This document shows, in pieces, positions 1 through 64,000 of a DNA stretch of 64,000 nt. Below the pieces are notes generated by a model, which ran no database searches, had not been told where the DNA came from, and was given only the letters and a program-made list of their open reading frames with translations. Location: positions 1 to 64,000 of the IMG/VR virus record IMGVR_UViG_3300027816_000103. One strand, written 5' to 3'. How positions within the stretch are numbered: position 1 is the first letter of the stretch; each line of letters opens with the position of its first letter. This DNA is from a virus. The translations under genes and the position numbers were made by a program.

Positions 1-239
1 CAATTACAACTTGAGCAAAAAAAGTTTATTTTTTCAATTATATAACAAATTTCATCATCAGTCAAACAAGTATCACTACACTTGTATCTTTCAAGAATAT
101 CAACGTAGGCATTTAGCATAACCATATTAAAAAATGTATCTTCCTTGTCAAAGCCAAAAGTTACGTCATTAACCCTTTGCTCTGCCGCTTTGAAGGCGCA
201 TTCTTTAGCTATACATATTGCACTTTTTATATTTACCAT
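1..239 (-). CDS. Hypothetical protein, N-terminal part (runs off window)
   Basis: An open frame starts with ATG at 237-239 and runs off the left edge without a stop (79 codons visible). The ATG shares one base with the stop of the upstream tail-collar gene (TAATG junction), the same coupling seen through this run of fibre genes, so it is very likely real and co-translated. The visible peptide begins MVNIKSAICIAKECAFKAAE and is moderately Cys-rich, with a CxxC near the visible end. I do not recognise a family. By position it could be a further virion or assembly gene of the fibre block. Confidence 0.7.
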   Translation of the reverse strand, partial: MVNIKSAICIAKECAFKAAEQRVNDVTFGFDKEDTFFNMVMLNAYVDILERYKCSDTCLTDDEICYIIEKINFFCSSCN

Positions 240-1057
240 TAATATATCTTTTTAACAAATAAAACAGCTACATAAGGAGGTCTGTTTTCGTGAGCAGTAC
301 CACTACCTGTATTATTAATTACTATTCCTGTTGAATTATTATCAGTTTCAGTTATGCCTATGAAAGCATCTTGAACAGATATTCCGGTGGAAGCATCATT
401 TGTTGTTATAGTCAAAGAAACAGGATTGGCAATACCGCTATGAGTATGCGTATTGTTTCCAGAATTACCTAAAGTAACTCCATCCCATGCTTTAGCTCCT
501 GTTCCACCATCAGAAACTTCATCAGTTATGGCAGGTATGGAATGATTATGTTCATTTGGATCAATAGTCAATGTATGGCTATGAGGATCAGATGTTCCTG
601 AGTGACTATGCTGAGGATCAAGAATTCCATGTGTATGTCCAGGATCAGTCAAATTATGAGTATGTCCTGCATCAGTTACAGTATGATTATGAGAAGGTAA
701 CTCAGGTATTGTTAATGATACTGAATTCAATCCTCCTGTGTCTCCTACCGCATAACTTCCTCCTGCGCCTACTATGAAATTATCAAATAAATTTTCTGTA
801 GGAATATTCTTTTTTAATGTTGGAGAATAATAACTTGAACCATTCATAATGGCCCAACCTTCCCAACAATTAGCACCCCATCCTGTTGTAAAATTAAATT
901 GAGTAATATCATCAGGATCTTCAAGTCCAATCATAGGATGACCACAAGTTAAAAACTTTGTGGCATTACTTAAAGATTCTAATGCTGTTTGAAGTTCACT
1001 TATCTGCTCTTGAATAGAGCCTGATGAAGAACAATTATTTGAACAATTACAACTCAT
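239..1057 (-). CDS. Tail-collar-like fibre protein, His-rich
   Basis: 272 residues. The C-terminal two thirds has the layout of the phage tail-collar / short-tail-fibre family: a V-GAGGSY-GDTGG stretch, then ELPSHNH, then a series of HxH motifs (GHTH, GHTH, QHSH, PHSH, EHNH, THTH), ending with ENRPPYVAVLFVKKIY. In the family, such HxH residues bind metal ions along a trimeric fibre; the role here as a receptor-contacting tip is inferred from that. The N-terminus is short and Cys-rich (MSCNCSNNCSSS), resembling the N-termini of the three collagen-like proteins encoded just before it. The stop overlaps the next ATG by one base (TAATG), and its own ATG overlaps the stop of the preceding gene in the same way. 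Confidence 0.85.
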   Translation of the reverse strand: MSCNCSNNCSSSGSIQEQISELQTALESLSNATKFLTCGHPMIGLEDPDDITQFNFTTGWGANCWEGWAIMNGSSYYSPTLKKNIPTENLFDNFIVGAGGSYAVGDTGGLNSVSLTIPELPSHNHTVTDAGHTHNLTDPGHTHGILDPQHSHSGTSDPHSHTLTIDPNEHNHSIPAITDEVSDGGTGAKAWDGVTLGNSGNNTHTHSGIANPVSLTITTNDASTGISVQDAFIGITETDNNSTGIVINNTGSGTAHENRPPYVAVLFVKKIY

Positions 1058-1608
1058 TATGATAATGTTAAATTACTTACTTTCAATAAAGTTAAACTTC
1101 TTCCGTTAACAAAAAATGAAGAAACTGAATTAATTACAACAGTAATTATATCTCCATTTACCAAAGACAATATACCTGTATTTACAACTCCTTTAATAGA
1201 TGGCAATGATTCAAAAAAATTAGATATAGTCAACACTCTATTTGAATTTGTAACAAGAGTGCCGTTTTTTTCAATCTTGTAAAATATTGAATTTGTTGTT
1301 TCTGGAGAAAAATCCCCTTCAAAAAATATCAAATAATTACCTGGCTGACTTATTGTAAAAGTCATTAATATCTCTTCATCAAGCGTATTAAATTCATAAG
1401 GCACTTCTGTAGAGGAATTAAAAGCATAGGTATTTGCTTCTGGTCCTTGAGGGCCTTGTGGACCAACATTTCCTTGTGGGCCTGGAGGGCCTGTTAATCC
1501 TCTTGGACCGGTAGGGCCAATAGGACCTTGAGGACCTTGCAATCCTGCTACTGAAATAATTTTTTCAGAGCAACAACAATCATTATTTTTACACTTCTTA
1601 CAAGCCAT
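1057..1608 (-). CDS. Collagen-like fibre protein 1, Cys-rich N-terminus
   Basis: 183 residues in three parts. Residues 1-17 are Cys-rich (CKKC, DCCC). Residues about 22-57 are an uninterrupted Gly-X-Y collagen-like repeat with many Pro and Gln (GPQGPIGPTGPRG and so on). The remaining 125 residues form a beta-rich C-terminal domain containing YLIFFEG, a KNGTLVTNSNR segment, ILSLVNGD and a final SLTLLKVSNLTLS. The C-terminal domain is shared with the next two genes, so the three are paralogues. Trimeric collagen stalks with a globular tip are common in phage fibres, and a C1q/TNF-like jelly-roll tip is possible but not shown. Coupled by TAATG overlaps on both sides. Confidence 0.8.
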   Translation of the reverse strand: MACKKCKNNDCCCSEKIISVAGLQGPQGPIGPTGPRGLTGPPGPQGNVGPQGPQGPEANTYAFNSSTEVPYEFNTLDEEILMTFTISQPGNYLIFFEGDFSPETTNSIFYKIEKNGTLVTNSNRVLTISNFFESLPSIKGVVNTGILSLVNGDIITVVINSVSSFFVNGRSLTLLKVSNLTLS

Positions 1609-2132
1609 TACGATATTGTTAAATTATTAACTTGAATTAATGTTAAACTTCTTTTTGATAAAACAAAATTATTGTCAGACTTAAATCCAACTTGTATTAC
1701 ATCTCCCGCCACTAAAGACAAAATACCAGAATTTGTACAAACAGTAACTATTGGAGTTAGTATTTCTGATTCACCAATCCAAACCTCTCTTGACTTTCTA
1801 TCTGAATTAGTAACCATTACAGTATTCTTAAAAAGAGCGTACTCAATTAATGTTTCAGTTTCATCATAAGCAACGCAACCTTCAAATAATATTAAATAAT
1901 TTCCACTCTCTGTTATATTAAAAGTATCTGTATATTCATACACAGATGGAATTTCTGGAATATAAGAATAAGTGTCTGGATTTGAAAATATATAAACATT
2001 TGTAAGTCCATCTTGGCCTGGAATTCCTTGAGGACCAACAACACCTCTGTCTCCTTTAGGGCCTCTTTTTCCTCTAACAGAAATTAGTTTTTCACAACAA
2101 CATGGATTTTTATGGCAACTATTACAATTCAT
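1608..2132 (-). CDS. Collagen-like fibre protein 2, Cys-rich N-terminus
   Basis: 174 residues, paralogous to the products on both sides. The N-terminus is Cys-rich (MNCNSCHKNPCCCEK). It is followed by a short charged collagen-like stretch (GKRGPKGDRGVVGPQG, then GIPGQDG). The rest is a beta-rich C-terminal domain with YLILFEG, KNTVMVTNSDR, SGILSLVAGD and SLTLIQVNNLTIS, closely matching fibre protein 1. TAATG junctions with both neighbours suggest fixed-ratio synthesis, perhaps as a hetero-oligomeric fibre. Exact location on the particle is unknown. Confidence 0.8.
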   Translation of the reverse strand: MNCNSCHKNPCCCEKLISVRGKRGPKGDRGVVGPQGIPGQDGLTNVYIFSNPDTYSYIPEIPSVYEYTDTFNITESGNYLILFEGCVAYDETETLIEYALFKNTVMVTNSDRKSREVWIGESEILTPIVTVCTNSGILSLVAGDVIQVGFKSDNNFVLSKRSLTLIQVNNLTIS

Positions 2133-2644
2133 TATAATACTGTTAATTGTGTTGTTTTTAACATTGTTAAACTTTTTGTCATTGTAAAATATCTTTGATT
2201 CCCTCTATATCTTATGCTAATAACATCTCCCGCTACTAATGATGGAATACCAACGTGCATTTTATTTTTTTTGATTTTGTTTTGACCCAAAGAGTCTAAG
2301 GCATCTCCCCTTAATGCTCTTAAAGCATTAGGTATTAAAACCCCATTTTTTAATGCTTGATACGATATTGATGTTTGATCTATAAATATTTTTGTATCTG
2401 ATTCATACATCATCAAATAGTCTCCTGGATCAGTAACAGTATAACTAATTACAATATAATCAATATTTGGAAATCTTTGAGTTTCTGAAATATCTGTGTC
2501 TATGTAAGCACTTCTAACTCCATCTGGAGTATCTTGTCCTGGAACACCTTGTTCTCCTCTATCTCCCCGATCACCTTTTGGTCCATCGCAGAACTTTTCA
2601 TTGTCGCAAGTACAAATATGGCTATAGCAAGTAGTGCAACTCAT
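2132..2644 (-). CDS. Collagen-like fibre protein 3, Cys-rich N-terminus
   Basis: 170 residues, third and most diverged member of the collagen-like set. The N-terminus MSCTTCYSHICTCDNEKFC carries five Cys. The Gly-X-Y stretch is short (GPKGDRGDRGEQGVPG). The C-terminal domain keeps the paralogue signatures YLMMYES, ALKNGVLIPNALR, GIPSLVAGDV and SLTMLKTTQLTVL. It lies 3 bases after a gene whose product ends in a Cys-rich tail. Likely a virion fibre or whisker subunit by family resemblance and context. Confidence 0.75.
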   Translation of the reverse strand: MSCTTCYSHICTCDNEKFCDGPKGDRGDRGEQGVPGQDTPDGVRSAYIDTDISETQRFPNIDYIVISYTVTDPGDYLMMYESDTKIFIDQTSISYQALKNGVLIPNALRALRGDALDSLGQNKIKKNKMHVGIPSLVAGDVISIRYRGNQRYFTMTKSLTMLKTTQLTVL

Positions 2645-2647
2645 GAT

Positions 2648-3205
2648 TTATACGCAACCACAGCAGGCGCATTGAAGGTTTATATGTTTAAGGATTTTCT
2701 GTGCATTGGTTGGGAAACAATCTTTCATCATCTTAACAGATTGTAATTCATTCCATAATTCTAAAGCAAGTTTCTGTTTTGCATTACTAAAAGCATTTGG
2801 AGAAACTTCTTTAAGTAACTTATCTATACAACACTCAGCAGAGTTAGTAAAGACAATTACTATTGATGTTTTTTTCGTGTAATTATTTCCCGCGTTATCT
2901 TTTCCTGTTACCACATAAACTATCTTCCATGTACCACTTTCAATATGTTGCATACTAAGCATTGAAGGAGTTATCTCATACCCTAACTGAGAATCAGTAG
3001 TAGGAAAATCAGGATATACGTCAATTTGAATAGGAGCAAGTGCCTCTGGAGGATAAATTTCAAATATAGCACTCGTTACATTCTCAATTTTTGGATTGCT
3101 ACCTCCCCAACCACCTTGATTTGAAGAAGAATAAGTTCCGGTACAATCGTAAATAGCAAATGAATTTTTAAGTTCCTTTGCAGATATGTTTATTTGAAGT
3201 GCCAT
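2648..3205 (-). CDS. Virion-associated protein with Cys-rich C-terminus
   Basis: 185 residues. The first 125 look like a beta-sandwich (SAIFEIYPPEALAPIQIDVY, WKIVYVVTGKDNAGNNYTKK), which could be an Ig-like domain. The last 60 are helical with Cys residues and end CACCGCV. It begins the small-gene run that encodes the collagen-like fibres, and the Cys-rich end recalls their Cys-rich starts, so a physical partnership is a reasonable guess. ATG at 3203-3205 is preceded 7 bases upstream by a perfect minus-strand TAnnTTTG element. No family recognised. Confidence 0.65.
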   Translation of the reverse strand: MALQINISAKELKNSFAIYDCTGTYSSSNQGGWGGSNPKIENVTSAIFEIYPPEALAPIQIDVYPDFPTTDSQLGYEITPSMLSMQHIESGTWKIVYVVTGKDNAGNNYTKKTSIVIVFTNSAECCIDKLLKEVSPNAFSNAKQKLALELWNELQSVKMMKDCFPTNAQKILKHINLQCACCGCV

Positions 3206-3212
3206 TTGGTAG

Positions 3213-3220
3213 CAAAAATA
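3213..3220 (-). promoter_or_regulatory. Promoter-like -7 element TATTTTTG
   Basis: Perfect match to the Bacteroidota -7 consensus TAnnTTTG on the minus strand (plus strand CAAAAATA). Only 7 bases separate it from the ATG at 3205, so a transcript started here would have almost no leader. No TTG was seen at the usual distance upstream, which lowers confidence. Confidence 0.4.
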
Positions 3221-3248
3221 ACAAATTTTTTGATAAAAAACCTAAAAA

Positions 3249-6131
3249 TTAATACTCAAGACTACCAACTTTTTCAACCTGTTTCTTTTTTTCTATCTTT
3301 TGCTTTTTTAAGTCTTTATATTTTTCCTTTAAATTTTTCTTTGCCTCATTTAAACCTTTTGAATATTGCTCAGACAAATATTTCTTTTTAGTATCAAAAG
3401 TATCATCATCAAAGTTTTTTGACATTACATAAGGAGTAGCATAAAGCATCCTAAACATACTTGCTTGAGATTGAAGATATCCATATTGCTCTTCATTTAA
3501 TTTAACGTATATAGGCTTTTTTGAAGTACCAATATTTATTTCATCTTTTGGTATTGATGGAAAAATGGATGACCTATCTTTGTCTGGTATTGTTCTTGAG
3601 TATTCCCATAACCTTGTAACAGGAGTTTCCCCGCTTTCTTTTATTTTATCTATATCTTTCTGTGTCAATGGTTTAAAACCTGATTTTAACAAAGGCTTCT
3701 TTAATCTTTCAAGTACAGTTTTCTCGTAGTCAGATATTGTTTCTGTTTCTGTAGGCTTAAAAGGATCATTTGCATATATGAATCTTCCTAATATATTATC
3801 AAAGAAATGATATTCTTTTTTCTTTACAGCTTCTCTTTCACTTGTGGTTAGTTTTCTATATCTATTTTTTAAATCTTCCCCGCCAAAAGCTACTCTATAT
3901 TGAAAAACATCAAATAAATTCTGTGAGAATGTTTTTTCCTTATCAAATGTTTGCTTTATTTCTGGTATTCCTGCCTTAGATATATTCTGATATGTTGATG
4001 GTATAAATCCACCAACCAATGTCATTATTTGATTTGACAAATATTTTTCTGCTCTTTTACCTTCTTTATCTTTAGCCACATCTACTATTTGGTTATATCC
4101 AGATAAGAATGGAGCATCCATTGTAGCTGAAAGTTCATTTAGGGCCAAGTTAAATGGCATTGTAGCAAAATTTGCACCATTCATGTATTTAGTCATGTTA
4201 TCCCTCATCTCCTTATCATATCCATTATAAGTATGGGCATAAGCTCCTAAAGTAATTCCTAATGCACCCAAAGAACTTAAATCAACCCACTTATCACCTT
4301 TCTGCTTTTTAACTTCCCCGCCAATCAATCCTCTTAGCATAGCATTTATGTTTATCTTGTTTGCTCCCCCTGCAACCTTTTCTCTTGCATCTTTTTCCTC
4401 ATCATCTTGATAACCGGCAGACATTAAACCTTGAGCAACCATTTGTAAGGCAACAACTCTTATCCATGTAGAAGCAACTGTATCTCCCATTGTTTCGGCA
4501 AATATTGCTTTTCTTTCATTATTTAATGCTTCTTTTGTTTGATTGTCTGTTGCATTATTATATTCATTTGTTTTATTCCAATACTTAAACATTCCCCTTG
4601 CCAAGTTATATTCTGGCAATAACATTTTTGCTGCTACTCCAAACATATTTGCAGGCACTTTAACAAATGGAAATACCAATGATTTTGCAACATAAGCCAA
4701 ACCATCAACTTCTCTTGCTATGATAGGATTAGTCCCTTTTTCAATTAATGACTTTTCTATTAATCTGCTTTGAAATGGTTTTGACAATATCTTATCAAGC
4801 CAATTCTCTGTTTGGAATGTAACTTCTTGGCCTCTTTTCTTTGCCCTTTCCATTGATAATTCATCAGGATTAAGTACAAATGCCTCTAACGCTACTCCAC
4901 TTAATCCTTTTTCTTTACCTATTCTATATAATTCAGACTGCTCAACTGAATGCCTAACAAAAAAATCAGGAGCAGTTAATCCTCTTGATATAATATCTGG
5001 GTGAATTTTTAGTAGAAAAGATATAGTTTTTAATGCTTTATCTTTTGTTCCCTGCGCATCAATAATCTTTCTAAATGCTTCTACTGCACTAACATAATTT
5101 GGTTGAGCCAATCCTGTTCTTGTTATAAATGGACTACCTAATTTTAATGTTTTTAATGTTTTTGATAAAGCTCCAGACTTTAAAGAACCAATAACTCTTG
5201 CTCCTACTAAATTTTTCCTCATTAATCCTGATGCAATAGGAGAAGAAGCTATAGAAGATAAAGCTCTGAATATAGAATCAGATGCCATACCTGTTATATT
5301 CTTTAATAAAGAACCTACACCCATCATATTCAAAGTAACAAAATCACCAAACTGATGCAAATACCCTCTTTCCTTTGCTAATGCGTTTGAGAATGCTACA
5401 GTATTTGTAACGTTTGAATTGTAAGCATTCTGATAATTTTGAAACGCTGTATTAAATTGATTTTGAAATTGTTGAGACTGAGCCTGTGTAAGTCCTGCTG
5501 AGTTTAATCCTTGAACATTATTTGCTTTATTCTCTGCTACAGTTTGGTTAATTTGATTAACTATATCATTTATTTCAGAAACAGATCCATCAAGGTCCTT
5601 TTGTGATTGAGCAGTATCAGATATAAGTTTATTAAATTTATCTGTCATGGCAGGTAATCCTGCTGCTTCTGCATAAGCGTTTTTTATGTCCTCGTTTGTA
5701 AGTAGTCCTTTCTTAGATATTTTTTCAAATAGCAAGTCCTCAAATCTTTTCTTCCCCTCAGCATTTAATTTCTTAACCCTTTCAGCCATGCTCTTAACAA
5801 GTTTTTCTTCTGATGTTTTTTTCCTTTCCTCAGCTCTTTTTTCTTTTCTTGCTTGTTTTTCTTCCTCCGTTAATGTTGTTCTTTTTTTAGCTTCTTTTTT
5901 CTCAAAAGTAAAAGAGCTTGAAACAACACCTTTTTCCTTTAATGTTTTAACGAGTGGGTCCGTAAAAGAATTTGTATCAAAATTAAAATTTGGATATTTT
6001 TCCTGCACTTTATTTATTGCATACTGCAAAGATTTTCTAACATCTCCTGTTGCATTATAGGCATTTCTAAATGCTTCCAAGCCATCATTATAAGCCTGGT
6101 TATTTTCTTCAATATTACAAGGATTTCCCAT
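3249..6131 (-). CDS. Large internal virion / ejection-type protein (960 aa)
   Basis: 960 residues, mostly predicted helical. Residues about 75-120 are a highly charged Lys/Glu coiled coil. Residues 180-250 are Gln/Asn-rich. Around residue 485 lies a hydrophobic segment SLVFPFVKVPANMFGVAAK followed by further amphipathic or hydrophobic stretches near 550-650. The PF-K-PAN pattern recalls segments found in large polyvalent or internal virion proteins of phages (established family feature; the match here is by eye only). Located 1 base from the 1952-residue polyvalent protein gene, it is probably packaged and ejected with the DNA or lines the inner tail. The C-terminus is Lys-rich coiled coil. 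No catalytic motif seen. Confidence 0.6.
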   Translation of the reverse strand: MGNPCNIEENNQAYNDGLEAFRNAYNATGDVRKSLQYAINKVQEKYPNFNFDTNSFTDPLVKTLKEKGVVSSSFTFEKKEAKKRTTLTEEEKQARKEKRAEERKKTSEEKLVKSMAERVKKLNAEGKKRFEDLLFEKISKKGLLTNEDIKNAYAEAAGLPAMTDKFNKLISDTAQSQKDLDGSVSEINDIVNQINQTVAENKANNVQGLNSAGLTQAQSQQFQNQFNTAFQNYQNAYNSNVTNTVAFSNALAKERGYLHQFGDFVTLNMMGVGSLLKNITGMASDSIFRALSSIASSPIASGLMRKNLVGARVIGSLKSGALSKTLKTLKLGSPFITRTGLAQPNYVSAVEAFRKIIDAQGTKDKALKTISFLLKIHPDIISRGLTAPDFFVRHSVEQSELYRIGKEKGLSGVALEAFVLNPDELSMERAKKRGQEVTFQTENWLDKILSKPFQSRLIEKSLIEKGTNPIIAREVDGLAYVAKSLVFPFVKVPANMFGVAAKMLLPEYNLARGMFKYWNKTNEYNNATDNQTKEALNNERKAIFAETMGDTVASTWIRVVALQMVAQGLMSAGYQDDEEKDAREKVAGGANKININAMLRGLIGGEVKKQKGDKWVDLSSLGALGITLGAYAHTYNGYDKEMRDNMTKYMNGANFATMPFNLALNELSATMDAPFLSGYNQIVDVAKDKEGKRAEKYLSNQIMTLVGGFIPSTYQNISKAGIPEIKQTFDKEKTFSQNLFDVFQYRVAFGGEDLKNRYRKLTTSEREAVKKKEYHFFDNILGRFIYANDPFKPTETETISDYEKTVLERLKKPLLKSGFKPLTQKDIDKIKESGETPVTRLWEYSRTIPDKDRSSIFPSIPKDEINIGTSKKPIYVKLNEEQYGYLQSQASMFRMLYATPYVMSKNFDDDTFDTKKKYLSEQYSKGLNEAKKNLKEKYKDLKKQKIEKKKQVEKVGSLEY

Positions 6132-6132
6132 T

Positions 6133-9100
6133 TTAACAATCTGATAAGTTTACTTTTAACGAATCTATAATATCATTGAATTTTTTTGTTTTTTCAGCAC
6201 CTTCTCTTGCTTCTCCAATTTTCTTTAATTCTTCAGCGGTAGCCTGTTCTACTTCTTTTGCAAATTCATTTGACTTTCTATATTCATCTATTATTGTTTG
6301 AGCCGACTTTATATCATTCTTTTGAGCTTCTGACATAGCATTATCTTGCATTTCAGAAAATTGCTTTTTAGCATATCTTCTCATGTATATCTCATTTGAG
6401 AACATACGAGTATCTCTATTCCTTATTAATGCTAATTGTTGTGCTGCTGTTGTTGTGTTCTTAGCTGTTTTTTCAAACACTTGTTCAGCCTTGTCAAATA
6501 GCGTTTCTCTAACAAACTCATTCTGTTCTTTAGTTGCTATATCCTCAAGTTTCTTTGTAAGAAAGTCTCCGAACAATAATTTTTGATTATCTGGTATGAC
6601 ATCGCTCTTGTCGGCCATATATTCATTAACCAAGTCATCTAACTTGCCATTAGCCTCATATTCATCTATAACAGCATTAACAAATTCTTCTGATTTCTTT
6701 ACGCTTGTTGGCTCATAGAATATAGCTTCATTAGATAGTCTTTTAACAACATCTTCATGGAATTTCTTGTTCTCCAATATCCTTGTTGCTGTTGCTCTTT
6801 CTTTTTTACCCTCTGGAGTAGGTCCTTTTTCTGCTTCTGTAGTTACAGGTGGTTTTGCAGGAGGAGCTTCTTTCTTTGCTTCCTCTTCTTTCTTTTTAGC
6901 CTCTTCCTGCGCCCTAGTCTCTTCTTCCTTAATTAAGTCGGCGTAATTATCTCTAACTTGCTTTTCAAAGTTCTCTTCGTTTATTTGTCCTGCCTCAACA
7001 AATCTCTTATATCTTGGGTGATTTTTAATGGCATTTATACCATCATTTACAGCCTGTGCTATTGTTGCTCCGGCAGTAATACTCTTTTTAATTACAGCAG
7101 ATGATAAGTCTATTAAATCACTTATCATTTTTGGGGTAATCATTGGAGCAGAGAATAACCTATTATTAGCGTTTTTATCTACTATAGTATTTTTTAATTT
7201 TTCTGTAGCAGCATCAATTTTTTTATTTAAGTCTTCTGCTTTTTGCTTTATTGTTTTTTCTTCGGCTGTTGGCTCTGCTTTTTCTCCGACTGTTGTTTCA
7301 GTTTCAGCAATACCTCTTCCGCCTTCTTCAATACCTCCTTCGGCAACGCGTTGTAAATTCTGTTTAGCTTTTTCATAGTTTGATACTAAATTTTGTAATC
7401 CTCTTTCTAATAGTGCTTGTTTTCCCGTATCTTCTCCCATCAAATTTTCAACACCAACATCTTGATTGTAATTTGATAAGAATTGTTTTAATTTATTTGG
7501 AGAGTTTGTTTCAAGTAATAAACCCATTAACATTTCCCCCAAAGAGTATGATTTTTCCTCAAATGCTGATGTTTGTGAAAGAAAGTCTGCAACAGATACT
7601 TTTGCAGCTTTTGCTTTTTGTACAATATCAATAGCTCCTTTTATTTCAGATGTTAAAGCATTTTCTCCTTTTGTAGCATTTTGAATTAATCCTACAGTAT
7701 TCTTTATAATCATCTTTCTGATATTCCCCATTCCATCAACTCCCAATGCCCTTATTCCATCTTCATCTAATGCTGAACCAAGTATTATTCCCTCCAACAA
7801 GCTAACTCCATCAGGAGTAGCAACACCTTTATCATAAAACCTCGGTAATTCAACAGATTGAATTAATCCTTCTGAAACAAGTATATCTACAGCTTGTTTC
7901 ATCATTTTTGGATTAGATGTAACTTCGCTTGGAGTTTCTACTTGGTCATATAATGATGCTAATTTTCTTTTTGCCTTGTCTGATATTGATTTACTAATTG
8001 CTACAGCTCTTTGAATTGGTCCTTGAGACTTTTTCTCCTGCTTATTGAATTTAGCCATTGTTTCTGTTGTAAATGGTAAATCTTCTTCAACCTCAAAAAC
8101 CAATGTTGGATTTTTTACAGAAGCAACTTGTTCTTTTGTAAATCCATACATTTCAGCCTGTTCATTCAAGTCATCTAAATATTGAGAATCAGTTTGATTT
8201 TCAGCAGCTAATTGCCTACTCATTGTTCTGTTATTACCATCATACACAATACCTTCTTTTGAAACTATTGGAGTTTGAGTAACAGCAGTACCATCAATAT
8301 TTTGAGCAATATTTATTACTTGTCCTTGAGCATCTTTGTCTGTTTCATAGTCTCTATCATTTATTGTCTTTCCCTCCTTATTTTGAGGAAAAGACTCGTT
8401 CTTTGAAAATGTTTTAGGATTATGACTTGGCAATAAATCTTCGGCGGAAACAAGTTTAAATGTACCTTTTATTCTTGTTCCATCAGGAGCAGTTCTTGTT
8501 ACTGTTCTTCCTTTTGGATTTTCTTTTGCAACATAAGTTGTACTACCAACAGTTCTTCCCGCTTGATCCTTTGGAAGTTTTGCTCGGGGTGTTTCTTTGA
8601 GGGATTGTTCTACTGCTTTTACAAGTTCTTTAGGAGCTAATAGTTCTTCTACTGCTTTTACAAGTTCAGGATTGCTTCCATCTGCTTTAGCTTTATGGTA
8701 GGCTTCGGAGATAGCTTTAGTGTTATTTGAAATTATATCTTCACTAAGGCTTATTTGCTCTTTTATTGACCTATATTCAGGATTATTTTCAAAATCTCTT
8801 ACACCACTTTGCAACAACTCTTTTTGCTTAGCTAACAAGTTATTATATAATTGCTTGTTTAGTGCGTTTATTTCTTTTGGAGGGATAATAGTTGTAATAT
8901 CTTTACCCTCCAACGCACGCGCCGTGCTTTCAACGTCTTTTAATGCATCTACTTTTTCTTCTACTTTGACTTCTTCTTTGGCGATTGGCTTTTCTTCAAC
9001 TTTTTGGGCAGAGATTTCAAGTTCTGTTTGGGGTTTTCTTTCCTCCATTTCTCCGCCAATTTTGGTTTCTGGCTGTAAAGGTACTTGACCTGTTGCTTGC

Positions 9101-11991
9101 TTTTGAACGGCATCTTCTTGTTTTTTAGTTTCTTGTTCTACTTCAGTTTCTTCTTCTGGTTTTATTTCTTCTTCAACTTGTCTTTCATAAACAATATTTG
9201 CTGTTGGATTTGCTTGTTTATATGCTTCAAACTCTTCTTTTGGTATTTCTGTAACACTTGGAAATCTTTGTCCTTCCGGCAATACCTCTACAGTAACCAA
9301 TGTTTTTGTTGTTTTTTCAGCCTTTGGCTTTTTATAATCATCAACAAATTTGTTTAGTTCATCAAGTTTCTTTTGTTCGGCTTCTGTAATTACTCCATTA
9401 TCCTTCTTAAACTTTAAATCTTCTAATTCATCATTCTGTTCTAATGTAAGACCATTATCATCTCTGCTTATATCTTTTTTAATTTCAGCATCCTTTTCTT
9501 TTATTTGAGCATCTATATTTTCGTGGAATACAGGATCTATTTCTTTCTTTTTATTTTCAAGTATTTTTTTGTCTACTAAAAGACTTAATGCTGTTGCTTT
9601 TTTATCATCTGAATATTCTTTTGGAATTGACTTTAATCCTTCTTCTGCAATCTTTATTCTTTCCCGCGCAGTATTTGCTTGTTCCTCTGTTATTACTTTC
9701 GAATCAAGTAAATCTTGTATATTTTGCAATACTTCGTTTGGCTTATTAGCAGCTAAAAACAAAGACTGATTTTCCATTTGATTTTTAACGCCCTTTGCTC
9801 CAACAATACCAAATGGAGCTGTAAGTATGCTTGTAACAAGAACTGTGCTTTTAACTTGATTCATAAGGTCATCATCAACCTTAAAATCTGTTCCTGTAGC
9901 TTTTTCAGCAATTACCTTTGCAGCATAATCTGTACCCAAGGCAGCTAATTCTTCCACATTCTCTCCAACAACATTTCCTAGTGTTTTTTTTGTTACTCTA
10001 GAAATAGCATCTTTTAATGGAACTCCTTTTGATAAATATTGAGCAGTTAATTTTGCAGCAGATTTTCTTACTGTTGGAGTTATTAATTTTTGTTCTGGAA
10101 ATATTAATTCAATCGCTCCATCTGCTATGGATTTGTATTTTGAATATGCAATAGCATCTGCTTCAGACATACCATTAGCCTTCGCCTCATCATAATTACC
10201 TTTTGCAGACATTGTATATCCCATAGCAAAAGTTCCAATTTTATTTAAGGCATTTACACCTCTAGCACCAAGTCCTATTTTTGACAATAAATTTGCTGAC
10301 TCAAGCGCTGTTCCTGCACCACCACTAACTATAAACAAAGCTAAATTTCCTGCGCCATTACTTACTTGGTATGGTATTGCAGACCAATTTGTTTTTTCTA
10401 TTTTGTTTCCTTTTTCATCTAACTTTGGAGTGCCATCAAGGTTTCTTTCATAGTCAAAAATATCTTTTTTTGCATTTGGAGATATTGGAGCTTCAATTCT
10501 TTCGTAGTTACTTATCATTTTATCCGAGAATTCGGCAAATTTATCTGTCCAACCATAACCTGCTTTCTCTCCAAATACTTTTGGTAAAAATGTAAGACCT
10601 TTAATTAATTCAGTCCCTGCCCTTTTAACTCCACTAAAAGAATCTACGCTCCATTTGACCCATTCTGGCATTTCATCCCAAAATTTATTTTCTGTTTCTT
10701 TTAAAAACGCTTCTTCTATTAATTGTTTTTTTAATTCTGGATATTTGTCAGATTCTTTTATTGTTTTTTCTAAATTAATAGCATAATCATAATTTTTTTT
10801 ATCTTCCTGAGCCAATTCATCTGCTTTCTTTATAAGTGTTCCAAAATCAGAATTTAACAATTCATCTCTTTGACCTGTAATAGTTTGATATTTTTGATAT
10901 TCTGTTTTATAATCAGAAATTAATTTTTCTACCTTTCTTTTATTTGTTTCATTTATAATTATGTTTCCATTTTGATCTTTTGGATAAGAAGATAATTCAG
11001 AATTAATCTGTTCTATTTTTGGAACTAAAACATCTAACTGACTATTTATATCTTTAAACCTTTGTATATCATCAGCGTAACCTAATGATTCATCTGATAA
11101 CGCTCTGCTTATTTCTCTTGATTTACCTGCAATAGCTTTTCTTTTTAAGTCTAGTCCTTTATTTATAAACTCAACTTCTATTTTTTGTCTTTCTAAAGGA
11201 TTGTCTTTATTATAATTCAATCTTTCTGATTGGTACTTATATTCATCTGGATCATTAGACTTTAAATAATCTAAATAAAAATTAGTAGCCTCTTGTATTT
11301 CCCCAAAACCTTGATCCTTTGACTTTAATTTAAAATTATCAAAAGCCTTTGAAACAGTTGACAGCTCAACATCTTTTTTCTTTTCTTCAATTTGTTTTTT
11401 TGTTTCTTCAGAAACTAAATAACCTGTTTTTTCAGTTACTCCTTTTACTCCTTTTTCAGTAGTTTTAATCTCAACACCCATGGCTCCTGTCATGGGTTTT
11501 TGTTGTGAAACTTGTTTTTGCGTTGAAATTACTTGGTCTTTCTTTTTTAAATCAGTAGCACCTGTTACTCCAACCGCTCCTGTTGCCCCCATAGGACCTG
11601 TAACATTTTTTAAATCTGTTAATCCGGTAGGACCTTGAACACCTGTAACTCCTTTTCCAACTTGAGACGTTTGTTTTACTGATGGCTCTTTTTTTGGAGC
11701 CATTGGTATTTGAGAAGTTGTTTTTTTAGGAGTTAATTTTTCTTCTGCGGTCTGGAATGTTAAGTAATCCGATGTAGTAGCTCCCAATCCTGATGTACCA
11801 CCTTCCGAAATTGATACCCCGCTTCCTCTTGGTACTTGAGGTGCGGGGCCTACTTTTTTTGGCTGATTAGATTGAGCCGGAACAGAAGCATTTAAAGCAT
11901 CTAACTCTTCTTGGTCAGAAGAATATGTTTGATTATTTAAAGCATCTAATTCTGCCTGATCTTGTGCAGATAATTTTTCTTTTTTTCCCAT
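6133..11991 (-). CDS. Giant polyvalent protein with DdrB/ParB-like domain (1952 aa)
   Basis: 1952 residues. Residues 1-110 are low-complexity. About 115-150 carry a short collagen-like stretch (GPMGATGAVGVTGAT). Long helical, Glu/Lys-rich regions follow. Residues about 1140-1330 contain a segment typical of the DdrB-like ParB domain of phage polyvalent proteins: a KGTFKLVSAEDLLPSHNP start, then DRDYETDKDAQGQV, then TQTPIVSKEGIVYDGNNRTM. Polyvalent proteins are known as large multidomain proteins delivered with phage or plasmid DNA that act early against host defences or on DNA. No protease, kinase or RNA polymerase motif was identified. Neighbouring genes are adjacent internal-virion candidates. 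Domain call is by pattern recognition; overall role inferred. Confidence 0.75.
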   Translation of the reverse strand: MGKKEKLSAQDQAELDALNNQTYSSDQEELDALNASVPAQSNQPKKVGPAPQVPRGSGVSISEGGTSGLGATTSDYLTFQTAEEKLTPKKTTSQIPMAPKKEPSVKQTSQVGKGVTGVQGPTGLTDLKNVTGPMGATGAVGVTGATDLKKKDQVISTQKQVSQQKPMTGAMGVEIKTTEKGVKGVTEKTGYLVSEETKKQIEEKKKDVELSTVSKAFDNFKLKSKDQGFGEIQEATNFYLDYLKSNDPDEYKYQSERLNYNKDNPLERQKIEVEFINKGLDLKRKAIAGKSREISRALSDESLGYADDIQRFKDINSQLDVLVPKIEQINSELSSYPKDQNGNIIINETNKRKVEKLISDYKTEYQKYQTITGQRDELLNSDFGTLIKKADELAQEDKKNYDYAINLEKTIKESDKYPELKKQLIEEAFLKETENKFWDEMPEWVKWSVDSFSGVKRAGTELIKGLTFLPKVFGEKAGYGWTDKFAEFSDKMISNYERIEAPISPNAKKDIFDYERNLDGTPKLDEKGNKIEKTNWSAIPYQVSNGAGNLALFIVSGGAGTALESANLLSKIGLGARGVNALNKIGTFAMGYTMSAKGNYDEAKANGMSEADAIAYSKYKSIADGAIELIFPEQKLITPTVRKSAAKLTAQYLSKGVPLKDAISRVTKKTLGNVVGENVEELAALGTDYAAKVIAEKATGTDFKVDDDLMNQVKSTVLVTSILTAPFGIVGAKGVKNQMENQSLFLAANKPNEVLQNIQDLLDSKVITEEQANTARERIKIAEEGLKSIPKEYSDDKKATALSLLVDKKILENKKKEIDPVFHENIDAQIKEKDAEIKKDISRDDNGLTLEQNDELEDLKFKKDNGVITEAEQKKLDELNKFVDDYKKPKAEKTTKTLVTVEVLPEGQRFPSVTEIPKEEFEAYKQANPTANIVYERQVEEEIKPEEETEVEQETKKQEDAVQKQATGQVPLQPETKIGGEMEERKPQTELEISAQKVEEKPIAKEEVKVEEKVDALKDVESTARALEGKDITTIIPPKEINALNKQLYNNLLAKQKELLQSGVRDFENNPEYRSIKEQISLSEDIISNNTKAISEAYHKAKADGSNPELVKAVEELLAPKELVKAVEQSLKETPRAKLPKDQAGRTVGSTTYVAKENPKGRTVTRTAPDGTRIKGTFKLVSAEDLLPSHNPKTFSKNESFPQNKEGKTINDRDYETDKDAQGQVINIAQNIDGTAVTQTPIVSKEGIVYDGNNRTMSRQLAAENQTDSQYLDDLNEQAEMYGFTKEQVASVKNPTLVFEVEEDLPFTTETMAKFNKQEKKSQGPIQRAVAISKSISDKAKRKLASLYDQVETPSEVTSNPKMMKQAVDILVSEGLIQSVELPRFYDKGVATPDGVSLLEGIILGSALDEDGIRALGVDGMGNIRKMIIKNTVGLIQNATKGENALTSEIKGAIDIVQKAKAAKVSVADFLSQTSAFEEKSYSLGEMLMGLLLETNSPNKLKQFLSNYNQDVGVENLMGEDTGKQALLERGLQNLVSNYEKAKQNLQRVAEGGIEEGGRGIAETETTVGEKAEPTAEEKTIKQKAEDLNKKIDAATEKLKNTIVDKNANNRLFSAPMITPKMISDLIDLSSAVIKKSITAGATIAQAVNDGINAIKNHPRYKRFVEAGQINEENFEKQVRDNYADLIKEEETRAQEEAKKKEEEAKKEAPPAKPPVTTEAEKGPTPEGKKERATATRILENKKFHEDVVKRLSNEAIFYEPTSVKKSEEFVNAVIDEYEANGKLDDLVNEYMADKSDVIPDNQKLLFGDFLTKKLEDIATKEQNEFVRETLFDKAEQVFEKTAKNTTTAAQQLALIRNRDTRMFSNEIYMRRYAKKQFSEMQDNAMSEAQKNDIKSAQTIIDEYRKSNEFAKEVEQATAEELKKIGEAREGAEKTKKFNDIIDSLKVNLSDC

Positions 11992-11992
11992 A

Positions 11993-13738
11993 TTATTTTA
12001 ATTGCCATTTACCGTTTGTAAATATAGCTGTTTTTCCACTACCCAATGTTTTTGTATCTCCTTCTTTTGGAGCTCTAGATTGTTGTTGGGTTTGTTGCTG
12101 ACCACCTTTAACAATAATAGTTTTATTTGTAGAAACATCTACTTCTGCTGCGTATGGTTTTTTCCCTTTGTCAAGTTCTTTTGCTTTTTTTGCTTGAATA
12201 TCTAATGGCGCACCGCTAATAACTTTTCCAGACCTATCCTTTTTAGATATTGCTGTTGAAACATCTTTTGCAGGTATATAAAATGGAACTTGTTTTTTAC
12301 CCTTTTGTCCTGTTGCCTCATCAATTTCCTCCTCAATAAAATAACCAGAAGCATAAGTTTCGTGCCTTGTTTTTAAACCTGGCTTTCTTTTTTTCATTTG
12401 AGCAGTAACAATTCTTCCATCATCAGATGTCCCAGGGGCATTTATAACTTCGTAATTCTTAACTTCTGATATAATTGCATTTTGAGCACCTTTTGTAGTT
12501 GATTTTGAAATCATTCCACCCTCTTTAGCCTGTGGATATAGAATTCTTGTTCCTGTATTTATTACTGTTTTAACAGGAGATTTAAAAGTGTAACCATTAT
12601 ACCCAACTATTTGTTCTTCATCAGTAACACCTCCTTTTTTCATAAAATCAACATTCTCAACTGATGGCTCTTCTGAAAGCATTTCTTCTGTTACAACTTC
12701 TTCTGTTCCTTCTGGCTTTCTCTTTGATGCTGTTTGAATTGTACTTTCTTGTTTCTTTGGGAACATTGATCTCATCCTATTGAATATCATGTCCTCTGTT
12801 ATATTTTTGCTATCAAAATATTTTTCCCTTTTTAACTGAACAGCCAAATCTTTTAAAGTTTGGTCTGGAACTTCTTGCATTTTTGTAGATACAATTTGGT
12901 CATAATTAGGGTCAGATTTATTAACTCCAAAAGTTTCAGCCAATCCATATTTAACAGGCACTATAGATTCATTAATTGACTTTGATAAGTCATATTCAGC
13001 AGACATAGTTGCTATACTATTTGCAAGATTATATCCTTGAGGAGCTAATTTACCCTGCGCCATTCCAGATACCCCTGCATCAAAATCATCTAATGATTTT
13101 CTTAATTCTGGAGTAGCCACGAATCTTCCGCCCTCTATATCTTTTTCAATTTTTGCTTTTTCGTTAACTAAATAATCTTCTTGTTCTTTTAGAGTATTGG
13201 CATCTCTAATCCAACTTTGAAATGACAAATCATTTTTTAATGCTTGCGCCCAATTATCACCATATTTTTTCTGAGAATTTGTAACCCAATTATTTAAACC
13301 ATCAAAATAAACTTTATTTAATTCTTTTTGTACGGATGAATGTTTTGTTACAGGTGGAGCTCCATATAATTTATTAAAATCCTCTATTTGTTTTGCTTTC
13401 TTTAATGCTGCTGCTTCTAATGCTTTTTCCCGCGCATCTATTACAGTATAAGGAGTTAATCCTCCCCCTGGAGCAAATAAAGAAACAGTACCTATTGTAG
13501 GGCCAGAATAAGTACCCCGTAAGGTTCTTTCATTTAAATCAGGAAAATAATCTTGTGGTTTTAAATCTGGTGAACCTGGAGCATTCATTTTTGCTATTTC
13601 TTCTGAAGAAGCAGTAGGCTCGTATGAATATATTCCATCTGTAGTTATTTTTCCTTCATCGCCTACTTTTGACTCTATACCATCAAGAACATTGTTTTCT
13701 GTGGTATTTGTAGCATTATTTTCTATTGGCTCTGCCAT
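11993..13738 (-). CDS. Internal virion protein candidate (581 aa)
   Basis: 581 residues, not recognised. The N-terminus is Asn/Thr/Glu-rich and probably disordered. The middle (about 120-340) is helical. The C-terminal 200 residues are basic with beta character (NAPGTSDDGRIVTAQMKKRK, FYIPAKDVSTAISKKDRSGK) and a Gln-rich linker precedes the end GKTAIFTNGKWQLK. It sits between the glycine-zipper protein gene and the giant polyvalent gene with 1-13 base gaps, so it belongs to the same late transcription unit and is likely a packaged or ejected protein. Function unknown. Confidence 0.6.
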   Translation of the reverse strand: MAEPIENNATNTTENNVLDGIESKVGDEGKITTDGIYSYEPTASSEEIAKMNAPGSPDLKPQDYFPDLNERTLRGTYSGPTIGTVSLFAPGGGLTPYTVIDAREKALEAAALKKAKQIEDFNKLYGAPPVTKHSSVQKELNKVYFDGLNNWVTNSQKKYGDNWAQALKNDLSFQSWIRDANTLKEQEDYLVNEKAKIEKDIEGGRFVATPELRKSLDDFDAGVSGMAQGKLAPQGYNLANSIATMSAEYDLSKSINESIVPVKYGLAETFGVNKSDPNYDQIVSTKMQEVPDQTLKDLAVQLKREKYFDSKNITEDMIFNRMRSMFPKKQESTIQTASKRKPEGTEEVVTEEMLSEEPSVENVDFMKKGGVTDEEQIVGYNGYTFKSPVKTVINTGTRILYPQAKEGGMISKSTTKGAQNAIISEVKNYEVINAPGTSDDGRIVTAQMKKRKPGLKTRHETYASGYFIEEEIDEATGQKGKKQVPFYIPAKDVSTAISKKDRSGKVISGAPLDIQAKKAKELDKGKKPYAAEVDVSTNKTIIVKGGQQQTQQQSRAPKEGDTKTLGSGKTAIFTNGKWQLK

Positions 13739-13751
13739 TTTTTATTTTATT

Positions 13752-14477
13752 TTAAACTTCACCACTTTTTTTTAGTTTTTCGCTTAAATTCTGTTCTCTT
13801 CTTGCTCTAATTTCATCAAATATACCTGTAAAGGCATTTTGAGGTGATAAATAATTTGTATCTCCTGTTTCCCCCCTAGTTAAATCTGCTCTTAAATTTT
13901 GATTTAATTGCTGTTGCATTTTCGCCCATTCAGCCATCTTTTGTTGACTTTGAGCTAATCCCAATTCCATTTTTCTTGCAGATATTAAATTACCCAAAGA
14001 TATTTCTAATGGAGTTAACTGCGCCCTTCTTTCAGCAGCTTGACCATAGGCTTGATTTATCTGTTGCCCTCCAACTCTTTGGGATTGCAGTAATCCTTGA
14101 AGCGCACCACCAACATCACCACCTGTTGACCTAACAATCCCTGCTTGAGTACCCGCTACATTTTGCATCGCTGTATCTCTTGCTCCTTGAAACTCCGCTC
14201 CTGTCTCAAGAGACTTTTGCATTTGCTGTAATCTTGCAAGTTGAGCTAATTGTCTTGGGTCTTCATATTGTGGAAAAAGACTTTCGGCTTCTGTTTTTAA
14301 TTTTTTAGCAGCTCTTGATTGCATAGGTCTTTTTATTAAAGAACCTAAAGAGCCTCCTATTTTTCCGCCTGTAGCAGCTCCGGCAGGACCTCCAATAGCT
14401 CCTCCAATAACAGAGCCTAATGCTTTACCCATAAATGGTGATGCTTCACCAACGTTTTGCATTTGATAAGGATCCAT
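13752..14477 (-). CDS. Glycine-zipper internal virion protein candidate
   Basis: 241 residues from ATG at 14475-14477; a TTG two codons earlier is an unlikely alternative. Residues about 15-55 are rich in small residues with GxxxG spacing (GKALGSVIGGAIGGPAGAA, GGKIGGSLGSLI), the pattern of membrane-inserting glycine zippers. The rest is Gln/Ala-rich helix with ALARLQQMQ-type repeats. Small proteins of this make-up beside short-tail genes are commonly internal core or ejection proteins that help form a channel across the host envelope. Assignment rests on composition and position. Confidence 0.55.
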   Translation of the reverse strand: MDPYQMQNVGEASPFMGKALGSVIGGAIGGPAGAATGGKIGGSLGSLIKRPMQSRAAKKLKTEAESLFPQYEDPRQLAQLARLQQMQKSLETGAEFQGARDTAMQNVAGTQAGIVRSTGGDVGGALQGLLQSQRVGGQQINQAYGQAAERRAQLTPLEISLGNLISARKMELGLAQSQQKMAEWAKMQQQLNQNLRADLTRGETGDTNYLSPQNAFTGIFDEIRARREQNLSEKLKKSGEV

Positions 14478-14507
14478 AGACAAATTTTTTGCTAATTTAC
14501 AATTTTT

Positions 14508-17500
14508 TTACTGACCTTTCAATATTTTATATTGAATACCTGTATCAATAATCTTAAATTCTGATTCTTCATCGTGAATTATTTCAACAATAATTACCCT
14601 TTGCTGAAATCTTGGTCTATCAGGATTTATGCTTGCCAATATCCTTCCTATATATTGTTCAAATCCTCTATAGTTTTTCAAGTATAAACTTCCCTGCGAA
14701 GGGTCTAAGAATGTTTGAACTGAACCATCAATCTCTTTATAAAAATCAACTCTTGTTGGCTTTTGTGATTGGTCCTTTGTATTTATTCTTATTCTTATAA
14801 ATTCTTTGTCGACAAATTGTTGTGGAGAAGCAGAAAAAGTAACAGAATATTTAACAGGATCTCCGTTTATAATATACCCTTGATTTAACTCGTAAGTCTC
14901 TAAATTTCTATGCCCATAAGTTTTAGTTCCTATTGCAGTTAATTTATCAAACTTAAAATCAAAAGTTCCAACCCATCTTCCTGTTTTTTGACTAAACACA
15001 AACATATTGTCTACCTCTGGCCTTGGGCCTGCATTCTTCGCGTAAACCATATATCTTTGGTTTAAGTCATCATAAACACCTGTTAGTGTGGCAACATACC
15101 CTGCGCTTATTTGAGTTATAAGTTTATCGTATAGCTTTGAATAATATTTAATTCTTCCAATGTCAACAACTTGATTATCAACGAATCTGAATATTGAAGT
15201 ATTATTCATAAAGAATATTCCCTCTTGCCTAACCTCTGAACCATCAGCTCCTATCATAGGTATAAATCCTTCTGCCTTTGCCCTCCACATTTCATCACTC
15301 ATGCCTATATTTCTTGATAGCCAATATTGGTCTTTTATGAATGAATCTGATGCCATATATGCTAATTCCCCGCCATCCAAATCAGAAAGTATAGATTTAT
15401 TTGTAAGCAATAAGCATATACCTTTTTCTGTGAAAGCATACAAATTTTCACCTTTACCGGAGACAGCGCTATAAGCAAATTTAATCTCGCCTTGATTATC
15501 ATCTATATCAAAAGCATTATTTGCAGGGAATGTTTTTAGTCCTGGAATATCTTGAGAATTTATAGCTCTTGGTAAGGACCACATTATTCTTGTGCAAAAC
15601 TCTCTTTTCTCTACAAATCCAAAATCAGGCTTTGAAAAATATTCTTTTGGAGGCTCATTTGAATAATCTGGATTCATTTGCTGAGTAAACCTAAATCCTC
15701 CCCACTTCCACCTATCTTTTTCATCAGCACCATAATCATCAACGTAATCTTGATAAATACCATTGTCAACTATTGACTTTGTTTCATCCCACCTATTAGG
15801 CCTAATAACATAATTTATTAGCGGAAAGAATTGCAAAGGATATGTTGTGTTGTAAGCGTAAGAAGTCGATATTTTACTTTCAACAGTAAACATAAAACAC
15901 ATTTGTCTTATGTAACCTAACCTTGTCCACAATTCATCTTGAATAACATTGAAAGTAGCTCCTGCCTCTCTTATAGTATAATACCTTGGATTTAACTTCC
16001 AAACCCTATAAGGAAATCCTATTCCAAAAGCAAATTGAGTTTCTGCAACATTACTATCTGCATCAGCTTCTCTGTCAATAGGGGAAAATATAGACTCTCC
16101 AATTACAGTATCTCCACCCATAACCCTAATAGGCATTGTCTTATCATATTTAACAACTACCCTATAATTTTGCAATGGGTAATAATTCAATACATCAAAA
16201 ACAATATTAAAAAACCTATTCTTGTTGTCATTAGTAGGGTTTCCATTAGAATCTACAACTTCATGAGTGTACATTCCCTGCACATTCGTTCCAAAAGGGC
16301 CTGTATAAGAACCAAAAGCAACTATGTCGGCATCTATTGTTGCAATTTGCAATGGAGTTAAAAATGTAACATTAACCCATTTTTGCTCAATATTATTTGT
16401 GTCTCTTATGTAAATGTATCTTGGTATTGAAGCGAATGGAGAGCTTGGGTTATAATGAGGAATACAGTCTTCCCATCTTTCATCAACTAATATAAATTTC
16501 TGTCCAGAAAAACCTGCTCCTTCTCCAATTATACTTTCAAGTTTTTGATAGTGGCCTGTTTGTTTATAAGAGTCAATATTTACATCTGGAACATTTGCCC
16601 CTAAAGAAACAATATTCACAATATAAACAGGCTCTGTCCAAGCCTTCATCCCATCTTCATCAAAATTATTATTGAATGTTCCTCCTGTATTTGCTACTCC
16701 GTATATATTGGTATTAAATTCAAGTTCAAGATAGTTTCCTCTTCCATCAGTTTTCCTTGAAACCTTTGCTAAATTAAATGCTGTATTTCCAGCCAATGGA
16801 CCATTAAATGTTGGTGGTATTTGAGGAGTACCTCCGCCTGTGTTTCTCCATCTTGCATAGCCAACATAGTCATATCCATCACCTCCATCTATACCCATAT
16901 TTGGATCCTCATTTGGATTTAATTGTCCTCCAACTTCATCCCTAATAATTCTTGCATAAGAAATCATATCAACAAGCCTGTCTCTTCCTGTTATGGTTGC
17001 ATTTTCAAAAGAATAAACTTCTGAAAAGAAGCCAAGTGGAGATACCAATTGAACCTCATAACTCTGAGGATTTGCAATAATATCATCTAATATGCTACTT
17101 GAAACAACTCCATTCTCTATATCTGGAGAAAAAAACCATAATTTATTTGTTTCTTTTGTTGCTAAGTTTCTATTTCCAATTCCTTGATAGTCTGCCGGAA
17201 GAAGTGCATAAGTTCCTAATCCTTGAGCGACAAATCTTCTTGCTGTGTCTGTTCTTACAACAGAAAATGCTTTTGCCCAGGAAGGAAAATTATCCACCCC
17301 TGCAACTACTAACCCTTGACCATAATAATTTGGCGCAAATCCTCTTGGCCTATAATCAGGACCAACTTCATTGCTATCAACAGATATTTTTGTATTTACA
17401 ACATAATTATGTCCATTTGTATCTGGATCTCCTGCCCTTACAGGAGTAAATGGCTGATAAGAAACTGAAACTAATCCTGCTGTTACTTTTGCGCCATGAG

Positions 17501-19031
17501 ATTCTATTTCTCCATTGTTTTCATCGCAGTCTTCATTAACCTTTACTGTTGACCTTGTGCCTGTTATACCAAGAACAGAACCGCTCCTTATAATATTCTT
17601 AAAAGAGCAAACATCTGATTTTGCAACTCTATTTGTCAAATCAAATACCTCATGTGTCTGTCTTATATTGTTTTCATTTGTGGCAGCAGTTACACTACCA
17701 TTATATGAAAATGTTTGAGAGTCTACTGTTAATTCATCTCTTCTATTTGGAAAGTAGAAGTTTTCTAAAGTAGGTATTTTTGTTACAAATCCTTTCCCGC
17801 CTATACCATCAAACAACTGAATTCCGAAACCACACTTTTCACCTCTAGGATAAGACTTCTTATAAGCGTGGTTATATGAATCATTATATCCTGCTGTACC
17901 TAAATTTTCAATAAATTCAAAACCTTCTTTTCCGTTATATTGCTCAAATGTTAAATCGGCTTCTTTAGAAGCAATTTTAACATTCATCAATGTTAATCTT
18001 CTATCAATGTATCTTAATGTCTTTGCAGCTTCAATATACGATATTTCTCTTGTTTCTTCTTCTCCTGTTAAAACAACATTATCTGTTGCTTGAACAGGAT
18101 CTAAAAAATCTCTAACACTTATTTCTCCATTATTTATCCCAACTTTTGCAATCAGCACAGCGCTTGGAGTAAAGCCTATTCCCGCACCTGCATTTAATGC
18201 TGTTCTTTTTATTTCAATGAATTCATAGTTAAATACATTTGTAACCCTAAATCTTAATTTTATAGCATACCTTGTTTTTATCAAGGGGTCTGGTTGGCTA
18301 CCATAAGTTTGAACATAAGGATATGTAGAACTTGAATTATTTAGATTTTGAACAACAGGTATTGGAGGAGTTGAAACAGTCCAATTAGTTCTGTCTCCCT
18401 GCGCATTGGAATATCTTATAGAATATTGATACTGACCAACTGGAAGTCCACCTCCACCACCAACATTTACTAATTCAACAAACACAGGTATATCTAGCGG
18501 AATCTGTTGATTTATCTCATATTCCGCAGGGTTAAATCCTGCAAAATATTTTGTTGGATTTGTAATTACAGAATCAATTAAGTCTTCAACATTAAATATC
18601 ATTGGAGGAGTTCTGAAGTTTGTTATATAAACTTCACCTCCTATACAATTTTCGTTTTTTTCTATCTGAAAATTCTCGTTAACTCTATAATCAAACAAAG
18701 GATTTTCAAGAACAACAATACCATTTACTCTAATTAAAGAATTTAATACTCCAGAACTATCTGCCCAAAATTCAACAATATTTCCGTTAACACCGATAGA
18801 TCCGATACACTCGTAACTAAATTGATTTGGATTATTGGCCTGATACTTTATTATCTCACCCTTTATCTTTTCATGGGACATCTCGTTCCCATTGTAAGAT
18901 GTTGGCTGACCATTTATAGAGTCTATATATTCACCTGTTGCAGGTTGACCTCCAACCATCTCTGGGTCATTGTCTCTATTTGCACCAACACTAAATGTAT
19001 TGATATGAGTATTTTGATTTTCAGGCTTCAT
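14508..19031 (-). CDS. Nozzle-like tail protein (tail tubular B / stabilisation type)
   Basis: 1507 residues, beta-rich throughout, starting MKPENQNTHINTFSVGANRD. The opening pattern (F-x-G-x-N-x-D ... G-Y-D-S-I-N ... S-x-x-G-N) matches the start of tail nozzle proteins of short-tailed phages and crAss-like stabilisation proteins, which form a hexameric tube below the adaptor ring. Length is larger than T7 gp12-type proteins. It directly follows three connector-size genes, which is the expected place. Only about 10 bases separate it from its neighbour at 19041. A distal receptor-binding function for part of the chain cannot be excluded. Confidence 0.65.
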   Translation of the reverse strand: MKPENQNTHINTFSVGANRDNDPEMVGGQPATGEYIDSINGQPTSYNGNEMSHEKIKGEIIKYQANNPNQFSYECIGSIGVNGNIVEFWADSSGVLNSLIRVNGIVVLENPLFDYRVNENFQIEKNENCIGGEVYITNFRTPPMIFNVEDLIDSVITNPTKYFAGFNPAEYEINQQIPLDIPVFVELVNVGGGGGLPVGQYQYSIRYSNAQGDRTNWTVSTPPIPVVQNLNNSSSTYPYVQTYGSQPDPLIKTRYAIKLRFRVTNVFNYEFIEIKRTALNAGAGIGFTPSAVLIAKVGINNGEISVRDFLDPVQATDNVVLTGEEETREISYIEAAKTLRYIDRRLTLMNVKIASKEADLTFEQYNGKEGFEFIENLGTAGYNDSYNHAYKKSYPRGEKCGFGIQLFDGIGGKGFVTKIPTLENFYFPNRRDELTVDSQTFSYNGSVTAATNENNIRQTHEVFDLTNRVAKSDVCSFKNIIRSGSVLGITGTRSTVKVNEDCDENNGEIESHGAKVTAGLVSVSYQPFTPVRAGDPDTNGHNYVVNTKISVDSNEVGPDYRPRGFAPNYYGQGLVVAGVDNFPSWAKAFSVVRTDTARRFVAQGLGTYALLPADYQGIGNRNLATKETNKLWFFSPDIENGVVSSSILDDIIANPQSYEVQLVSPLGFFSEVYSFENATITGRDRLVDMISYARIIRDEVGGQLNPNEDPNMGIDGGDGYDYVGYARWRNTGGGTPQIPPTFNGPLAGNTAFNLAKVSRKTDGRGNYLELEFNTNIYGVANTGGTFNNNFDEDGMKAWTEPVYIVNIVSLGANVPDVNIDSYKQTGHYQKLESIIGEGAGFSGQKFILVDERWEDCIPHYNPSSPFASIPRYIYIRDTNNIEQKWVNVTFLTPLQIATIDADIVAFGSYTGPFGTNVQGMYTHEVVDSNGNPTNDNKNRFFNIVFDVLNYYPLQNYRVVVKYDKTMPIRVMGGDTVIGESIFSPIDREADADSNVAETQFAFGIGFPYRVWKLNPRYYTIREAGATFNVIQDELWTRLGYIRQMCFMFTVESKISTSYAYNTTYPLQFFPLINYVIRPNRWDETKSIVDNGIYQDYVDDYGADEKDRWKWGGFRFTQQMNPDYSNEPPKEYFSKPDFGFVEKREFCTRIMWSLPRAINSQDIPGLKTFPANNAFDIDDNQGEIKFAYSAVSGKGENLYAFTEKGICLLLTNKSILSDLDGGELAYMASDSFIKDQYWLSRNIGMSDEMWRAKAEGFIPMIGADGSEVRQEGIFFMNNTSIFRFVDNQVVDIGRIKYYSKLYDKLITQISAGYVATLTGVYDDLNQRYMVYAKNAGPRPEVDNMFVFSQKTGRWVGTFDFKFDKLTAIGTKTYGHRNLETYELNQGYIINGDPVKYSVTFSASPQQFVDKEFIRIRINTKDQSQKPTRVDFYKEIDGSVQTFLDPSQGSLYLKNYRGFEQYIGRILASINPDRPRFQQRVIIVEIIHDEESEFKIIDTGIQYKILKGQ

Positions 19032-19040
19032 GTTTGTTTT

Positions 19041-19835
19041 TTACCTATTAGCACCCCAATCACCCCTGCCAAGATAAGTTGCAAGTTCTTGTCTTTGAGA
19101 AGCATTCATTTTCTTTGCTCTATTAATAGCTTCTGTCCAACTTCCATTCATGGGATTGTTTAACCTATTATCATATATCTTCCAAAGACTAATTAATCCT
19201 TGACTTGGCTCTTGACCCATTTTTTCCCGCAAAACGAATTCACAAACATAGTCTTCTATTGCTGTTCTAAATATTGCAGGTATCAATGGAGCTTCACCAA
19301 ACTTACAGCCAAGGCCGTTATAATGCAACATAACCCTTTCTCCACCGCTTAAACATGAAGGAGAAAACATTACAACACCATTTTGAATATTATAAAAATA
19401 AATTTGATCTACAGCGTTTCCTGCCTCTCTTCTCAATATTGGCTCGTATGTTCTTGGTCCAATATTGTGAGAAGGATAATATGGGTCATTATGATTCTCC
19501 CACTTATCATTAGCTACATATCCTTTTCCTTGAGTGTAATAATTTCTTTTCCAATATACCTTTCTACTTTTTTCTATATTACACTTTTGACCATTAAACA
19601 AATAAATATCGCGAATATTAAAACAATCCTCCGGCATTTGAAGGACTAAATCTTTTGGCATTTCAAAATCATTCCAAATCTCTTCAAAATAAGAATATAT
19701 GGCAAGCTCCTCAACAGCTTTTTGAACAATAGAAATATATCCTGCCTTAGATTTAAACTCATAAGAAGAATCTCCAACAAGTGAAGACGCTTTGCTTATA
19801 ATGATTTCGGGTGTGTGGTATCTTCCTGTGTTCAT
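19041..19835 (-). CDS. Head-tail connector / tail tubular protein candidate
   Basis: 264 residues, MNTGRYHTPEIIISKASSLV. Its size, helical N-terminus (VQKAVEELAIYSYFEEIWND), beta-rich middle (PEDCFNIRDIYLFNGQKC, VMLHYNGLG) and helical C-terminus (IPAIFRTAIEDYVCEFVLRE) fit adaptor or ring proteins that dock under the portal of podoviruses such as T7 gp11. The gene lies between the nozzle-like gene and two other connector-size genes. Family call is inferred from position and secondary-structure character. Confidence 0.55.
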   Translation of the reverse strand: MNTGRYHTPEIIISKASSLVGDSSYEFKSKAGYISIVQKAVEELAIYSYFEEIWNDFEMPKDLVLQMPEDCFNIRDIYLFNGQKCNIEKSRKVYWKRNYYTQGKGYVANDKWENHNDPYYPSHNIGPRTYEPILRREAGNAVDQIYFYNIQNGVVMFSPSCLSGGERVMLHYNGLGCKFGEAPLIPAIFRTAIEDYVCEFVLREKMGQEPSQGLISLWKIYDNRLNNPMNGSWTEAINRAKKMNASQRQELATYLGRGDWGANR

Positions 19836-19839
19836 TTTA

Positions 19840-20580
19840 TTATTCTTCTGGTTGTTCTGATGGAGCTTGGTTTACACTCATTACTTTCGGTGTTGATACA
19901 GGAGACTGCATAGCCGAATCCTCACCTAAATTAGCTCCATTTGAAGCAGGGAAGAAATAAGAAAACCTTGCAAGATTTATAACTCTCATTTTTAACTGCT
20001 CAATAAGTTCATCTGGAAATTCTAAATCTTGGTCTATATCAATTTTATCAATAGGAGGAACGGTTGTATAAAGTCCAACCTCAACAGTTTGTATGTTTAC
20101 TCTTTCGATTCCTAAAAAATAAACATAATCTCCTGCCCTATAAAAGTATGGATTTCTAGGTGATGGTACTGTATATGGATCTTCAAATAAATTAGCAGCA
20201 GCAGCAGGGTCTGTCCTTGTAAATGTTTGCCTTGTGAAATCAGGCTCACAAATTGGGTCCTCTGAATAATTATAAGCTATGTAATGTATTCCTCTGTCTA
20301 AATCAAAATCAAATATTGATGCAGGTAGTACAATATGTTTTCTTCCCGCAATTCTATTTGGATTTCCCGCTTGAGATGGAGTTAACTGATTTACAGGAAT
20401 ATTATTGAATATATTTAAAAATTGACCAGATCTTCTTTTTAGAATATGTTGACCCTTCAGAGTATTGGCACAAAGAATTATCCAATACACAATATTAGCA
20501 TAAGAAATAGTTTTATCATCAAATGTTTGTTTGATTGTTAATTCAATTTCATCAGCAATATATCTTACTTTGGTTCCCAT
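19840..20580 (-). CDS. Connector / ring protein candidate
   Basis: 246 residues. N-terminal helical segment (IADEIELTIKQTFDDKTISY), a central beta region with RKHIVLPASIFDFDLDRGIH and a YFYRAGDYVYFLG turn, then a helical IEQLKMRVINLARFSYFF and a disordered tail. Its ATG shares one base with the stop of the gene upstream (TAATG), so the two are translated in tandem. Three successive genes of this size after the capsid genes are typical of ring proteins in crAss-like virions. No sequence family recognised with certainty. Confidence 0.5.
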   Translation of the reverse strand: MGTKVRYIADEIELTIKQTFDDKTISYANIVYWIILCANTLKGQHILKRRSGQFLNIFNNIPVNQLTPSQAGNPNRIAGRKHIVLPASIFDFDLDRGIHYIAYNYSEDPICEPDFTRQTFTRTDPAAAANLFEDPYTVPSPRNPYFYRAGDYVYFLGIERVNIQTVEVGLYTTVPPIDKIDIDQDLEFPDELIEQLKMRVINLARFSYFFPASNGANLGEDSAMQSPVSTPKVMSVNQAPSEQPEE

Positions 20581-21338
20581 TAAATTCTAAATAAAGTTGA
20601 TAATTGATTAATTTCATTATTCGTAACAATATATAGTGTTGTTTGGTCTCCTTGCTTATGAGAAATAAATCTCAATGCTTGTTGAGTTAAAAAATCAAAC
20701 ATAGTGTCAGGAAACTCTAAAGTATCGTTTATTGTATTTATTTCTTCTGGAGATTTTAAATATGCAAGCGCAACTAATCTTCCCGCCACAGTTGGTCTGA
20801 TTTCAAACTCAGGAGTAGATACACTATAAGTTGTAGAATTGTAGTCTGCCATATCTAAATACGCATACTCCTTTAATTCTCCTTGCAAAGTACCATTACC
20901 TTGAATAAATATATTTTTCTTAGTTGAATTCCATTGTTCAAATGAAAGTCTTTTTGCAGATTTATCTGCTGATATATATGACAAGTTTGGTCTATAAATA
21001 GACTTCTCTGGAGCAGCAGGTATTACCCCCGCAAAACCATTCGCAGTTATATCAGGATAAATAGCAAGTAGTGTCCATAAATTATGTCCTGTATCAGCAG
21101 AATCATAATTAACTCTTGAGTATTGACTTGCTTGCCAAACTTTTACTCTTGTTAACTCCCTAAGAGATTCTGGAGATATTTTATTGTCTGCAAAAGCTCT
21201 ATTAAATACTGCTACCGAAAAGTTTATAGCATAATTGATAGCATAAACATAATCTTGAGCAAAAGTATATCTGTCGCTTCCTTCGGCATCCAATTGAGAG
21301 GCCATACTTGCGACAATATTATTTACAGGTATTGGCAT
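20580..21338 (-). CDS. Connector / ring protein candidate
   Basis: 252 residues starting MPIPVNNIVASMASQLDAEG from ATG at 21336-21338. The frame extends 10 codons further upstream, but that earlier start would fall inside the terminator hairpin at 21353-21382, so the internal ATG is chosen. Features include FAQDYVYAINYAINFSVAVF, a beta-rich middle and an FPDTMFDFLTQQALRFIS helix close to the C-terminus that resembles the EFPDELIEQLKMRVINLARF helix of the next gene product, suggesting the two are distant paralogues. Likely head-tail completion protein. Confidence 0.55.
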   Translation of the reverse strand: MPIPVNNIVASMASQLDAEGSDRYTFAQDYVYAINYAINFSVAVFNRAFADNKISPESLRELTRVKVWQASQYSRVNYDSADTGHNLWTLLAIYPDITANGFAGVIPAAPEKSIYRPNLSYISADKSAKRLSFEQWNSTKKNIFIQGNGTLQGELKEYAYLDMADYNSTTYSVSTPEFEIRPTVAGRLVALAYLKSPEEINTINDTLEFPDTMFDFLTQQALRFISHKQGDQTTLYIVTNNEINQLSTLFRI

Positions 21339-21345
21339 TATACTG

Positions 21346-21353
21346 CAAATATA
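21346..21353 (-). promoter_or_regulatory. Promoter-like -7 element TATATTTG
   Basis: Perfect minus-strand TAnnTTTG (plus strand CAAATATA) placed between the terminator at 21353-21382 and the ATG at 21338. The 7-base gap to ATG suggests a near-leaderless message. No clear upstream TTG at 19-21 bases. The terminator-then-promoter order makes a transcription unit boundary here plausible. Confidence 0.5.
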
Positions 21354-21382
21354 AAAAAATCCCCTCAAAAATTAAGGGGATT
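21353..21382 (-). terminator. Rho-independent terminator, minus strand
   Basis: Stem AATCCCCT (21358-21365) / AGGGGATT (21375-21382) with a 9-base loop, followed on the minus strand by a U-run (A-run 21353-21359 on plus). It lies downstream of the capsid-associated gene ending at 21405 and just before the first connector gene. Confidence 0.8.
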
Positions 21383-21404
21383 TGTCTGATTATTATTATT
21401 TTAA

Positions 21405-22259
21405 TTAGTAACCATGTCTATCAATATCCTCTGCTAATTGCAAAGAATTCTTGATTTCCTGATTTCTCTTTAACATTGAAGCGTTAAAAGTAGTATCATT
21501 CATTCCTGATTCTTCCTTCAACTCATTGTCAGTTAACCTTTCGATTAACTTTATCTTAGCTGCCGGTATGTTATCTGGAGTAAATTCAACACCATAAGTC
21601 TTACACATATCAATAACTCTAACAGCAGACATATCTTGCAACGCTTCTGAGAACTTAATGATTTTTGCTACTTTCTTATAGTCATTTTTATCCTTTACAT
21701 CAGACCACTCCCAGAATTTAATTCCAAATTTGGTATGATTTCTTAACCAAGCTGATAACTTCTTGCTGTGACTTTTAAATACAGCATAGTTTATAATTTG
21801 GTCTGCCATTCCTGCATTAACAACTTTAGTATAAGCCAAAGTAAATGTAACAGGACCTATTGGAGACTGAACAGGAACCCCCATTCTTTTGTCATCACCA
21901 ACAACAAAAGTTGTAGCATAAGTGTAAAACACATCAGCTTTTTCCAAAAAGTCTTTTGGGTCTATTGAGTCAGGACTTTTATAGGCATTAGGATTATACT
22001 GTCCTTCGTTCTGTCTTTCTTGTGTTTTTGCAAGATTATTGATTGCACTTGCTAAATTTGAATCTTGAGATTGTGCAGGAGCAGCTACTGATATATTTTT
22101 AATTAGTGACTTTAACTCCTCAAGTTCTTTTGCTTGATTTTCAAGTTGAACTTTTAATGAATCTACTTCGTTTGATTCTTTCTTTTCTTTCTTTTTAGGC
22201 GTTTCTTTATTTTCGTTTCCCCCGCCTATTGGTGGAAATAAATCTTTATCATCACTCAT
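21405..22259 (-). CDS. Capsid-associated protein candidate (284 aa)
   Basis: 284 residues. Acidic/Lys-rich disordered N-terminus with a GGG, then a coiled coil (SLKVQLENQAKELEELKSLI) at about 33-58, a Gln/Asn linker, then a compact domain from about 95 (PKDFLEKADVFYTYATTFVV; WSDVKDKNDYKKVAKIIKF). It is transcribed right after the MCP and is bounded by terminators on both sides, so it can be expressed separately. A head-fibre or decoration role is possible; a scaffold-like or assembly role is the alternative. No family recognised. Confidence 0.55.
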   Translation of the reverse strand: MSDDKDLFPPIGGGNENKETPKKKEKKESNEVDSLKVQLENQAKELEELKSLIKNISVAAPAQSQDSNLASAINNLAKTQERQNEGQYNPNAYKSPDSIDPKDFLEKADVFYTYATTFVVGDDKRMGVPVQSPIGPVTFTLAYTKVVNAGMADQIINYAVFKSHSKKLSAWLRNHTKFGIKFWEWSDVKDKNDYKKVAKIIKFSEALQDMSAVRVIDMCKTYGVEFTPDNIPAAKIKLIERLTDNELKEESGMNDTTFNASMLKRNQEIKNSLQLAEDIDRHGY

Positions 22260-22284
22260 TTGTTTTATTTTTAATTGTTAATAT

Positions 22285-22313
22285 AAAAAAGGAGGGGAAA
22301 TAAATCCCCTCCT
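22285..22313 (-). terminator. Strong rho-independent terminator after MCP gene
   Basis: Nine-base-pair stem AGGAGGGGA (22290-22298) / TCCCCTCCT (22305-22313), loop of six, then a U-run on the minus strand (A-run 22285-22290). It follows the MCP stop at 22328 and could also act weakly on the plus strand. A private strong terminator fits the need for very high MCP expression. Confidence 0.85.
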
Positions 22314-22327
22314 ATTATTTTGACTTC

Positions 22328-23608
22328 TTACAGAACATCAACTGAGAAAGAAGACAATGGATTGTGCATACGTAGAGATAAGTTACCTCTTACATACCAA
22401 TCCTTGAATCTTTCACGACTTCCGTTCATTCCTTCAGCCATTAAAGTACCACCCATTTCGAATTGTGGTAAACCACGCATCTTAATTGGAGTGATAGTCT
22501 CTTGGTCTAATACAAGAAGACGTCTTGCCCAAGAAGAAGGGAAACATGAAGGCTCGCGGAACAATTCACAAGGAACTGGAACAAACTTCATTCCTCCAAA
22601 ATCGTATTCCATAAGACCTAACTTAGCGATAGAGTCATTTGGAGTGTAACGAAGTCCAGGAACTTTGTAGATTTTGCTCAATTCATGAAGAATTTCCTGA
22701 GTACCATAGATGAAACGAGTTGCACCTTCAGCCTTGAAGTTAGTTTGAAGAGCAAGAGTTTCAAATGTTGACTGTAAACCTGCAAGGGTAGTAGTACCGG
22801 AAGCAGACTGAGCGTTAACCATTGTAGGATAGATACCCCACATTGTCTTTGCAGCGTTGTTGTTAGAGATTGAGAATTCTCCTCCTTCACCATTGAAAAG
22901 AATGTTGAACATATCAGTACGGATAGCTTTTACTAAGTTCTCGCGATCAATGTCAAGATAATTAGTAGTACCCATGTTCTGAAACTTCAACAATTCAACA
23001 CGATCCCAACGCTTTGCGCGACAGAAAAGGTGAACAAAATTGTAACGAGTGATTACGTTAGTTCTTTCGTAGATTGAGAAATAATCAAGACCATCAGCAT
23101 CAATAGATGACATGATAGCGAATACATCTCCTACTGCTGTAGCAGGTAAACCTTGACCTGTTACAGAACCTACTGTGATTTGATTACCACCAAGAAGTGC
23201 TTTTACAACACCTTTTTCATTGGTTGGGTAAACAATAATCATGTCAGGAGAAACGTAACCATAAGTAGCAGCAGTTAAAGTAACAGTTTGAGTTACTTGA
23301 GTGTTAGGAACACCTGGAACAGCAGCAGCGATAGCGTTACTCTCAAGAGCAGTTCTGTGGAAAGTTTGCTCTTTGTATTCGAATTCATCAGAACCAACTT
23401 CTTCAAATTCTTTTTGGAAGATGATTTTTAACGCATTATACTGAGCAGGAGCTGCATCAAATATTTCACGTTGGATTTCTTTTGCAATCAGGTCAGTCTC
23501 AGTTGGAGAAAACGCTGATAATGCAGGGTAAAACGAACCATCAGGATTTGCCTGTAGAAGTCCGTACGGCGCGTTCTGTGCGCCTGGGGTGTAAGCATTT
23601 TGTGACAT
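22328..23608 (-). CDS. Major capsid protein
   Basis: 426 residues starting MSQNAYTPGAQNAPYGLLQA. Size, composition (few Cys, mixed alpha/beta) and position between a scaffold-like gene and connector genes fit an HK97-fold major capsid protein. Segments such as EIQREIFDAAPAQYNALKII (start of a long N-terminal helix) and YDFGGMKFVPVPCELFREPS (late beta region) are consistent with that fold, though the fold is not proven here. Codon use differs from neighbours: many Arg are CGT or CGC where surrounding genes use AGA, as expected for the most abundant virion protein. A strong terminator follows directly. Confidence 0.85.
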   Translation of the reverse strand: MSQNAYTPGAQNAPYGLLQANPDGSFYPALSAFSPTETDLIAKEIQREIFDAAPAQYNALKIIFQKEFEEVGSDEFEYKEQTFHRTALESNAIAAAVPGVPNTQVTQTVTLTAATYGYVSPDMIIVYPTNEKGVVKALLGGNQITVGSVTGQGLPATAVGDVFAIMSSIDADGLDYFSIYERTNVITRYNFVHLFCRAKRWDRVELLKFQNMGTTNYLDIDRENLVKAIRTDMFNILFNGEGGEFSISNNNAAKTMWGIYPTMVNAQSASGTTTLAGLQSTFETLALQTNFKAEGATRFIYGTQEILHELSKIYKVPGLRYTPNDSIAKLGLMEYDFGGMKFVPVPCELFREPSCFPSSWARRLLVLDQETITPIKMRGLPQFEMGGTLMAEGMNGSRERFKDWYVRGNLSLRMHNPLSSFSVDVL

Positions 23609-23634
23609 TTGCTAAATTTTTGTTTTTTTTGTTT

Positions 23635-24855
23635 TTAAAAGGTTGATTTTCTTCCTCCCATACCTTTGATAAAAGTCTTCGCTTTTTCAAATTGCTCTGA
23701 ATGTTTGCTTGGAGCTGAATTACCATTGGTTTGTTTTTTCGGTGGTGTTGTGGGAGAACGTCTAATGAATTCTTCATTCATCTTGGTTTCAACACGCAAT
23801 TCGGCAGCTTCTATTGCACTACGGAGTTCTTGCTCTCCGTACTTAAGTAGCATAAGTTTCTTGGCTGCATCGGACTTATAGCTACCATCACTATTCAAGA
23901 ATTCGGACAATATGTTCCCACCTTCAAGGACTTGGGTGACTTCATTAACCACCGTAAGGTCCACATCAGGGAAGGACTGTCTTAACGCTTGTACGGAACC
24001 ATCTATTGATTTTTTCTGCCTATCAAGTTTTAATTTGGCGTCTTCAATTCTGGCACGTTTTGCATTTTTCTCGGCTTCTTGTTTCGCGATAAATTTTTCT
24101 TTTGCTGTTTGTTCAGCTATTTCTAAAGCTGTTGGTTTATCATCAGATTCAAAATCATCATCTGTAAACTTTCCTGGAAAGTAATAGTCTACAAGTGTTT
24201 TTGTATCAATGCTATCAACAGGCTTACTAATATCAAACGGAACAGAGGTATTTACAACTTTTCTCCAATCCTGTCCATTATAATATGTTTGTATAGCTTC
24301 TAAAAGGTCTGGTTCAAGATTTTCAAATATATCTTGAAACTGAGATACTTTCTTTTCTGTTTCAGATAGTTTTTGAGAGTCTGCCCTCCATTTGTCAACA
24401 GATTTAACTACTTTAGCGTAGTCTCCTTTATCTTTTATTTCAATTCCCCACTTCTTTGAAAACTTTGCAAAATCATCAAGAGATTCAATTGTAATGTTCT
24501 CTTGTTTTTCCTGCTTCTTTGTTCCAAAAATGAGGCTTTTCTTTTCTTCTTTTGTGGTTTCAGTTTGTGGAGCTTCCGCGCCATCTGTCAATGAACCATC
24601 AATATTTTCTTCAACAACCTCTTCAGTTTTTACCTCTGTTTTTGGTTGTTGGTTTTGAGGTACACTTTTTTGTTGAGGTTGCTGAACTTGACCTTGAGTT
24701 TTTTCTCTTTCCTCAATAAGTCTTTTTTTAGCTTCCTCTACTCTTTGAGCTGAACCAGGATTAATTCCCTTCAACATATTCAGCTTCATCATATTAATGT
24801 CAGGTGCTTGAGCCTGTGGCTGTTCAACCTGATTACCTTGTTCCATATTTTCCAT
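23635..24855 (-). CDS. Capsid scaffold protein candidate
   Basis: 406 residues, very acidic and basic, with almost no hydrophobic core: a Gln-rich disordered start (EQGNQVEQPQAQAPD), Glu/Lys-rich helices (LEIAEQTAKEKFIAKQEAEK near 240) and a basic tail GMGGRKSTF. This composition, the size and the position between portal and MCP are those of internal scaffolding proteins. A helical stretch (QSFPDVDLTVVNEVTQVLEG) lies near 295. Start chosen at ATG 24853-24855; a complete promoter-like pair sits just upstream. Confidence 0.7.
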   Translation of the reverse strand: MENMEQGNQVEQPQAQAPDINMMKLNMLKGINPGSAQRVEEAKKRLIEEREKTQGQVQQPQQKSVPQNQQPKTEVKTEEVVEENIDGSLTDGAEAPQTETTKEEKKSLIFGTKKQEKQENITIESLDDFAKFSKKWGIEIKDKGDYAKVVKSVDKWRADSQKLSETEKKVSQFQDIFENLEPDLLEAIQTYYNGQDWRKVVNTSVPFDISKPVDSIDTKTLVDYYFPGKFTDDDFESDDKPTALEIAEQTAKEKFIAKQEAEKNAKRARIEDAKLKLDRQKKSIDGSVQALRQSFPDVDLTVVNEVTQVLEGGNILSEFLNSDGSYKSDAAKKLMLLKYGEQELRSAIEAAELRVETKMNEEFIRRSPTTPPKKQTNGNSAPSKHSEQFEKAKTFIKGMGGRKSTF

Positions 24856-24877
24856 TTATTCCTTTTGTAAATTTTAA

Positions 24878-24908
24878 CAAAATTATATTTATTTTATCTA
24901 TTTTGCAA
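24878..24908 (-). promoter_or_regulatory. Promoter for scaffold and MCP genes
   Basis: On the minus strand: TTG at 24908-24906, 20-base spacer, then TAATTTTG at 24885-24878 (TAnnTTTG consensus), 22 bases before the ATG at 24855. Both boxes and their spacing match the Bacteroidota vegetative promoter. It overlaps the 3' end of the portal gene. Confidence 0.65.
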
Positions 24909-27173
24909 GTCTTCAAATTGTTTTTTGGCTTCATCAGGTGTTATTTGTCCTGCTTTTGCCATATCACCTAAAGACTTTGCGTACTTTTCTTTTAGTTTAA
25001 ATTGTCTGTCTTTTTCTTTTTCCTCCGCGTTAACTGCTAGTGCAGACAACATTTCTCCCTCTTGAGCAGACTCTTGTTCTATCTGCTGCATTCCTTGCTG
25101 CCTAATCATTTCTTGTTGTTGAATAGCGGCATCTTTTTCTTGCATAATGGAAAGTATCTTGTTTTGTTTAGCGGCAGTTCTAAGAGCAGCAACAACATCT
25201 TGAGGAGTTGACCTACCATAAAGGTCAGCAAACTGTTCTTGATTAAGTAACTGCATCTGCAACATCATCATTAGCATTTGGTTTCCAGAGTTGAGCAACA
25301 TTTCATCAGTATTTGTTCTTGTTACAAAACAACGGAAATCTTCAATATTCATGTCTTTTGTAACATTAAATATCCTTACCCCTCCATCACCTGTTGCTAT
25401 TGCCAATTGTCTTTCATTGTCGGCATATATTCTCTTTCCAACAGTAACTATACTTTGATACATTTGCTCAAATATATTTACTATGGCATTATAGAATGGC
25501 TCCTGCATTAAAGAACCTCTTTGTAATAACAATTGGGTGACGCCAACTAATTGATCTGAGCCTGTTGACTCTCCCTTTAGTGCCTCGTTAACACCGGTAA
25601 CATCTTGAACGTGCTTTGACATCATATCAAGCATATTGAATATCACCATTGTTCCTTGTCTTACTGTTCCATCATAGTTTCCTACAACATTCTGAATTCC
25701 CCTTCCCCTAGCATCAACAATAATAGGCTTTGACAAGTTCATGTTTCTCAAAGTCTCTTGTTCTCCCATGTCAGGATCAACAACTGACCTATCAACAATA
25801 GTTCCTGCTCCCCTTGAGTTGTTAACTTGATTTTCTGCTATTGAAAACAATCTATTTATAAATCTTTGTGGGTCAATAACGTCATCAATAGGAGACAATA
25901 CTTCACCATCTACATATCCCCAACAATAAGTTTTATAAGGAAATTTAACGTGGTTATAATCATAAACATCAGTTTCTTGATAAGGAACAATTCCCCATTC
26001 AAGCATTACATCTTTTTTATCTTCTTTCTTTGAGTCTGTAGGATAAGCTAAACATTCAACAGGAATAATAATTCCCTGTCTTAATGTTTCAATATACATA
26101 TTGGCTTTTTTATTTCCTTTTAATCTTGTTCTTGATATTTCATTATTTACTTCAATCAAGTCTTTATCTGTATATCTTGGCTTGTCTTCTCCAGGATAAG
26201 TGAAATTTATCTTTGTAAAATGAGGATAACCAAACTTATCATATACATATCCCATTTCATACTTTTCGGTATCTTTCCAATAGTTATGATAAACAGGAAC
26301 CCTACCATTTGGAGCATACATATTATTATTAAATGTATTGTTGCTCATTGAAGTGTTGGCAGACCATGTAACAGAGAAATTTTCAATAGCTTTTTTCTGA
26401 TAATCAGGAATGTTTGGCCATTGTTCAAATATCTCTTCTGGAGTCATATATTCAACCTCTCCCATGTATGAAGCATCATTCAAGTCTGGGTAAATAGCAG
26501 TTCTGTCAAAGTAGAAGTTTTCCGCCTTGATTTGCTTAAATACCTGTTGAGCAGCATATTCAAATTCTTTTATAATACCTATTCCATTCAAAGCAAGGTC
26601 AAGAGCAAGTAAAGGTTGAAGGTTGTGAAATTTATTGTATTTTTCCACATACTCAACAAGATAATTCATCACCTTTTCATACTGATCTACATACAAATTA
26701 TCAAACATTATCTCTGTTTCTTCCATGTTTTTTCCAATAGGAAGTTTTTCTCTCAAAAAGTCTCCAAAAGGACCTTCTGCCATCTCTGTATAAAAATACA
26801 TTTCAGATAGTTTCTTTTCTCTTCTTGAAACAGCTCTCGATGATATACTTTGAACTTTAAAATTAATAGCCATACGAACAGCATTCCCTCTGAACTGTTC
26901 AACTATTGGTCTAATAATGTTCTTTGTTAATTTTAAACGATTTCTTTCATTTCCCTCGTCATCCTTCAAGAAAGACTCAAGGTCAACATCAAAAACCCAT
27001 TGGTCATTGATGTAAAATCTTTTGTTTATCCAAGCCTTGTCTAAAAACCTTGCGTGTTGAGGCGTGTTAGCAGCAGACAAACAATAACGCGACCACTTTC
27101 TATGGTAGTCAATGTCTTTTTCTTCTGTTAAAGTGTTTGGCCTTGGCTCTGATTGAGGGAATAAGAATAACAT
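24894..27173 (-). CDS. Portal protein
   Basis: 759 residues. The signature KNIIRPIVEQFRGNAVRM at about residues 88-105 is the kind of conserved motif seen near the N-terminus of portal proteins of crAss-like and related short-tailed phages, and is followed by helical and beta regions and a long Gln-rich helical C-terminus (IQQQEMIRQQGMQQIEQESA). The length matches that group (700-850). The protein forms the dodecameric DNA entry ring and nucleates head assembly. Order terminase - linker gene - portal - scaffold - MCP supports the call. A TTG-N20-TAnnTTTG promoter for the next genes lies at the end of this reading frame. Confidence 0.85.
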   Translation of the reverse strand: MLFLFPQSEPRPNTLTEEKDIDYHRKWSRYCLSAANTPQHARFLDKAWINKRFYINDQWVFDVDLESFLKDDEGNERNRLKLTKNIIRPIVEQFRGNAVRMAINFKVQSISSRAVSRREKKLSEMYFYTEMAEGPFGDFLREKLPIGKNMEETEIMFDNLYVDQYEKVMNYLVEYVEKYNKFHNLQPLLALDLALNGIGIIKEFEYAAQQVFKQIKAENFYFDRTAIYPDLNDASYMGEVEYMTPEEIFEQWPNIPDYQKKAIENFSVTWSANTSMSNNTFNNNMYAPNGRVPVYHNYWKDTEKYEMGYVYDKFGYPHFTKINFTYPGEDKPRYTDKDLIEVNNEISRTRLKGNKKANMYIETLRQGIIIPVECLAYPTDSKKEDKKDVMLEWGIVPYQETDVYDYNHVKFPYKTYCWGYVDGEVLSPIDDVIDPQRFINRLFSIAENQVNNSRGAGTIVDRSVVDPDMGEQETLRNMNLSKPIIVDARGRGIQNVVGNYDGTVRQGTMVIFNMLDMMSKHVQDVTGVNEALKGESTGSDQLVGVTQLLLQRGSLMQEPFYNAIVNIFEQMYQSIVTVGKRIYADNERQLAIATGDGGVRIFNVTKDMNIEDFRCFVTRTNTDEMLLNSGNQMLMMMLQMQLLNQEQFADLYGRSTPQDVVAALRTAAKQNKILSIMQEKDAAIQQQEMIRQQGMQQIEQESAQEGEMLSALAVNAEEKEKDRQFKLKEKYAKSLGDMAKAGQITPDEAKKQFEDLQNR

Positions 27174-27175
27174 TT

Positions 27176-27769
27176 TTAGTCTTTTATTTTATGGAATTTT
27201 TCTATTGATTTTTCTCCTGGCTTTTTATCCTTGTCTTTGGTTGTAACTCCAAATCCTTGTTCTGCTGTTGCTATTAAATCAGGCAACATCTGTGAAGTTG
27301 TCCTACAAAAATTAGCATACTGATTTCTTGCTGACCAATCTACTTTTTTTGTTGGATTTCCCTCGTTATCAAATTGTATAAAGTCATCATCTGATACATC
27401 TACCATTCTCTCAAGATTAACAATCATCTTCTCAATCATTTTTTTAGACCTAGACCTAAATTCGGGCCTCATTGACTTCCATTTTTCGATTGCATCTTGA
27501 ATATAAGAAGGCCATTTTTTAGATAGCCACATTAAATAGAATTCTTTTTCTACATTATCAGAACTTTCAAAAACAGCTTTTATTGATAATTCAACTGATT
27601 TTTCGTGTCCTAATGTTAAAAAATAATATGGAGATGTTGGATTAGAATAGTACCAAGTAAGCAATAATTCATTTTTTGTGAGAGGCTTAAACTGGACAAT
27701 ATCATGTAATTCTGGATATTGAATCCTTAAATCTTTGTTATTTTTAGGTTCATATAAAACCTCACTCAT
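27176..27769 (-). CDS. Hypothetical protein between terminase and portal
   Basis: 197 residues, mostly helical with many Trp and Tyr (LLLTWYYSNPTSPYYFLTLG, YLMWLSKKWPSYIQDAIEKW) and a Lys-rich C-terminal tail. Its first four bases overlap the terminase stop (27766-27769) and it ends 2 bases before the portal ATG, so it is part of the packaging operon. A small-terminase role is possible from position and helical character, but no HTH or family signature is visible; left unassigned. Confidence 0.7.
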   Translation of the reverse strand: MSEVLYEPKNNKDLRIQYPELHDIVQFKPLTKNELLLTWYYSNPTSPYYFLTLGHEKSVELSIKAVFESSDNVEKEFYLMWLSKKWPSYIQDAIEKWKSMRPEFRSRSKKMIEKMIVNLERMVDVSDDDFIQFDNEGNPTKKVDWSARNQYANFCRTTSQMLPDLIATAEQGFGVTTKDKDKKPGEKSIEKFHKIKD

Positions 27770-29952
27770 ATCTTTTTCTTTATGTTAACTCTTTTTAAAT
27801 TCCAATTTTTATCATAAGCTAATCTGCTCACAATTTTTAATTTTTTACTCTCAACTGCCTTATTTTCACAAACTTTGTTTGGAAAAGAAAGCATACAAAT
27901 ATACGAAAAAGCTGTTGCATCCAAAACATCATCTCGATGATACCTTCTATCTATTGGCCCCCACGTCTCTTTTCCTGTTCCTGTTATCTCACAAGTAAAT
28001 GTTTTTAATTGATAATAGAATATAGGCATATATATCCTTTCTCCGTATATATTTATTAATTCAAATAGTTTATCAACAACAAGTCTTTTCCTGCGCTCCT
28101 TTGTGTCAATACCAACCAAAAGATTTGAAGAAGTCCTAAACATTTGTGGTAATTCTGAATTTAAAACAAGTGAATTCTCAAAATTTCTACCCTTACTTAT
28201 TTTATATTGCCTATATGCCATCCCAATATTTGATTCAAGTAATTCTGGTATAGGATTCACTCCATCGCTTGAATAGAATAAACCAAGCAACATTACTTGT
28301 AAATATATATAGTGAGTATCTGTACTTCTAAAATTTAATGTTGCTGTTATTGTGCTATATTCTTTATCCCACACGCATGAAGCCATATTTGACAATCCTG
28401 CATCAGAAGCAATAGGGTCAGTTCCTTGATAATACCTGTTTACCCAACCCTTTTCCGGCATCAAGAATATGGAAACAGTTTTTCTTGGATCATTGTCCTC
28501 TGTTGGAATAAAGTTAGCGCCTATTACTTTATAAGGAATATCGGAACTTTCATCGTAAGGTTGGGAATAATCAAAAACAGGCTCAAAATATCCATTCTTT
28601 ATAATTGTATTAGACCTTGCTATTCTTGTTATCTGATTATTTATAAAAGAGCCATCTACAAGTGTCTTTGCTTGTGTCATGAACACATCATCAAGAGTTG
28701 TAGGGTATTGTTGGTGGAATTCTATCTTTGATTTCTCCGCATCAGGACCATCTTTACTATAAAATATATTTTTCATAGTATCGTAGAAAGATTGGTCTAT
28801 TCCAGGTCTTGTTGTCCAATCAAAGAATATAGGAACTATACATGGCCTAAAGTCTCTTTCGTTCCATTTCTTGTATACAGACATAAATTCTGTGTAAAGA
28901 GCCTGTCCGCCTTTTGCCATTTCCCCTCCTGTACCCCAAGCTATAAATCTTCTCAACATTTTTATCTTTCCTGTTGAAGCATCCTTTCTAAATAATGTTG
29001 GCATTCCATTCTCCAATATTCGTGAGAGTATTCTAATATTTCCCGCCTCATCTATAAATATCTCTGAAGGAGATCCACCGGAAATAGCTGTTTCAGTTGG
29101 AGCTGCTACCTGCATCCTTGAGTTAGCACCCTCTTTCTCACCCTTTTTACCATAACCAAATGCAAATGTATTTTGGGAAGAGTTTTTAACTGTCGGTCTC
29201 ATGAACTCTGGAAGTTCAGTATAAGGATATTGCACCTTATCATTAAAAATCTCTATACCTTTTTCCTCATCTTGAGTAATAAACTTTATAAAATGGTTTC
29301 TTCTGAAGATTAGGCTTTTAAGCGCACAAGCATTCAGCGTAGTAGTTGCAGCAACCTGTCTTGGTTTAACAAATATAATATTGTAGCCACAATCATATAA
29401 ATATATCAATGTTCTTAATGAAGGTGTACTCTTATATTTAAAAGAGCCTCTTTCTTCCTCAGAATCTTTTACATATAGGTATTTATCTATAAAGTAAAGG
29501 GTATTTTCGTAGCACCTGTCAATCTCTTGCATCTCATACTCTTCATCATCTAAATTCTCATTCTTCTCCTGCGACATCCAATAATCAGCCTGATTACAAT
29601 ACAACTCAAACTTTTCGTAATAAACCCTGTTTTTAAAGCCTGAGTTTATAGAGTCAACAAATTCTACAAAGTCTTTTTCATGTTCTGTCTTAGATTCTGG
29701 TAGCCACTCTTCTCTTGTAATATCAGACCTTAATCTTCTATTACTCTCTTTCTCCTTTAATTCTTTTCTCGCTAACTCTTTTATAGATACTTCTTCCTCT
29801 TCTGTATTAGCAAATACATAGTTTTTGTCTGCAATTAATCCATTATCAGACAATATTTTTAACTTCTTTTTATCTAAATCAGTTCCACTATCGTACAACT
29901 GCTTTAAAAATGATAAGTATTTATCTGATATTACTTTGTTTTCCAATTCCAT
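27766..29952 (-). CDS. terL: Terminase large subunit
   Basis: 728 residues. The N-terminal ATPase has a variant Walker A IIFVKPRQVAATTT at about 192-205 (the K-x-RQ-x-x-x-TT form used by large terminases) and Walker B SEIFIDEAG at about 296-304. The C-terminal RNase H-like nuclease shows an Asp in QGTDPIASDAG at about 512, GIDTKERRKR near 643 and a final RYHRDDVLDATAF with conserved Asp residues. It packages DNA into the head using ATP and cuts concatemers. The first 190 residues form a charged extension ahead of the ATPase. Transcribed first of the head genes after the zinc-ribbon protein gene, whose end it overlaps by 32 bases. Confidence 0.9.
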   Translation of the reverse strand: MELENKVISDKYLSFLKQLYDSGTDLDKKKLKILSDNGLIADKNYVFANTEEEEVSIKELARKELKEKESNRRLRSDITREEWLPESKTEHEKDFVEFVDSINSGFKNRVYYEKFELYCNQADYWMSQEKNENLDDEEYEMQEIDRCYENTLYFIDKYLYVKDSEEERGSFKYKSTPSLRTLIYLYDCGYNIIFVKPRQVAATTTLNACALKSLIFRRNHFIKFITQDEEKGIEIFNDKVQYPYTELPEFMRPTVKNSSQNTFAFGYGKKGEKEGANSRMQVAAPTETAISGGSPSEIFIDEAGNIRILSRILENGMPTLFRKDASTGKIKMLRRFIAWGTGGEMAKGGQALYTEFMSVYKKWNERDFRPCIVPIFFDWTTRPGIDQSFYDTMKNIFYSKDGPDAEKSKIEFHQQYPTTLDDVFMTQAKTLVDGSFINNQITRIARSNTIIKNGYFEPVFDYSQPYDESSDIPYKVIGANFIPTEDNDPRKTVSIFLMPEKGWVNRYYQGTDPIASDAGLSNMASCVWDKEYSTITATLNFRSTDTHYIYLQVMLLGLFYSSDGVNPIPELLESNIGMAYRQYKISKGRNFENSLVLNSELPQMFRTSSNLLVGIDTKERRKRLVVDKLFELINIYGERIYMPIFYYQLKTFTCEITGTGKETWGPIDRRYHRDDVLDATAFSYICMLSFPNKVCENKAVESKKLKIVSRLAYDKNWNLKRVNIKKKI

Positions 29953-30727
29953 CTCTCAGTTCTTTTTGTATTATTCCAAGTAAATTTTCCAATTTCTCAA
30001 TTAATCTTTTTTCTTTATTTTTTATGCTTATTGTCTTTACAATCATTGGTCCATCGGGAGGCAAAATAAAATCAGTATTATTTATTACAATAAGATCTCC
30101 TATACAACTATGCAACATTTTTACAGCATCAAATAAAAAGTTACTTTTTGCCGTAGAACTATTTATTTGTGGAACACTTCTTTTATGTATTCTTGCAACT
30201 TTTGAATAAACAAGATTCTTTTGCTTTCTTTTTGTTCCAAACATCTCAAAAACATCATCATTTATTTCGTCAATAAATTCTATTATATTCTTACTATATT
30301 TATATGAATTATCTATAAAGCATAAAAGGAAACTGCCATTTTCAATATATTGCAAAGTTTTACATACGCTTATTTGTATATGTTTAATTTTAAAATTATA
30401 ATCCGCCAATTTTATACTTACATCTAAATCTGAATAACTTGTTCCCTCTTCCCATCTATTATCTGGACACTTTTCCAACAATGACCTTGTTTTAGCTGCT
30501 ATAGGACATTTACATAATCCGCATACAGAACCTTTTTTTAACTTTTGTTTTAAAGCCTTATTTGTTACTGTGTCAACTATTGCCTCAACAAACTTTGATT
30601 GTTCTATATGAGTACATTGAGCACACTTTAATGCTCTTGATATTGCAATAGTTTCAATAGCTTGTGAAGGAAAAATTAAATTACCCCAACCATTTATTAT
30701 ACTTCTTAAATTAAAAACTTTACTCAT
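29921..30727 (-). CDS. Zinc-ribbon protein upstream of terminase
   Basis: 268 residues from ATG at 30725-30727 (MSKVFNLRSIINGWGNLIFP); a TTG three codons earlier is less likely. Residues 30-90 contain paired cysteines CAQC and CGLCKCPIAAKTRS followed by EKCPDNRW, a zinc-ribbon pattern seen in small phage proteins of Bacteroidota phages. The C-terminal half is helical and ends in a charged coiled coil (NKEKRLIEKLENLLGIIQKE). It opens the leftward late block and overlaps terL by 32 bases. A DNA-binding or packaging-accessory role fits, possibly TerS-like, but is not shown. Confidence 0.65.
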   Translation of the reverse strand: MSKVFNLRSIINGWGNLIFPSQAIETIAISRALKCAQCTHIEQSKFVEAIVDTVTNKALKQKLKKGSVCGLCKCPIAAKTRSLLEKCPDNRWEEGTSYSDLDVSIKLADYNFKIKHIQISVCKTLQYIENGSFLLCFIDNSYKYSKNIIEFIDEINDDVFEMFGTKRKQKNLVYSKVARIHKRSVPQINSSTAKSNFLFDAVKMLHSCIGDLIVINNTDFILPPDGPMIVKTISIKNKEKRLIEKLENLLGIIQKELRDGIGKQSNIR

Positions 30728-30733
30728 ATATTG

Positions 30734-30741
30734 CAAAAATA
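30734..30741 (-). promoter_or_regulatory. Promoter-like -7 element TATTTTTG for the leftward late block
   Basis: Perfect TAnnTTTG on the minus strand (plus strand CAAAAATA), 6 bases upstream of the ATG at 30727. As at 3213 and 21346, the start codon is where transcription would be expected to begin. No TTG box at the normal spacing; the iterated TAACT sites lie just upstream instead and may supply an activator site. Confidence 0.45.
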
Positions 30742-30762
30742 GTTATTTATTTGTTAAAACGT

Positions 30763-30889
30763 TAACTATACAATTGTCAATAGTAATTAGTTAACTATAA
30801 TTAACTAGCGAACTATATAACTTTGAATAAATAGATAACTGTTTAACTAGCGAACTCAATAACTATAGGCTATATATAAATTTGTAACT
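30763..30889. repeat. Iterated TAACT / GAACT sites
   Basis: Ten copies of [T/G]AACT in 127 bases: 30763, 30792, 30802, 30810, 30818, 30836, 30844, 30852, 30860 and 30885. Two groups have an exact 8-base step (30802-30818 and 30836-30860). They share a 14-base perfect direct repeat TTAACTAGCGAACT (30801-30814 and 30843-30856), 42 bases apart, about four helical turns. The array lies between divergent operons and overlaps or adjoins promoter elements on both strands. This looks like a multi-site regulator array or a replication iteron set. Confidence 0.7.
30877..30884 (+). promoter_or_regulatory. Promoter-like -7 element TAAATTTG, rightward
   Basis: Perfect TAnnTTTG on the plus strand inside the TAACT array. 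No coding start follows for about 470 bases; transcription from here would read the purine-rich tract (about 30919-30987) and the structured region at 31018-31237. No clear TTG box at 19-21 bases upstream. Confidence 0.45.
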
Positions 30890-31017
30890 CTTGAGTAGTG
30901 GTTGTCAATAATTATTTTTAAAAGAAAAGAAAAGGAAAAAAGAAACAAGTCAGAGAAGAAACTTAAAAAGGAAAAGAAAAGAAAAAGCTCCCCCGAAAAC
31001 TTATCTTAACCTGATTT

Positions 31018-31237
31018 GCTCCTCAAAGGAGCATTTACCTGGTCCAACATTATCTCTAATGAAGTTTGCCTTTTACAATCACCTTTGGCTTTGATGATGT
31101 TGGTTTAAATACAATCAAGAGGAATAAAAAGGAGGCAAGCCGTTGTAACAAAGCGCACTCATGGACAAAAGACCATAATTACTCAACGACTTGCCTATAT
31201 GATTAGTAAATTTTAAATCCATCGCGCTAACTTTGTT
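31018..31237 (+). ncRNA. Candidate structured non-coding RNA
   Basis: No plausible coding frame. Visible structure: a hairpin GCTCCT-CAA-AGGAGC (31018-31032), then a long-range stem AGGCAAG-C-CGTTG (31133-31145) with CAACG-A-CTTGCCT (31184-31196), twelve pairs with one mismatch. A competing pairing joins AACAAAG (31147-31153, in the loop of that stem) with CTTTGTT (31231-31237), flanked by CGC/GCG. The two long stems interleave, so they form either a pseudoknot or alternative folds. A plus-strand promoter element lies upstream (30877) and the mRNA promoter at 31291-31323 lies downstream. Ends are approximate; no Rfam family is recognised by eye. Confidence 0.45.
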
Positions 31238-31290
31238 AAGGCAAATGTATATACTATTATTTAAACAAACAAGCAATATTTTCAATCAAT

Positions 31291-31323
31291 TTTGATTTTT
31301 AACAAATATTTTTTATAAATTTG
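31291..31323 (+). promoter_or_regulatory. Bacteroidota-type promoter for the 31355 operon
   Basis: TTTG at 31291-31294, 21-base spacer, TAAATTTG at 31316-31323 (consensus TAnnTTTG), followed by a 31-base A-rich stretch with TAAAA just before the ATG at 31355. The best complete promoter in this intergenic region. Confidence 0.7.
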
Positions 31324-31354
31324 TGGCAATTAATAACTTAAATAAAAATAATTT

Positions 31355-31603
31355 ATGCCCTCAAACCAACAATTCGTTAACACAAATACAGCAACTTGTG
31401 TTAATCCACAGCCTGTTAATATGGCAGATTGTTTAGCTTTTTCATCAGCAGATGCTTCTGCTCTTCCAAATGCTAATCCTGCATATTACTACATTGTGTT
31501 TAAAATGGTTAATGGTGTAGATGTGAAATGGTCATATACGGATTCAACTGATAGAGATACTGATTACGCAAATGTAATAGTAGCAGTAGCAACAACTGTT
31601 TAA
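31355..31603 (+). CDS. Small beta-rich protein A (tandem paralogue)
   Basis: 82 residues. The C-terminal half has a strand-turn pattern YYYIVFKMVNGVDVKWSY ... TDRDTDYANVIVAVATTV that aligns with the product of the next gene (KYLIVFNMNDGNTYKWNY ... GDRNAEYNNIQAVITQTV). N-terminal parts share a Cys/Ala pattern (NMADCLAF versus NANECGAI). Encoded first in a two-gene unit with its own strong promoter and terminator, which suggests high expression. No family recognised. A capsid decoration protein or an early host-interaction protein are both possible. Confidence 0.75.
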   Translation: MPSNQQFVNTNTATCVNPQPVNMADCLAFSSADASALPNANPAYYYIVFKMVNGVDVKWSYTDSTDRDTDYANVIVAVATTV

Positions 31604-31622
31604 CAATTAAAAATTAAAAATT

Positions 31623-31868
31623 ATGCCAGTAAATAACGATCAGTTTTTAATGTCAACTTACGCTACTGATGCAAAACCAATAAACGCTAATGAATGTGGC
31701 GCTATTCAAAAATTAGATTTACCTGCAATTCCAAATTCAACACCTGCAAAATATTTGATTGTTTTCAATATGAATGATGGAAATACTTATAAATGGAACT
31801 ATCAAAAAATAGGAGATAGGAACGCAGAGTATAACAACATACAAGCTGTTATTACACAAACAGTATAA
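31623..31868 (+). CDS. Small beta-rich protein B (tandem paralogue)
   Basis: 81 residues, start ATG at 31623 after an AATTAAAAATT leader. Paralogue of the protein encoded just upstream: similar length, same order of Cys, hydrophobic strand, Lys-Trp and DR-x-x-x-Y-x-N residues, ending in the same TV. The unit ends with a structured 3' region and a terminator at 31928-31958. Function unknown; recent duplication followed by divergence is likely. Confidence 0.75.
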   Translation: MPVNNDQFLMSTYATDAKPINANECGAIQKLDLPAIPNSTPAKYLIVFNMNDGNTYKWNYQKIGDRNAEYNNIQAVITQTV

Positions 31869-31873
31869 AAAAC

Positions 31874-31912
31874 ATTGTTGGGAACTCAGACAGAATCTGA
31901 GGATTCGACAAT
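31874..31912 (+). other. Structured 3' untranslated hairpin
   Basis: Nested pairing ATTGT (31874-31878) / ACAAT (31908-31912) around CTCAG (31885-31889) / CTGAG (31897-31901), with a GAA/TTC pairing between. It lies six bases past the stop of protein B and before the terminator, so it may protect the message or bind a regulator. Confidence 0.45.
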
Positions 31913-31927
31913 ACATAAAATAAACTT

Positions 31928-31958
31928 CCGAGTGGCCAACTACCACTCGGTTTTTTTT
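31928..31958 (+). terminator. Rho-independent terminator
   Basis: Perfect eight-pair stem CCGAGTGG (31928-31935) / CCACTCGG (31943-31950), 7-base loop, then eight T (31951-31958). Ends the two-gene unit of small paralogous proteins. Confidence 0.95.
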
Positions 31959-31969
31959 AAATACAAAAC

Positions 31970-32344
31970 ATGACAAAAAAATACTTAAACATTTTTGACC
32001 TATCTCTATATCCTAATGCTACAGTTTTTATAATATCAGCAAAAGAATATGGAAAGATAGTATCAATAAATTACGAGTTAAATACAGTAACCGTAAAATT
32101 ATCAAACGGAAATAAAGAAGTATTTCATCCATCAAGAATAAGGCTGTGCCTTATAGATGTACAATCAATACACAAGCATATATCAGAAGAATCAGAAAGA
32201 ATAGGTAAAGAAGAAGGAGAAGAAATAGAAATGCTATACATGATTAAAAAGAATGTAGATGTATTTGGTTGGATAGAAAAAAAACTAGCTGTCAAGAAAA
32301 AAAGGTCCTTTAACAAAAATTGTGTTGTGGAACAAAATAACTAA
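31970..32344 (+). CDS. Hypothetical protein (124 aa)
   Basis: 124 residues from ATG at 31970, directly after the terminator, so it must either have its own promoter or depend on read-through. N-terminal 60 residues have strands (ATVFIISAKEYGKIVSINYE, TVTVKLSNGNKEVF) resembling a small SH3-like barrel; the rest is charged helix and Lys-rich tail. It precedes a run of small membrane protein genes. No family recognised. Confidence 0.65.
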   Translation: MTKKYLNIFDLSLYPNATVFIISAKEYGKIVSINYELNTVTVKLSNGNKEVFHPSRIRLCLIDVQSIHKHISEESERIGKEEGEEIEMLYMIKKNVDVFGWIEKKLAVKKKRSFNKNCVVEQNN

Positions 32345-32360
32345 CTTTAGTTTTGCATCC

Positions 32361-32759
32361 ATGATTTCAATTATTTTAATAGCTATATCAGGAATGTGCT
32401 TTGCAGTTGCAGATTCACTAGGTGTTCTGTTTTATGATAGCATTTTCTATAGAATTATATGTTGGAAAAGTCAACATAGAGAACAATGGTGGAACTCTTC
32501 TATATCTTGGAAAAATAAATATAGAAATGGATTAGTGTATAGGGGAAGAAAATCATTTAGATTATTCTCAGTTAAGTTTCCTATACCATCTTTGTTTTTC
32601 TCCGCGTTTGACCTATTTAATACTATTCATATAATCACAATGCTATTGTCAATATCTTTATACACTACCATTGTATCTCCTTTTTATGTTGATTTTATTA
32701 TTCTTTTATTAATATGGAACTCTTCATTTATATTTTTTAAATCAATTTTTGTAAAGTAA
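32361..32759 (+). CDS. Small integral membrane protein
   Basis: 132 residues from ATG at 32361 (MISIILIAISGMCFAVADSL); GTG or TTG at 32322-32325 would add 12-13 residues and overlap the previous gene. First hydrophobic segment at 1-18, then an aromatic/basic loop (REQWWNSSISWKNKYRNGLV), then two further hydrophobic segments (FNTIHIITMLLSISLYTTIV and YVDFIILLLIWNSSFIFFKS). The D-S-L ... S-W-K-N-K-Y pattern recalls a family of small membrane proteins in Bacteroidota and their phages without assigned function. Near the amidase, a holin-like lysis role is possible but unproven. Confidence 0.6.
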   Translation: MISIILIAISGMCFAVADSLGVLFYDSIFYRIICWKSQHREQWWNSSISWKNKYRNGLVYRGRKSFRLFSVKFPIPSLFFSAFDLFNTIHIITMLLSISLYTTIVSPFYVDFIILLLIWNSSFIFFKSIFVK

Positions 32760-32780
32760 AAACATTAAAATTTGTAAAAT

Positions 32781-32978
32781 ATGAACAAACAAGAATCTAA
32801 GTTTTTTATAATAATGTTAATGGCGGGATTTACGCTATGCTGTTGGTTTTTGATTTTGATACACAATGATAATATGGACCTTAAAAAAGAAATAAAAGAA
32901 TACAAAAAACATGAACTACTACCTAAACAGATACCCGCTTGTTGCGATAGTATCAAAAGAAGCTCTACCGGAGTTTAA
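32781..32978 (+). CDS. Small single-span membrane protein
   Basis: 65 residues: short charged start, one transmembrane helix at about 8-28 (FFIIMLMAGFTLCCWFLILI), then a charged helical segment (DLKKEIKEYKKHELLPKQ) and two Cys near the end. This layout is that of an inner-membrane spanin subunit or other lysis accessory. The next gene starts inside it in another frame (68-base overlap). No lipobox partner is seen overlapping it, so spanin is only one option. Confidence 0.6.
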   Translation: MNKQESKFFIIMLMAGFTLCCWFLILIHNDNMDLKKEIKEYKKHELLPKQIPACCDSIKRSSTGV

Positions 32979-33396
32979 AAGATTCGGCTCACAAGACATG
33001 GGTTGGGATGAGGAAAAAGACATTCCACTATTAAGCGAACATCTACATAAAGTTGTTTGGATAGATGAAGATGCTTTTGAAAGCAATATGAAGAGGCTTG
33101 TTAAGTTTCTTTTTAGAGCAACAATGAATCAAAGCCAGGCTCTACAGTTAGCAGAGGATCAACTATCAAGCATACTTAGAAGAGATCCATTCATACCTGA
33201 GTATTTTGGGTTTGAGGATAAAGGCAATATGATTTTCCAGAAAGAAGATGTTATAATGGAGATGATAGGCGGGGGAAGATATAGGATTAATTTTGGAGAC
33301 AGCATAGAGTTAGAGTTATTTATTCCCACCGCACTTGTAGGATTTTTTGTTATGGCTTCCTTTGGAATTATTTCATTTGAAGATGATAAAATATAA
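32911..33396 (+). CDS. Hypothetical protein (161 aa)
   Basis: 161 residues from ATG at 32911, preceded by AATAAAAGAATAC; an in-frame ATG at 32998 is the alternative. Mixed alpha/beta protein with HKVVWIDEDAFESNMKRLVK and a hydrophobic C-terminal stretch (FIPTALVGFFVMASFGIISF) that could be buried or membrane-associated. It overlaps the preceding membrane-protein gene by 68 bases and is 2 bases from the next. Function unknown. Confidence 0.6.
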   Translation: MNYYLNRYPLVAIVSKEALPEFKRFGSQDMGWDEEKDIPLLSEHLHKVVWIDEDAFESNMKRLVKFLFRATMNQSQALQLAEDQLSSILRRDPFIPEYFGFEDKGNMIFQKEDVIMEMIGGGRYRINFGDSIELELFIPTALVGFFVMASFGIISFEDDKI

Positions 33397-33398
33397 GT

Positions 33399-33611
33399 AT
33401 GCCAGATATAACTAAATGCACAGGAGAAGATTGCCCTGTAAAAATAGAGTGCTACAGGTATACATCTGTACCCAATCAACATTACCAAGCATACTTTACA
33501 TCCCCTCCAATAAAAAAAGGAAAGTGTGATTTTTTTTGGGGAGAATTACAAAAATCAGTACATAGTCAATTAAAAGAGATAGTTAAACCAAATAAAAAAA
33601 AGAAAAAATGA
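33399..33611 (+). CDS. Small Cys-containing phage protein
   Basis: 70 residues, MPDITKCTGEDCPVKIECYR. The spacing C-x4-C-x4-C, then Y-R-Y-T and a later Cys before DFFW, is a recurrent small phage protein pattern (probably zinc-binding) of unknown function. The C-terminus is poly-Lys. Its stop overlaps the ATG of the next tiny gene (ATGA). Confidence 0.7.
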   Translation: MPDITKCTGEDCPVKIECYRYTSVPNQHYQAYFTSPPIKKGKCDFFWGELQKSVHSQLKEIVKPNKKKKK

Positions 33612-33697
33612 AACCATTTATTTTTGGCCTATTATTAGGCGCAGTAGTAAGCTACATAATTATTTTAGCAATTCTAAAAACAATAAAAAAAATATAA
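33608..33697 (+). CDS. Tiny transmembrane protein (29 aa)
   Basis: 29 residues: MKPFIFGLLLGAVVSYIIIL, then AILKTIKKI. One hydrophobic helix with a basic end. It starts at an ATGA overlap with the previous stop and ends 2 bases before the endolysin ATG, so spacing supports a real gene. Position just before the amidase suggests a lysis role such as holin or regulator; this is inference. Confidence 0.6.
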   Translation: MKPFIFGLLLGAVVSYIIILAILKTIKKI

Positions 33698-33699
33698 GC

Positions 33700-34590
33700 A
33701 TGATACTAAAAGTAGGTTCAAAAGGAGAGGCAGTTAAATCTTTACAGACCTTTCTAAATATCACAGCAGATGGTATATTCGGTAAAAACACAGAAGCTGC
33801 CGTTAAACAGTATCAAGAGAATCATGGTCTTGTACCAGATGGTATAGTCGGGAAAAGAACATGGACATCTATGGGATTGGCAGCTACAGATAATGCAGAA
33901 AGGCCAGACATAATAGAAGAACAAGATATTACTCTTGATATTAAAAAGTCATACCTTCCAAAAGGACAATACATTGAGGCTAATGTTAAAAAGCAATGGA
34001 TATTCCTACATCACACAGCAGGTTGGCAGAATCCATACGGAACTATATCTGGGTGGGCAAGAGATGATAGAGGAATGGTTGCTACAGAGTTTGTTATCGG
34101 AGGGCAGTCAATTTATGGCAATGATAATAAATATGATGGAGAGGTAGTACAGGCTTTCCCTGCCGGAAGCTATGGTTGGCATCTTGGAATTGGAAGAACA
34201 GCCATGCACATGAACTCTGTAGGTATTGAAGTTTGCAATTTCGGGAATCTAAAGGATGGTAAGACTTGGGCGGGAGGGACAGTAGTTGAATCACAAATCG
34301 TTAAACTAAAACAAAAGTTTAAAGGAGCTGAATACTACCACAGATATTCAGACACTCAACTAAAAGCATTAAAGCAGCTAATACTATTTATAGCAGAAAG
34401 AGACAATATAGATCCAAGAAAAGGAATCAGGCAGTTAATTGAAGCAAAAGGAGTATTCCCAGCATTTGAAATGACCGATGCTAAATACTGTTCAATGAAT
34501 CCTGGAATGTACACACATGTTAATGTATTTGCGGGTAAATGCGATATGTTTCCACAGGTTGAAGTAGTGGATATGATAATGAGTTTATGA
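33700..34590 (+). CDS. Endolysin: N-acetylmuramoyl-L-alanine amidase with peptidoglycan-binding domain
   Basis: 296 residues. Residues 1-60 match a PG_binding_1 domain (GSKGEAVKSLQTFL, ADGIFGKNTEAAVKQYQ, DGIVGKRTW). Residues about 95-285 fit a zinc amidase of the Amidase_2 type: WIFLHHTAGW (metal His), SYGWHLGIG, SVGIEVCNFG and a later THVNVFAGKCDMFPQ, in which the usual His ... Cys/Asp ligands are recognisable. It cleaves the bond between muramic acid and the stem peptide to release progeny. No signal peptide is seen, so export needs a holin; small membrane proteins are encoded just upstream. Confidence 0.9.
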   Translation: MILKVGSKGEAVKSLQTFLNITADGIFGKNTEAAVKQYQENHGLVPDGIVGKRTWTSMGLAATDNAERPDIIEEQDITLDIKKSYLPKGQYIEANVKKQWIFLHHTAGWQNPYGTISGWARDDRGMVATEFVIGGQSIYGNDNKYDGEVVQAFPAGSYGWHLGIGRTAMHMNSVGIEVCNFGNLKDGKTWAGGTVVESQIVKLKQKFKGAEYYHRYSDTQLKALKQLILFIAERDNIDPRKGIRQLIEAKGVFPAFEMTDAKYCSMNPGMYTHVNVFAGKCDMFPQVEVVDMIMSL

Positions 34591-34661
34591 GTTATGTCGC
34601 ATAACGAATGGTGCTATACGCTCGTTTTAATGGCGTATAGCACGTGTTACAGGTAGTAGGG
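34591..34661. repeat. Palindromes and left inverted repeat bounding the methyltransferase-like cassette
   Basis: Immediately after the amidase stop: GTTATG-TCG-CATAAC (34591-34605), then a perfect 11-base inverted repeat GTGCTATACGC / GCGTATAGCAC (34611-34621 and 34633-34643), then GTTACAGGTAGTAGGG (34646-34661), which recurs inverted at 35406-35421. The composition differs from surrounding coding DNA. The arrangement (short symmetric boxes around a large palindrome next to one gene) recalls integron attC sites, but the core boxes do not match the attC consensus exactly. Confidence 0.65.
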
Positions 34662-34719
34662 ATTTTTACCACAAAACTTAATTAGAAGTACAAACTAAAA
34701 AGAATTAAAAAAAAGAGCG

Positions 34720-35391
34720 ATGGCAAAAATATTAGTAGCTTGTGAAGAAAGTCAAGCAATAACAAAAGCATTTAGAAAATTAGGACACGAAGCATTTAGT
34801 TGTGATTTGCTTCCTTGTAGTGGAGGACATCCAGAATGGCATTATCAACAAGATGTTTTTGAAGTGATTGATAAAGGATGGGATATGATGATTGCCCACC
34901 CACCTTGTACGTATTTATCAGTTGCAGGTGCTTGGGCAATGTATAATAAAGATGGAAGTATAAATGAAGTGCGAATGAAAAACCAAAATGATGCTTTGGA
35001 TTTTGTAAGAAAACTAATGGATGCACCAATAAAACATATTGCGATAGAAAACCCTATAAGTGTTATTAGTAGCCAAATCAGAAAGCCCGACCAAATTGTG
35101 CATCCATATCATTTTGGAGAAAAGGCAAGCAAAAGCACTTGTTTATGGTTGAAAAATTTACCAAAATTAAAGCATACAAATGTTGTTGAAAAAGGCGAGT
35201 TTAAGGAGTGGGTGGATAAAAAGAGTGGTAAAACAAAACGACAATCTACTTGGATTTATGATTGCTTACAACAAGCAAAATCACCCGAACATTTAAGAAC
35301 ATTACGAAGCAAAACATTTCAAGGAATTGCAGATGCTATTTCAGAACAGTGGGGAGGTTTTTTAAATTCTTTTTCTAACGAAAATGTTTAA
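34720..35391 (+). CDS. DNA methyltransferase-like protein
   Basis: 223 residues. N-terminus ILVACEESQAITKAFRKLGH with SCDLLP resembles a Rossmann AdoMet-binding start. HPPCTYLSVAG at about 60-70 contains the PPC motif comparable to motif IV of cytosine-C5 methyltransferases; AIENPISV at about 108 resembles motif VI. Similar proteins are common in phages and usually annotated as DNA methylases, often without proof of activity. Codon use (ACGA, CGA, more GC) and flanking inverted repeats set it apart from neighbours, suggesting recent acquisition. A role in protecting phage DNA from restriction is inferred. Confidence 0.65.
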   Translation: MAKILVACEESQAITKAFRKLGHEAFSCDLLPCSGGHPEWHYQQDVFEVIDKGWDMMIAHPPCTYLSVAGAWAMYNKDGSINEVRMKNQNDALDFVRKLMDAPIKHIAIENPISVISSQIRKPDQIVHPYHFGEKASKSTCLWLKNLPKLKHTNVVEKGEFKEWVDKKSGKTKRQSTWIYDCLQQAKSPEHLRTLRSKTFQGIADAISEQWGGFLNSFSNENV

Positions 35392-35405
35392 TCGAAGCAC
35401 TTCAC

Positions 35406-35421
35406 CCCTATTACCTGTAAC
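35406..35421. repeat. Right inverted repeat of the methyltransferase-like cassette
   Basis: CCCTATTACCTGTAAC, the reverse complement of 34646-34661 with 15 of 16 matches. It begins 14 bases after the stop of the methyltransferase-like gene. Confidence 0.7.
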
Positions 35422-35441
35422 TCGTTTATAAGCGCACCTTT

Positions 35442-35470
35442 TGTAACATATATAGTACAAAAATGTTACA
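35442..35470. repeat. Inverted repeat TGTAACAT / ATGTTACA
   Basis: Perfect 8-base inverted repeat (35442-35449 and 35463-35470) with a 13-base spacer, upstream of the small-gene operon beginning at 35569. It could be an operator; the lack of a T-run makes a terminator unlikely. Confidence 0.45.
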
Positions 35471-35498
35471 TTTTGTCCTTTATGTGATACATTAAAAT

Positions 35499-35560
35499 TA
35501 TACGCGATCAGGTATAAAACAACCTAAAGTAGCATATTTTATATGCGATAGGGTATAAAA
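35499..35560 (+). repeat. Two direct repeats, GCGAT-xx-GGTATAAAA
   Basis: A 21-base motif at 35499-35519 and again at 35540-35560 with 18 matches; the shared part is TAT-A-x-GCGAT followed two bases later by GGTATAAAA. Start-to-start spacing is 41 bases, about four helical turns, and the second copy ends 8 bases before the ATG at 35569. It may be a pair of regulator sites or phage-specific promoters for the downstream operon. Confidence 0.55.
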
Positions 35561-35568
35561 ATAAAAAC

Positions 35569-35709
35569 ATGAACAAACAATTAATACAGAGAATAGAGGA
35601 GATCTTCTTAGAAAAGCTCAAAGAAAAGACAGGGTGGGGGAGAAATCAAATAATAAAGATTTTCAAAGAGTCCATCAAAGAAGCTCTCTTAGAATTTGTA
35701 GATAAATAA
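35569..35709 (+). CDS. Small helical protein (46 aa)
   Basis: 46 residues: MNKQLIQRIEEIFLEKLKEK, then TGWGRNQIIKIFKESIKEAL, then LEFVDK. Amphipathic, charged helices around a TGWGRNQI turn, which could form a compact HTH-like or dimeric domain. ATG at 35569 follows the repeat pair directly, and the stop is 6 bases before the next ATG. First gene of a tightly packed operon. Function unknown. Confidence 0.6.
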   Translation: MNKQLIQRIEEIFLEKLKEKTGWGRNQIIKIFKESIKEALLEFVDK

Positions 35710-35715
35710 TACAGC

Positions 35716-36042
35716 ATGAACTACCATCAATCAACAGGAAAGACCATACAGCAGTCTTTCGAGGAATACCATTCCTTAAACCCAATAGTGTATAGCCACT
35801 TTAAAAGATTAGCATTTAAAGCCATTGATGCGGGGAAGAAAAAGATTTCCTTCAAGATGATTATGAATGTCATCCGGTGGGAAATATTCTTAACAGTAGA
35901 AGAGCCAACTCTATTCAACCTAGAAGGCAAATTAACAAAGTTTAAAATTAATGATGCTTATGGCAGCAGATACGCTCGTATCTTTGTCGAAGAATTCCCA
36001 GAGCATAAAGACAAAATAGAATTAAGAAGATTAAGGGCATGA
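35716..36042 (+). CDS. Conserved phage protein of unknown function
   Basis: 108 residues. The pattern FEEYHSLNPIVYSHFKRLA ... IRWEIFLTVEEP ... KINDAYGSRYARIFVEEFPE is a family repeatedly seen in phages of many hosts, with the F-E-x-x-N-P start and R-W ... N-N/D-x-Y-x-x-Y-A-R core. Its biochemical role is not known to me. Stop overlaps the next ATG (ATGA). Confidence 0.75.
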   Translation: MNYHQSTGKTIQQSFEEYHSLNPIVYSHFKRLAFKAIDAGKKKISFKMIMNVIRWEIFLTVEEPTLFNLEGKLTKFKINDAYGSRYARIFVEEFPEHKDKIELRRLRA

Positions 36043-36293
36043 TTATAGAAATAGACACAAAAGAAGAAGTTATAGATGTAGAACTAACATTCGAAACTTC
36101 AAAAGTAAATGACAGCATAGGCAACTATGACTACTCAGGATTCCAATACTATGATAGCCAGGATGATAGAATAGTTGTAGATAAGTTTGAGTGGGATGAG
36201 TCTCTATACTCAGAAGCTCAAAATAAAACAATAAAAAAGTACATTTATAATAACTTCCCAGAACTTGAGGAAAGAGTAATAGAAAAACTATGA
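36039..36293 (+). CDS. Hypothetical acidic protein
   Basis: 84 residues, strongly acidic (IIEIDTKEEVIDVELTFETS, VDKFEWDESLYSEAQN). Overlaps both neighbours by 4 bases (ATGA), which argues that it is translated. The acidic, beta-then-helix character is compatible with a DNA-mimic or host-enzyme inhibitor, but nothing specific is recognised. Confidence 0.65.
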   Translation: MIIEIDTKEEVIDVELTFETSKVNDSIGNYDYSGFQYYDSQDDRIVVDKFEWDESLYSEAQNKTIKKYIYNNFPELEERVIEKL

Positions 36294-36505
36294 TGGACAA
36301 TAAAACAGCAGTAATGTGGTTGGCAGAACAACTTGAAAAGTATGGAACCACAGAACATCTACAGATCTCGTGGGAAAAGCTAGATAAGTTGGTCCAAAGA
36401 GCAATCAAAATAGAACAGAGAGAAAGAGTAGAAATATTCAGAGGAGGAAATGAGATAGTTAGAATGGCTACCCAAATAATAAGAAAAAAGAGAAACAATG
36501 AATAA
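36290..36505 (+). CDS. Hypothetical small helical protein
   Basis: 71 residues, MMDNKTAVMWLAEQLEKYGT. The TAVxWLxEQL start is frequent in small proteins of Bacteroidota phages and mobile elements. Helical and basic at the C-terminus. Overlaps the next gene by 8 bases. Function unknown. Confidence 0.65.
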   Translation: MMDNKTAVMWLAEQLEKYGTTEHLQISWEKLDKLVQRAIKIEQRERVEIFRGGNEIVRMATQIIRKKRNNE

Positions 36506-36878
36506 AGAACAACAAGAAAAGCACCTAGAGCATATCTTCTCCAAAATGCGGGAAATAATGCTTAAAAAAGGAAATGACTATGCCACACAAGACAGGCTAA
36601 GTAACTTCAAACTCGCAGGAAATATCTGTGGAATATCCCCAGAAATACAATGCCTATCCCTCATAGCCACAAAAGTAGCAAGACTATCCGTACTTTTGCA
36701 TAACCAAAATAAGCCTAACTATGAAAGCATTAGTGATAGCATCATTGATCTTATCAATTACTCAGCTCTGTTGGATATGCTACTCTTTGATAAAGAAGAA
36801 AAGAAAACAAAAACAAGCCTTAAAGAAATTGTCCAGAACAAAACAATTGAATATTGGACAAAAACACAAACAACATAG
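36498..36878 (+). CDS. DUF1599-like nucleotide-modification-associated protein
   Basis: 126 residues. HIFSKMREIMLKKGNDYATQ, RLSNFKLAGNICGISPE and IATKVARLSVLL followed by SISDSIIDLINYSALL fit the DUF1599 domain, which is related to the all-helical MazG-like nucleotide pyrophosphohydrolases and linked to nucleotide metabolism in phages. Expected metal-binding acidic residues are visible (KGNDYA, SISDSIIDL). It probably acts on free nucleotides in the cytoplasm. Family assignment by motif; activity inferred. Confidence 0.7.
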   Translation: MNKEQQEKHLEHIFSKMREIMLKKGNDYATQDRLSNFKLAGNICGISPEIQCLSLIATKVARLSVLLHNQNKPNYESISDSIIDLINYSALLDMLLFDKEEKKTKTSLKEIVQNKTIEYWTKTQTT

Positions 36879-36883
36879 CAATC

Positions 36884-37180
36884 ATGAAAACATCAACAAT
36901 CACACAAACAATCCTTAACGGAGAAACCTACTACAAAGGATTCTCAATCCAAAAGATTGAAAAGACAGACAGAACAATAGACCACGAACAAAGAAAGAGA
37001 TACTACGTCTACAGAGCCTATAGGCGGGGAATAATTGATAAGGTCCTCCCATCAAAACTAGAAGCCTGTAACTTTATAGACAACTTCATAACAGGACTAA
37101 CATCTTACCATACACTCCTTACAAACAACAAAGGACTACTCGATAACCTATTAACTGACATAGAACCTATAAACAACTAA
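36884..37180 (+). CDS. Hypothetical protein (98 aa)
   Basis: 98 residues from ATG at 36884; the frame extends upstream to a TTG inside the previous gene, which is unlikely to be used. Beta-rich first half (ILNGETYYKGFSIQKIEK; YYVYRAYRRGIIDKVLPSKL) and helical second half. Last gene before the terminator at 37206. Unknown function. Confidence 0.6.
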   Translation: MKTSTITQTILNGETYYKGFSIQKIEKTDRTIDHEQRKRYYVYRAYRRGIIDKVLPSKLEACNFIDNFITGLTSYHTLLTNNKGLLDNLLTDIEPINN

Positions 37181-37205
37181 AACCAATAAATAACCAACCA
37201 AACAA

Positions 37206-37238
37206 GAGCCTACTGTAAATTAGTAGGCTTCTTTATTT
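37206..37238 (+). terminator. Rho-independent terminator
   Basis: Eight-pair stem AGCCTACT (37207-37214) / AGTAGGCT (37222-37229), loop GTAAATT, followed by TCTTTATTTAT. Ends the operon that begins near 35569. Confidence 0.85.
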
Positions 37239-37910
37239 ATACCCCCTCCCATATCACATAATCGGAAATAAACCGATTAAACAAGTCGCATTTTGCGACC
37301 TCAAAATAAATAAGCCTTTAAAACAATAGAAAATACCCAAAAGGTATAAAAGGACACAAGAACATACAAAGTGCCTTAAAATCAATTTAAATCATGTTCT
37401 AATGGTATTTTAGATAGCATAAATAATATAGCGCCACAACACCCCCTCCGGTACAATAAAAACAGAAGCCAATTTCCTACTACAAATAATACACTTTGAA
37501 CAAGTACCCATGTGATTTGCATTTCTATGTGGGTGGGGGAGTATGCGTACCTTTCACCCCCTCCCCCGTTCCCGTTTCCCCAAGCGAAGCCAAGCGAAGA
37601 GGGGGACAAGGGGACACAAAATATTTTCTTATAATATCTATTATGTTAAGTACAGGTTTATGTAGCTGATATTCAGTTTTTTATCTGTGTTAAATGTATT
37701 TTTTGTAGTATTATTTCAGATTTTAACATATTTGCTTATAGTACGTTTTAACAATTTTATGTTAAATTAACAAATAGGACCAAGAAAGGAACTGAAAAAG
37801 ATTATTTGTTAAATTTGTTAATTGCTTATTTAGAATCGTTCTAAATAATGAACATTTAACAATTTTAACGTTTTTAACATTCACCATTTTTTTAGCTCAA
37901 AAAGTTAACG

Positions 37911-37927
37911 TGATAATATTATTATCA
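37911..37927. promoter_or_regulatory. Perfect palindrome TGATAATATTATTATCA, operator-like
   Basis: 17-base palindrome with 8-base arms, followed at 37934 by a further half-site TTGATAATC. Located in the non-coding region about 300 bases upstream of the 38226 promoter. Likely a dimeric regulator site. Confidence 0.45.
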
Positions 37928-38033
37928 AAGTATTGATAATCTTATTTGCTCTGCTTCGCTCCTCTTTTTTTATGTTCTTTTTGTTATGTTTATTTTTTTA
38001 GGTAATTATTTAAAGGATATTTTTTTTATTGCC

Positions 38034-38069
38034 GGTACAACAGGATCTACAGGTACAACAGGATCTACA
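38034..38069 (+). repeat. Tandem 18-base repeat encoding Gly-Thr-Thr-Gly-Ser-Thr
   Basis: GGTACAACAGGATCTACA occurs twice head to tail without mismatch. In one frame it reads GTTGST twice, as in a collagen-like Gly-X-Y tract, but the surrounding frame is short and hydrophobic. It may be a fragment of a collagen-like fibre gene or simply a local duplication. Confidence 0.6.
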
Positions 38070-38225
38070 TGTTTTGTTTATTGGTTTGTTTCTTATCTCT
38101 TCTCTCTCTGTGTTAGTTCTTATCTTTATATTTCCCGCCCGAGGCCTCACAAAGGCATTATTTTTATTTTCATTCTTATTTCCTACTATAATTAAGTATT
38201 TTAACATTCTTTAACATTTATACTA

Positions 38226-38255
38226 TTGACTTATTAGTTTATAGTAGTATATTTG
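38226..38255 (+). promoter_or_regulatory. Bacteroidota-type promoter of the amidoligase operon
   Basis: TTG at 38226-38228, 19-base spacer, TATATTTG at 38248-38255 (TAnnTTTG), 36 bases before the lipoprotein ATG at 38292. Both boxes and spacing match well. Confidence 0.75.
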
Positions 38256-38291
38256 CACTCATAAAACAATAACACAATAAAAACACACACA

Positions 38292-38489
38292 ATGAAAACA
38301 ACACACAACACACAAAAAAAGTTAGTATTAAATTTTAATTACTTCCTTTATGTTTTAGCCTTATTTTTAATCTGTCTTTTATTCTCTTGTTCCTCTTCAA
38401 AATGTTGTACTGGAGTGCAAAGTAAAAAGGCAATAAATAAGGCAATAAGCCATAAAAGTAACTTTATTAAAAAGAAATACAATTTATAA
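38292..38489 (+). CDS. Small lipoprotein
   Basis: 65 residues. A basic start (MKTTHNTQKKLVLNF), a hydrophobic segment (YFLYVLALFLICLL) and a lipobox LLFS-C at about residues 29-33 mark a signal peptidase II substrate; the mature part SSSKCCTGVQSKKAINKAIS is short and basic. First gene after a strong promoter, so probably early. Small phage lipoproteins at such positions often block superinfection, but they may also act in lysis. Function inferred only. Confidence 0.7.
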   Translation: MKTTHNTQKKLVLNFNYFLYVLALFLICLLFSCSSSKCCTGVQSKKAINKAISHKSNFIKKKYNL

Positions 38490-38498
38490 AACTTTATT

Positions 38499-38517
38499 CC
38501 CCCGCTTTTTGTGGGGG
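38499..38517 (+). other. GC-rich hairpin between lipoprotein gene and next gene
   Basis: CCCCCGC (38499-38505) / GTGGGGG (38511-38517) with loop TTTTT, one G-T pair. There is no strong T-run after it, so it is either a weak attenuator or an mRNA stabiliser that separates lipoprotein from downstream expression. Confidence 0.5.
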
Positions 38518-38537
38518 ATATTTAAAAAATTTCAATC

Positions 38538-38657
38538 ATGCAATATCTAAAATCATACACCGCCAACGATGGCACAATACTAATAAGATACAAAGATAAA
38601 ACAGGATATATTAATATAGTTCCTCTCTTTGTATGGAAACAAATTAAAAACAAATAA
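38538..38657 (+). CDS. Tiny protein (39 aa)
   Basis: 39 residues: MQYLKSYTANDGTILIRYKD, then KTGYINIVPLFVWKQIKNK. A beta-like chain with balanced charge. ATG at 38538 and stop at 38655-38657, 29 bases before the amidoligase ATG. Regular spacing supports translation; function unknown. Confidence 0.5.
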   Translation: MQYLKSYTANDGTILIRYKDKTGYINIVPLFVWKQIKNK

Positions 38658-38686
38658 AAAAATAAACAACACAAAAAACACACACA

Positions 38687-39949
38687 ATGAACACACAAGA
38701 AAAAACAAACACAATTAGCGAATTAAGAGAGATAATAAATTTCGCTAATGAAAACGGAGAATATCCTAAAGACTTATTTTCATTCATACAAGAAAAACAA
38801 ATAAGTCTTAAAAATATCATATACTCAATAAAAAATCATGATATTTATTTAGATGATATTTTAGGAGATAAAAATTGTTTTGAACACAATGGATATTTTT
38901 ATAATTGCGAATTATGGATAATAACAAGAGAAGATGAAGTTGTTTACGTTGATGATGCTAACTTTTGCGAATACTCACAGGAATATACAACGGAAGATAT
39001 TACAGAAGTAAAAATAAGTAGGAGAGAATCTCAATACTGGAGTGAAAGTAAAGCTGAAAGATACGCTTATTTATATGGGGGTGATTATTACGAAAATTTA
39101 GAAAATTTCGACCTTGTTACCTGTACTGATGATGATGAAATTTACCACATTGATGACCTTTATTATTGGGAATCTGACCAAGAATACCACTTAGAATCCG
39201 AAGAAGAATCAGAAATTTATGTAAACGATTATCACTCAGGAAAACATGAAAAAATAACATTTACAGAAAATCAAAAATTCTTTATTGGTTATGAAATAGA
39301 GAAAGAAGATAAAGAGATAAAAGAATCTATTTGTATAAGTGATTTTAAGAGTAATTGCCCTAAGTGGAGAAAGGAAAGAGATGGTAGTTTAAATTCTGAA
39401 TCAGGGTTTGAATTAATTTCACCCACAATGGAATTAAATGTACAAGAGATAGAAAAGTATATTAGAAAAAATAAAACGCTCATAAGCCATATAAACGCGG
39501 AAAAATCGAATTCTTGTGGCGGGCATATAAATATTTCACAAATAGACTTAACAGGAGAAGAATTATTCGACAAAATTAAAGGATATACGCCCCTATTTTA
39601 TGCCTTATATCATAAAAGAGTAGATAAAGACTATTGCAAAGGAAAGAAAAATACAGAATTAAAAGGTCAAAACGAAAAATATCAAGCCATTAAGATACAT
39701 GATAACAGGGTAGAATATAGAATTATTAGTGCTGTTCCGAATTTCAATACTTTAATCTGGAGAACTAAATTATTTGATTTTATTTTAAATAACCAATCTT
39801 CCTGCCCAAAAGACGTATTTTTTAAAATTAATACATCACCATTAAAGGAATTATTAATGGAGCAATACCCAAACGAAAAATTTGAAGTATTAGTTAACAG
39901 GATTATATCCTTTACTCTTCAGTTCGAAAACATACAACTAAAAAAATAA
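38687..39949 (+). CDS. Putative amidoligase (COOH-NH2 ligase family)
   Basis: 420 residues. From residue about 196 the sequence follows the amidoligase_2 pattern: FFIGYEIEKED (about 198-208, the F-G-x-E-x-E motif), ERDGSLNSESGFELISPTME (about 229-248), SCGGHINIS (about 275-283), and a late EYRIISAVPN followed by LIWR (about 342-357). This family of the glutamine-synthetase fold joins a carboxyl to an amine using ATP. The N-terminal 190 residues are acidic with repeated YxxD-E-x-Y units that look like a degenerate treble-clef array lacking most Cys. The gene is followed by a class II glutamine amidotransferase gene, a known partnership. Substrate unknown. Confidence 0.75.
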   Translation: MNTQEKTNTISELREIINFANENGEYPKDLFSFIQEKQISLKNIIYSIKNHDIYLDDILGDKNCFEHNGYFYNCELWIITREDEVVYVDDANFCEYSQEYTTEDITEVKISRRESQYWSESKAERYAYLYGGDYYENLENFDLVTCTDDDEIYHIDDLYYWESDQEYHLESEEESEIYVNDYHSGKHEKITFTENQKFFIGYEIEKEDKEIKESICISDFKSNCPKWRKERDGSLNSESGFELISPTMELNVQEIEKYIRKNKTLISHINAEKSNSCGGHINISQIDLTGEELFDKIKGYTPLFYALYHKRVDKDYCKGKKNTELKGQNEKYQAIKIHDNRVEYRIISAVPNFNTLIWRTKLFDFILNNQSSCPKDVFFKINTSPLKELLMEQYPNEKFEVLVNRIISFTLQFENIQLKK

Positions 39950-39984
39950 AAATAACAATACAAAACAATTAAAAAACAAAAATT

Positions 39985-40797
39985 ATGTGCATAGCAATTT
40001 TAAACACCAAAAACAAATTAAAACTTGATTATTTAGAAAATTCATGGGAAAATAATAATCAAGGCGGAGGATTATTGTATAATCACAACGGAAAATTAAT
40101 AACCTTTAAAACTTATTCTAAGGAAATATTTATCGAGGAATACTACAAAGTTAGAAAGAAAATCACCGGTAAAATAGTGCTACATTTCAGAATAGCTACG
40201 TCAGGGCACACGCCTTATGTTAACTTACACCCATTCAAAGTCAATGATAATTTAGGCTTTGTACATAATGGAATAATTAACGGAATAGGCAATAAAGAAT
40301 ATTCAGATACATATTTCTTTAATGAGATGTTAAGAGAATTAAAACACGATTTTTTAAACTGCAAACAGACTAAAAAATTAATAGCAAACTATATTGGTAG
40401 TAGTAAATTAGTTTTTCTTGATAGCAAAGATAACCACACTATTATAAACGAAAAATTAGGGCATTGGCACGAAGGGGATTGGTTTTCAAACGATAGTTAT
40501 AAAAGCTATTCAGACTTTGTTTATTATGGTAATGAGAAAGTTTATAAGACAAGTAAAAAGAATGAAATCAGCGAAAAGGAATTTAACGACAGACTTTCTT
40601 GGTTTTCAAATACTATGACTTATAATTTAAGTTACTTGGCTGACTTGTTAGAAGTTGAGGAAAAAAGCTATGATCTAATAGAAAATATCGAAGATATTTC
40701 ATTCACTATAAATTCATTAGATATTGAAAGAATCATTGATTATGTTCTTACAGAGCTTTATAATGATGAACAAATTAATGATAAATTCCTATATTAA
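39985..40797 (+). CDS. Class II glutamine amidotransferase-like protein
   Basis: 270 residues starting MCIAILNTKN, with the catalytic Cys exposed as residue 2 after Met removal (Ntn-hydrolase). Conserved features follow: NNNQGGGLLYN, LHFRIATSGHTPYVNLHPF at about 66-84 and LGFVHNGIING at about 90-100, matching the glutaminase site of GATase II enzymes. It should release ammonia from glutamine. Adjacent amidoligase suggests that the ammonia or an amide is used in a peptide or small-molecule ligation. The C-terminal 90 residues are acidic helix without known match. Confidence 0.8.
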   Translation: MCIAILNTKNKLKLDYLENSWENNNQGGGLLYNHNGKLITFKTYSKEIFIEEYYKVRKKITGKIVLHFRIATSGHTPYVNLHPFKVNDNLGFVHNGIINGIGNKEYSDTYFFNEMLRELKHDFLNCKQTKKLIANYIGSSKLVFLDSKDNHTIINEKLGHWHEGDWFSNDSYKSYSDFVYYGNEKVYKTSKKNEISEKEFNDRLSWFSNTMTYNLSYLADLLEVEEKSYDLIENIEDISFTINSLDIERIIDYVLTELYNDEQINDKFLY

Positions 40798-40806
40798 AAA
40801 ACTTTG

Positions 40807-40837
40807 CAGAGGGAGGGAATTTCCCGCCCTCTGTTTT
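40807..40837 (+). terminator. Rho-independent terminator after the amidotransferase gene
   Basis: CAGAGGG (40807-40813) / CCCTCTG (40827-40833) with inner GGGAA/TTCCC pairs, followed by TTTT and an A-run. Ends the lipoprotein-amidoligase-amidotransferase segment or gives partial read-through into the small genes that follow. Confidence 0.8.
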
Positions 40838-40850
40838 AAAAAAAACAAAT

Positions 40851-41036
40851 ATGGAAAGCAATAAATTAAACGAACAGGAAATTGTTGACACAATGGGAAT
40901 GTACTTTGAAATTTTTTCTGTAATAGACAAATACAAAGAAATTAAGCCAACAGAAAAACTGATGAAAATACTACATTCAGATTACAATAATTTAAAAATG
41001 CAATACACAGAAATTCAAAAACAAAGAAATAAATAA
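40851..41036 (+). CDS. Small helical protein (61 aa)
   Basis: 61 residues, MESNKLNEQEIVDTMGMYFE, charged and helical. ATG preceded by an A-rich leader after the terminator. Several similarly sized genes follow at 20-30 base intervals, suggesting a cassette of small host-interaction proteins. Family unknown. Confidence 0.55.
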   Translation: MESNKLNEQEIVDTMGMYFEIFSVIDKYKEIKPTEKLMKILHSDYNNLKMQYTEIQKQRNK

Positions 41037-41059
41037 ATAACAAATTAAAAAATAAACTT

Positions 41060-41260
41060 ATGGAAAAAATAGAAATTAACAAATTAGAACTTGCTTCTGA
41101 ACTTGCACACGAAAAATTAATGAATGAATGGAGTAATTCTATAAAAATTTATGAAAATGAAACTGATAGTGTAACAAATTACACAGAAGAAGCACAAGAA
41201 ATATTTAATCAATTCTATGATGAATATTTAATATTAATAGAGTCTTGCAAAACAAATTAA
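41060..41260 (+). CDS. Small acidic helical protein (66 aa)
   Basis: 66 residues, MEKIEINKLELASELAHEKL, with predominantly helical and acidic sequence and an AQEIFNQFYDEYLILIES C-terminal helix. Standard A-rich leader. Unknown function; probably expressed with its neighbours. Confidence 0.55.
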   Translation: MEKIEINKLELASELAHEKLMNEWSNSIKIYENETDSVTNYTEEAQEIFNQFYDEYLILIESCKTN

Positions 41261-41284
41261 CAAACAATTTAAAATAACAACATA

Positions 41285-41728
41285 ATGAAAAATATTAAAG
41301 AGTATAAAATTACTCCTGTAAAAAATGATATAAAAATACCGAAAGAAACTATAAAAGATAGCATATCTGCATACAATGTTATAAGACAATTTTGGAATGA
41401 AGATATTGAAGTTTATGAATCTGTATTTATATTGTTAACTAATAGAAGAAATAATACAATAGGGTGGGCAAAAATTAGTCAGGGAGGAATATCAAGTTCA
41501 ATAATAGATATAAAAATTGTATGTAAATATGTAGTTGATAGCTTTGCATCTGGAGTAATTTTAGCACACAACCACCCTACAGGAAACTTAAATCCTAGCG
41601 AAAGTGATATAAAAATAACCAAACAAGTAAAAGAAGCAATAAAAGTTTTTGATTGTGAATTAATAGATCACCTTATAATAACACCAGAAAACAATTATTT
41701 CTCTTTTGCTGATGAAAGAGTAATATAA
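41285..41728 (+). CDS. RadC-like JAB-domain protein
   Basis: 147 residues. ILAHNHPTGNLNPSESDIKI at about 98-117 carries the JAMM/MPN+ signature H-x-H-P ... S-x-x-D, and IDHLIITPENNYFSFADE is the RadC C-terminal pattern. The chain contains only the JAB domain, without the N-terminal HhH part of full RadC, as is common for mobile-element and phage copies. Family members are related to metal-dependent isopeptidases, though RadC-type proteins have uncertain activity. It lies about 500 bases after the amidotransferase gene, which raises the question of a functional link. Confidence 0.8.
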   Translation: MKNIKEYKITPVKNDIKIPKETIKDSISAYNVIRQFWNEDIEVYESVFILLTNRRNNTIGWAKISQGGISSSIIDIKIVCKYVVDSFASGVILAHNHPTGNLNPSESDIKITKQVKEAIKVFDCELIDHLIITPENNYFSFADERVI

Positions 41729-41750
41729 ACAATAAATAAAAAATAAATCT

Positions 41751-42008
41751 ATGAAAAACAAAAATCAAAAATCAACTAATGTTTATGAAATAAACACAAC
41801 TGCATGGGATGAAGAAAATTTTTACTTGCTAACTACCCTTACAGAAAAACAAGTTATAAAAGTAATTAAACCTATTGTCAGTAAGGAAAGAAGAAGTAAT
41901 TCAGATGAATATTTTTATGACAATGAAACACTAGTTAGTACTTTAATTGAAAAATATCCTGATGAAGTGGTAGAATTTTATCAATCATTTGAAACAATAA
42001 CAATTTAA
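41751..42008 (+). CDS. Hypothetical protein (85 aa)
   Basis: 85 residues. MKNKNQKSTNVYEINTTAWD, then FYLLTTLTEKQVIKVIKPIV, then an acidic C-terminus. Encoded between the JAB gene and a cluster of very small genes. No family recognised. Confidence 0.55.
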   Translation: MKNKNQKSTNVYEINTTAWDEENFYLLTTLTEKQVIKVIKPIVSKERRSNSDEYFYDNETLVSTLIEKYPDEVVEFYQSFETITI

Positions 42009-42021
42009 AAAATTAAACAAA

Positions 42022-42228
42022 ATGTATAAAACAAAATGCAACATGGAAAAAGAAAAAGCAATTGAAAGGATCGAAGAGATCCGACACGAAATAATTAACC
42101 AACGAGTTAGTTATGGTGAGTTACTAGAATTGTATGAGCTAAGAGAGTTTGTAGATATAAACGACCTTGAACTTATGCAATGGATATATGATGAGGAAGA
42201 GTACAATGCTTTAAATAATAACCAATAA
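42022..42228 (+). CDS. Small acidic helical protein (68 aa)
   Basis: 68 residues; start at 42022 (MYKTKCN) or at 42043 (MEKEKAIERI), which has a less A-rich leader. Acidic helical protein with a YGELLELYELREFVDINDLE segment. Unknown function. Confidence 0.55.
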   Translation: MYKTKCNMEKEKAIERIEEIRHEIINQRVSYGELLELYELREFVDINDLELMQWIYDEEEYNALNNNQ

Positions 42229-42238
42229 AAACAAACCT

Positions 42239-42481
42239 ATGGAAAACACAGAAATCAAAATTGAAAAAAATGTACCTATTCCAGACAATAAAAAGAAAGG
42301 TAGAAAAACCATGTACCCATTCCATGTAATGAATGTAGGAGATAGCTTCTTTGTAGATGATATGCTTCCCCGCTCATTGTACCAAACATCAAGAACTTTT
42401 GCTAACAGAAATTCTTTAGATTGGAAATTTAAAGCATCTAAAGAAGGGGAAAACGGAACAAGGATATGGAGAATAAAATAA
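42239..42481 (+). CDS. Small conserved phage protein (80 aa)
   Basis: 80 residues. The core PFHVMNVGDSFFVDDMLPRS ... WKFKASKEGENGTRIWRIK fits a small family in phages and elements with a V-G-D-S-F ... R-x-W-R-I pattern, thought to be a compact DNA- or protein-binding fold. Role unknown. Overlaps the next gene by 16 bases. Confidence 0.65.
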   Translation: MENTEIKIEKNVPIPDNKKKGRKTMYPFHVMNVGDSFFVDDMLPRSLYQTSRTFANRNSLDWKFKASKEGENGTRIWRIK

Positions 42482-42642
42482 GCAAAAGAGAAATTTTAGT
42501 ACAGGAACTAGAATTTCTCAAAATAGAAAAGAAAAAATGTACTCTAAATTCTGATAGATACAAATTCATACAGGCAGTAATAAATTACATAATTACAGAG
42601 ATAAACTACTATGGTGACAAAAATAAAGGTTACAGGGAATAA
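42466..42642 (+). CDS. Small helical protein (58 aa), overlapping frame
   Basis: 58 residues: MENKISKREILVQELEFLKI, then EKKKCTLNSDRYKFIQAVIN, then YIITEINYYGDKNKGYRE. Starts within the end of the previous gene and ends inside the start of the next (32-base overlap). Charged helical sequence with no stop for its full length supports translation. Function unknown. Confidence 0.55.
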   Translation: MENKISKREILVQELEFLKIEKKKCTLNSDRYKFIQAVINYIITEINYYGDKNKGYRE

Positions 42643-42919
42643 AACTATCCTGACAGAATGTAATAAAACAGAGCTGTCAAACCTCAAACAGAGAATAGAA
42701 TTTATGAAACGATCTTATGAGGAAATAGATAAGCTGATAGGCTATATACAGGAATATCCAGATATGCCTATAGATAAACTGATGAGAATATCTACAGGAA
42801 ACTCCCCACGAATATACCGGAACACGAAAAAAGAAAAAGTTTACATTTATAAAAACATAAAAGTATATGAAAAAACAAGAGAAAGAAAAACAAGAAAAAA
42901 ACTCAGTCAAGATAACTGA
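42611..42919 (+). CDS. Hypothetical basic protein (102 aa)
   Basis: 102 residues: short beta start (MVTKIKVTGNKTILTECNKT), a helix (NLKQRIEFMKRSYEEIDKLI), then a basic C-terminus (RNTKKEKVYIYKNIKVYEKT). Starts inside the previous gene and overlaps the next by 53 bases. Basic nature fits nucleic-acid binding. Unknown family. Confidence 0.55.
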   Translation: MVTKIKVTGNKTILTECNKTELSNLKQRIEFMKRSYEEIDKLIGYIQEYPDMPIDKLMRISTGNSPRIYRNTKKEKVYIYKNIKVYEKTRERKTRKKLSQDN

Positions 42920-43097
42920 GATATTATCTGAGGAAGAAATTAATACCCTCAAGAAATACTACGATTGCAACCAATGGAACGAAGCAAGAAGGTACTTAAA
43001 CGAGGAGGACAGAAAGAAACAACTACATGACAAAGGAATATTGGCTGACTACCTATTCTACTACCTGTTCTACATTTTTTCGGACAACAAACAATAA
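42867..43097 (+). CDS. Hypothetical charged protein (76 aa)
   Basis: 76 residues. A Lys/Glu-rich start (MKKQEKEKQEKNSVKITEIL) then SEEEINTLKKYYDCNQWNEA and a hydrophobic aromatic C-terminus (ADYLFYYLFYIFSDNKQ). Overlaps the previous gene by 53 bases. The last gene before the terminator at 43178. Unknown function. Confidence 0.5.
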   Translation: MKKQEKEKQEKNSVKITEILSEEEINTLKKYYDCNQWNEARRYLNEEDRKKQLHDKGILADYLFYYLFYIFSDNKQ

Positions 43098-43177
43098 ATG
43101 AACTAATTAATAGAAAAATCAAATAATAGAAAACTTTAAGAAAAAATAAATACTTTTGCTATTGCGCGCAAAAATAG

Positions 43178-43217
43178 GTGGGGGAAGTTTTATGTGTGTT
43201 TACTTCCTCCACTTTTT
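43178..43217 (+). terminator. Rho-independent terminator
   Basis: Eleven-pair stem GTGGGGGAAGT (43178-43188) / ACTTCCTCCAC (43202-43212) with one G-T pair, 13-base loop, and TTTTT at 43213-43217. Ends the 40.8-43.1 kb small-gene cluster. Confidence 0.9.
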
Positions 43218-43238
43218 AAAACAAACACAAAATATTAA

Positions 43239-43529
43239 ATGAACAAATTTTTAAACAACATGAATACAGAAAAAATAACTCACAGAAAAATCTTTGAATT
43301 CTATCCTGGACTGATGCTGATAAAAACAGCTCCAAAAGAAATAAGAAGAATAAGAGAATTCATAATTGAAAAAGACAATAAACTTTTTTTAATGGATGAA
43401 TCATTTGAATTCTACGATACAGGGGAAATTGAATTCTGGCAAATAGTAAGCAACAAAGGATATACAAACCTAGACCACCTATGCCAAGATATTCTAATGA
43501 AAAAACAATTACTAATAGGTCTTAATTGA
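43239..43529 (+). CDS. Hypothetical protein, paralogue of next gene product
   Basis: 96 residues from ATG at 43239; ATG at 43260 is an equally possible start. The HRKIFEFYPGLMLIKTAPKE segment and DESFEFYDTGEIEFWQIVSN correspond to TKIYEVYPFLLDEQMGTPEE and FTEIPFVNEEGELDCMYIIF in the next product, so the two are paralogues. Stop overlaps the next gene's TTG (TTGA). Function unknown. Confidence 0.65.
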   Translation: MNKFLNNMNTEKITHRKIFEFYPGLMLIKTAPKEIRRIREFIIEKDNKLFLMDESFEFYDTGEIEFWQIVSNKGYTNLDHLCQDILMKKQLLIGLN

Positions 43530-43819
43530 TAAGGGCAACAAAAATATACGAAGTTTACCCCTTTCTTTTGGATGAGCAGATGGGCACTCCAGAAGAAATT
43601 AAAAAACTATCGTATAAGGAAAGGAAAAAGATGAAAGAATATGTTGAATATATTGTACTAACTGAACATTCAAAAGTCTCATTATTTACGGAAATACCAT
43701 TCGTGAACGAGGAAGGAGAACTAGATTGTATGTACATAATATTTGATGAATTTAATAGCATAGATGAACTGTTAGATGGAAATAGATTGAAAAACATATC
43801 TTTAGTTTCACTTAATTAA
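43526..43819 (+). CDS. Hypothetical protein with TTG start
   Basis: 97 residues starting at TTG 43526, which overlaps the upstream stop as TTGA, the analogue of ATGA coupling. There is no ATG before the conserved paralogue region KIYEVYPFLL, so the TTG or another non-ATG codon must be used. The chain is alpha/beta and acidic. Paralogue of the previous gene product. Confidence 0.6.
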   Translation: MIRATKIYEVYPFLLDEQMGTPEEIKKLSYKERKKMKEYVEYIVLTEHSKVSLFTEIPFVNEEGELDCMYIIFDEFNSIDELLDGNRLKNISLVSLN

Positions 43820-43899
43820 TTCCTTAAAAAAACCTAAAAAATTAAACTATTAGAAAAAATTTCGATATTTGCAAGTATTAATTAAAAAACAAATAAAAA

Positions 43900-44070
43900 A
43901 TGAAAGCAAAAAAATCAGGCGCTAAAATGCCAGGTGCAGGAATGGCGAAGAAAGTAACCATGAAAGCAAGCAAAGGAAGTATTAAGCCTTCCGCTAAGAA
44001 AATGACAATGAAAATGGGAACTGCTAAAAAGGCTTCCGCTAAATTGTCATACGGAAAAAAGATGAAATAA
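43900..44070 (+). CDS. Very basic Lys/Ala/Met-rich small protein
   Basis: 56 residues: MKAKKSGAKMPGAGMAKKVT, then MKASKGSIKPSAKKMTMKMG, then TAKKASAKLSYGKKMK. About a third Lys, no acidic residues; resembles histone H1 tails or condensing peptides. ATG at 43900 after AATAAAAA; stop 3 bases before the next ATG. Likely binds nucleic acid, perhaps helping DNA compaction or interacting with the host chromosome or ribosome. A near-consensus GATATTTG lies about 29 bases upstream. Confidence 0.6.
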   Translation: MKAKKSGAKMPGAGMAKKVTMKASKGSIKPSAKKMTMKMGTAKKASAKLSYGKKMK

Positions 44071-44073
44071 TTT

Positions 44074-44262
44074 ATGAAAAAATCATCTAAGCATCCAGGC
44101 TTCAAAGCTGTTCAAAAGAAAATTGCATCTAAGCAAGGAATATCTATGGACAGAGCAGGAGCTATCTTAGCAGCAGGGGCGAGAAAAGCATCTCCCTCCG
44201 CTATCAAAAAAAATCCAAGTCTGAAAAAAGTATCAGGCGTGGTAAAGAAAAAATCCAAATAA
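44074..44262 (+). CDS. Small basic phage protein (62 aa)
   Basis: 62 residues. KHPGFKAVQKKIASKQGISM, then DRAGAILAAGARKASPSAIK, then a Lys-rich end. This K-H-P-G-F-K-A-V-Q-x-x-I-A ... A-G-A-I-L-A pattern recurs in many phages of unrelated hosts as a small virion-block or nucleoid-type protein. Function not established. Encoded directly after another highly basic protein. Confidence 0.7.
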   Translation: MKKSSKHPGFKAVQKKIASKQGISMDRAGAILAAGARKASPSAIKKNPSLKKVSGVVKKKSK

Positions 44263-44270
44263 ATAAAAAT

Positions 44271-44296
44271 CCCCTTGCCAATTCTTAGGCGAGGGG
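44271..44296. other. Hairpin CCCCTTGCC / GGCGAGGGG
   Basis: Nine-pair stem with one G-T pair, 44271-44279 with 44288-44296, loop of 8, followed by AATTT only. Located between the basic-protein gene and the next gene; a weak terminator or mRNA end-protector. Confidence 0.55.
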
Positions 44297-44319
44297 AATT
44301 TAAAAAAATCAACTACAGA

Positions 44320-44535
44320 ATGGACATACCCTCAGAATTGAACGAGATTCATCAGTCACTTTTTTATAAAAACGATAGACTGAGAGTATTGGAATTAAAG
44401 AAATTCCTTACAGAAAATTGTTACCTGCCGGAAACAATAGCGCAATTAGAAAAGTCAAAAATAGCCAAGCAATTAGCCGAACAATTACCATTATTAACCC
44501 TTAAAGAACTATTAAAAAAACATGGAATCAAGTGA
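44320..44535 (+). CDS. Small helical protein (71 aa)
   Basis: 71 residues from ATG at 44320 (MDIPSELNEIHQSLFYKNDR); an upstream TTG inside the hairpin is not a credible start. Helical, Leu/Lys-rich. Overlaps the next gene by 14 bases. Unknown. Confidence 0.6.
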   Translation: MDIPSELNEIHQSLFYKNDRLRVLELKKFLTENCYLPETIAQLEKSKIAKQLAEQLPLLTLKELLKKHGIK

Positions 44536-45034
44536 ACATGAAGAAGTTTTAATTAAACACAGGATATTTTTATCCCTAATAGCAGTATCAACCCACCTAA
44601 GAGCTGACTATACTCCAAAGGCACTCAAACTATTTAAAGATGAACTTAATGTAGTGTATGAGGAAACTAGGAAAAAACTTGATGAGGAACTTGTAGATCA
44701 AGAACCTTTAATCAGAAAAAAGGCTTTCTCCCGCGCACAACATAAGTTAATCGACAAACCTTTCAGCGAGAAATATAAGGCTGAACAAAAGATAAATAGA
44801 GTATTAACGGAAGTTATAGACCAGACAATAGCTGATGGGAATACAATCCTGCTTACACAAGTAATACAGGAACTATGTAGGGCAAAAGACCTCAGAGATG
44901 TAGTAACATTAATGATAATGTACAACAAAGGAAATTTTGATGAAATATTTAAAAAAATAAAAGAAAATGAAAATTCTAAAATCATTACTAATAATATGCC
45001 TATCACTAATATTAGTGGTACTAATAATGCTTGA
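44522..45034 (+). CDS. Hypothetical helical protein (170 aa)
   Basis: 170 residues, all-helical: LIKHRIFLSLIAVSTHLRAD, YEETRKKLDEELVDQEPLIR, KINRVLTEVIDQTIADGNTI, LLTQVIQELCRAKDLRDVVT. Asn/Ile-rich C-terminal tail. Starts inside the previous gene and overlaps the next by 68 bases. No family recognised. Confidence 0.6.
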   Translation: MESSEHEEVLIKHRIFLSLIAVSTHLRADYTPKALKLFKDELNVVYEETRKKLDEELVDQEPLIRKKAFSRAQHKLIDKPFSEKYKAEQKINRVLTEVIDQTIADGNTILLTQVIQELCRAKDLRDVVTLMIMYNKGNFDEIFKKIKENENSKIITNNMPITNISGTNNA

Positions 45035-45155
45035 TGGTTGGCAAAGGTTTAATTATGTAGCCATTCTATCTTTGATTCTTGCAATAATATTTTGTATGGT
45101 ACTTGCATACGAACTATTTGAGACAGAGAAAGATATATACGATAAAGAAGATTAG
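44967..45155 (+). CDS. Small two-span membrane protein
   Basis: 62 residues. Two hydrophobic segments, ILKSLLIICLSLILVVLIML and YVAILSLILAIIFCMVLAYE, separated by DGWQRFN, then an acidic tail ETEKDIYDKED. Starts inside the previous gene in another frame. The layout is holin-like, although it lies far from the amidase gene; a host-membrane effector is the alternative. Confidence 0.6.
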   Translation: MKILKSLLIICLSLILVVLIMLDGWQRFNYVAILSLILAIIFCMVLAYELFETEKDIYDKED

Positions 45156-45157
45156 CT

Positions 45158-45577
45158 ATGTTCAAACCCCACTTTGCAGAATGTATTTCCTGCCGAGAGA
45201 ATAAACTGTTGGTAGTCAAGAAGTTGCTTTGCGAAAAATGTAATATGAAGTTAAAGTCTGGGAGAAAAAAACCAAACATAAAAACTAAAAGAAAAAGAAC
45301 AGGAGAAGGAGAACTATTTTTAAAGATATGGAACGAAAGACCACATATTTGTAAAGTATGTTCTAAGTACCTAACAGATCCTCCAAAGACTTATTACTTC
45401 ATGCACATTGTACCAAAGGGAAGACTACCGGAAGCAAGACTTGATGAGGAAAATATATGGCTAGGATGCTTTGAGTGTCATCAAGTATATGACAGAGGAC
45501 TTCCACAAAACAATCCGCTATTTAACAAAATACTCAAGAAAAAGGAAGAGATAGAAATTAAGTACAATGCAAAATAA
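45158..45577 (+). CDS. Zinc-finger HNH-like protein (NinG-type)
   Basis: 139 residues. N-terminal Cys pairs CISCRE and CEKC form a zinc finger, followed by a basic linker (SGRKKPNIKTKRKRT). The C-terminal domain has CKVC, a His in YYFMHIVPKGRLPEARLDEE, an Asn soon after, and CFECHQVYD, the pattern of HNH-like recombination nucleases such as phage NinG. Such proteins cut branched or recombination intermediates. Located upstream of the replication operon. Catalytic details inferred. Confidence 0.65.
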   Translation: MFKPHFAECISCRENKLLVVKKLLCEKCNMKLKSGRKKPNIKTKRKRTGEGELFLKIWNERPHICKVCSKYLTDPPKTYYFMHIVPKGRLPEARLDEENIWLGCFECHQVYDRGLPQNNPLFNKILKKKEEIEIKYNAK

Positions 45578-45591
45578 CTAAATTAGCATAT

Positions 45592-45741
45592 ATGAAAAAG
45601 AATAAATTAGGAGTAGAAAATTCACTCTGGAACAATATCAGAAAAAAAGCAGAGATGAATAAAAAATCAGGAGCTAAACCTAAAAAGCCAACTAAGGCTA
45701 TGATAAAACAAGAAAGAAAAATCAAATCTAAAACAAAATAA
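45592..45741 (+). CDS. Very basic small protein (49 aa)
   Basis: 49 residues: MKKNKLGVENSLWNNIRKKA, then EMNKKSGAKPKKPTKAMIKQ, then ERKIKSKTK. About 35 percent Lys/Arg. The G-V-x-N-S-L-W-x-N-I-R-K-K-R/A start recurs in small phage proteins. ATG at 45592, 15 bases after the previous stop. Likely binds nucleic acid. Confidence 0.6.
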   Translation: MKKNKLGVENSLWNNIRKKAEMNKKSGAKPKKPTKAMIKQERKIKSKTK

Positions 45742-45797
45742 AAATGAAAAAGAAAGGTAAAAAATCAAAAGGATGTAAATAATTAAAATCAAAAAAC

Positions 45798-46061
45798 ATG
45801 GCAAAAGCACAACCCTCTCAGGGAAAACGATTCGTTAAAATCGTAAAGAACTCTGCTACCGGCAGGACAAAGAAAGTGTCTTACGGACAGGCAGGAAAAG
45901 CAAAAGATGGAGGAGACAGGATAAGACCTGGAACAAGTAAAGGTGATTCCTATTGCGCTCGTTCACTTAAAATAAAAGGAGATTGGAAAAGTGATCCAAA
46001 TAGTCCTAATAACCTTTCCCGCAAAAAGTGGAAATGTAAAGGAAGTAAATCAATGAAATAA
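45798..46061 (+). CDS. Conserved small basic phage protein (87 aa)
   Basis: 87 residues. VSYGQAGKAKDGGDRIRPGT, SKGDSYCARSLKIKGDWKSD and PNSPNNLSRKKWKCKGSK match a family highly conserved across distant phages, including marine ones. The role is unknown; the basic, invariant Arg/Gly/Cys pattern suggests nucleic-acid or metal binding. Stop overlaps the next ATG (TAATG). Confidence 0.75.
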   Translation: MAKAQPSQGKRFVKIVKNSATGRTKKVSYGQAGKAKDGGDRIRPGTSKGDSYCARSLKIKGDWKSDPNSPNNLSRKKWKCKGSKSMK

Positions 46062-46273
46062 TGAAAGCTACATTAGAGTTTGATATTAATGATTTTGATG
46101 ATAGAATGGCTCATTACAGATGTGTAAAAGCATTAGACATGGCTATCGTACTTTGGGAAATAAAAGTTAATATACTAAATCCAAAGCACGAATTAACATC
46201 AGAAGAAATTGCTGACAAGATAAATGAATTGTATCATCAGCACAATATAGACATAGACCAAATAATAACTTAA
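46061..46273 (+). CDS. Small conserved hypothetical protein (70 aa)
   Basis: 70 residues, MKATLEFDINDFDDRMAHYR with a helical LDMAIVLWEIKVNILNPKHE. The F-D ... D-D-R-x-x-H pattern is seen in small phage proteins encoded beside replication genes. Coupled to the previous gene by TAATG. Unknown function. Confidence 0.65.
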   Translation: MKATLEFDINDFDDRMAHYRCVKALDMAIVLWEIKVNILNPKHELTSEEIADKINELYHQHNIDIDQIIT

Positions 46274-46286
46274 AAAAAACAACAAA

Positions 46287-46397
46287 ATGATTACAGCAAC
46301 AACAAACATGATGTACTATCAATGGTGGGATAACTTTAATTGGTCCCTATACCATAGACTTCTTGAAATTAGAATGGAGAAGGAGTTTAGAAGATGA
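46287..46397 (+). CDS. Tiny Trp/Tyr-rich protein (36 aa)
   Basis: 36 residues: MITATTNMMYYQWWDNFNWS, then LYHRLLEIRMEKEFRR. ATG at 46287 after an A-rich leader; its stop overlaps the next gene's ATG (ATGA), which supports real translation and coupling. Unknown function. Confidence 0.5.
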   Translation: MITATTNMMYYQWWDNFNWSLYHRLLEIRMEKEFRR

Positions 46398-46861
46398 TTG
46401 ATGAGACTATTATTGAGGCAGAATGTACTGAAACAGGTTTCAACATTCTCTCCCTCCACGAAGAACTATTGTTCTGTGGAGCAAACATTGGAAAGAAAGT
46501 CCTACTTTCCGCTAAATTAGCTTCTGATGTATCTGAAAAGGATAAACTATTTGCTTACTACTATAAAGTTATTCTTCCCCGCGCCATAGTTGGATATTCC
46601 GATGCAGGATATGAGGGAATGGATAAAGTGTCTGCCGACTATATGCTATCAGCAGAATTGTTAAAAGGATATGTAAGAGACCCTGATGGTAAATACATTC
46701 CAACAGTAATATCTAAATCAACAATTACAAAAGATAAGTTACATAAGTTTGTCACAGACTGCATACATATAATTGAAAGCAGATTCGGTATTCCTGTACC
46801 AGATGCAACAGAGTATCTTGAAAGCATAAGGACAAATCGTAAGTTAAAAAAGGCTAAATAA
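46394..46861 (+). CDS. Conserved phage protein near replication genes (155 aa)
   Basis: 155 residues. FAYYYKVILPRAIVGYSDAG, KVSADYMLSAELLKGYVRDP, KDKLHKFVTDCIHIIESRFG and IPVPDATEYL form a pattern recurring in phages upstream of recombination genes. It resembles the general layout of NinB-like or HTH-type accessory proteins, but no catalytic residue set is clear. Last gene before the replication operon promoter. Confidence 0.6.
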   Translation: MIDETIIEAECTETGFNILSLHEELLFCGANIGKKVLLSAKLASDVSEKDKLFAYYYKVILPRAIVGYSDAGYEGMDKVSADYMLSAELLKGYVRDPDGKYIPTVISKSTITKDKLHKFVTDCIHIIESRFGIPVPDATEYLESIRTNRKLKKAK

Positions 46862-46883
46862 AAATAAGAGTATAGCTATAAAT

Positions 46884-46910
46884 TAACCAAAAGAGGTTAT
46901 CTTTGTAACC
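46884..46910 (+). promoter_or_regulatory. Replication operon promoter with three TAACC/GGTTA boxes
   Basis: TATCTTTG at 46898-46905 is a perfect TAnnTTTG. It is bracketed by TAACC (46884-46888), GGTTA (46895-46899) and TAACC (46906-46910), alternately oriented with an exact 11-base step. The middle box overlaps the -7 element, so a dimeric repressor binding here would block transcription of the operon that begins at 46929. No TTG box was found. Confidence 0.6.
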
Positions 46911-46928
46911 CTTTTAATACAAAACAAT

Positions 46929-47948
46929 ATGAGTAATGTTAAATTTACAAACAAGTTAAACCTGCCTGAGCCTTTAGTAAATGCCTTGCAGTATGATTCT
47001 CACAGGATGATGGGTCATGTTTCTGTAACACAACTAATTGAGCCTCCCCGCATCAGAGTTCTTAAAAAGTTTATTGAGAAAGAAGAAGATGTAACCGACA
47101 GAATGTGGATGCTATGGGGTAGTGCAATACACAATATCCTTGAGAAGTCAAACATGAGCGGGAAGAATAAAGATGCTATAAGAACTGTAGCAAACCTATT
47201 CAAGTCAAAGTCTCAAGCTCAAGATGATACCTATGATAGAGTAGCCAACTATTTAAAGTCTGAGGAAGAGAAGTTGGTATTTGACCCAAACGAAAGATAC
47301 ATCATTGAAAAGACATTTGTTGCCCCTATAGAAGGATGGGACTTATGCGGAACAGTTGACCTTTATGATAAGGAGAAGCAGATTATCCAGGATTGGAAGC
47401 TATGTAAAACGTACAAATGGACTTCTGCTGAATCTCGTAAACAATGGATAAAGCAATTAAATGTATATGCTTGGCTACTTGAAAAGAATGGTTTCCCTGT
47501 CAAAGGTTTACAGATTGTACCATTTTTTAGAGATTGGACTGCTTTAACACATAAATACAAGTCTCAAAGAGGACAAGACTATCCTGATACAGAGGTAGCA
47601 ATAATTGATATTCCTCTAAAACCATTAGACCAGATTGAAGCATACGTTAAAAGCTGTATCAAAGATCATCAAAGAGCAGAAGATGGAGAGGTTAGAGATT
47701 GTACCGGAGAAGAGAGGTGGGCAGAAGCTGATGTATATGCAGTAATGGTTGAAGGAGGCTCAAGAGCTAAATTCAAATTTGCAACATACGAACAAGCACA
47801 AAACTATATAGAAGAGTTTGGATATAAATTCGTTAAGCCATTGTATGTTCAACATAGACCAGGCAAGTCTAAAAGATGCGAGGAGTATTGTCCTGTCTTT
47901 GAACAATGCCCACAGATTAAAAAAATAGTACCAACAATTTTAGATTAA
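46929..47948 (+). CDS. PD-(D/E)XK nuclease, Cas4/RecB-like
   Basis: 339 residues. WGSAIHNILEKS at about 58-69 (motif I with His), CGTVDLYDKE at about 138 (motif II Asp), IIQDWKLCKT at about 149 (motif III D-x-K) and WIKQLNVYAWLLEK at about 173 (motif QxxxY) define the RecB-type nuclease. C-terminal Cys residues (CEEYCPVFEQC plus an upstream DCTGEERW) suggest a Cas4/AddB-like iron-sulfur cluster. Acts on DNA ends, probably in recombination-dependent replication. First gene of the replication operon. Confidence 0.85.
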   Translation: MSNVKFTNKLNLPEPLVNALQYDSHRMMGHVSVTQLIEPPRIRVLKKFIEKEEDVTDRMWMLWGSAIHNILEKSNMSGKNKDAIRTVANLFKSKSQAQDDTYDRVANYLKSEEEKLVFDPNERYIIEKTFVAPIEGWDLCGTVDLYDKEKQIIQDWKLCKTYKWTSAESRKQWIKQLNVYAWLLEKNGFPVKGLQIVPFFRDWTALTHKYKSQRGQDYPDTEVAIIDIPLKPLDQIEAYVKSCIKDHQRAEDGEVRDCTGEERWAEADVYAVMVEGGSRAKFKFATYEQAQNYIEEFGYKFVKPLYVQHRPGKSKRCEEYCPVFEQCPQIKKIVPTILD

Positions 47949-47951
47949 AGA

Positions 47952-49247
47952 ATGGACTTAAAATTTCAACACATCGATATTCACAACTTTAAGAATATCG
48001 AACAGAGGACTGTCGACATAAATGGTCGCAGCTTCTTGATAATGGGTAAGAATGGCTCTGGTAAATCTTCATTTATTCAAGCACTACTTTCCCCGCTTGA
48101 CACCAAGGTTATTGCTTCTATGCCTGTTAAAGATGGCGAGGAACAAGCAAAGATTGAGGTTGTATTGTCAGGAGATGTTAATGGTAAAAGGACCAAGTAC
48201 AGCCTTGAAATGTATTTTAGTGCCAAGACTAACAAAGGCAGGTTAGTTGTATATAACGAAACAGGAGAGAAGATAAGCGCCCCAAGTACATTTGTTAAAT
48301 CTTTAATAGGTGATATATCTTTTGACATAATGGAGTTTGTTAATGCTCCTAAAAGTCATAAGATTAATACTCTAAGAATGCTATCTGGAAAGGACAGAGA
48401 GATAACTTTGATTGAAAGAGAGATTAAAGAAGTTAAGGATGGATTGCAATACCTTAAAAAAAGAGAGAAAGAACTTAATGCTTTTGTGGAAGAGCATGAT
48501 CTTTCGCAGGAAGTAATTAAAAAGTATGAGCAACCTATCAATGTAAGTGATATTCATAAAAAGTTAGAGGAATTCAATAAAGTTGCTTTAAACTACTCAA
48601 AAATCAAAGATGGTGTTTCCTCAAGAAAGATGGAAGTTAACCTGTTTAAATCAAAAATAAATGATTTAGAGGTAAGGATGAGAGAGATGCAGAATGAGAT
48701 TAACAATATGAATGAAGCAATTTCTCTCAAACTTGCTGAGATTAATAAAGGGGAGGAGTGGTTAGAAAATAATCAAATGCCTGATTTAACATCAATCCAC
48801 AATGAATTAAACTTTGCCATAGAACATAATTCAGAGCATGATAAGATTAAGTCAGTTTACTCAAAGCATAAAGAAATGGTTGAAACACAGAACAATATAT
48901 CAACCAACGAAGCAATACTTAAAAAGATTGTAGCAGACAGAGACAATTTAATTAAGAAGTCTAAATTGCCTGTTAAGGGATTGACATGGACTGATGATGA
49001 AGTTTATATCAATGGACTTCCTCTTGAGTCTGAGCAGATTAATAAGTCAACTTTGTTTGAGATAGGAGCTGATATATCTATGGCTCTTAATCCTAATCTA
49101 AAAGTAATCTTCCTGCACGATGGCTCTCTATTCGACAAAGAACATTTAAAGGCAGTTGTTAAAAAGGTTGAGGAGAAAGGCTACCAATGTATAATTGAAT
49201 ACGTTGCCGAGAATCCAGAGTTTGAAATACAATTTTTAGAAAAATAA
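47952..49247 (+). CDS. SMC/RecF-like ATPase
   Basis: 431 residues. IHNFKNIEQRTVDINGRSFL and Walker A GKNGSGKSS at about 32-40 are typical of RecF/Rad50/SMC N-lobes. A long coiled coil spans about 155-330. The C-terminal lobe has KVIFLHDGSLFD where a Walker B would be, short of the usual D-E pair, so the hydrolysis site may be non-canonical. Coiled-coil ATPases of this kind work with nucleases; it is encoded 3 bases after the Cas4-like nuclease gene, suggesting a two-subunit machine. Confidence 0.8.
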   Translation: MDLKFQHIDIHNFKNIEQRTVDINGRSFLIMGKNGSGKSSFIQALLSPLDTKVIASMPVKDGEEQAKIEVVLSGDVNGKRTKYSLEMYFSAKTNKGRLVVYNETGEKISAPSTFVKSLIGDISFDIMEFVNAPKSHKINTLRMLSGKDREITLIEREIKEVKDGLQYLKKREKELNAFVEEHDLSQEVIKKYEQPINVSDIHKKLEEFNKVALNYSKIKDGVSSRKMEVNLFKSKINDLEVRMREMQNEINNMNEAISLKLAEINKGEEWLENNQMPDLTSIHNELNFAIEHNSEHDKIKSVYSKHKEMVETQNNISTNEAILKKIVADRDNLIKKSKLPVKGLTWTDDEVYINGLPLESEQINKSTLFEIGADISMALNPNLKVIFLHDGSLFDKEHLKAVVKKVEEKGYQCIIEYVAENPEFEIQFLEK

Positions 49248-49249
49248 AT

Positions 49250-49489
49250 ATGAAAAGAAAAGAAGGAATAGATACAATGATTTTTGATATTACACCAAAA
49301 GAATTTGCAAAAGACTTATTTAACAGATTCTATGGTATAAATGGAGTTGGATATTATCAGGCTAAAACCTGCGCTCTCATGGCAGTAGATTTATTAATTG
49401 AAGAACTAGACCCTAAGTCTGAAACTGAAATATTCATACCTAAAATTGACCTATACGAAGCAGCTAAAAAACAACTTCTTAAAATATGA
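49250..49489 (+). CDS. Small conserved protein in replication operon
   Basis: 79 residues; MKRKEGIDTMIFDITPKEFA, KDLFNRFYGINGVGYYQAKT and CALMAVDLLIEELDPKSETE. A short helical protein of a type often found next to phage replication genes. ATG at 49280 (MIFDITPK) is an alternative start. Overlaps the helicase gene by 4 bases. Function unknown. Confidence 0.6.
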   Translation: MKRKEGIDTMIFDITPKEFAKDLFNRFYGINGVGYYQAKTCALMAVDLLIEELDPKSETEIFIPKIDLYEAAKKQLLKI

Positions 49490-51195
49490 ATGATGTTTCT
49501 GTCTTTGGCAGGAACATCATTTGTAAAAAAATTAAATGGTCTCCAAGCGAATTAATACTCGCTTCCTGCCTAAACTTTGAATATAACGAACAAGATAGCA
49601 TAATAACTATCAACACTCATAAGACCTCTCAAAAGGCTTTGGCTATTTTTTTGAACGTTTCATTCATTAATTTAATGCAGAGTAATGAACTTAAAAATAA
49701 AAGAGATGCATTGTTTAATTCAATTAAGTTAATATACTCTGAAATGCAAAAGGAATTCATGGGTGAGCTGAACTCAACAGTACCATACCATGATAAACTT
49801 TGGAATAGACCAGGACAGAAGTTTGCGTATCAACCACACGCTATATTTGAAATGAGGAATAGGCAGCACAACCTTCTTGCTTTTGATATGAGACTTGGCA
49901 AGACATTGACTTCTATATCCCTTTCACTATTAGACAAGAGCGATACTACTTTAATTATCTGTCCTGGATCTACAAAGTTTACAGCTTGGTATGATGATTT
50001 AATTGGGTGGGGTTTCAATCCTTTAAACTTTACAATATATGATTCTAAGGTTAAATATTGTAGAAGAGCATTCAATGAGAAGTACATAGTGATTAACTAT
50101 GAAATGCTATCTAAAAATATGGATAAGATTTTAAATAGTAATATACAACACATAATCATTGATGAGGCACACAGAGTTAAAACAATTCAGACACAAACAT
50201 TTAAGAATGTTCAAAGCATTGTACACAATTTCCCAAACTCAAGATTGACACTCCTTTCCGGTACTCCAATAGCAAATAGAGTTGATGATATGTACGCATA
50301 CTTTAAACTTATAAATCATCCATTAGGAGCTTCATTAAAAAGATTTAGAGATATGTATGGTATTATGAAGAATGGCAGGAGAGGAGCAGTTGTTAAAAAG
50401 GCTAAGAACACAAAAGATTTATCAGATAAGCTATCAAACTTTATGATAAGAAGAACTCAATCAGAAGTATTTGATATGCCTCAAAAACAGCAAATTAGAT
50501 ATAAGATTGATAAAGATGATTTCAAAGTTGAATATGATGGACTGATAAATGAACTTAAAAATAAAACAAATTACGCTGCAATACATGGTCATATTATGGC
50601 CATCAATAAATTGACATCTACTATTAAAGTTAAGGAGGCTATAAACATTACAGAAGAAGTTTTAGAGTATGGTAAAAAGATAGTTATATTCTGCTCCTTT
50701 ACAGAGCCTATTATAACATTAAAAAACATATTTGCATCAAAAAATATTAAGTCTGTTTTAGTGGATGGCTCTGTAGATATGAATGAAAGAAGGAAATTAA
50801 TTAAGCAGTTCTGGGAAGATGATGAGTGTAATGTATTCTTAGGCAACATGAGAGCTGCGGGGGAAGGTATTAATCTTTCCTGCGCCTCAGATATAATAAT
50901 CATGAACTATCCATTCACTCCAAAAGAGTTAGAACAACCAATAGAAAGATGTACTAATCCTTCTAATCCTAAAATCAATACAATTCATTATCTTGTTTGT
51001 GAGGACAGTATAGATGAAATACTATACGAGATTTTAATTGATAAAAAGGAAGATATAAACGCTATAGTTGATAAAGGCAAAGGAGTTCAATCCTATGACA
51101 ATGTAACTAATAGCATATACAGAAGATTATTCGGTTCCAATATAAATACTCAAAATAAACTAAATGAGCAAGAAAGCGAAGTTCAAAGTATCTGA
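49486..51195 (+). CDS. SNF2-like superfamily 2 helicase
   Basis: 569 residues. FDMRLGKTLTSISLSLL at about 130-146 (motif I), HIIIDEAHRVK at about 221-231 (motif II, DEAH), LLSGTPIANRVDD at about 255 (motif III), GKKIVIFCSFTEPI near 390 and NMRAAGEGINLSC with EQPIERC at about 455-485 (motifs V-VI). Uses ATP to move on double-stranded DNA; in phages such proteins remodel recombination forks. The last 32 bases overlap the next gene. Confidence 0.85.
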   Translation: MNDVSVFGRNIICKKIKWSPSELILASCLNFEYNEQDSIITINTHKTSQKALAIFLNVSFINLMQSNELKNKRDALFNSIKLIYSEMQKEFMGELNSTVPYHDKLWNRPGQKFAYQPHAIFEMRNRQHNLLAFDMRLGKTLTSISLSLLDKSDTTLIICPGSTKFTAWYDDLIGWGFNPLNFTIYDSKVKYCRRAFNEKYIVINYEMLSKNMDKILNSNIQHIIIDEAHRVKTIQTQTFKNVQSIVHNFPNSRLTLLSGTPIANRVDDMYAYFKLINHPLGASLKRFRDMYGIMKNGRRGAVVKKAKNTKDLSDKLSNFMIRRTQSEVFDMPQKQQIRYKIDKDDFKVEYDGLINELKNKTNYAAIHGHIMAINKLTSTIKVKEAINITEEVLEYGKKIVIFCSFTEPIITLKNIFASKNIKSVLVDGSVDMNERRKLIKQFWEDDECNVFLGNMRAAGEGINLSCASDIIIMNYPFTPKELEQPIERCTNPSNPKINTIHYLVCEDSIDEILYEILIDKKEDINAIVDKGKGVQSYDNVTNSIYRRLFGSNINTQNKLNEQESEVQSI

Positions 51196-51505
51196 GGATA
51201 TGATACTTGTAACCGAAAAGAATAGAAAGATGGCTATAGTTATAGGTAGAATAATATACAGAGTTAAAAAAAGTGGAGATGTTTCTTTAGCTGTTGTAAG
51301 GCCAAGAATTGTTAAAGGTAAGTGGACCATTGAAGGAGATCCACATTTGGGAGCTAAATTTACATTCCAAACAAGTAAAGATGAACCCCAAGAAGAGTGG
51401 GAAAGGATGCACAAGGAGATATTTAAAAAGATTGTCGAAGAACAAAATGGCTACATAAAGCCAAGTGAACCATTGGTCAAATACAAAATAAACAAATTAA
51501 AATGA
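51164..51505 (+). CDS. Hypothetical protein (113 aa) in replication operon
   Basis: 113 residues: MSKKAKFKVSEDMILVTEKN, IVIGRIIYRVKKSGDVSLAV, KGKWTIEGDPHLGAKFTFQT, helical C-terminus. Small beta-barrel-like start. Overlaps both neighbours by a few codons. No family recognised; could be an accessory to the helicase or primase. Confidence 0.55.
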   Translation: MSKKAKFKVSEDMILVTEKNRKMAIVIGRIIYRVKKSGDVSLAVVRPRIVKGKWTIEGDPHLGAKFTFQTSKDEPQEEWERMHKEIFKKIVEEQNGYIKPSEPLVKYKINKLK

Positions 51506-53508
51506 TTGTTTCATGCTTCAAGGATGCTTTCACTTCTGAAAGTCCTATAAACTTGCCTATTGTTGATGTACTTAGGCTTATAAAATCAGGTAAATGGAAA
51601 GATAAAGTTGAAAGACTCCGTAGTTTACCAATAGAAGAATATAAAAAACAGAAGTTATTTCTTCCTGCCGTTACTTTCTCAGGTATATTCAACCAAAGAC
51701 TTGATAAACAAGTTGCTGAATATTCAAGACTCATGATTATTGATATTGATAACCTTGAAAGTGAATTGTTAATTAACTTATCAAGCCTACTCAAAGATGA
51801 TGAATATACTTATGCTATGTTTATCTCTCCAAGTGGTAATGGATTAAAGGTTTTATTCAAGCTAACAAATGATAATCCAGATAGACACAAGGCTTATTTT
51901 AGCGCTATCCAAAAACACTTTGAAGAGAATTACGCTGTATTAATAGATAAGAGCGGGAAGAACATATCAAGACTATGCTTTGTATCTTATGATGAAGAAC
52001 TGTACATTAATGAGAATTCAAAAGAATTTGATTGTCCTGGAATAATTGAACGATTCCCTCAAAAACAATACAGAAAGACAGAAGAACTTAAAAATGCTAA
52101 CCCTGACCAAATTGATCCTACAGAGGTACTAAGAATATGCTGTAAGTGGACCGATAAACATTACAACTACGTTGAAGGAGAAAGGAATACATACCTACAT
52201 TCTCTATGCTGTGCTATGAATAGAGTAGGAGTTGAAATGGATGATACAATAGAAGTGTTTTTAAATAACTTTGATTTACCAATAGAAGAAGTTGATATTC
52301 TTGTAAAAGGAGTTTATTTTAGAAATAGAAACGAATTCGGCACATATCCATTAGACAAAGAACAGAATTTTAAAAGACAAGATTATTCTTCTCTACTTAC
52401 AGATAACGAAGTTCTTAATGACTTTGCAGAGATAATTAAGTCTGTTTATACCAATACTGTCTCCCGCGAAGGACTATTAAAAATCCTTACTGCTTATATA
52501 AAAACTCAAATTAATGATGGGTTTATCAATATAACACGCGAGGAGACAGCCAAATTTATAACTGAAACAATTAAGAAGATTGATGAAGTTAGATTAGGAA
52601 CCATAGGAGAGAAAGGATATGACCATGAAGATATAACTCAACTCGCTGAAATGTATGCAAAAGCAAGCAATAGAAGCGGTGAAATAAGATTCCACTTAGG
52701 TCTATTCGATAATTTTGATTTATTAATGCCCGAGTGCTTCTATGGTATGGTAGGTATGCCAAGAACATTTAAGTCTGTCCTCGCCACTCATTTAGTTACT
52801 CAGAATGCAAAGAATGATATTCCCTGCCTATACCTATCAGGAGAGATGTCAAGAGGGCAAATGTTTGAAAGGCTATCTACAAAGGAGTGCGGAATTAATT
52901 GGAAGATGAGTCCTCACAAAGAAAAGTTAGCAGATGCAAATTTTGTGGCAGGAGTAGGTGAAATGATAGACCAAACATTTAAAAAGAATCTATTTATAGT
53001 TACCCTAAAAGATTTCAATAGAGAGAACATTGTTGCGACAGTTAACAAGATTGAGATTAAAACAGGTAAAAAGATTAAACTGATAGTTTTAGATGGACTA
53101 TCTGAAATGGATTGGTTAGGAAGAGAAGAAATACAAGCAGCTATATTTAATTGTAGAGAGGCAAAGGAGATAGCTAAAGATACAGGATGCGCTGTTATTG
53201 GTTTAATGCACACTTCCGGTAGGCTTGAGAAATATTACAGGAATACTTCTGCTTGGGTGAGAGGAGCTAATAAGACTATTGCCTCTATGGATGGAATATT
53301 CATGAATTCTTTGATAGTTCACCCAGAAACTAATAACTTGCAGAATGATGATATAATGTACTATCAAGATAAATTCTTCCTTAGATTCGAAGATAAGAGA
53401 GGAAATGCAGGTACAGTTGATTCAATAGTTAGCGTAGATGATAGAATGAGGCTATCATACTTAGATTCTGATACTAATAAATATGAAGTAAAGATAAATA
53501 AGCAATAA
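51502..53508 (+). CDS. Primase-helicase (BT4734-type primase domain plus RecA-like helicase)
   Basis: 668 residues. Residues 1-190 resemble the BT4734-like / VirE-N type primase-associated domain (LMIIDIDNLESEL, YAMFISPSGNGLKVLFKL). Residues about 200-290 are a helical PriCT-like region. Residues about 390-660 form a DnaB/RecA-type ATPase: CFYGMVGMPRTFKS at about 411-424, LYLSGEMSRGQMFERL, and Walker B KLIVLDGLSEMDW at about 525. The P-loop reads GMPRTFKS, with Phe where Gly of GxxxxGK is expected. Probably the replicative helicase with priming function. Confidence 0.8.
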   Translation: MIVSCFKDAFTSESPINLPIVDVLRLIKSGKWKDKVERLRSLPIEEYKKQKLFLPAVTFSGIFNQRLDKQVAEYSRLMIIDIDNLESELLINLSSLLKDDEYTYAMFISPSGNGLKVLFKLTNDNPDRHKAYFSAIQKHFEENYAVLIDKSGKNISRLCFVSYDEELYINENSKEFDCPGIIERFPQKQYRKTEELKNANPDQIDPTEVLRICCKWTDKHYNYVEGERNTYLHSLCCAMNRVGVEMDDTIEVFLNNFDLPIEEVDILVKGVYFRNRNEFGTYPLDKEQNFKRQDYSSLLTDNEVLNDFAEIIKSVYTNTVSREGLLKILTAYIKTQINDGFINITREETAKFITETIKKIDEVRLGTIGEKGYDHEDITQLAEMYAKASNRSGEIRFHLGLFDNFDLLMPECFYGMVGMPRTFKSVLATHLVTQNAKNDIPCLYLSGEMSRGQMFERLSTKECGINWKMSPHKEKLADANFVAGVGEMIDQTFKKNLFIVTLKDFNRENIVATVNKIEIKTGKKIKLIVLDGLSEMDWLGREEIQAAIFNCREAKEIAKDTGCAVIGLMHTSGRLEKYYRNTSAWVRGANKTIASMDGIFMNSLIVHPETNNLQNDDIMYYQDKFFLRFEDKRGNAGTVDSIVSVDDRMRLSYLDSDTNKYEVKINKQ

Positions 53509-53846
53509 TGATTAAAATTGATTTAAAGATAAAGCCTATGTCAATTAACAAGGCTTTTCAAGGAAGAAGGTTTAAAACAAAGGAATATATCAAGTATTCA
53601 GAAGTAGTTACTATGATGCTTCCTAAACTTAAATTTCCCGACCCTCCATTCAAATTCTACATTGAATATGGCTTCTCAAATGTTGCTTCTGATATAGATA
53701 ATCCAACCAAACTAATCATTGATATAATGCAAAAGAAATACGATTTCAATGACAAGAACATATTTGAAATGAAGTTAAAAAAGGTTAAGGTAGTTAAGGG
53801 AGAAGAATATATAAAGATATTTGTAGAAGAATATACAAATGAGTAA
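53508..53846 (+). CDS. rusA: RusA-like Holliday junction resolvase
   Basis: 112 residues. IDLKIKPMSINKAFQGRRFK is the family start and DIDNPTKLIIDIMQKKYDFNDKNI holds the Asp-x-Asp ... D ... N-D residues of the RusA active site (the three Asp, about 64-90). Dimeric metal-dependent enzyme that cuts four-way junctions, needed before packaging. ATG overlaps the primase-helicase stop by one base. Length matches the family. Confidence 0.85.
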   Translation: MIKIDLKIKPMSINKAFQGRRFKTKEYIKYSEVVTMMLPKLKFPDPPFKFYIEYGFSNVASDIDNPTKLIIDIMQKKYDFNDKNIFEMKLKKVKVVKGEEYIKIFVEEYTNE

Positions 53847-53858
53847 TTTAGCAAAAAA

Positions 53859-54179
53859 ATGGAACAAATGATATTTATAGAAGTTAAAAAAATCATCCCT
53901 GTAGGAGATGATGTAAGAATTGAGAAAGAGTTCATAAGAGCAGATAAAATAGAAACATTTCGCTCTTACAAAAAGAACGAGGAACATTCCTTTTCAAAGG
54001 TTAAAGGTGATATTATTAAAGTTATAATGAAATCACTATCTAATTATTCTAACAGAGAATCAAAAGGAATCTACGAGGTTTATGTTAATGAATCACCAGA
54101 ATCCTTTCAGTCAAGACTAAATGGTAACGGAGTAACAGTTATATCAGATGGAGGAAAAGGACTTCATAACACCCCTTAA
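53859..54179 (+). CDS. Hypothetical protein (106 aa)
   Basis: 106 residues, MEQMIFIEVKKIIPVGDDVR, with SFSKVKGDIIKVIMKSLSNY and YEVYVNESPESFQSRLNGNG. A small alpha/beta protein between the resolvase and SSB genes. Overlaps the following gene by 32 bases. No family recognised. Confidence 0.55.
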   Translation: MEQMIFIEVKKIIPVGDDVRIEKEFIRADKIETFRSYKKNEEHSFSKVKGDIIKVIMKSLSNYSNRESKGIYEVYVNESPESFQSRLNGNGVTVISDGGKGLHNTP

Positions 54180-54519
54180 AGACATCATCAATATACTTAC
54201 ACAGCTTGGAGAGATTGCAGCAGAAGCTGAGACTATACATAGTCCGGAGGCATACAACGTTCTTAGAAACGAAATACAAGTTGTTCAGTTAAGGCATATT
54301 CAAGAATATATTGAGATGATTGATAAGCATTATCCAAATGCTCCTAGAGAAAGTATGAAGAAGATAGCAGGAGTTAAACAAATGGATAAATTAAGATTTG
54401 AAATAGCGTTGAAAACAATAAAATACAAAAAAAGAAAAAATGGAAACAAGACAAAGAAATCTAAAGAGCCAAAAAGCAACAGCGACTGGCGAAACTTGGG
54501 AACCACAAGCGAATGGTAA
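54148..54519 (+). CDS. Hypothetical helical protein (123 aa)
   Basis: 123 residues, helical (LKDIINILTQLGEIAAEAET, VLRNEIQVVQLRHIQEYIEM) with a basic, Ser-rich tail. The last 80 bases overlap the start of the SSB gene in another frame, so expression of the two may be coupled. Function unknown. Confidence 0.55.
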   Translation: MEEKDFITPLKDIINILTQLGEIAAEAETIHSPEAYNVLRNEIQVVQLRHIQEYIEMIDKHYPNAPRESMKKIAGVKQMDKLRFEIALKTIKYKKRKNGNKTKKSKEPKSNSDWRNLGTTSEW

Positions 54520-55009
54520 AAACAACTTCTTCTTTGATGAAAAGAACCCTAATAATACATTAGAAGGTTATTTGGTTGAAGTTAAAGAAGGAGTAGGACA
54601 AAACAACTCTACTATCTATGTAATTCATGAATCAGATGAATATGGAGCATTGAAATCTAAAAGGTCAATCTGGGAAGATACTGTACTTGCAGATCAAATG
54701 GATGCAGCAATAAATAATCATGGAATAAATTGCTTTGTTGTAATTAAGTACAAAGGAAGAGCCTTGAAAAGACAAGCAAAGCAAATGAATCCTAATCAGG
54801 CATGGTCTCAAACAAATTCATATCATTTATGGGAAGTATTTGTAGATATTGATGCTCCTGTTTATTCAAGTGGTAAACAATCTTCTCCTGCACAACAGCA
54901 AATGCAAGTTGTAAAAGAAGTTGCTCAGCCAACAAAACAGAATTCAGATGCTTTTAATGTAGGCGGAAATCCTTTTGGAGACACGAACTCAGGAGACCTA
55001 CCTTGGTAA
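54440..55009 (+). CDS. Single-stranded DNA-binding protein
   Basis: 189 residues. N-terminal strand-rich part (NNFFFDEKNPNNTLEGYLVE, NNSTIYVIHESDEYGALKSK, FVVIKYKGRALKRQAKQMNP) suggests an OB fold. A Gln/Pro-rich linker follows and the end NSGDLPW is an acidic-plus-hydrophobic tip like that through which SSBs recruit partners. The fold is inferred from these features and from location at the end of the replication operon. Overlaps the previous gene by 80 bases. Confidence 0.75.
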   Translation: METRQRNLKSQKATATGETWEPQANGKNNFFFDEKNPNNTLEGYLVEVKEGVGQNNSTIYVIHESDEYGALKSKRSIWEDTVLADQMDAAINNHGINCFVVIKYKGRALKRQAKQMNPNQAWSQTNSYHLWEVFVDIDAPVYSSGKQSSPAQQQMQVVKEVAQPTKQNSDAFNVGGNPFGDTNSGDLPW

Positions 55010-55040
55010 TAAATTAATAAACAATCAACGCTATAAAAAC

Positions 55041-55068
55041 AAAATCCCCGAATTAATCGGGGTTTTTT
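55041..55068. terminator. Bidirectional terminator between convergent operons
   Basis: CCCCGA (55046-55051) / TCGGGG (55057-55062), loop ATTAA, TTTTTT after (plus) and an A-rich AAAACAAAA before (U-rich on minus). It separates the replication operon (plus) from the fibre block (minus). Confidence 0.9.
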
Positions 55069-55094
55069 GTTTATATATGGAAACAACAACTTTT

Positions 55095-55370
55095 TTAATC
55101 TTCTCCTTCTTCTTCTCCGCCTTCTTCCTCATAACCTTCTTCACCCTCACCCATTCCACCATACTCTCCAGAGTAATTAGATAATTCCATGAACCTATTC
55201 ATAGCCTTTAATTTCTCAGCATTACTTCCCGCCTTAAATTCATAGACTTCTTTATGTTCCATTGTAGAGTAATCAAATGTTCTACCTTCCATAGGTGAAC
55301 GCATCATATAGCAGATAACAACTCCGTTGTCAGCAGCTTTCATTTTTACATCAAATATTTCGTATGACAT
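55095..55370 (-). CDS. Small protein with acidic tail (91 aa)
   Basis: 91 residues. An alpha/beta first part (MSYEIFDVKMKAADNGVVIC, FDYSTMEHKEVYEFKAGSNA) and a Gly/Glu-rich acidic tail (GEGEEGYEEEGGEEEGED). Last gene of the leftward fibre block, next to the bidirectional terminator. The acidic tail could be a flexible DNA-mimic or protein-binding arm. Unknown function. Confidence 0.6.
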   Translation of the reverse strand: MSYEIFDVKMKAADNGVVICYMMRSPMEGRTFDYSTMEHKEVYEFKAGSNAEKLKAMNRFMELSNYSGEYGGMGEGEEGYEEEGGEEEGED

Positions 55371-55380
55371 ATTTTATATT

Positions 55381-55743
55381 TTATAATATTTGGTAAATAT
55401 CAGCTATTGCTTGGTCCAAAGCAGATTGAGTACCTGCTGCCCAACCTGCCGTTCCCCCAACAAATGCAACAACATCTTGCAATTCAATTTGCTCTCTATC
55501 ATCATCAACCATAACAATATTAATTATTGTCCTTGTTGGATAAGGATAGTTCCACATGTTTGAATCAGCATCAGCAGTATTTGGTGATACCTGTATATTA
55601 GTTCCGGTAGGCTTAGAAGTATAAACTCCTGCTATCTTTTTGATATTAGCCTTGTTTAAAACAACAACTTGAGTAACTCCTGTAGGATCTGGAGATACAA
55701 GTATTGCATTTGTAGCCGTTGTTAAATCAATGTATTTTGCCAT
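55381..55743 (-). CDS. Hypothetical virion-block protein (120 aa)
   Basis: 120 residues, beta-rich (MAKYIDLTTATNAILVSPDP, TRTIINIVMVDDDREQIELQ) with a helical end. Smooth beta character and position suggest a small structural protein. A minus-strand TATATTTG lies 16 bases upstream of the start. No family recognised. Confidence 0.55.
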   Translation of the reverse strand: MAKYIDLTTATNAILVSPDPTGVTQVVVLNKANIKKIAGVYTSKPTGTNIQVSPNTADADSNMWNYPYPTRTIINIVMVDDDREQIELQDVVAFVGGTAGWAAGTQSALDQAIADIYQIL

Positions 55744-55759
55744 TGTCTATTTATTTATG

Positions 55760-55767
55760 CAAATATA
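55760..55767 (-). promoter_or_regulatory. Promoter-like -7 element TATATTTG
   Basis: Perfect TAnnTTTG on the minus strand (plus CAAATATA), 16 bases upstream of the ATG at 55743. No TTG box at expected distance. Confidence 0.45.
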
Positions 55768-55772
55768 GTTAA

Positions 55773-56000
55773 TTATTCTACTGGTGGTATTGGTGGAGGA
55801 GTAGGTGCAACCCATTCAATAAGTGGTAAATCTTTTACCCACATAAAATTTGGATTAACACATTGGTCAATTTCTTCTGTTGATATTATCCAATTAGGAG
55901 GAGTATTTCCATCTTCTATTGGATTAAAGTATGAATCGGGTGCAAACCATTGCCCTACTAATTCATCTTTTTGTTCTATTGTTAGTTTTCCTACTTGCAT
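55773..56000 (-). CDS. Small Pro/Trp-rich protein (75 aa)
   Basis: 75 residues: MQVGKLTIEQKDELVGQWFA, PIEDGNTPPNWIISTEEIDQ and a Pro-rich end (VAPTPPPIPPVE). Small proteins of this composition beside fibre genes may be fibre chaperones or tail accessories; the type is inferred. A 9-base gap separates it from the duplicated fibre gene. Confidence 0.55.
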   Translation of the reverse strand: MQVGKLTIEQKDELVGQWFAPDSYFNPIEDGNTPPNWIISTEEIDQCVNPNFMWVKDLPLIEWVAPTPPPIPPVE

Positions 56001-56009
56001 ATTTTTATT

Positions 56010-57581
56010 TTAAACTTGTCTACCTAAAGTTGTTTGAAAATTTTGAACTGCTGTGTAAAAATTAGATGCTTCTGCATCTGTCAATCCATCACCAATTGAG
56101 GCAAACGCACATTGTTTTGTAGTATAATATAATATTGATGATGAATTTAAAGCACCTATAAAAAAATTTCTATTTGGTCTTAAAGTTGAAGTTGTTGTAC
56201 CATTAACTTGTTTAATACCATTTTTCCATCCATCAATATCGTTACTTGCTTGTCTATTACCAACATAAAAACCTTGTGAATTTGCATCACTAAATGAAGT
56301 TAATGCAGATTGATTTATTAAAGGATATGTTAATCCTGATGTTCTAATTTCAAGTGCATTATAATCTGAACCAGTTTGACACCCAATTTCAATTTCAGTA
56401 CCATTGCTATTTGTCCTTGAATAATATGAAAGATGTGCTGAATTAAGAGTGCCACTAACAGATGGATTATGGAATGTATCTGCATAAGCATTAGTCCCAT
56501 TAGGCAAAGCACCATTTGAACTATGTGTCCAACCTCCTGCAAATGTTAGTCTGAATGCCTCATTAGTATCTTGGCTATTAACTAAATTAAACTTTTGAGT
56601 AGTAGCAGTTGAACCTGCAAATGGATAAAGTGCTTTCATTTTAGTCCATATACCATAACCCTTTAAGTCAGAAACTAAAGTGTTTATAGCACCTTGTGTA
56701 GTTACATCAGTTATTTGTGTACTATACAAATAGGCATTTGTTTCAACACTATAATTTCTATTATAATAGAATGATTGGCTTGGATTAATATTTCTACTCA
56801 AAGCAAACTGATAACCCTCTACTATCTGATTAAACACTTGTGCTTCTAAATCAGTAAGACCGCTGCCTATTGATGAAAAAGCTATTTGTTGTGTTGTGTA
56901 ACTTACCGCTGTATTATTTTGATTTCTTGCGCCAATAAATACATTTAAACTTGGATTATTTGTTGTTATTGCCGAAGTTAAAGATGCTAAAGCTGTACCG
57001 TTTCTAAATATTTTTCTGTCATTTGAAGCTCTTTGGCTACCCATAAAAAAGCCTTTTGAATCAGCAATTGCAGATAAAACTTCGGTTGATAAACCGCCAG
57101 TATAAAAATAATATCCTGTTCCAGTACTAATATTTAATTGAAATAACAATGTACTACCTAAATTAAATGCACCTATTGGAACTGCATTGGTAGTTTGATT
57201 TGTTCTAACGTAAATACTTAAATGATTAGAATTAAGAGTTGTATTTGTTGAAGCATTTAGAAATGTATCTGCATAAGCATTTGTTCCGTTAGGAGTAGCA
57301 CCATTACTTGAATGTGTCCATCCTCCACTAAATTGTAGTCTAAATGCTGCATCCGTATCTAAAGGGTTTTTTAAGTTGAATTTATGTTGAGTTGCTGTGC
57401 CACCTATAAATGGATATAGAGCATTGAACTTTGTCCAAATGTTAGCATTCTTTAAATTAAGTACAAGTTCATTAATAGCAGTAGCTTCAGTACCGCTTAT
57501 TCCTGTAGCAGTAATAAATGCAGCAGCATCTGGGTCATAAGGAGGAGTACCTGGTACAACTAAATATGGATTGATTATCAT
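56010..57581 (-). CDS. Tail fibre with two tandem homologous domains
   Basis: 523 residues made of two copies of a roughly 250-residue domain. Copy 1 includes WTKFNALYPFIGGTATQHKF and GWTHSSNGATPNGTNAYADT; copy 2 includes WTKMKALYPFAGSTATTQKF and GWTHSSNGALPNGTNAYADT. Both end with DLKN/GYG-type and DAEASNFYTAVQNFQTTLGR-type segments. Beta-rich, probably a lectin-like or concanavalin-like fold in a receptor-binding protein; the fold is inferred. Overlaps the next gene by 4 bases. Confidence 0.75.
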   Translation of the reverse strand: MIINPYLVVPGTPPYDPDAAAFITATGISGTEATAINELVLNLKNANIWTKFNALYPFIGGTATQHKFNLKNPLDTDAAFRLQFSGGWTHSSNGATPNGTNAYADTFLNASTNTTLNSNHLSIYVRTNQTTNAVPIGAFNLGSTLLFQLNISTGTGYYFYTGGLSTEVLSAIADSKGFFMGSQRASNDRKIFRNGTALASLTSAITTNNPSLNVFIGARNQNNTAVSYTTQQIAFSSIGSGLTDLEAQVFNQIVEGYQFALSRNINPSQSFYYNRNYSVETNAYLYSTQITDVTTQGAINTLVSDLKGYGIWTKMKALYPFAGSTATTQKFNLVNSQDTNEAFRLTFAGGWTHSSNGALPNGTNAYADTFHNPSVSGTLNSAHLSYYSRTNSNGTEIEIGCQTGSDYNALEIRTSGLTYPLINQSALTSFSDANSQGFYVGNRQASNDIDGWKNGIKQVNGTTTSTLRPNRNFFIGALNSSSILYYTTKQCAFASIGDGLTDAEASNFYTAVQNFQTTLGRQV

Positions 57582-58771
57582 GCTCTAACACCTTTTAATG
57601 TAATTTTTAAACCTTTAGCAGTACCATCACCAACTTGGTCAATATCAATAGTCATTTCAGCATCATCAGCTAAAGTTGAATCAGATATTACAGGAGGAGT
57701 TACAGCAGTAACAGAAGTCTTTTCTGTATTATCAATAGTCAATTTTGTTGATAATATAGTTGAGCCACTTTCATTTATGTCAACTGTAAATATACTACCA
57801 CTTGTTTGTGCAGTAGATAAAGAAGCTCTAACTGATGTAACAGTCATAGCATAAGGCATCCTAAATGTAACCTTAGCAGTTCCTGTTGTTAATGCAGTTG
57901 TTTCATCAGAAGCAGCTAATTGAATTTCGCATGGTGTACCAACTAAATTTGAATCAGGAATTCTTAACCAACCTGTATCGCTTCCTAAACCACTTGCTTT
58001 TATATATAATTCCCCTGCGTTTCCTGTTGTTTGAATAAAACAAATATCGCCAGGGAAGCCATTTATATTTGTATTTGGGTTTCTGTCGCTAACAAAAAAT
58101 ACAATATCAGCATCAATGTTTGTAATTCTATATATGCCTGTTTTTCTTGATAATTTTGTATCAATATGTAACTTATTTTGAGGAGAAATAGTATTTATGC
58201 CAACATTACCTGACGTTGTAACCCTTGCAAATTCAGTATTATTTGTAATAATTGGTAGGTCAAAATTATCAATAGTGCCTATCTTTTTAATTGACCCTAC
58301 ATTGTTTCCGTTCAATGCCCAAAAACTACCCGTAGGAGATGATTGAGCAACTATTTGAGCAACAGTCTCAGATACTTGATAAAATACTAAATTAGGATCT
58401 CCATCTTCTCCAACATAAAATTGTGTTCCCCCAGAAACAGGTATAAAAACACCTGATATTATGTTTGTTGGAAATACTCTTTTGTAACTTACTGAATACT
58501 GAGGACCAAAACCTTTTCTATAAGTAACGTTTGCTAAAAAAAAATCATCAGACAAACCTACAATGGTAGTCAAGTCTTCTTGAACTTCATATATATATTT
58601 AGCGTTAGACCTTGCTTGTTGGTCTATGCCTTTCACATCTCTTGAAACAATAGTAGAGTAAATTCCATCATTGCTAATAGGTGCTACTATATCATCTGTT
58701 TCAAAACCATAAGCTATTGGAGTTATAGGCTTTCCGTTAATACTTACAACTGTTAGGGAAATTGCGCTCAT
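57578..58771 (-). CDS. Tail fibre protein with receptor-binding C-terminus
   Basis: 397 residues. N-terminal 250 residues are paralogous to the fibre protein encoded at 63048-63908: SLTVVSINGKPITPIAYGFE, YEVQEDLTTIVGLSDDFFLA, FWALNGNNVGSIKKIGTIDN and ITNNTEFARVTTSGNVG are shared. The extra C-terminal 140 residues form a separate beta-sandwich (CEIQLAASDETTALTTGTAK, VTSVRASLSTAQTSGSIFTV), likely the receptor-binding head. Attaches to the tail and contacts the host cell. Confidence 0.75.
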   Translation of the reverse strand: MSAISLTVVSINGKPITPIAYGFETDDIVAPISNDGIYSTIVSRDVKGIDQQARSNAKYIYEVQEDLTTIVGLSDDFFLANVTYRKGFGPQYSVSYKRVFPTNIISGVFIPVSGGTQFYVGEDGDPNLVFYQVSETVAQIVAQSSPTGSFWALNGNNVGSIKKIGTIDNFDLPIITNNTEFARVTTSGNVGINTISPQNKLHIDTKLSRKTGIYRITNIDADIVFFVSDRNPNTNINGFPGDICFIQTTGNAGELYIKASGLGSDTGWLRIPDSNLVGTPCEIQLAASDETTALTTGTAKVTFRMPYAMTVTSVRASLSTAQTSGSIFTVDINESGSTILSTKLTIDNTEKTSVTAVTPPVISDSTLADDAEMTIDIDQVGDGTAKGLKITLKGVRA

Positions 58772-58793
58772 TTTATAGATGTTAAATTTTGTT

Positions 58794-58801
58794 CAAATAT
58801 A
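58794..58801 (-). promoter_or_regulatory. Promoter-like -7 element TATATTTG
   Basis: Perfect TAnnTTTG on the minus strand (plus CAAATATA), 22 bases before the fibre ATG at 58771, within a 41-base intergenic gap. Surrounding bases resemble the element at 55760-55767. No TTG box seen. Confidence 0.5.
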
Positions 58802-58812
58802 GTAAATTTTAG

Positions 58813-59139
58813 TTAATTTTCTTTAAAATAAATATTTAACAATGGTATGTATGTTTCGTTCATCCATTTGTCAAATGCCTCCCAAGAATAGGCTCCATAA
58901 ATATATGTTTGGTCCACAAATGTTATCTTAATACACCTTGTTCCAGGATCATCAGAATCCTCAAAAAGAACATATTCTCTATAGTCTGTTATTTCGTTAA
59001 AATGAATGTTAAATGTCCTGTTGAATCTTTTCCATCCCTTATCCCTTAAAATAAGTTTATCCCCGCCCTTGTAGAACTCTTGTATCTCATGGCGGTCAAA
59101 TATCCTTATTGTATAAAACGGATTAATAAAGTTTTCCAT
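58813..59139 (-). CDS. Hypothetical protein (108 aa)
   Basis: 108 residues from ATG at 59137-59139 (MENFINPFYTIRIFDRHEIQ); a TTG two codons earlier is less likely. Strand-rich and aromatic (NRTFNIHFNEITDYREYVLF, DPGTRCIKITFVDQTYIYGA) with a helical end. Overlaps the phosphoesterase gene by 17 bases. A compact fold of unknown function. Confidence 0.6.
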   Translation of the reverse strand: MENFINPFYTIRIFDRHEIQEFYKGGDKLILRDKGWKRFNRTFNIHFNEITDYREYVLFEDSDDPGTRCIKITFVDQTYIYGAYSWEAFDKWMNETYIPLLNIYFKEN

Positions 59140-60121
59140 CTTCAATTAAATAATTTCTTACTTTAAAATTATCTCCACTCATTTCAACTATTGCAAAGCC
59201 ATGTGCGTGGTTATTCACTTCAAAAAATTCTGGCTCTAGTTCGCACAAACAAGCAACCGAAAATGTAGTTACAAGACTGCCATCATAAATTTTTTCAACA
59301 TGTTCAGATTTTCTATGGAAATGTCCTGTTAATATATGTCTTTTGTATCTCATGTAAAGTGAACGAGCAGGATTGACTCCCCCATTGCCCTTCATGCGGT
59401 CTCCATGCTCTATTAAGAGATCTCCGAAATAAGTTTTAGTACGTTTTTCAATAAATATAATCTTGTGTTTGGCAAGTTCCAATAACACTTTAAGTTGAAA
59501 TTCCTCGCAGTCTAACAACTCAGGTGCTTTCAAATAAAGGTATCTTTCAAGCCTATATTCATGATTACCAGGTTTAAAGTATATTGTTACGTTTGGAAAT
59601 TCTTGTCTTAGATAAGCAAAAAACTCCCGAGCCATGTCAAGTTCATTTTTTAAACTTGGTCTGTTCTTTGGATTTTTCTCATGAAACGATAGCATAAAGA
59701 AATCCATTATGTCACCGTTCAAATATATAGTATCAATACCTTGTTGTTTTCCCTCGTTTAAAGCTGTTTTAATCGCTTCAACATCATGGTATGGTATATG
59801 AATGTCAGATAAAATTAAAATTTTTTTATTGGTCTTTGGTAGCTTCCAAACCTCAACGTGCTTGGTATGGCTTTCTGGAATTAAATGTGGTTTGTTTTTA
59901 ATATTTACAAAGGTTTTGTTTGCTAATTTATTCTTTTGAGAAGCGCCTTGTTTGCCCTTATAATATCTAATATGAGTGCGCACATAATCAACTGAACTAA
60001 ATAATTCTTTATTTTCTAAATATATTTTTTTTGATAAAGTAAGATTAGGTAAATTAGGAAATCTTTTAAGATATTCTAAAACTATTTCACCATTCGTGCT
60101 TAAAGGTCTTCCTCTTTTCAT
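59123..60121 (-). CDS. Calcineurin-like metallophosphoesterase
   Basis: 332 residues. Metal-binding motifs in order: ILSDIHIPYHD (about 103), YLNGDIMDF (about 135), GNHEYRLERYL (about 185), LLIEHGD (about 238) and TGHFHRKSE (about 262). Residues 1-60 (MKRGRPLSTNGEIVLEYLKR) look like a small HTH domain with conserved Arg/Gly at the start. The enzyme likely cleaves phosphodiester bonds in nucleic acid or nucleotides. It lies in the fibre block, an unusual place for a DNA enzyme. Overlaps the next gene slightly. Confidence 0.85.
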   Translation of the reverse strand: MKRGRPLSTNGEIVLEYLKRFPNLPNLTLSKKIYLENKELFSSVDYVRTHIRYYKGKQGASQKNKLANKTFVNIKNKPHLIPESHTKHVEVWKLPKTNKKILILSDIHIPYHDVEAIKTALNEGKQQGIDTIYLNGDIMDFFMLSFHEKNPKNRPSLKNELDMAREFFAYLRQEFPNVTIYFKPGNHEYRLERYLYLKAPELLDCEEFQLKVLLELAKHKIIFIEKRTKTYFGDLLIEHGDRMKGNGGVNPARSLYMRYKRHILTGHFHRKSEHVEKIYDGSLVTTFSVACLCELEPEFFEVNNHAHGFAIVEMSGDNFKVRNYLIEDGKLY

Positions 60122-60349
60122 TTATATTATTGAATAATTTATTAATTCGTTGTACTTAGCGGAAACAATGTCTCCGTTTTTTAAATCTAATTCAAGCACC
60201 CGAAGATTTGGTGCACCAAAACAACTTTCTGATAACCAAACATCATCAAATATTATGTCATTAATATAAACAATACTTTGAGTAGCTATCATATTTGTAA
60301 TATCTAATTCTTTTTTTTCGTCTTTATTTGCAATATATATTAATGTCAT
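60122..60349 (-). CDS. Small beta-rich protein (75 aa)
   Basis: 75 residues, MTLIYIANKDEKKELDITNM, IIFDDVWLSESCFGAPNLRV. Mostly strands, no motifs. Overlaps the upstream fibre gene by 4 bases; stops just before the phosphoesterase gene. Unknown function. Confidence 0.55.
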   Translation of the reverse strand: MTLIYIANKDEKKELDITNMIATQSIVYINDIIFDDVWLSESCFGAPNLRVLELDLKNGDIVSAKYNELINYSII

Positions 60350-60909
60350 ATTTCAAAACATATTTGTCCACTTACAACTTTTGATCCCGATGCAGTCCAA
60401 GTTGGAGTATAACTTGTAACTAATTGCCAATAATTAAATGTTACTAGATTTGATGCTGGCAATATAATTCCAAATCCATGATACCAAACTCCATTGTTTT
60501 GACTCCTGTTTGGATTTTCAGTTTGTACAATTGCATTATTTGGTAATGTAAATGATGTTGTATTTGCATTAGATATACCATATAAAGCATAATTTACAAA
60601 CATCATATTACCAACAATTTTATATTTTAATTGTTTTAATGTAAATGACGCCCAACCTGTAATAGTAGATGTTGCTGAATAATCAATCCATACGGTATTG
60701 TCTAATTTACCATTAAATGTACTCCAATCAGTTGATGATAAATAACCGCTTGTTGATGCTGTTGCTTGACTTAAAATATTTTGCTTATTTAATAATCCAT
60801 TATCTACATAAGTTTTTGTAGCTTTTTGGGAAGCAACAAGTAAATCACTATTATTAGATAGTGTAGGATCTATATCAATGGGTACACCCCTAGTTGTTCC
60901 TTGTGCCAT
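60346..60909 (-). CDS. Tail fibre protein (187 aa)
   Basis: 187 residues. The N-terminus (MAQGTTRGVPIDIDPTLSNN) shares MAQG with the next fibre protein. KTYVDNGLLNKQNILSQATA and SGYLSSTDWSTFNGK are repeat-type stalk motifs very common in phage fibres. The rest is a beta-rich tip (YKIVGNMMFVNYALYGISNA). Starts by TAATG coupling to the 416-residue fibre gene. Likely a short fibre or whisker. Confidence 0.75.
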   Translation of the reverse strand: MAQGTTRGVPIDIDPTLSNNSDLLVASQKATKTYVDNGLLNKQNILSQATASTSGYLSSTDWSTFNGKLDNTVWIDYSATSTITGWASFTLKQLKYKIVGNMMFVNYALYGISNANTTSFTLPNNAIVQTENPNRSQNNGVWYHGFGIILPASNLVTFNYWQLVTSYTPTWTASGSKVVSGQICFEI

Positions 60910-62159
60910 TATCTTATTTCTCTAAATTTAATTGATGAATAAATTGTTTGAGTACCACTTAATGATGTAGCTTTTAAAGTTAGTGTGCCTAATGACCTAT
61001 GTAATCCTGCTGCATCTAAAGTAATAGGGTATCTTGATATAATAGCTGTATTAGTAACACCTTTAGCTCCACCAGATGATGAAACAAAACCACCATCTAT
61101 AACTACAGAAGGACTACCACTAAGCGTGCCTAAAACATTATATTCAGAACTACTATAAGTAGTATTAACATTATTAAATGTAGTGGTACCTGATATAGCC
61201 TGGCCGATGCATAATTGCCATTGAATAGGCTGAGTACCTCCGTTATATATTTCAACATCTATATAAGCTACTCTTGTTCTATTGGTTAAACCATTAAATG
61301 TGGTTCTTGGTCTAAGGCTCAACATGTGTGTGCCACCTGTAGTTACACTTACAGGACCACTATCTTGCTGAAAAGTATAACCATACACGTTTATATCTTC
61401 ACTACCTCCTTCAGATATTACAGCAGCACAAATAAAGTTCATTGTTGTACTAACGGTTCCTGTACAAGTCATACCACATCTAACAGGTAAATTAGCTGTT
61501 TGTATGTATGGATTTGATATTAAGTTAGCGTGTAAAAATTCATGAGCATATATTATTGAACCACCCATATCAAAACCAATTCTTACCCTGCCAACGTATA
61601 ATGCTTGTATATCAATAATTAATATTTGTGTTTTAGTAATATCAAGAGTAATACCACTAGGACCTGTACCATCTAATTTATCTAAGTTCCAATTAGTTTG
61701 AGCAACTGTTTCATTGCCGGCGGAACTAGCTGAATAAACAACAAATTGATTAACAGTACCATTGTTTTGAAATTCTATACCATTAATACCATCAGAATAT
61801 CCTGCAAACTTTAATGTATTAGCTACAGAGGATACCATATTAAAAGTGACAAATATAAGTTGTGACCTACCTGGTTGGTATGGTAAATACTCATAACTCT
61901 GCATATATGCTTTACCTCCTGTAGGAGTAGAGCTAAATGTCATTAACGCTTGTCTGTTAGTAACATCATGAGTTATTGTAGCACCAGTACCATTAGTAAC
62001 TTGCTCATTAATAACAGGAGCTAAATCATAAGTAAATTGAGAATTATATAATATAAGAGGATTTGATACACGTAGCCTACTAAATGCATCCAAATTAGCT
62101 GAATCCCTAATAGCAAAATCATTGTCTATTATACTATATCCTGAATATCCTTGTGCCAT
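60909..62159 (-). CDS. Virion structural / fibre protein (416 aa)
   Basis: 416 residues beginning MAQGYSGYSIIDNDFAIRDS. ANLDAFSRLRVSNPLILYNS is a segment that recurs in phage tail and neck proteins. The remainder is beta-rich with low charge (GRSQLIFVTFNMVSSVANTL, YNGGTQPIQWQLCIGQAISG). A tail-side structural or adhesion role is likely, with exact location unknown. Coupled to the 187-residue fibre gene. Confidence 0.7.
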   Translation of the reverse strand: MAQGYSGYSIIDNDFAIRDSANLDAFSRLRVSNPLILYNSQFTYDLAPVINEQVTNGTGATITHDVTNRQALMTFSSTPTGGKAYMQSYEYLPYQPGRSQLIFVTFNMVSSVANTLKFAGYSDGINGIEFQNNGTVNQFVVYSASSAGNETVAQTNWNLDKLDGTGPSGITLDITKTQILIIDIQALYVGRVRIGFDMGGSIIYAHEFLHANLISNPYIQTANLPVRCGMTCTGTVSTTMNFICAAVISEGGSEDINVYGYTFQQDSGPVSVTTGGTHMLSLRPRTTFNGLTNRTRVAYIDVEIYNGGTQPIQWQLCIGQAISGTTTFNNVNTTYSSSEYNVLGTLSGSPSVVIDGGFVSSSGGAKGVTNTAIISRYPITLDAAGLHRSLGTLTLKATSLSGTQTIYSSIKFREIR

Positions 62160-62160
62160 A

Positions 62161-62487
62161 TTAACTTATTTCTGTGCCAAACAATTGAAAACTTAAATTA
62201 TTATTACCAGAATACACTTTAATAACATCAGTACTTGTTAAGGTAATACCTATAGTAGCTATAAATGTATCATTACCCGCCAAAGTAACATCATAGTACA
62301 AATAATCCTTAATAGTTGTACTTGAACCTGATTCACTTATAGCTACTCTAAATGTAGTTTTAGCTACATCTGTATTACAGATAGATATAGAACTACATAC
62401 AGTAGATATTAAAGCAGGTACTGTATATAATACAGTTTCTGTAGTAGTGGCAGGATTAACCTGGCCTAATATTTTATATACGTTCAT
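62161..62487 (-). CDS. Small virion protein (108 aa)
   Basis: 108 residues of beta character: MNVYKILGQVNPATTTETVL, YTVPALISTVCSSISICNTD, TFRVAISESGSSTTIKDYLY, then FIATIGITLTSTDVIKVYSG. Resembles small beta-sandwich decoration or fibre-attachment proteins that follow tail-fibre genes. Overlaps the HNH endonuclease gene by 14 bases, which probably inserted just upstream. Family not certain. Confidence 0.6.
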   Translation of the reverse strand: MNVYKILGQVNPATTTETVLYTVPALISTVCSSISICNTDVAKTTFRVAISESGSSTTIKDYLYYDVTLAGNDTFIATIGITLTSTDVIKVYSGNNNLSFQLFGTEIS

Positions 62488-63046
62488 TTTTTTCTAACTT
62501 TTTACTTAAGTTATGTCCCCAATTTTTTATATGACTTGGTTTTTCTTTATTAAATGTATGTTTATAGTGACAGTCCATACAAAGAGTTTCACAATTATTA
62601 ATGTCAAACCTTAACTCTGGAAACTTTGACCATTCTTTTATATGGTTTACTTGTAAATATCCTCCTTTTTTATAACAATGTTTACAAGAATAATTATCTC
62701 TTTCAAATATCAATTTTTGTAAAGTTGCTCTAAATCTTTGTCTGTCTCTATAATTTTCTGAATATTTTGAATTTTCTTTTCTTTTACCCAAACTATACTT
62801 GTTTCCAGTATGAGCTTTTATTAATCCTTGTTTTCTTTTTTCTTTTTCTTCTTCAGTCCATACTCTTTTTTTAGCTCCTTCTGACATTTTTTGTTTAGTT
62901 TCTTCAGAAGGTATCCATCCTTTACGAGATTCAGATATTTTTTTATAGGAACATTTTCTACAAACTCTATTGCTTCTATCTCCTCTTACGAACCTTCCAA
63001 TTCCACAACTTGGACAATTACATTTTATTTTTGTAGTTTTTGCCAT
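62474..63046 (-). CDS. HNH homing endonuclease (NUMOD3-type)
   Basis: 190 residues. An N-terminal zinc finger (CNCPSC and CRKC), a basic NUMOD3-like DNA-binding segment GWIPSEETKQKMSEGAKKR near 43-62 and another KRKQGLIKAHTGNKYSLGKR, then the HNH domain: CKHC near 117, LQVNHIKEW near 130, NNCETLCMDCHYKH near 148. It cuts DNA at a specific site and mobilises its own gene. It sits between two fibre-block genes whose products are unrelated to DNA processing, the usual position of a free-standing homing endonuclease. Confidence 0.9.
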   Translation of the reverse strand: MAKTTKIKCNCPSCGIGRFVRGDRSNRVCRKCSYKKISESRKGWIPSEETKQKMSEGAKKRVWTEEEKEKRKQGLIKAHTGNKYSLGKRKENSKYSENYRDRQRFRATLQKLIFERDNYSCKHCYKKGGYLQVNHIKEWSKFPELRFDINNCETLCMDCHYKHTFNKEKPSHIKNWGHNLSKKLEKNERI

Positions 63047-63047
63047 A

Positions 63048-63908
63048 CTATGCCCCCATTAATAAAAAGTTTTTATTAAATCCCAAATCGTTTAAATCAA
63101 CGTACAAATTAACCCAACCTGTGTTTGTGGCTGTACCTGTTTTTTTTATAAATAACTCTCCGTTAGTTCCATCATCAACAATACATATATCACCTTTATT
63201 TGCAGAAATTATAGTCTCAGGACTAGAGTCACTTGTAAATATTCTAAATTCATTATCTATATTTCCAAATCTTGCTATGGCATTCAGCAATGACTGAGAA
63301 GTATTTACATCAAACTTGTAAGATGGATTTAATCCAACACCAAAATTACCAGAACTCGTAAACCTTCCAACTTCTGAATTATTTGTTATTACAGGTAAAT
63401 CATAATTGTCTTTTGTTCCTATTGTTTTTATTCCCCCAACAGTATTTCCGTTTAAGGCCCAAAACACACTTGATGGAGATACTTGGTTTATTATCTGTAT
63501 TATAGATTGAGAAACCTCATAAAAAATAGGTAATAAATTTTCATTCTCATAAAAATTAAATTGAGTAGATGTAACATTTGGATTAAATATTGTCCTTATT
63601 TTTTCTAAAGGAAATACTCTTTGATAACTTACAGCGTATTGAGCTGTCCTGCCTCTAAAATAAGTTACATCTCCAAGAAATAACTCAGTAGACAAAGAAA
63701 CAATAGTTGCAAGACTTTCCTGCACCTCATACCTTGCTTCTATTAAAGAAGATTTATCGTTTAATCTGCCATAAGTTCTAATAATAACTAAAGAATAAGT
63801 ACCATCGTTACTTATAGGCTCTGCTATTTCATCAATATCAAATCCATATAGTGTTGGAGCTACAGGATTATTATTTATTGAAACTACTGTTAGAGCTATT
63901 GCGCCCAT
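63048..63908 (-). CDS. Tail fibre protein, paralogue of the 57578-58771 product
   Basis: 286 residues starting MGAIALTVVSINNNPVAPTL. It keeps the whole N-terminal scaffold of the 397-residue fibre protein (YEVQESLATIVSLSTELFLG, AVSYQRVFPLEKIRTIFNPN, FWALNGNTVGGIKTIGTKDN, ITNNSEVGRFTSSGNFG) but ends after a KKTGTATNTGWVNLYVD segment without the C-terminal head. This is either a partner of the longer fibre or a duplicated alternative receptor module. Begins near the right window edge. Confidence 0.75.
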   Translation of the reverse strand: MGAIALTVVSINNNPVAPTLYGFDIDEIAEPISNDGTYSLVIIRTYGRLNDKSSLIEARYEVQESLATIVSLSTELFLGDVTYFRGRTAQYAVSYQRVFPLEKIRTIFNPNVTSTQFNFYENENLLPIFYEVSQSIIQIINQVSPSSVFWALNGNTVGGIKTIGTKDNYDLPVITNNSEVGRFTSSGNFGVGLNPSYKFDVNTSQSLLNAIARFGNIDNEFRIFTSDSSPETIISANKGDICIVDDGTNGELFIKKTGTATNTGWVNLYVDLNDLGFNKNFLLMGA

Positions 63909-64000
63909 TATAAAAGAATTTTATATAAATAAAAAACAAAAATACAATAAGTAATGGAAGCCACCAATAAATCCTAAGATAGGTCCAAACATTGTCTTGA
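63871..64000 (-). CDS. C-terminal end of a membrane protein (partial, uncertain)
   Basis: A frame open to the right edge ends with a stop at 63871-63873: the visible 42 residues include VWTYLRIYWWLPLLIVFLFF followed by a basic IYIKFFYNGRNSS, a convincing transmembrane end with an aromatic belt. It would overlap the fibre gene start by 38 bases, more than usual here. A second open frame ending at 63921-63923 (GPILGFIGGFHYLLYFCFLF) fits the spacing better; only one is likely real. Confidence 0.35.
   Translation of the reverse strand, partial: QDNVWTYLRIYWWLPLLIVFLFFIYIKFFYNGRNSSNSSFNK

Follow-up and report, generated by a model that had tools for sequence, protein, structure and literature searches.

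Two adjacent phage genes, coding for a predicted glutamine-synthetase-fold amidoligase (AMD) and a putative class II glutamine amidotransferase (GAT), form a stable two-gene unit, as seen from their adjacency and correlated divergence across related loci. The two families point to a glutamine-dependent, two-subunit amidoligase, a chemistry that we hold with considerable confidence, and the RadC-type JAB gene downstream is most likely a separate early gene, an unrelated neighbour and not a deconjugase for AMD-GAT.

The window is the whole stretch of DNA analysed, 64,000 of the 65,675 bases of virus record IMGVR_UViG_3300027816_000103, and its phage appears to be of Bacteroidota type, judging by a promoter-like site, composition and relatives. 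Searches with its TerL (against viral contigs) and its portal protein (against phages) returned zero relatives. Five open reading frames of the ORF list follow one another on the plus strand: AMD (38687-39949, 420 aa), GAT (39985-40797, 270 aa), two small ORFs that the original prediction had also placed there (40851-41036 and 41060-41260), and the stand-alone JAB gene (41285-41728, 147 aa), which lies outside the AMD-GAT unit. The terminator predicted between GAT and JAB (40807-40837) is present as a plus-strand hairpin 3' of GAT at 40806-40834 (-21.0 kcal/mol, then TTTTAAAAAAAA), and is missing from the output of a stricter terminator scan. Upstream of AMD, a 65-aa lipoprotein-like ORF with a lipobox-like LLFSC motif (38292-38489, plus strand) had been taken to lead the operon behind a strong promoter. 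The lipoprotein lead is doubtful because a second hairpin, at about 38498-38518 (-16 kcal/mol), sits between this ORF and AMD. The strong promoter is not borne out, because the Bacteroidota-type pattern, TTG N19 TATATTTG, which matches 5' of the lipoprotein-like ORF (38226-38255, plus strand), has 12 matches on the plus strand of the window, so that the site at 38226 carries little weight; sigma-70 promoter matches were at chance level (36 found, 34.8 expected).

Several nearby features deserve mention in their own right. About 1.1 kb (37180-38290) contains no convincing genes and includes a GC-rich stretch (37510-37605) with a predicted fold of -35 kcal/mol, as well as a repeated GGTACAACAGGATCTACA near 38034. 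Beyond JAB, an 85-aa gene of unknown function (41751-42008) has relatives 3' of AMD-GAT in nine other loci (cluster 20), and two adjoining genes (43900-44070 and 44074-44262) encode small, very basic, Lys/Ala-rich proteins of histone-like composition.

Taken singly, both proteins of the pair score below the curated Pfam cut-offs: AMD against PF12224 with an E-value of 0.0095 (16.3 bits, cut-off 22) and GAT against GATase_6 with an E-value of 0.0036. Independent confirmation was therefore needed, and it came from alignments of homologues, from their conserved motifs and from structure models. The profile matches foreseen in the original prediction were found in relatives of the two proteins and not above cut-off in the window's own: 14 of 49 aligned AMD relatives match PF12224 at E <= 0.01 (best 1e-12), and GATase_4 is matched by 30 of 38 GAT relatives.

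The AlphaFold model of AMD (mean pLDDT 94) places small beta-hairpin units at residues ~60-180 ahead of a catalytic domain at ~197-420. Foldseek against the PDB ranks glutamine synthetases first, followed by Dop, GmaS and YbdK, with probabilities up to 1.00 and low TM-scores (0.22-0.29), so the fold assignment rests on the Foldseek probability together with the motifs. These are GxExE (201-205), DGS (232-234), GFEL (240-243), CGGH (277-280) and ExR (343-345); GxExE, DxS, E242, GxH and ExR are present in at least 99 of 103 AMD-GAT pairs, and E203, E205, D232, S234, E242, H280, E343 and R345, which include the charged residues, are kept in 102-103. A modelled glutamine-synthetase-type fold with this acidic, histidine and arginine signature marks AMD as a putative amidoligase of the Amidoligase_2-like kind. 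We also considered whether its N-terminus is a degenerate zinc-ribbon array, and this is not supported directly: hhalign links the region to an intermediate clade (97%) but not to Cys-rich arrays (2.9%). Such arrays do occur at the AMD N-terminus of other loci (L151:8360-9604 and L072:8645-9994), with as many as 42 Cys and 15 CxxC motifs within 181 aa, and are probably metal-binding.

The predicted model of GAT (pLDDT 91) has the GlmS glutaminase domain as its best Foldseek match, and C2, R69, N95, G96 and D108 are invariant in all 103 pairs, Cys2 having been checked for loss among homologues and found in every one. The Cys/Arg/Asn-Gly/Asp set and the predicted Ntn fold identify GAT as a putative class II glutamine amidotransferase with Cys2 as nucleophile. 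With alignments, catalytic residues and fold matches all in agreement, the ligase of glutamine-synthetase fold and the adjoining Ntn glutaminase of the original prediction were confirmed.

A tblastn search of AMD against isolate phages gave zero matches, and single-protein scans of viral contigs matched solely a fragment of the window's own phage, so alignment-based scans of IMG/VR were used instead, from which we kept the best 80 of 197 confirmed GAT loci and 68 AMD loci. The resulting non-redundant set holds 119 loci, many of them on fragmentary contigs (L numbers label these and the other loci named here); since they were picked by similarity to AMD or GAT, the counts describe the AMD/GAT family and not phages at large. 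In 111 of the 119, AMD immediately precedes GAT. Of the eight exceptions, five are cut short by the end of the contig, start-site artefacts account for two (L007, L082), and the last (L114) shows a ~650-nt gap. The next commonest neighbour family occurs in 21 of 119 loci, and other neighbours are not conserved. Divergence of AMD and of GAT is correlated across the 103 pairs (r = 0.83; best of 1000 permutations, 0.09), a correlation that shared phage ancestry alone can produce. The same pairing occurs in the isolate phages MEP401, MEP402, ctgrD200 and StenR_269, and on bacterial contigs, many of which are perhaps prophages. Adjacency and correlated divergence, added to the conserved catalytic residues and fold matches, uphold the amidoligase-amidotransferase pairing as originally predicted. 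Variants of the arrangement include two AMD genes flanking one GAT (L048, L051, L053, L054, L061 and L066) and the order AMD-GAT-AMD-GAT (L059); the doubled AMD perhaps reflects two acceptors or a heteromer. An apparent AMD-GAT fusion (L252) was set aside, its junction being Pro/Arg-rich and outside the AMD match, as would result from a reading-frame error in a MAG of high GC content.

We propose that AMD and GAT are the two subunits of a glutamine-dependent amidoligase, in which GAT would hydrolyse glutamine at Cys2 to supply ammonia, and AMD would activate an acceptor carboxylate with ATP and join it to this ammonia, or else to some small amine, giving an amide. Computation establishes the order of the genes, their folds, the catalytic residues and the obligate pairing; the chemistry is read from the two families. 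The acceptor would most likely be a glutamyl or other peptide carboxylate of host envelope precursors; this is the single most likely choice, and one that we put forward tentatively. The benefit to the phage, we infer, may be a host wall altered on infection, say to fend off another phage or a lysin. Taken as a whole, the model of a two-subunit glutamine-dependent amidoligase with an envelope peptide as acceptor and JAB as a separate gene appears to us rather probable.

Cellular enzymes of the MurT/GatD and AsnB/LtsA types likewise use glutamine-derived ammonia to amidate a cell-wall peptide carboxylate. Their ligases are unrelated to AMD, having a Mur ligase fold or being of the AsnB synthetase type, and GatD is, to our knowledge, not a class II amidotransferase. 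That peptidoglycan amidation can affect phage sensitivity is indicated by asnH mutants of L. casei, which resist phage J1 (PMC3885529). Closer to the window's pair is a set of early genes in podoviruses (phiEco32, LUZ24, tf, PaP3, RIO-1, PSA-HP1), which shares one or more amidoligases of glutamine-synthetase fold and a class II amidotransferase. Two reports describe the amidoligase, amidotransferase and gamma-glutamyl cyclotransferase genes as a 'peptidoglycan modification cassette' and propose that it interferes with superinfection (PMC5498523, PMC11945000), and others place part of the cassette genes in UFV-P2 and tf (PMC3890496, PMC3517423); these papers credit the idea in large part to Iyer et al., and the cell-wall role is there itself a prediction. 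The bare pair is reported from OM43 phages (PMC10580990). To the original prediction, such a set in a short-tailed Bacteroidota phage seemed little described; for short-tailed phages in general this is wrong. The OM43 phages MEP401 and MEP402 (Zobellviridae) and the podovirus ctgrD200 carry the same two adjacent genes in the same order, their GAT being 24-33% identical to the window's with the same catalytic residues, and their AMD sharing just 17-23% identity and differing in its N-terminal region. We found no experiment on a phage AMD or GAT in the literature, and the excerpts of the podovirus, OM43 and Phage-ZRK32 papers demonstrate no substrate of the pair.

Gamma-glutamyl cyclotransferase (GGACT), present as a gene in the podovirus cassette, recurs among distant relatives of the pair. 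Nine GATs, 16-24% identical to the window's, have a C-terminal GGACT domain (L114, L116, L118, L119, L120, L122, L123, L129 and L132); a GGACT gene lies just upstream of AMD in L036 and ~6 kb downstream of GAT in L071, L076, L083 and L088; and the StenR_269 set combines GGCT, an ATP-grasp ligase, a GS-like gene, an amidoligase and two GATs. The fusions point to gamma-glutamyl or carboxyl-amide chemistry. The window's phage has its amidoligase and amidotransferase together, as in the podoviruses, but differs from the cassette in that the GGACT profile (PF06094) has zero matches in its 65,675-base record, where the same search was positive in 5 of 25 AMD-GAT records and in 9 control genomes. It differs further in that one single-sequence StenR_269 query found no ATP-grasp relative, and in that the phage is apparently Bacteroidota-type. 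A second ligase, PF14395 (COOH-NH2_lig), also had zero matches, and no control gave a match either. With neither a GGACT match nor an ATP-grasp relative, the larger cassette appears to be absent, and its proposed target is not simply transferable to this phage.

The original prediction had joined AMD and GAT to JAB in a conjugation and deconjugation system, the pair attaching a tag or amide and JAB removing it. Its stand-alone JAB/RadC-like gene about 500 bases on is real: the 147-aa product matches RadC/JAB (PF04002) with an E-value of 4e-33, its sole PDB match is the RadC structure 2qlc, and the gene starts 488 bp beyond GAT, in the same orientation. The JAMM-type residues E45, H95xH97 and D108 (HNHP...SxxD) are conserved in five relatives, and wherever an AMD/GAT locus carries JAB (the window's phage, L014, L018 and L106), JAB follows GAT and shares its strand. 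The Pup ligase and depupylase, PafA and Dop, have a fold related to that of glutamine synthetase, Dop is itself a Foldseek match of AMD, and the resemblance would suit tag chemistry; no Pup-like tag was identified at the window locus, however, and the Pup system is not known to include a GAT. The linkage, moreover, is rare from both sides: those four loci are 4 of 119, and the 80 nearest JAB loci include 3 with AMD or GAT (the window's phage, L014, and L018, which is also L208). Many of these JAB loci are short, but of the 50 that extend 3 kb or more upstream, just two have AMD or GAT. In a whole-record search, PF04002 was absent from all 24 of the other AMD-GAT records, which are 48-69 kb long. 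This rarity among related phages, together with the absence from those 24 records, essentially answers the co-occurrence question against the original proposal. The hairpin also separates GAT from the next gene, and RadC-type JAB proteins have been argued to be without the groove for a ubiquitin tail and to act more likely on nucleic acids or nucleotides (Aravind and co-workers, PMC5512222). Tenacibaculum phage Gundel_1 has a stand-alone RadC-type JAB, 43% identical to the window's, at a locus that, unlike the window's, has no AMD or GAT nearby. We regard a deconjugating role for JAB as highly improbable. Separately, a JAB gene 99% identical to the window's on IMG/VR contig 3300032116_003222 (L154:517-957) reveals close kin of the window's phage in a second sample.

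Other substrates for the pair were weighed against the envelope peptide. Modification of a nucleobase of phage DNA would be suggested by two genes that lie 2-4 kb upstream, one DUF1599-like ('nucleotide modification associated domain 1', 36498-36878) and the other resembling a DNA methyltransferase (34720-35391), but neither belongs to a frequent neighbour family of AMD-GAT and the DUF1599 match is below the Pfam cut-off, which makes this substrate very improbable too. A side chain or terminus of a phage or host protein, with the AMD beta-hairpin array as the targeting part, is an unlikely target: the array is well predicted and precedes the ligase domain, Cys-rich arrays occupy the same place in distant relatives, and PafA and Dop belong to the same fold class, yet the survey of 119 neighbourhoods found no conserved small protein partner, the hhalign link of the N-terminus is to the intermediate clade and not to the Cys-rich arrays, and the GGACT fusions indicate gamma-glutamyl compounds. 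That the hairpin region directs amidation of one specific protein or cell-surface peptide during infection is a more distant prospect still; if true, it would be a stand-alone amidation, blunting host defence for example, and a modification undescribed so far. The GGACT fusions suit small gamma-glutamyl compounds and with them a metabolic set, which would rearrange nitrogen (glutamine and ammonia) or provide the infected cell with some small gamma-glutamyl metabolite. The Phage-ZRK32 report suggests such a nitrogen-metabolism role for its amidoligase, GAT and GGCT genes (PMC10945688), but the proposal there is speculation from whole-phage growth data, and AMD-GAT has no conserved metabolic neighbour; we consider this reading improbable, if slightly easier to entertain than a protein target.

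The pair in the window is most likely a minimal two-gene form of an enzyme set already known from many phages, and AMD-GAT is widespread in environmental phage contigs: one scan confirmed 197 GAT-related stretches, the best 80 of which were kept. Its occurrence as just two genes, together with the GAT-GGACT fusions, narrows its chemistry to glutamine-fed, probably gamma-glutamyl-related amide formation, in a system small enough for direct expression and testing.
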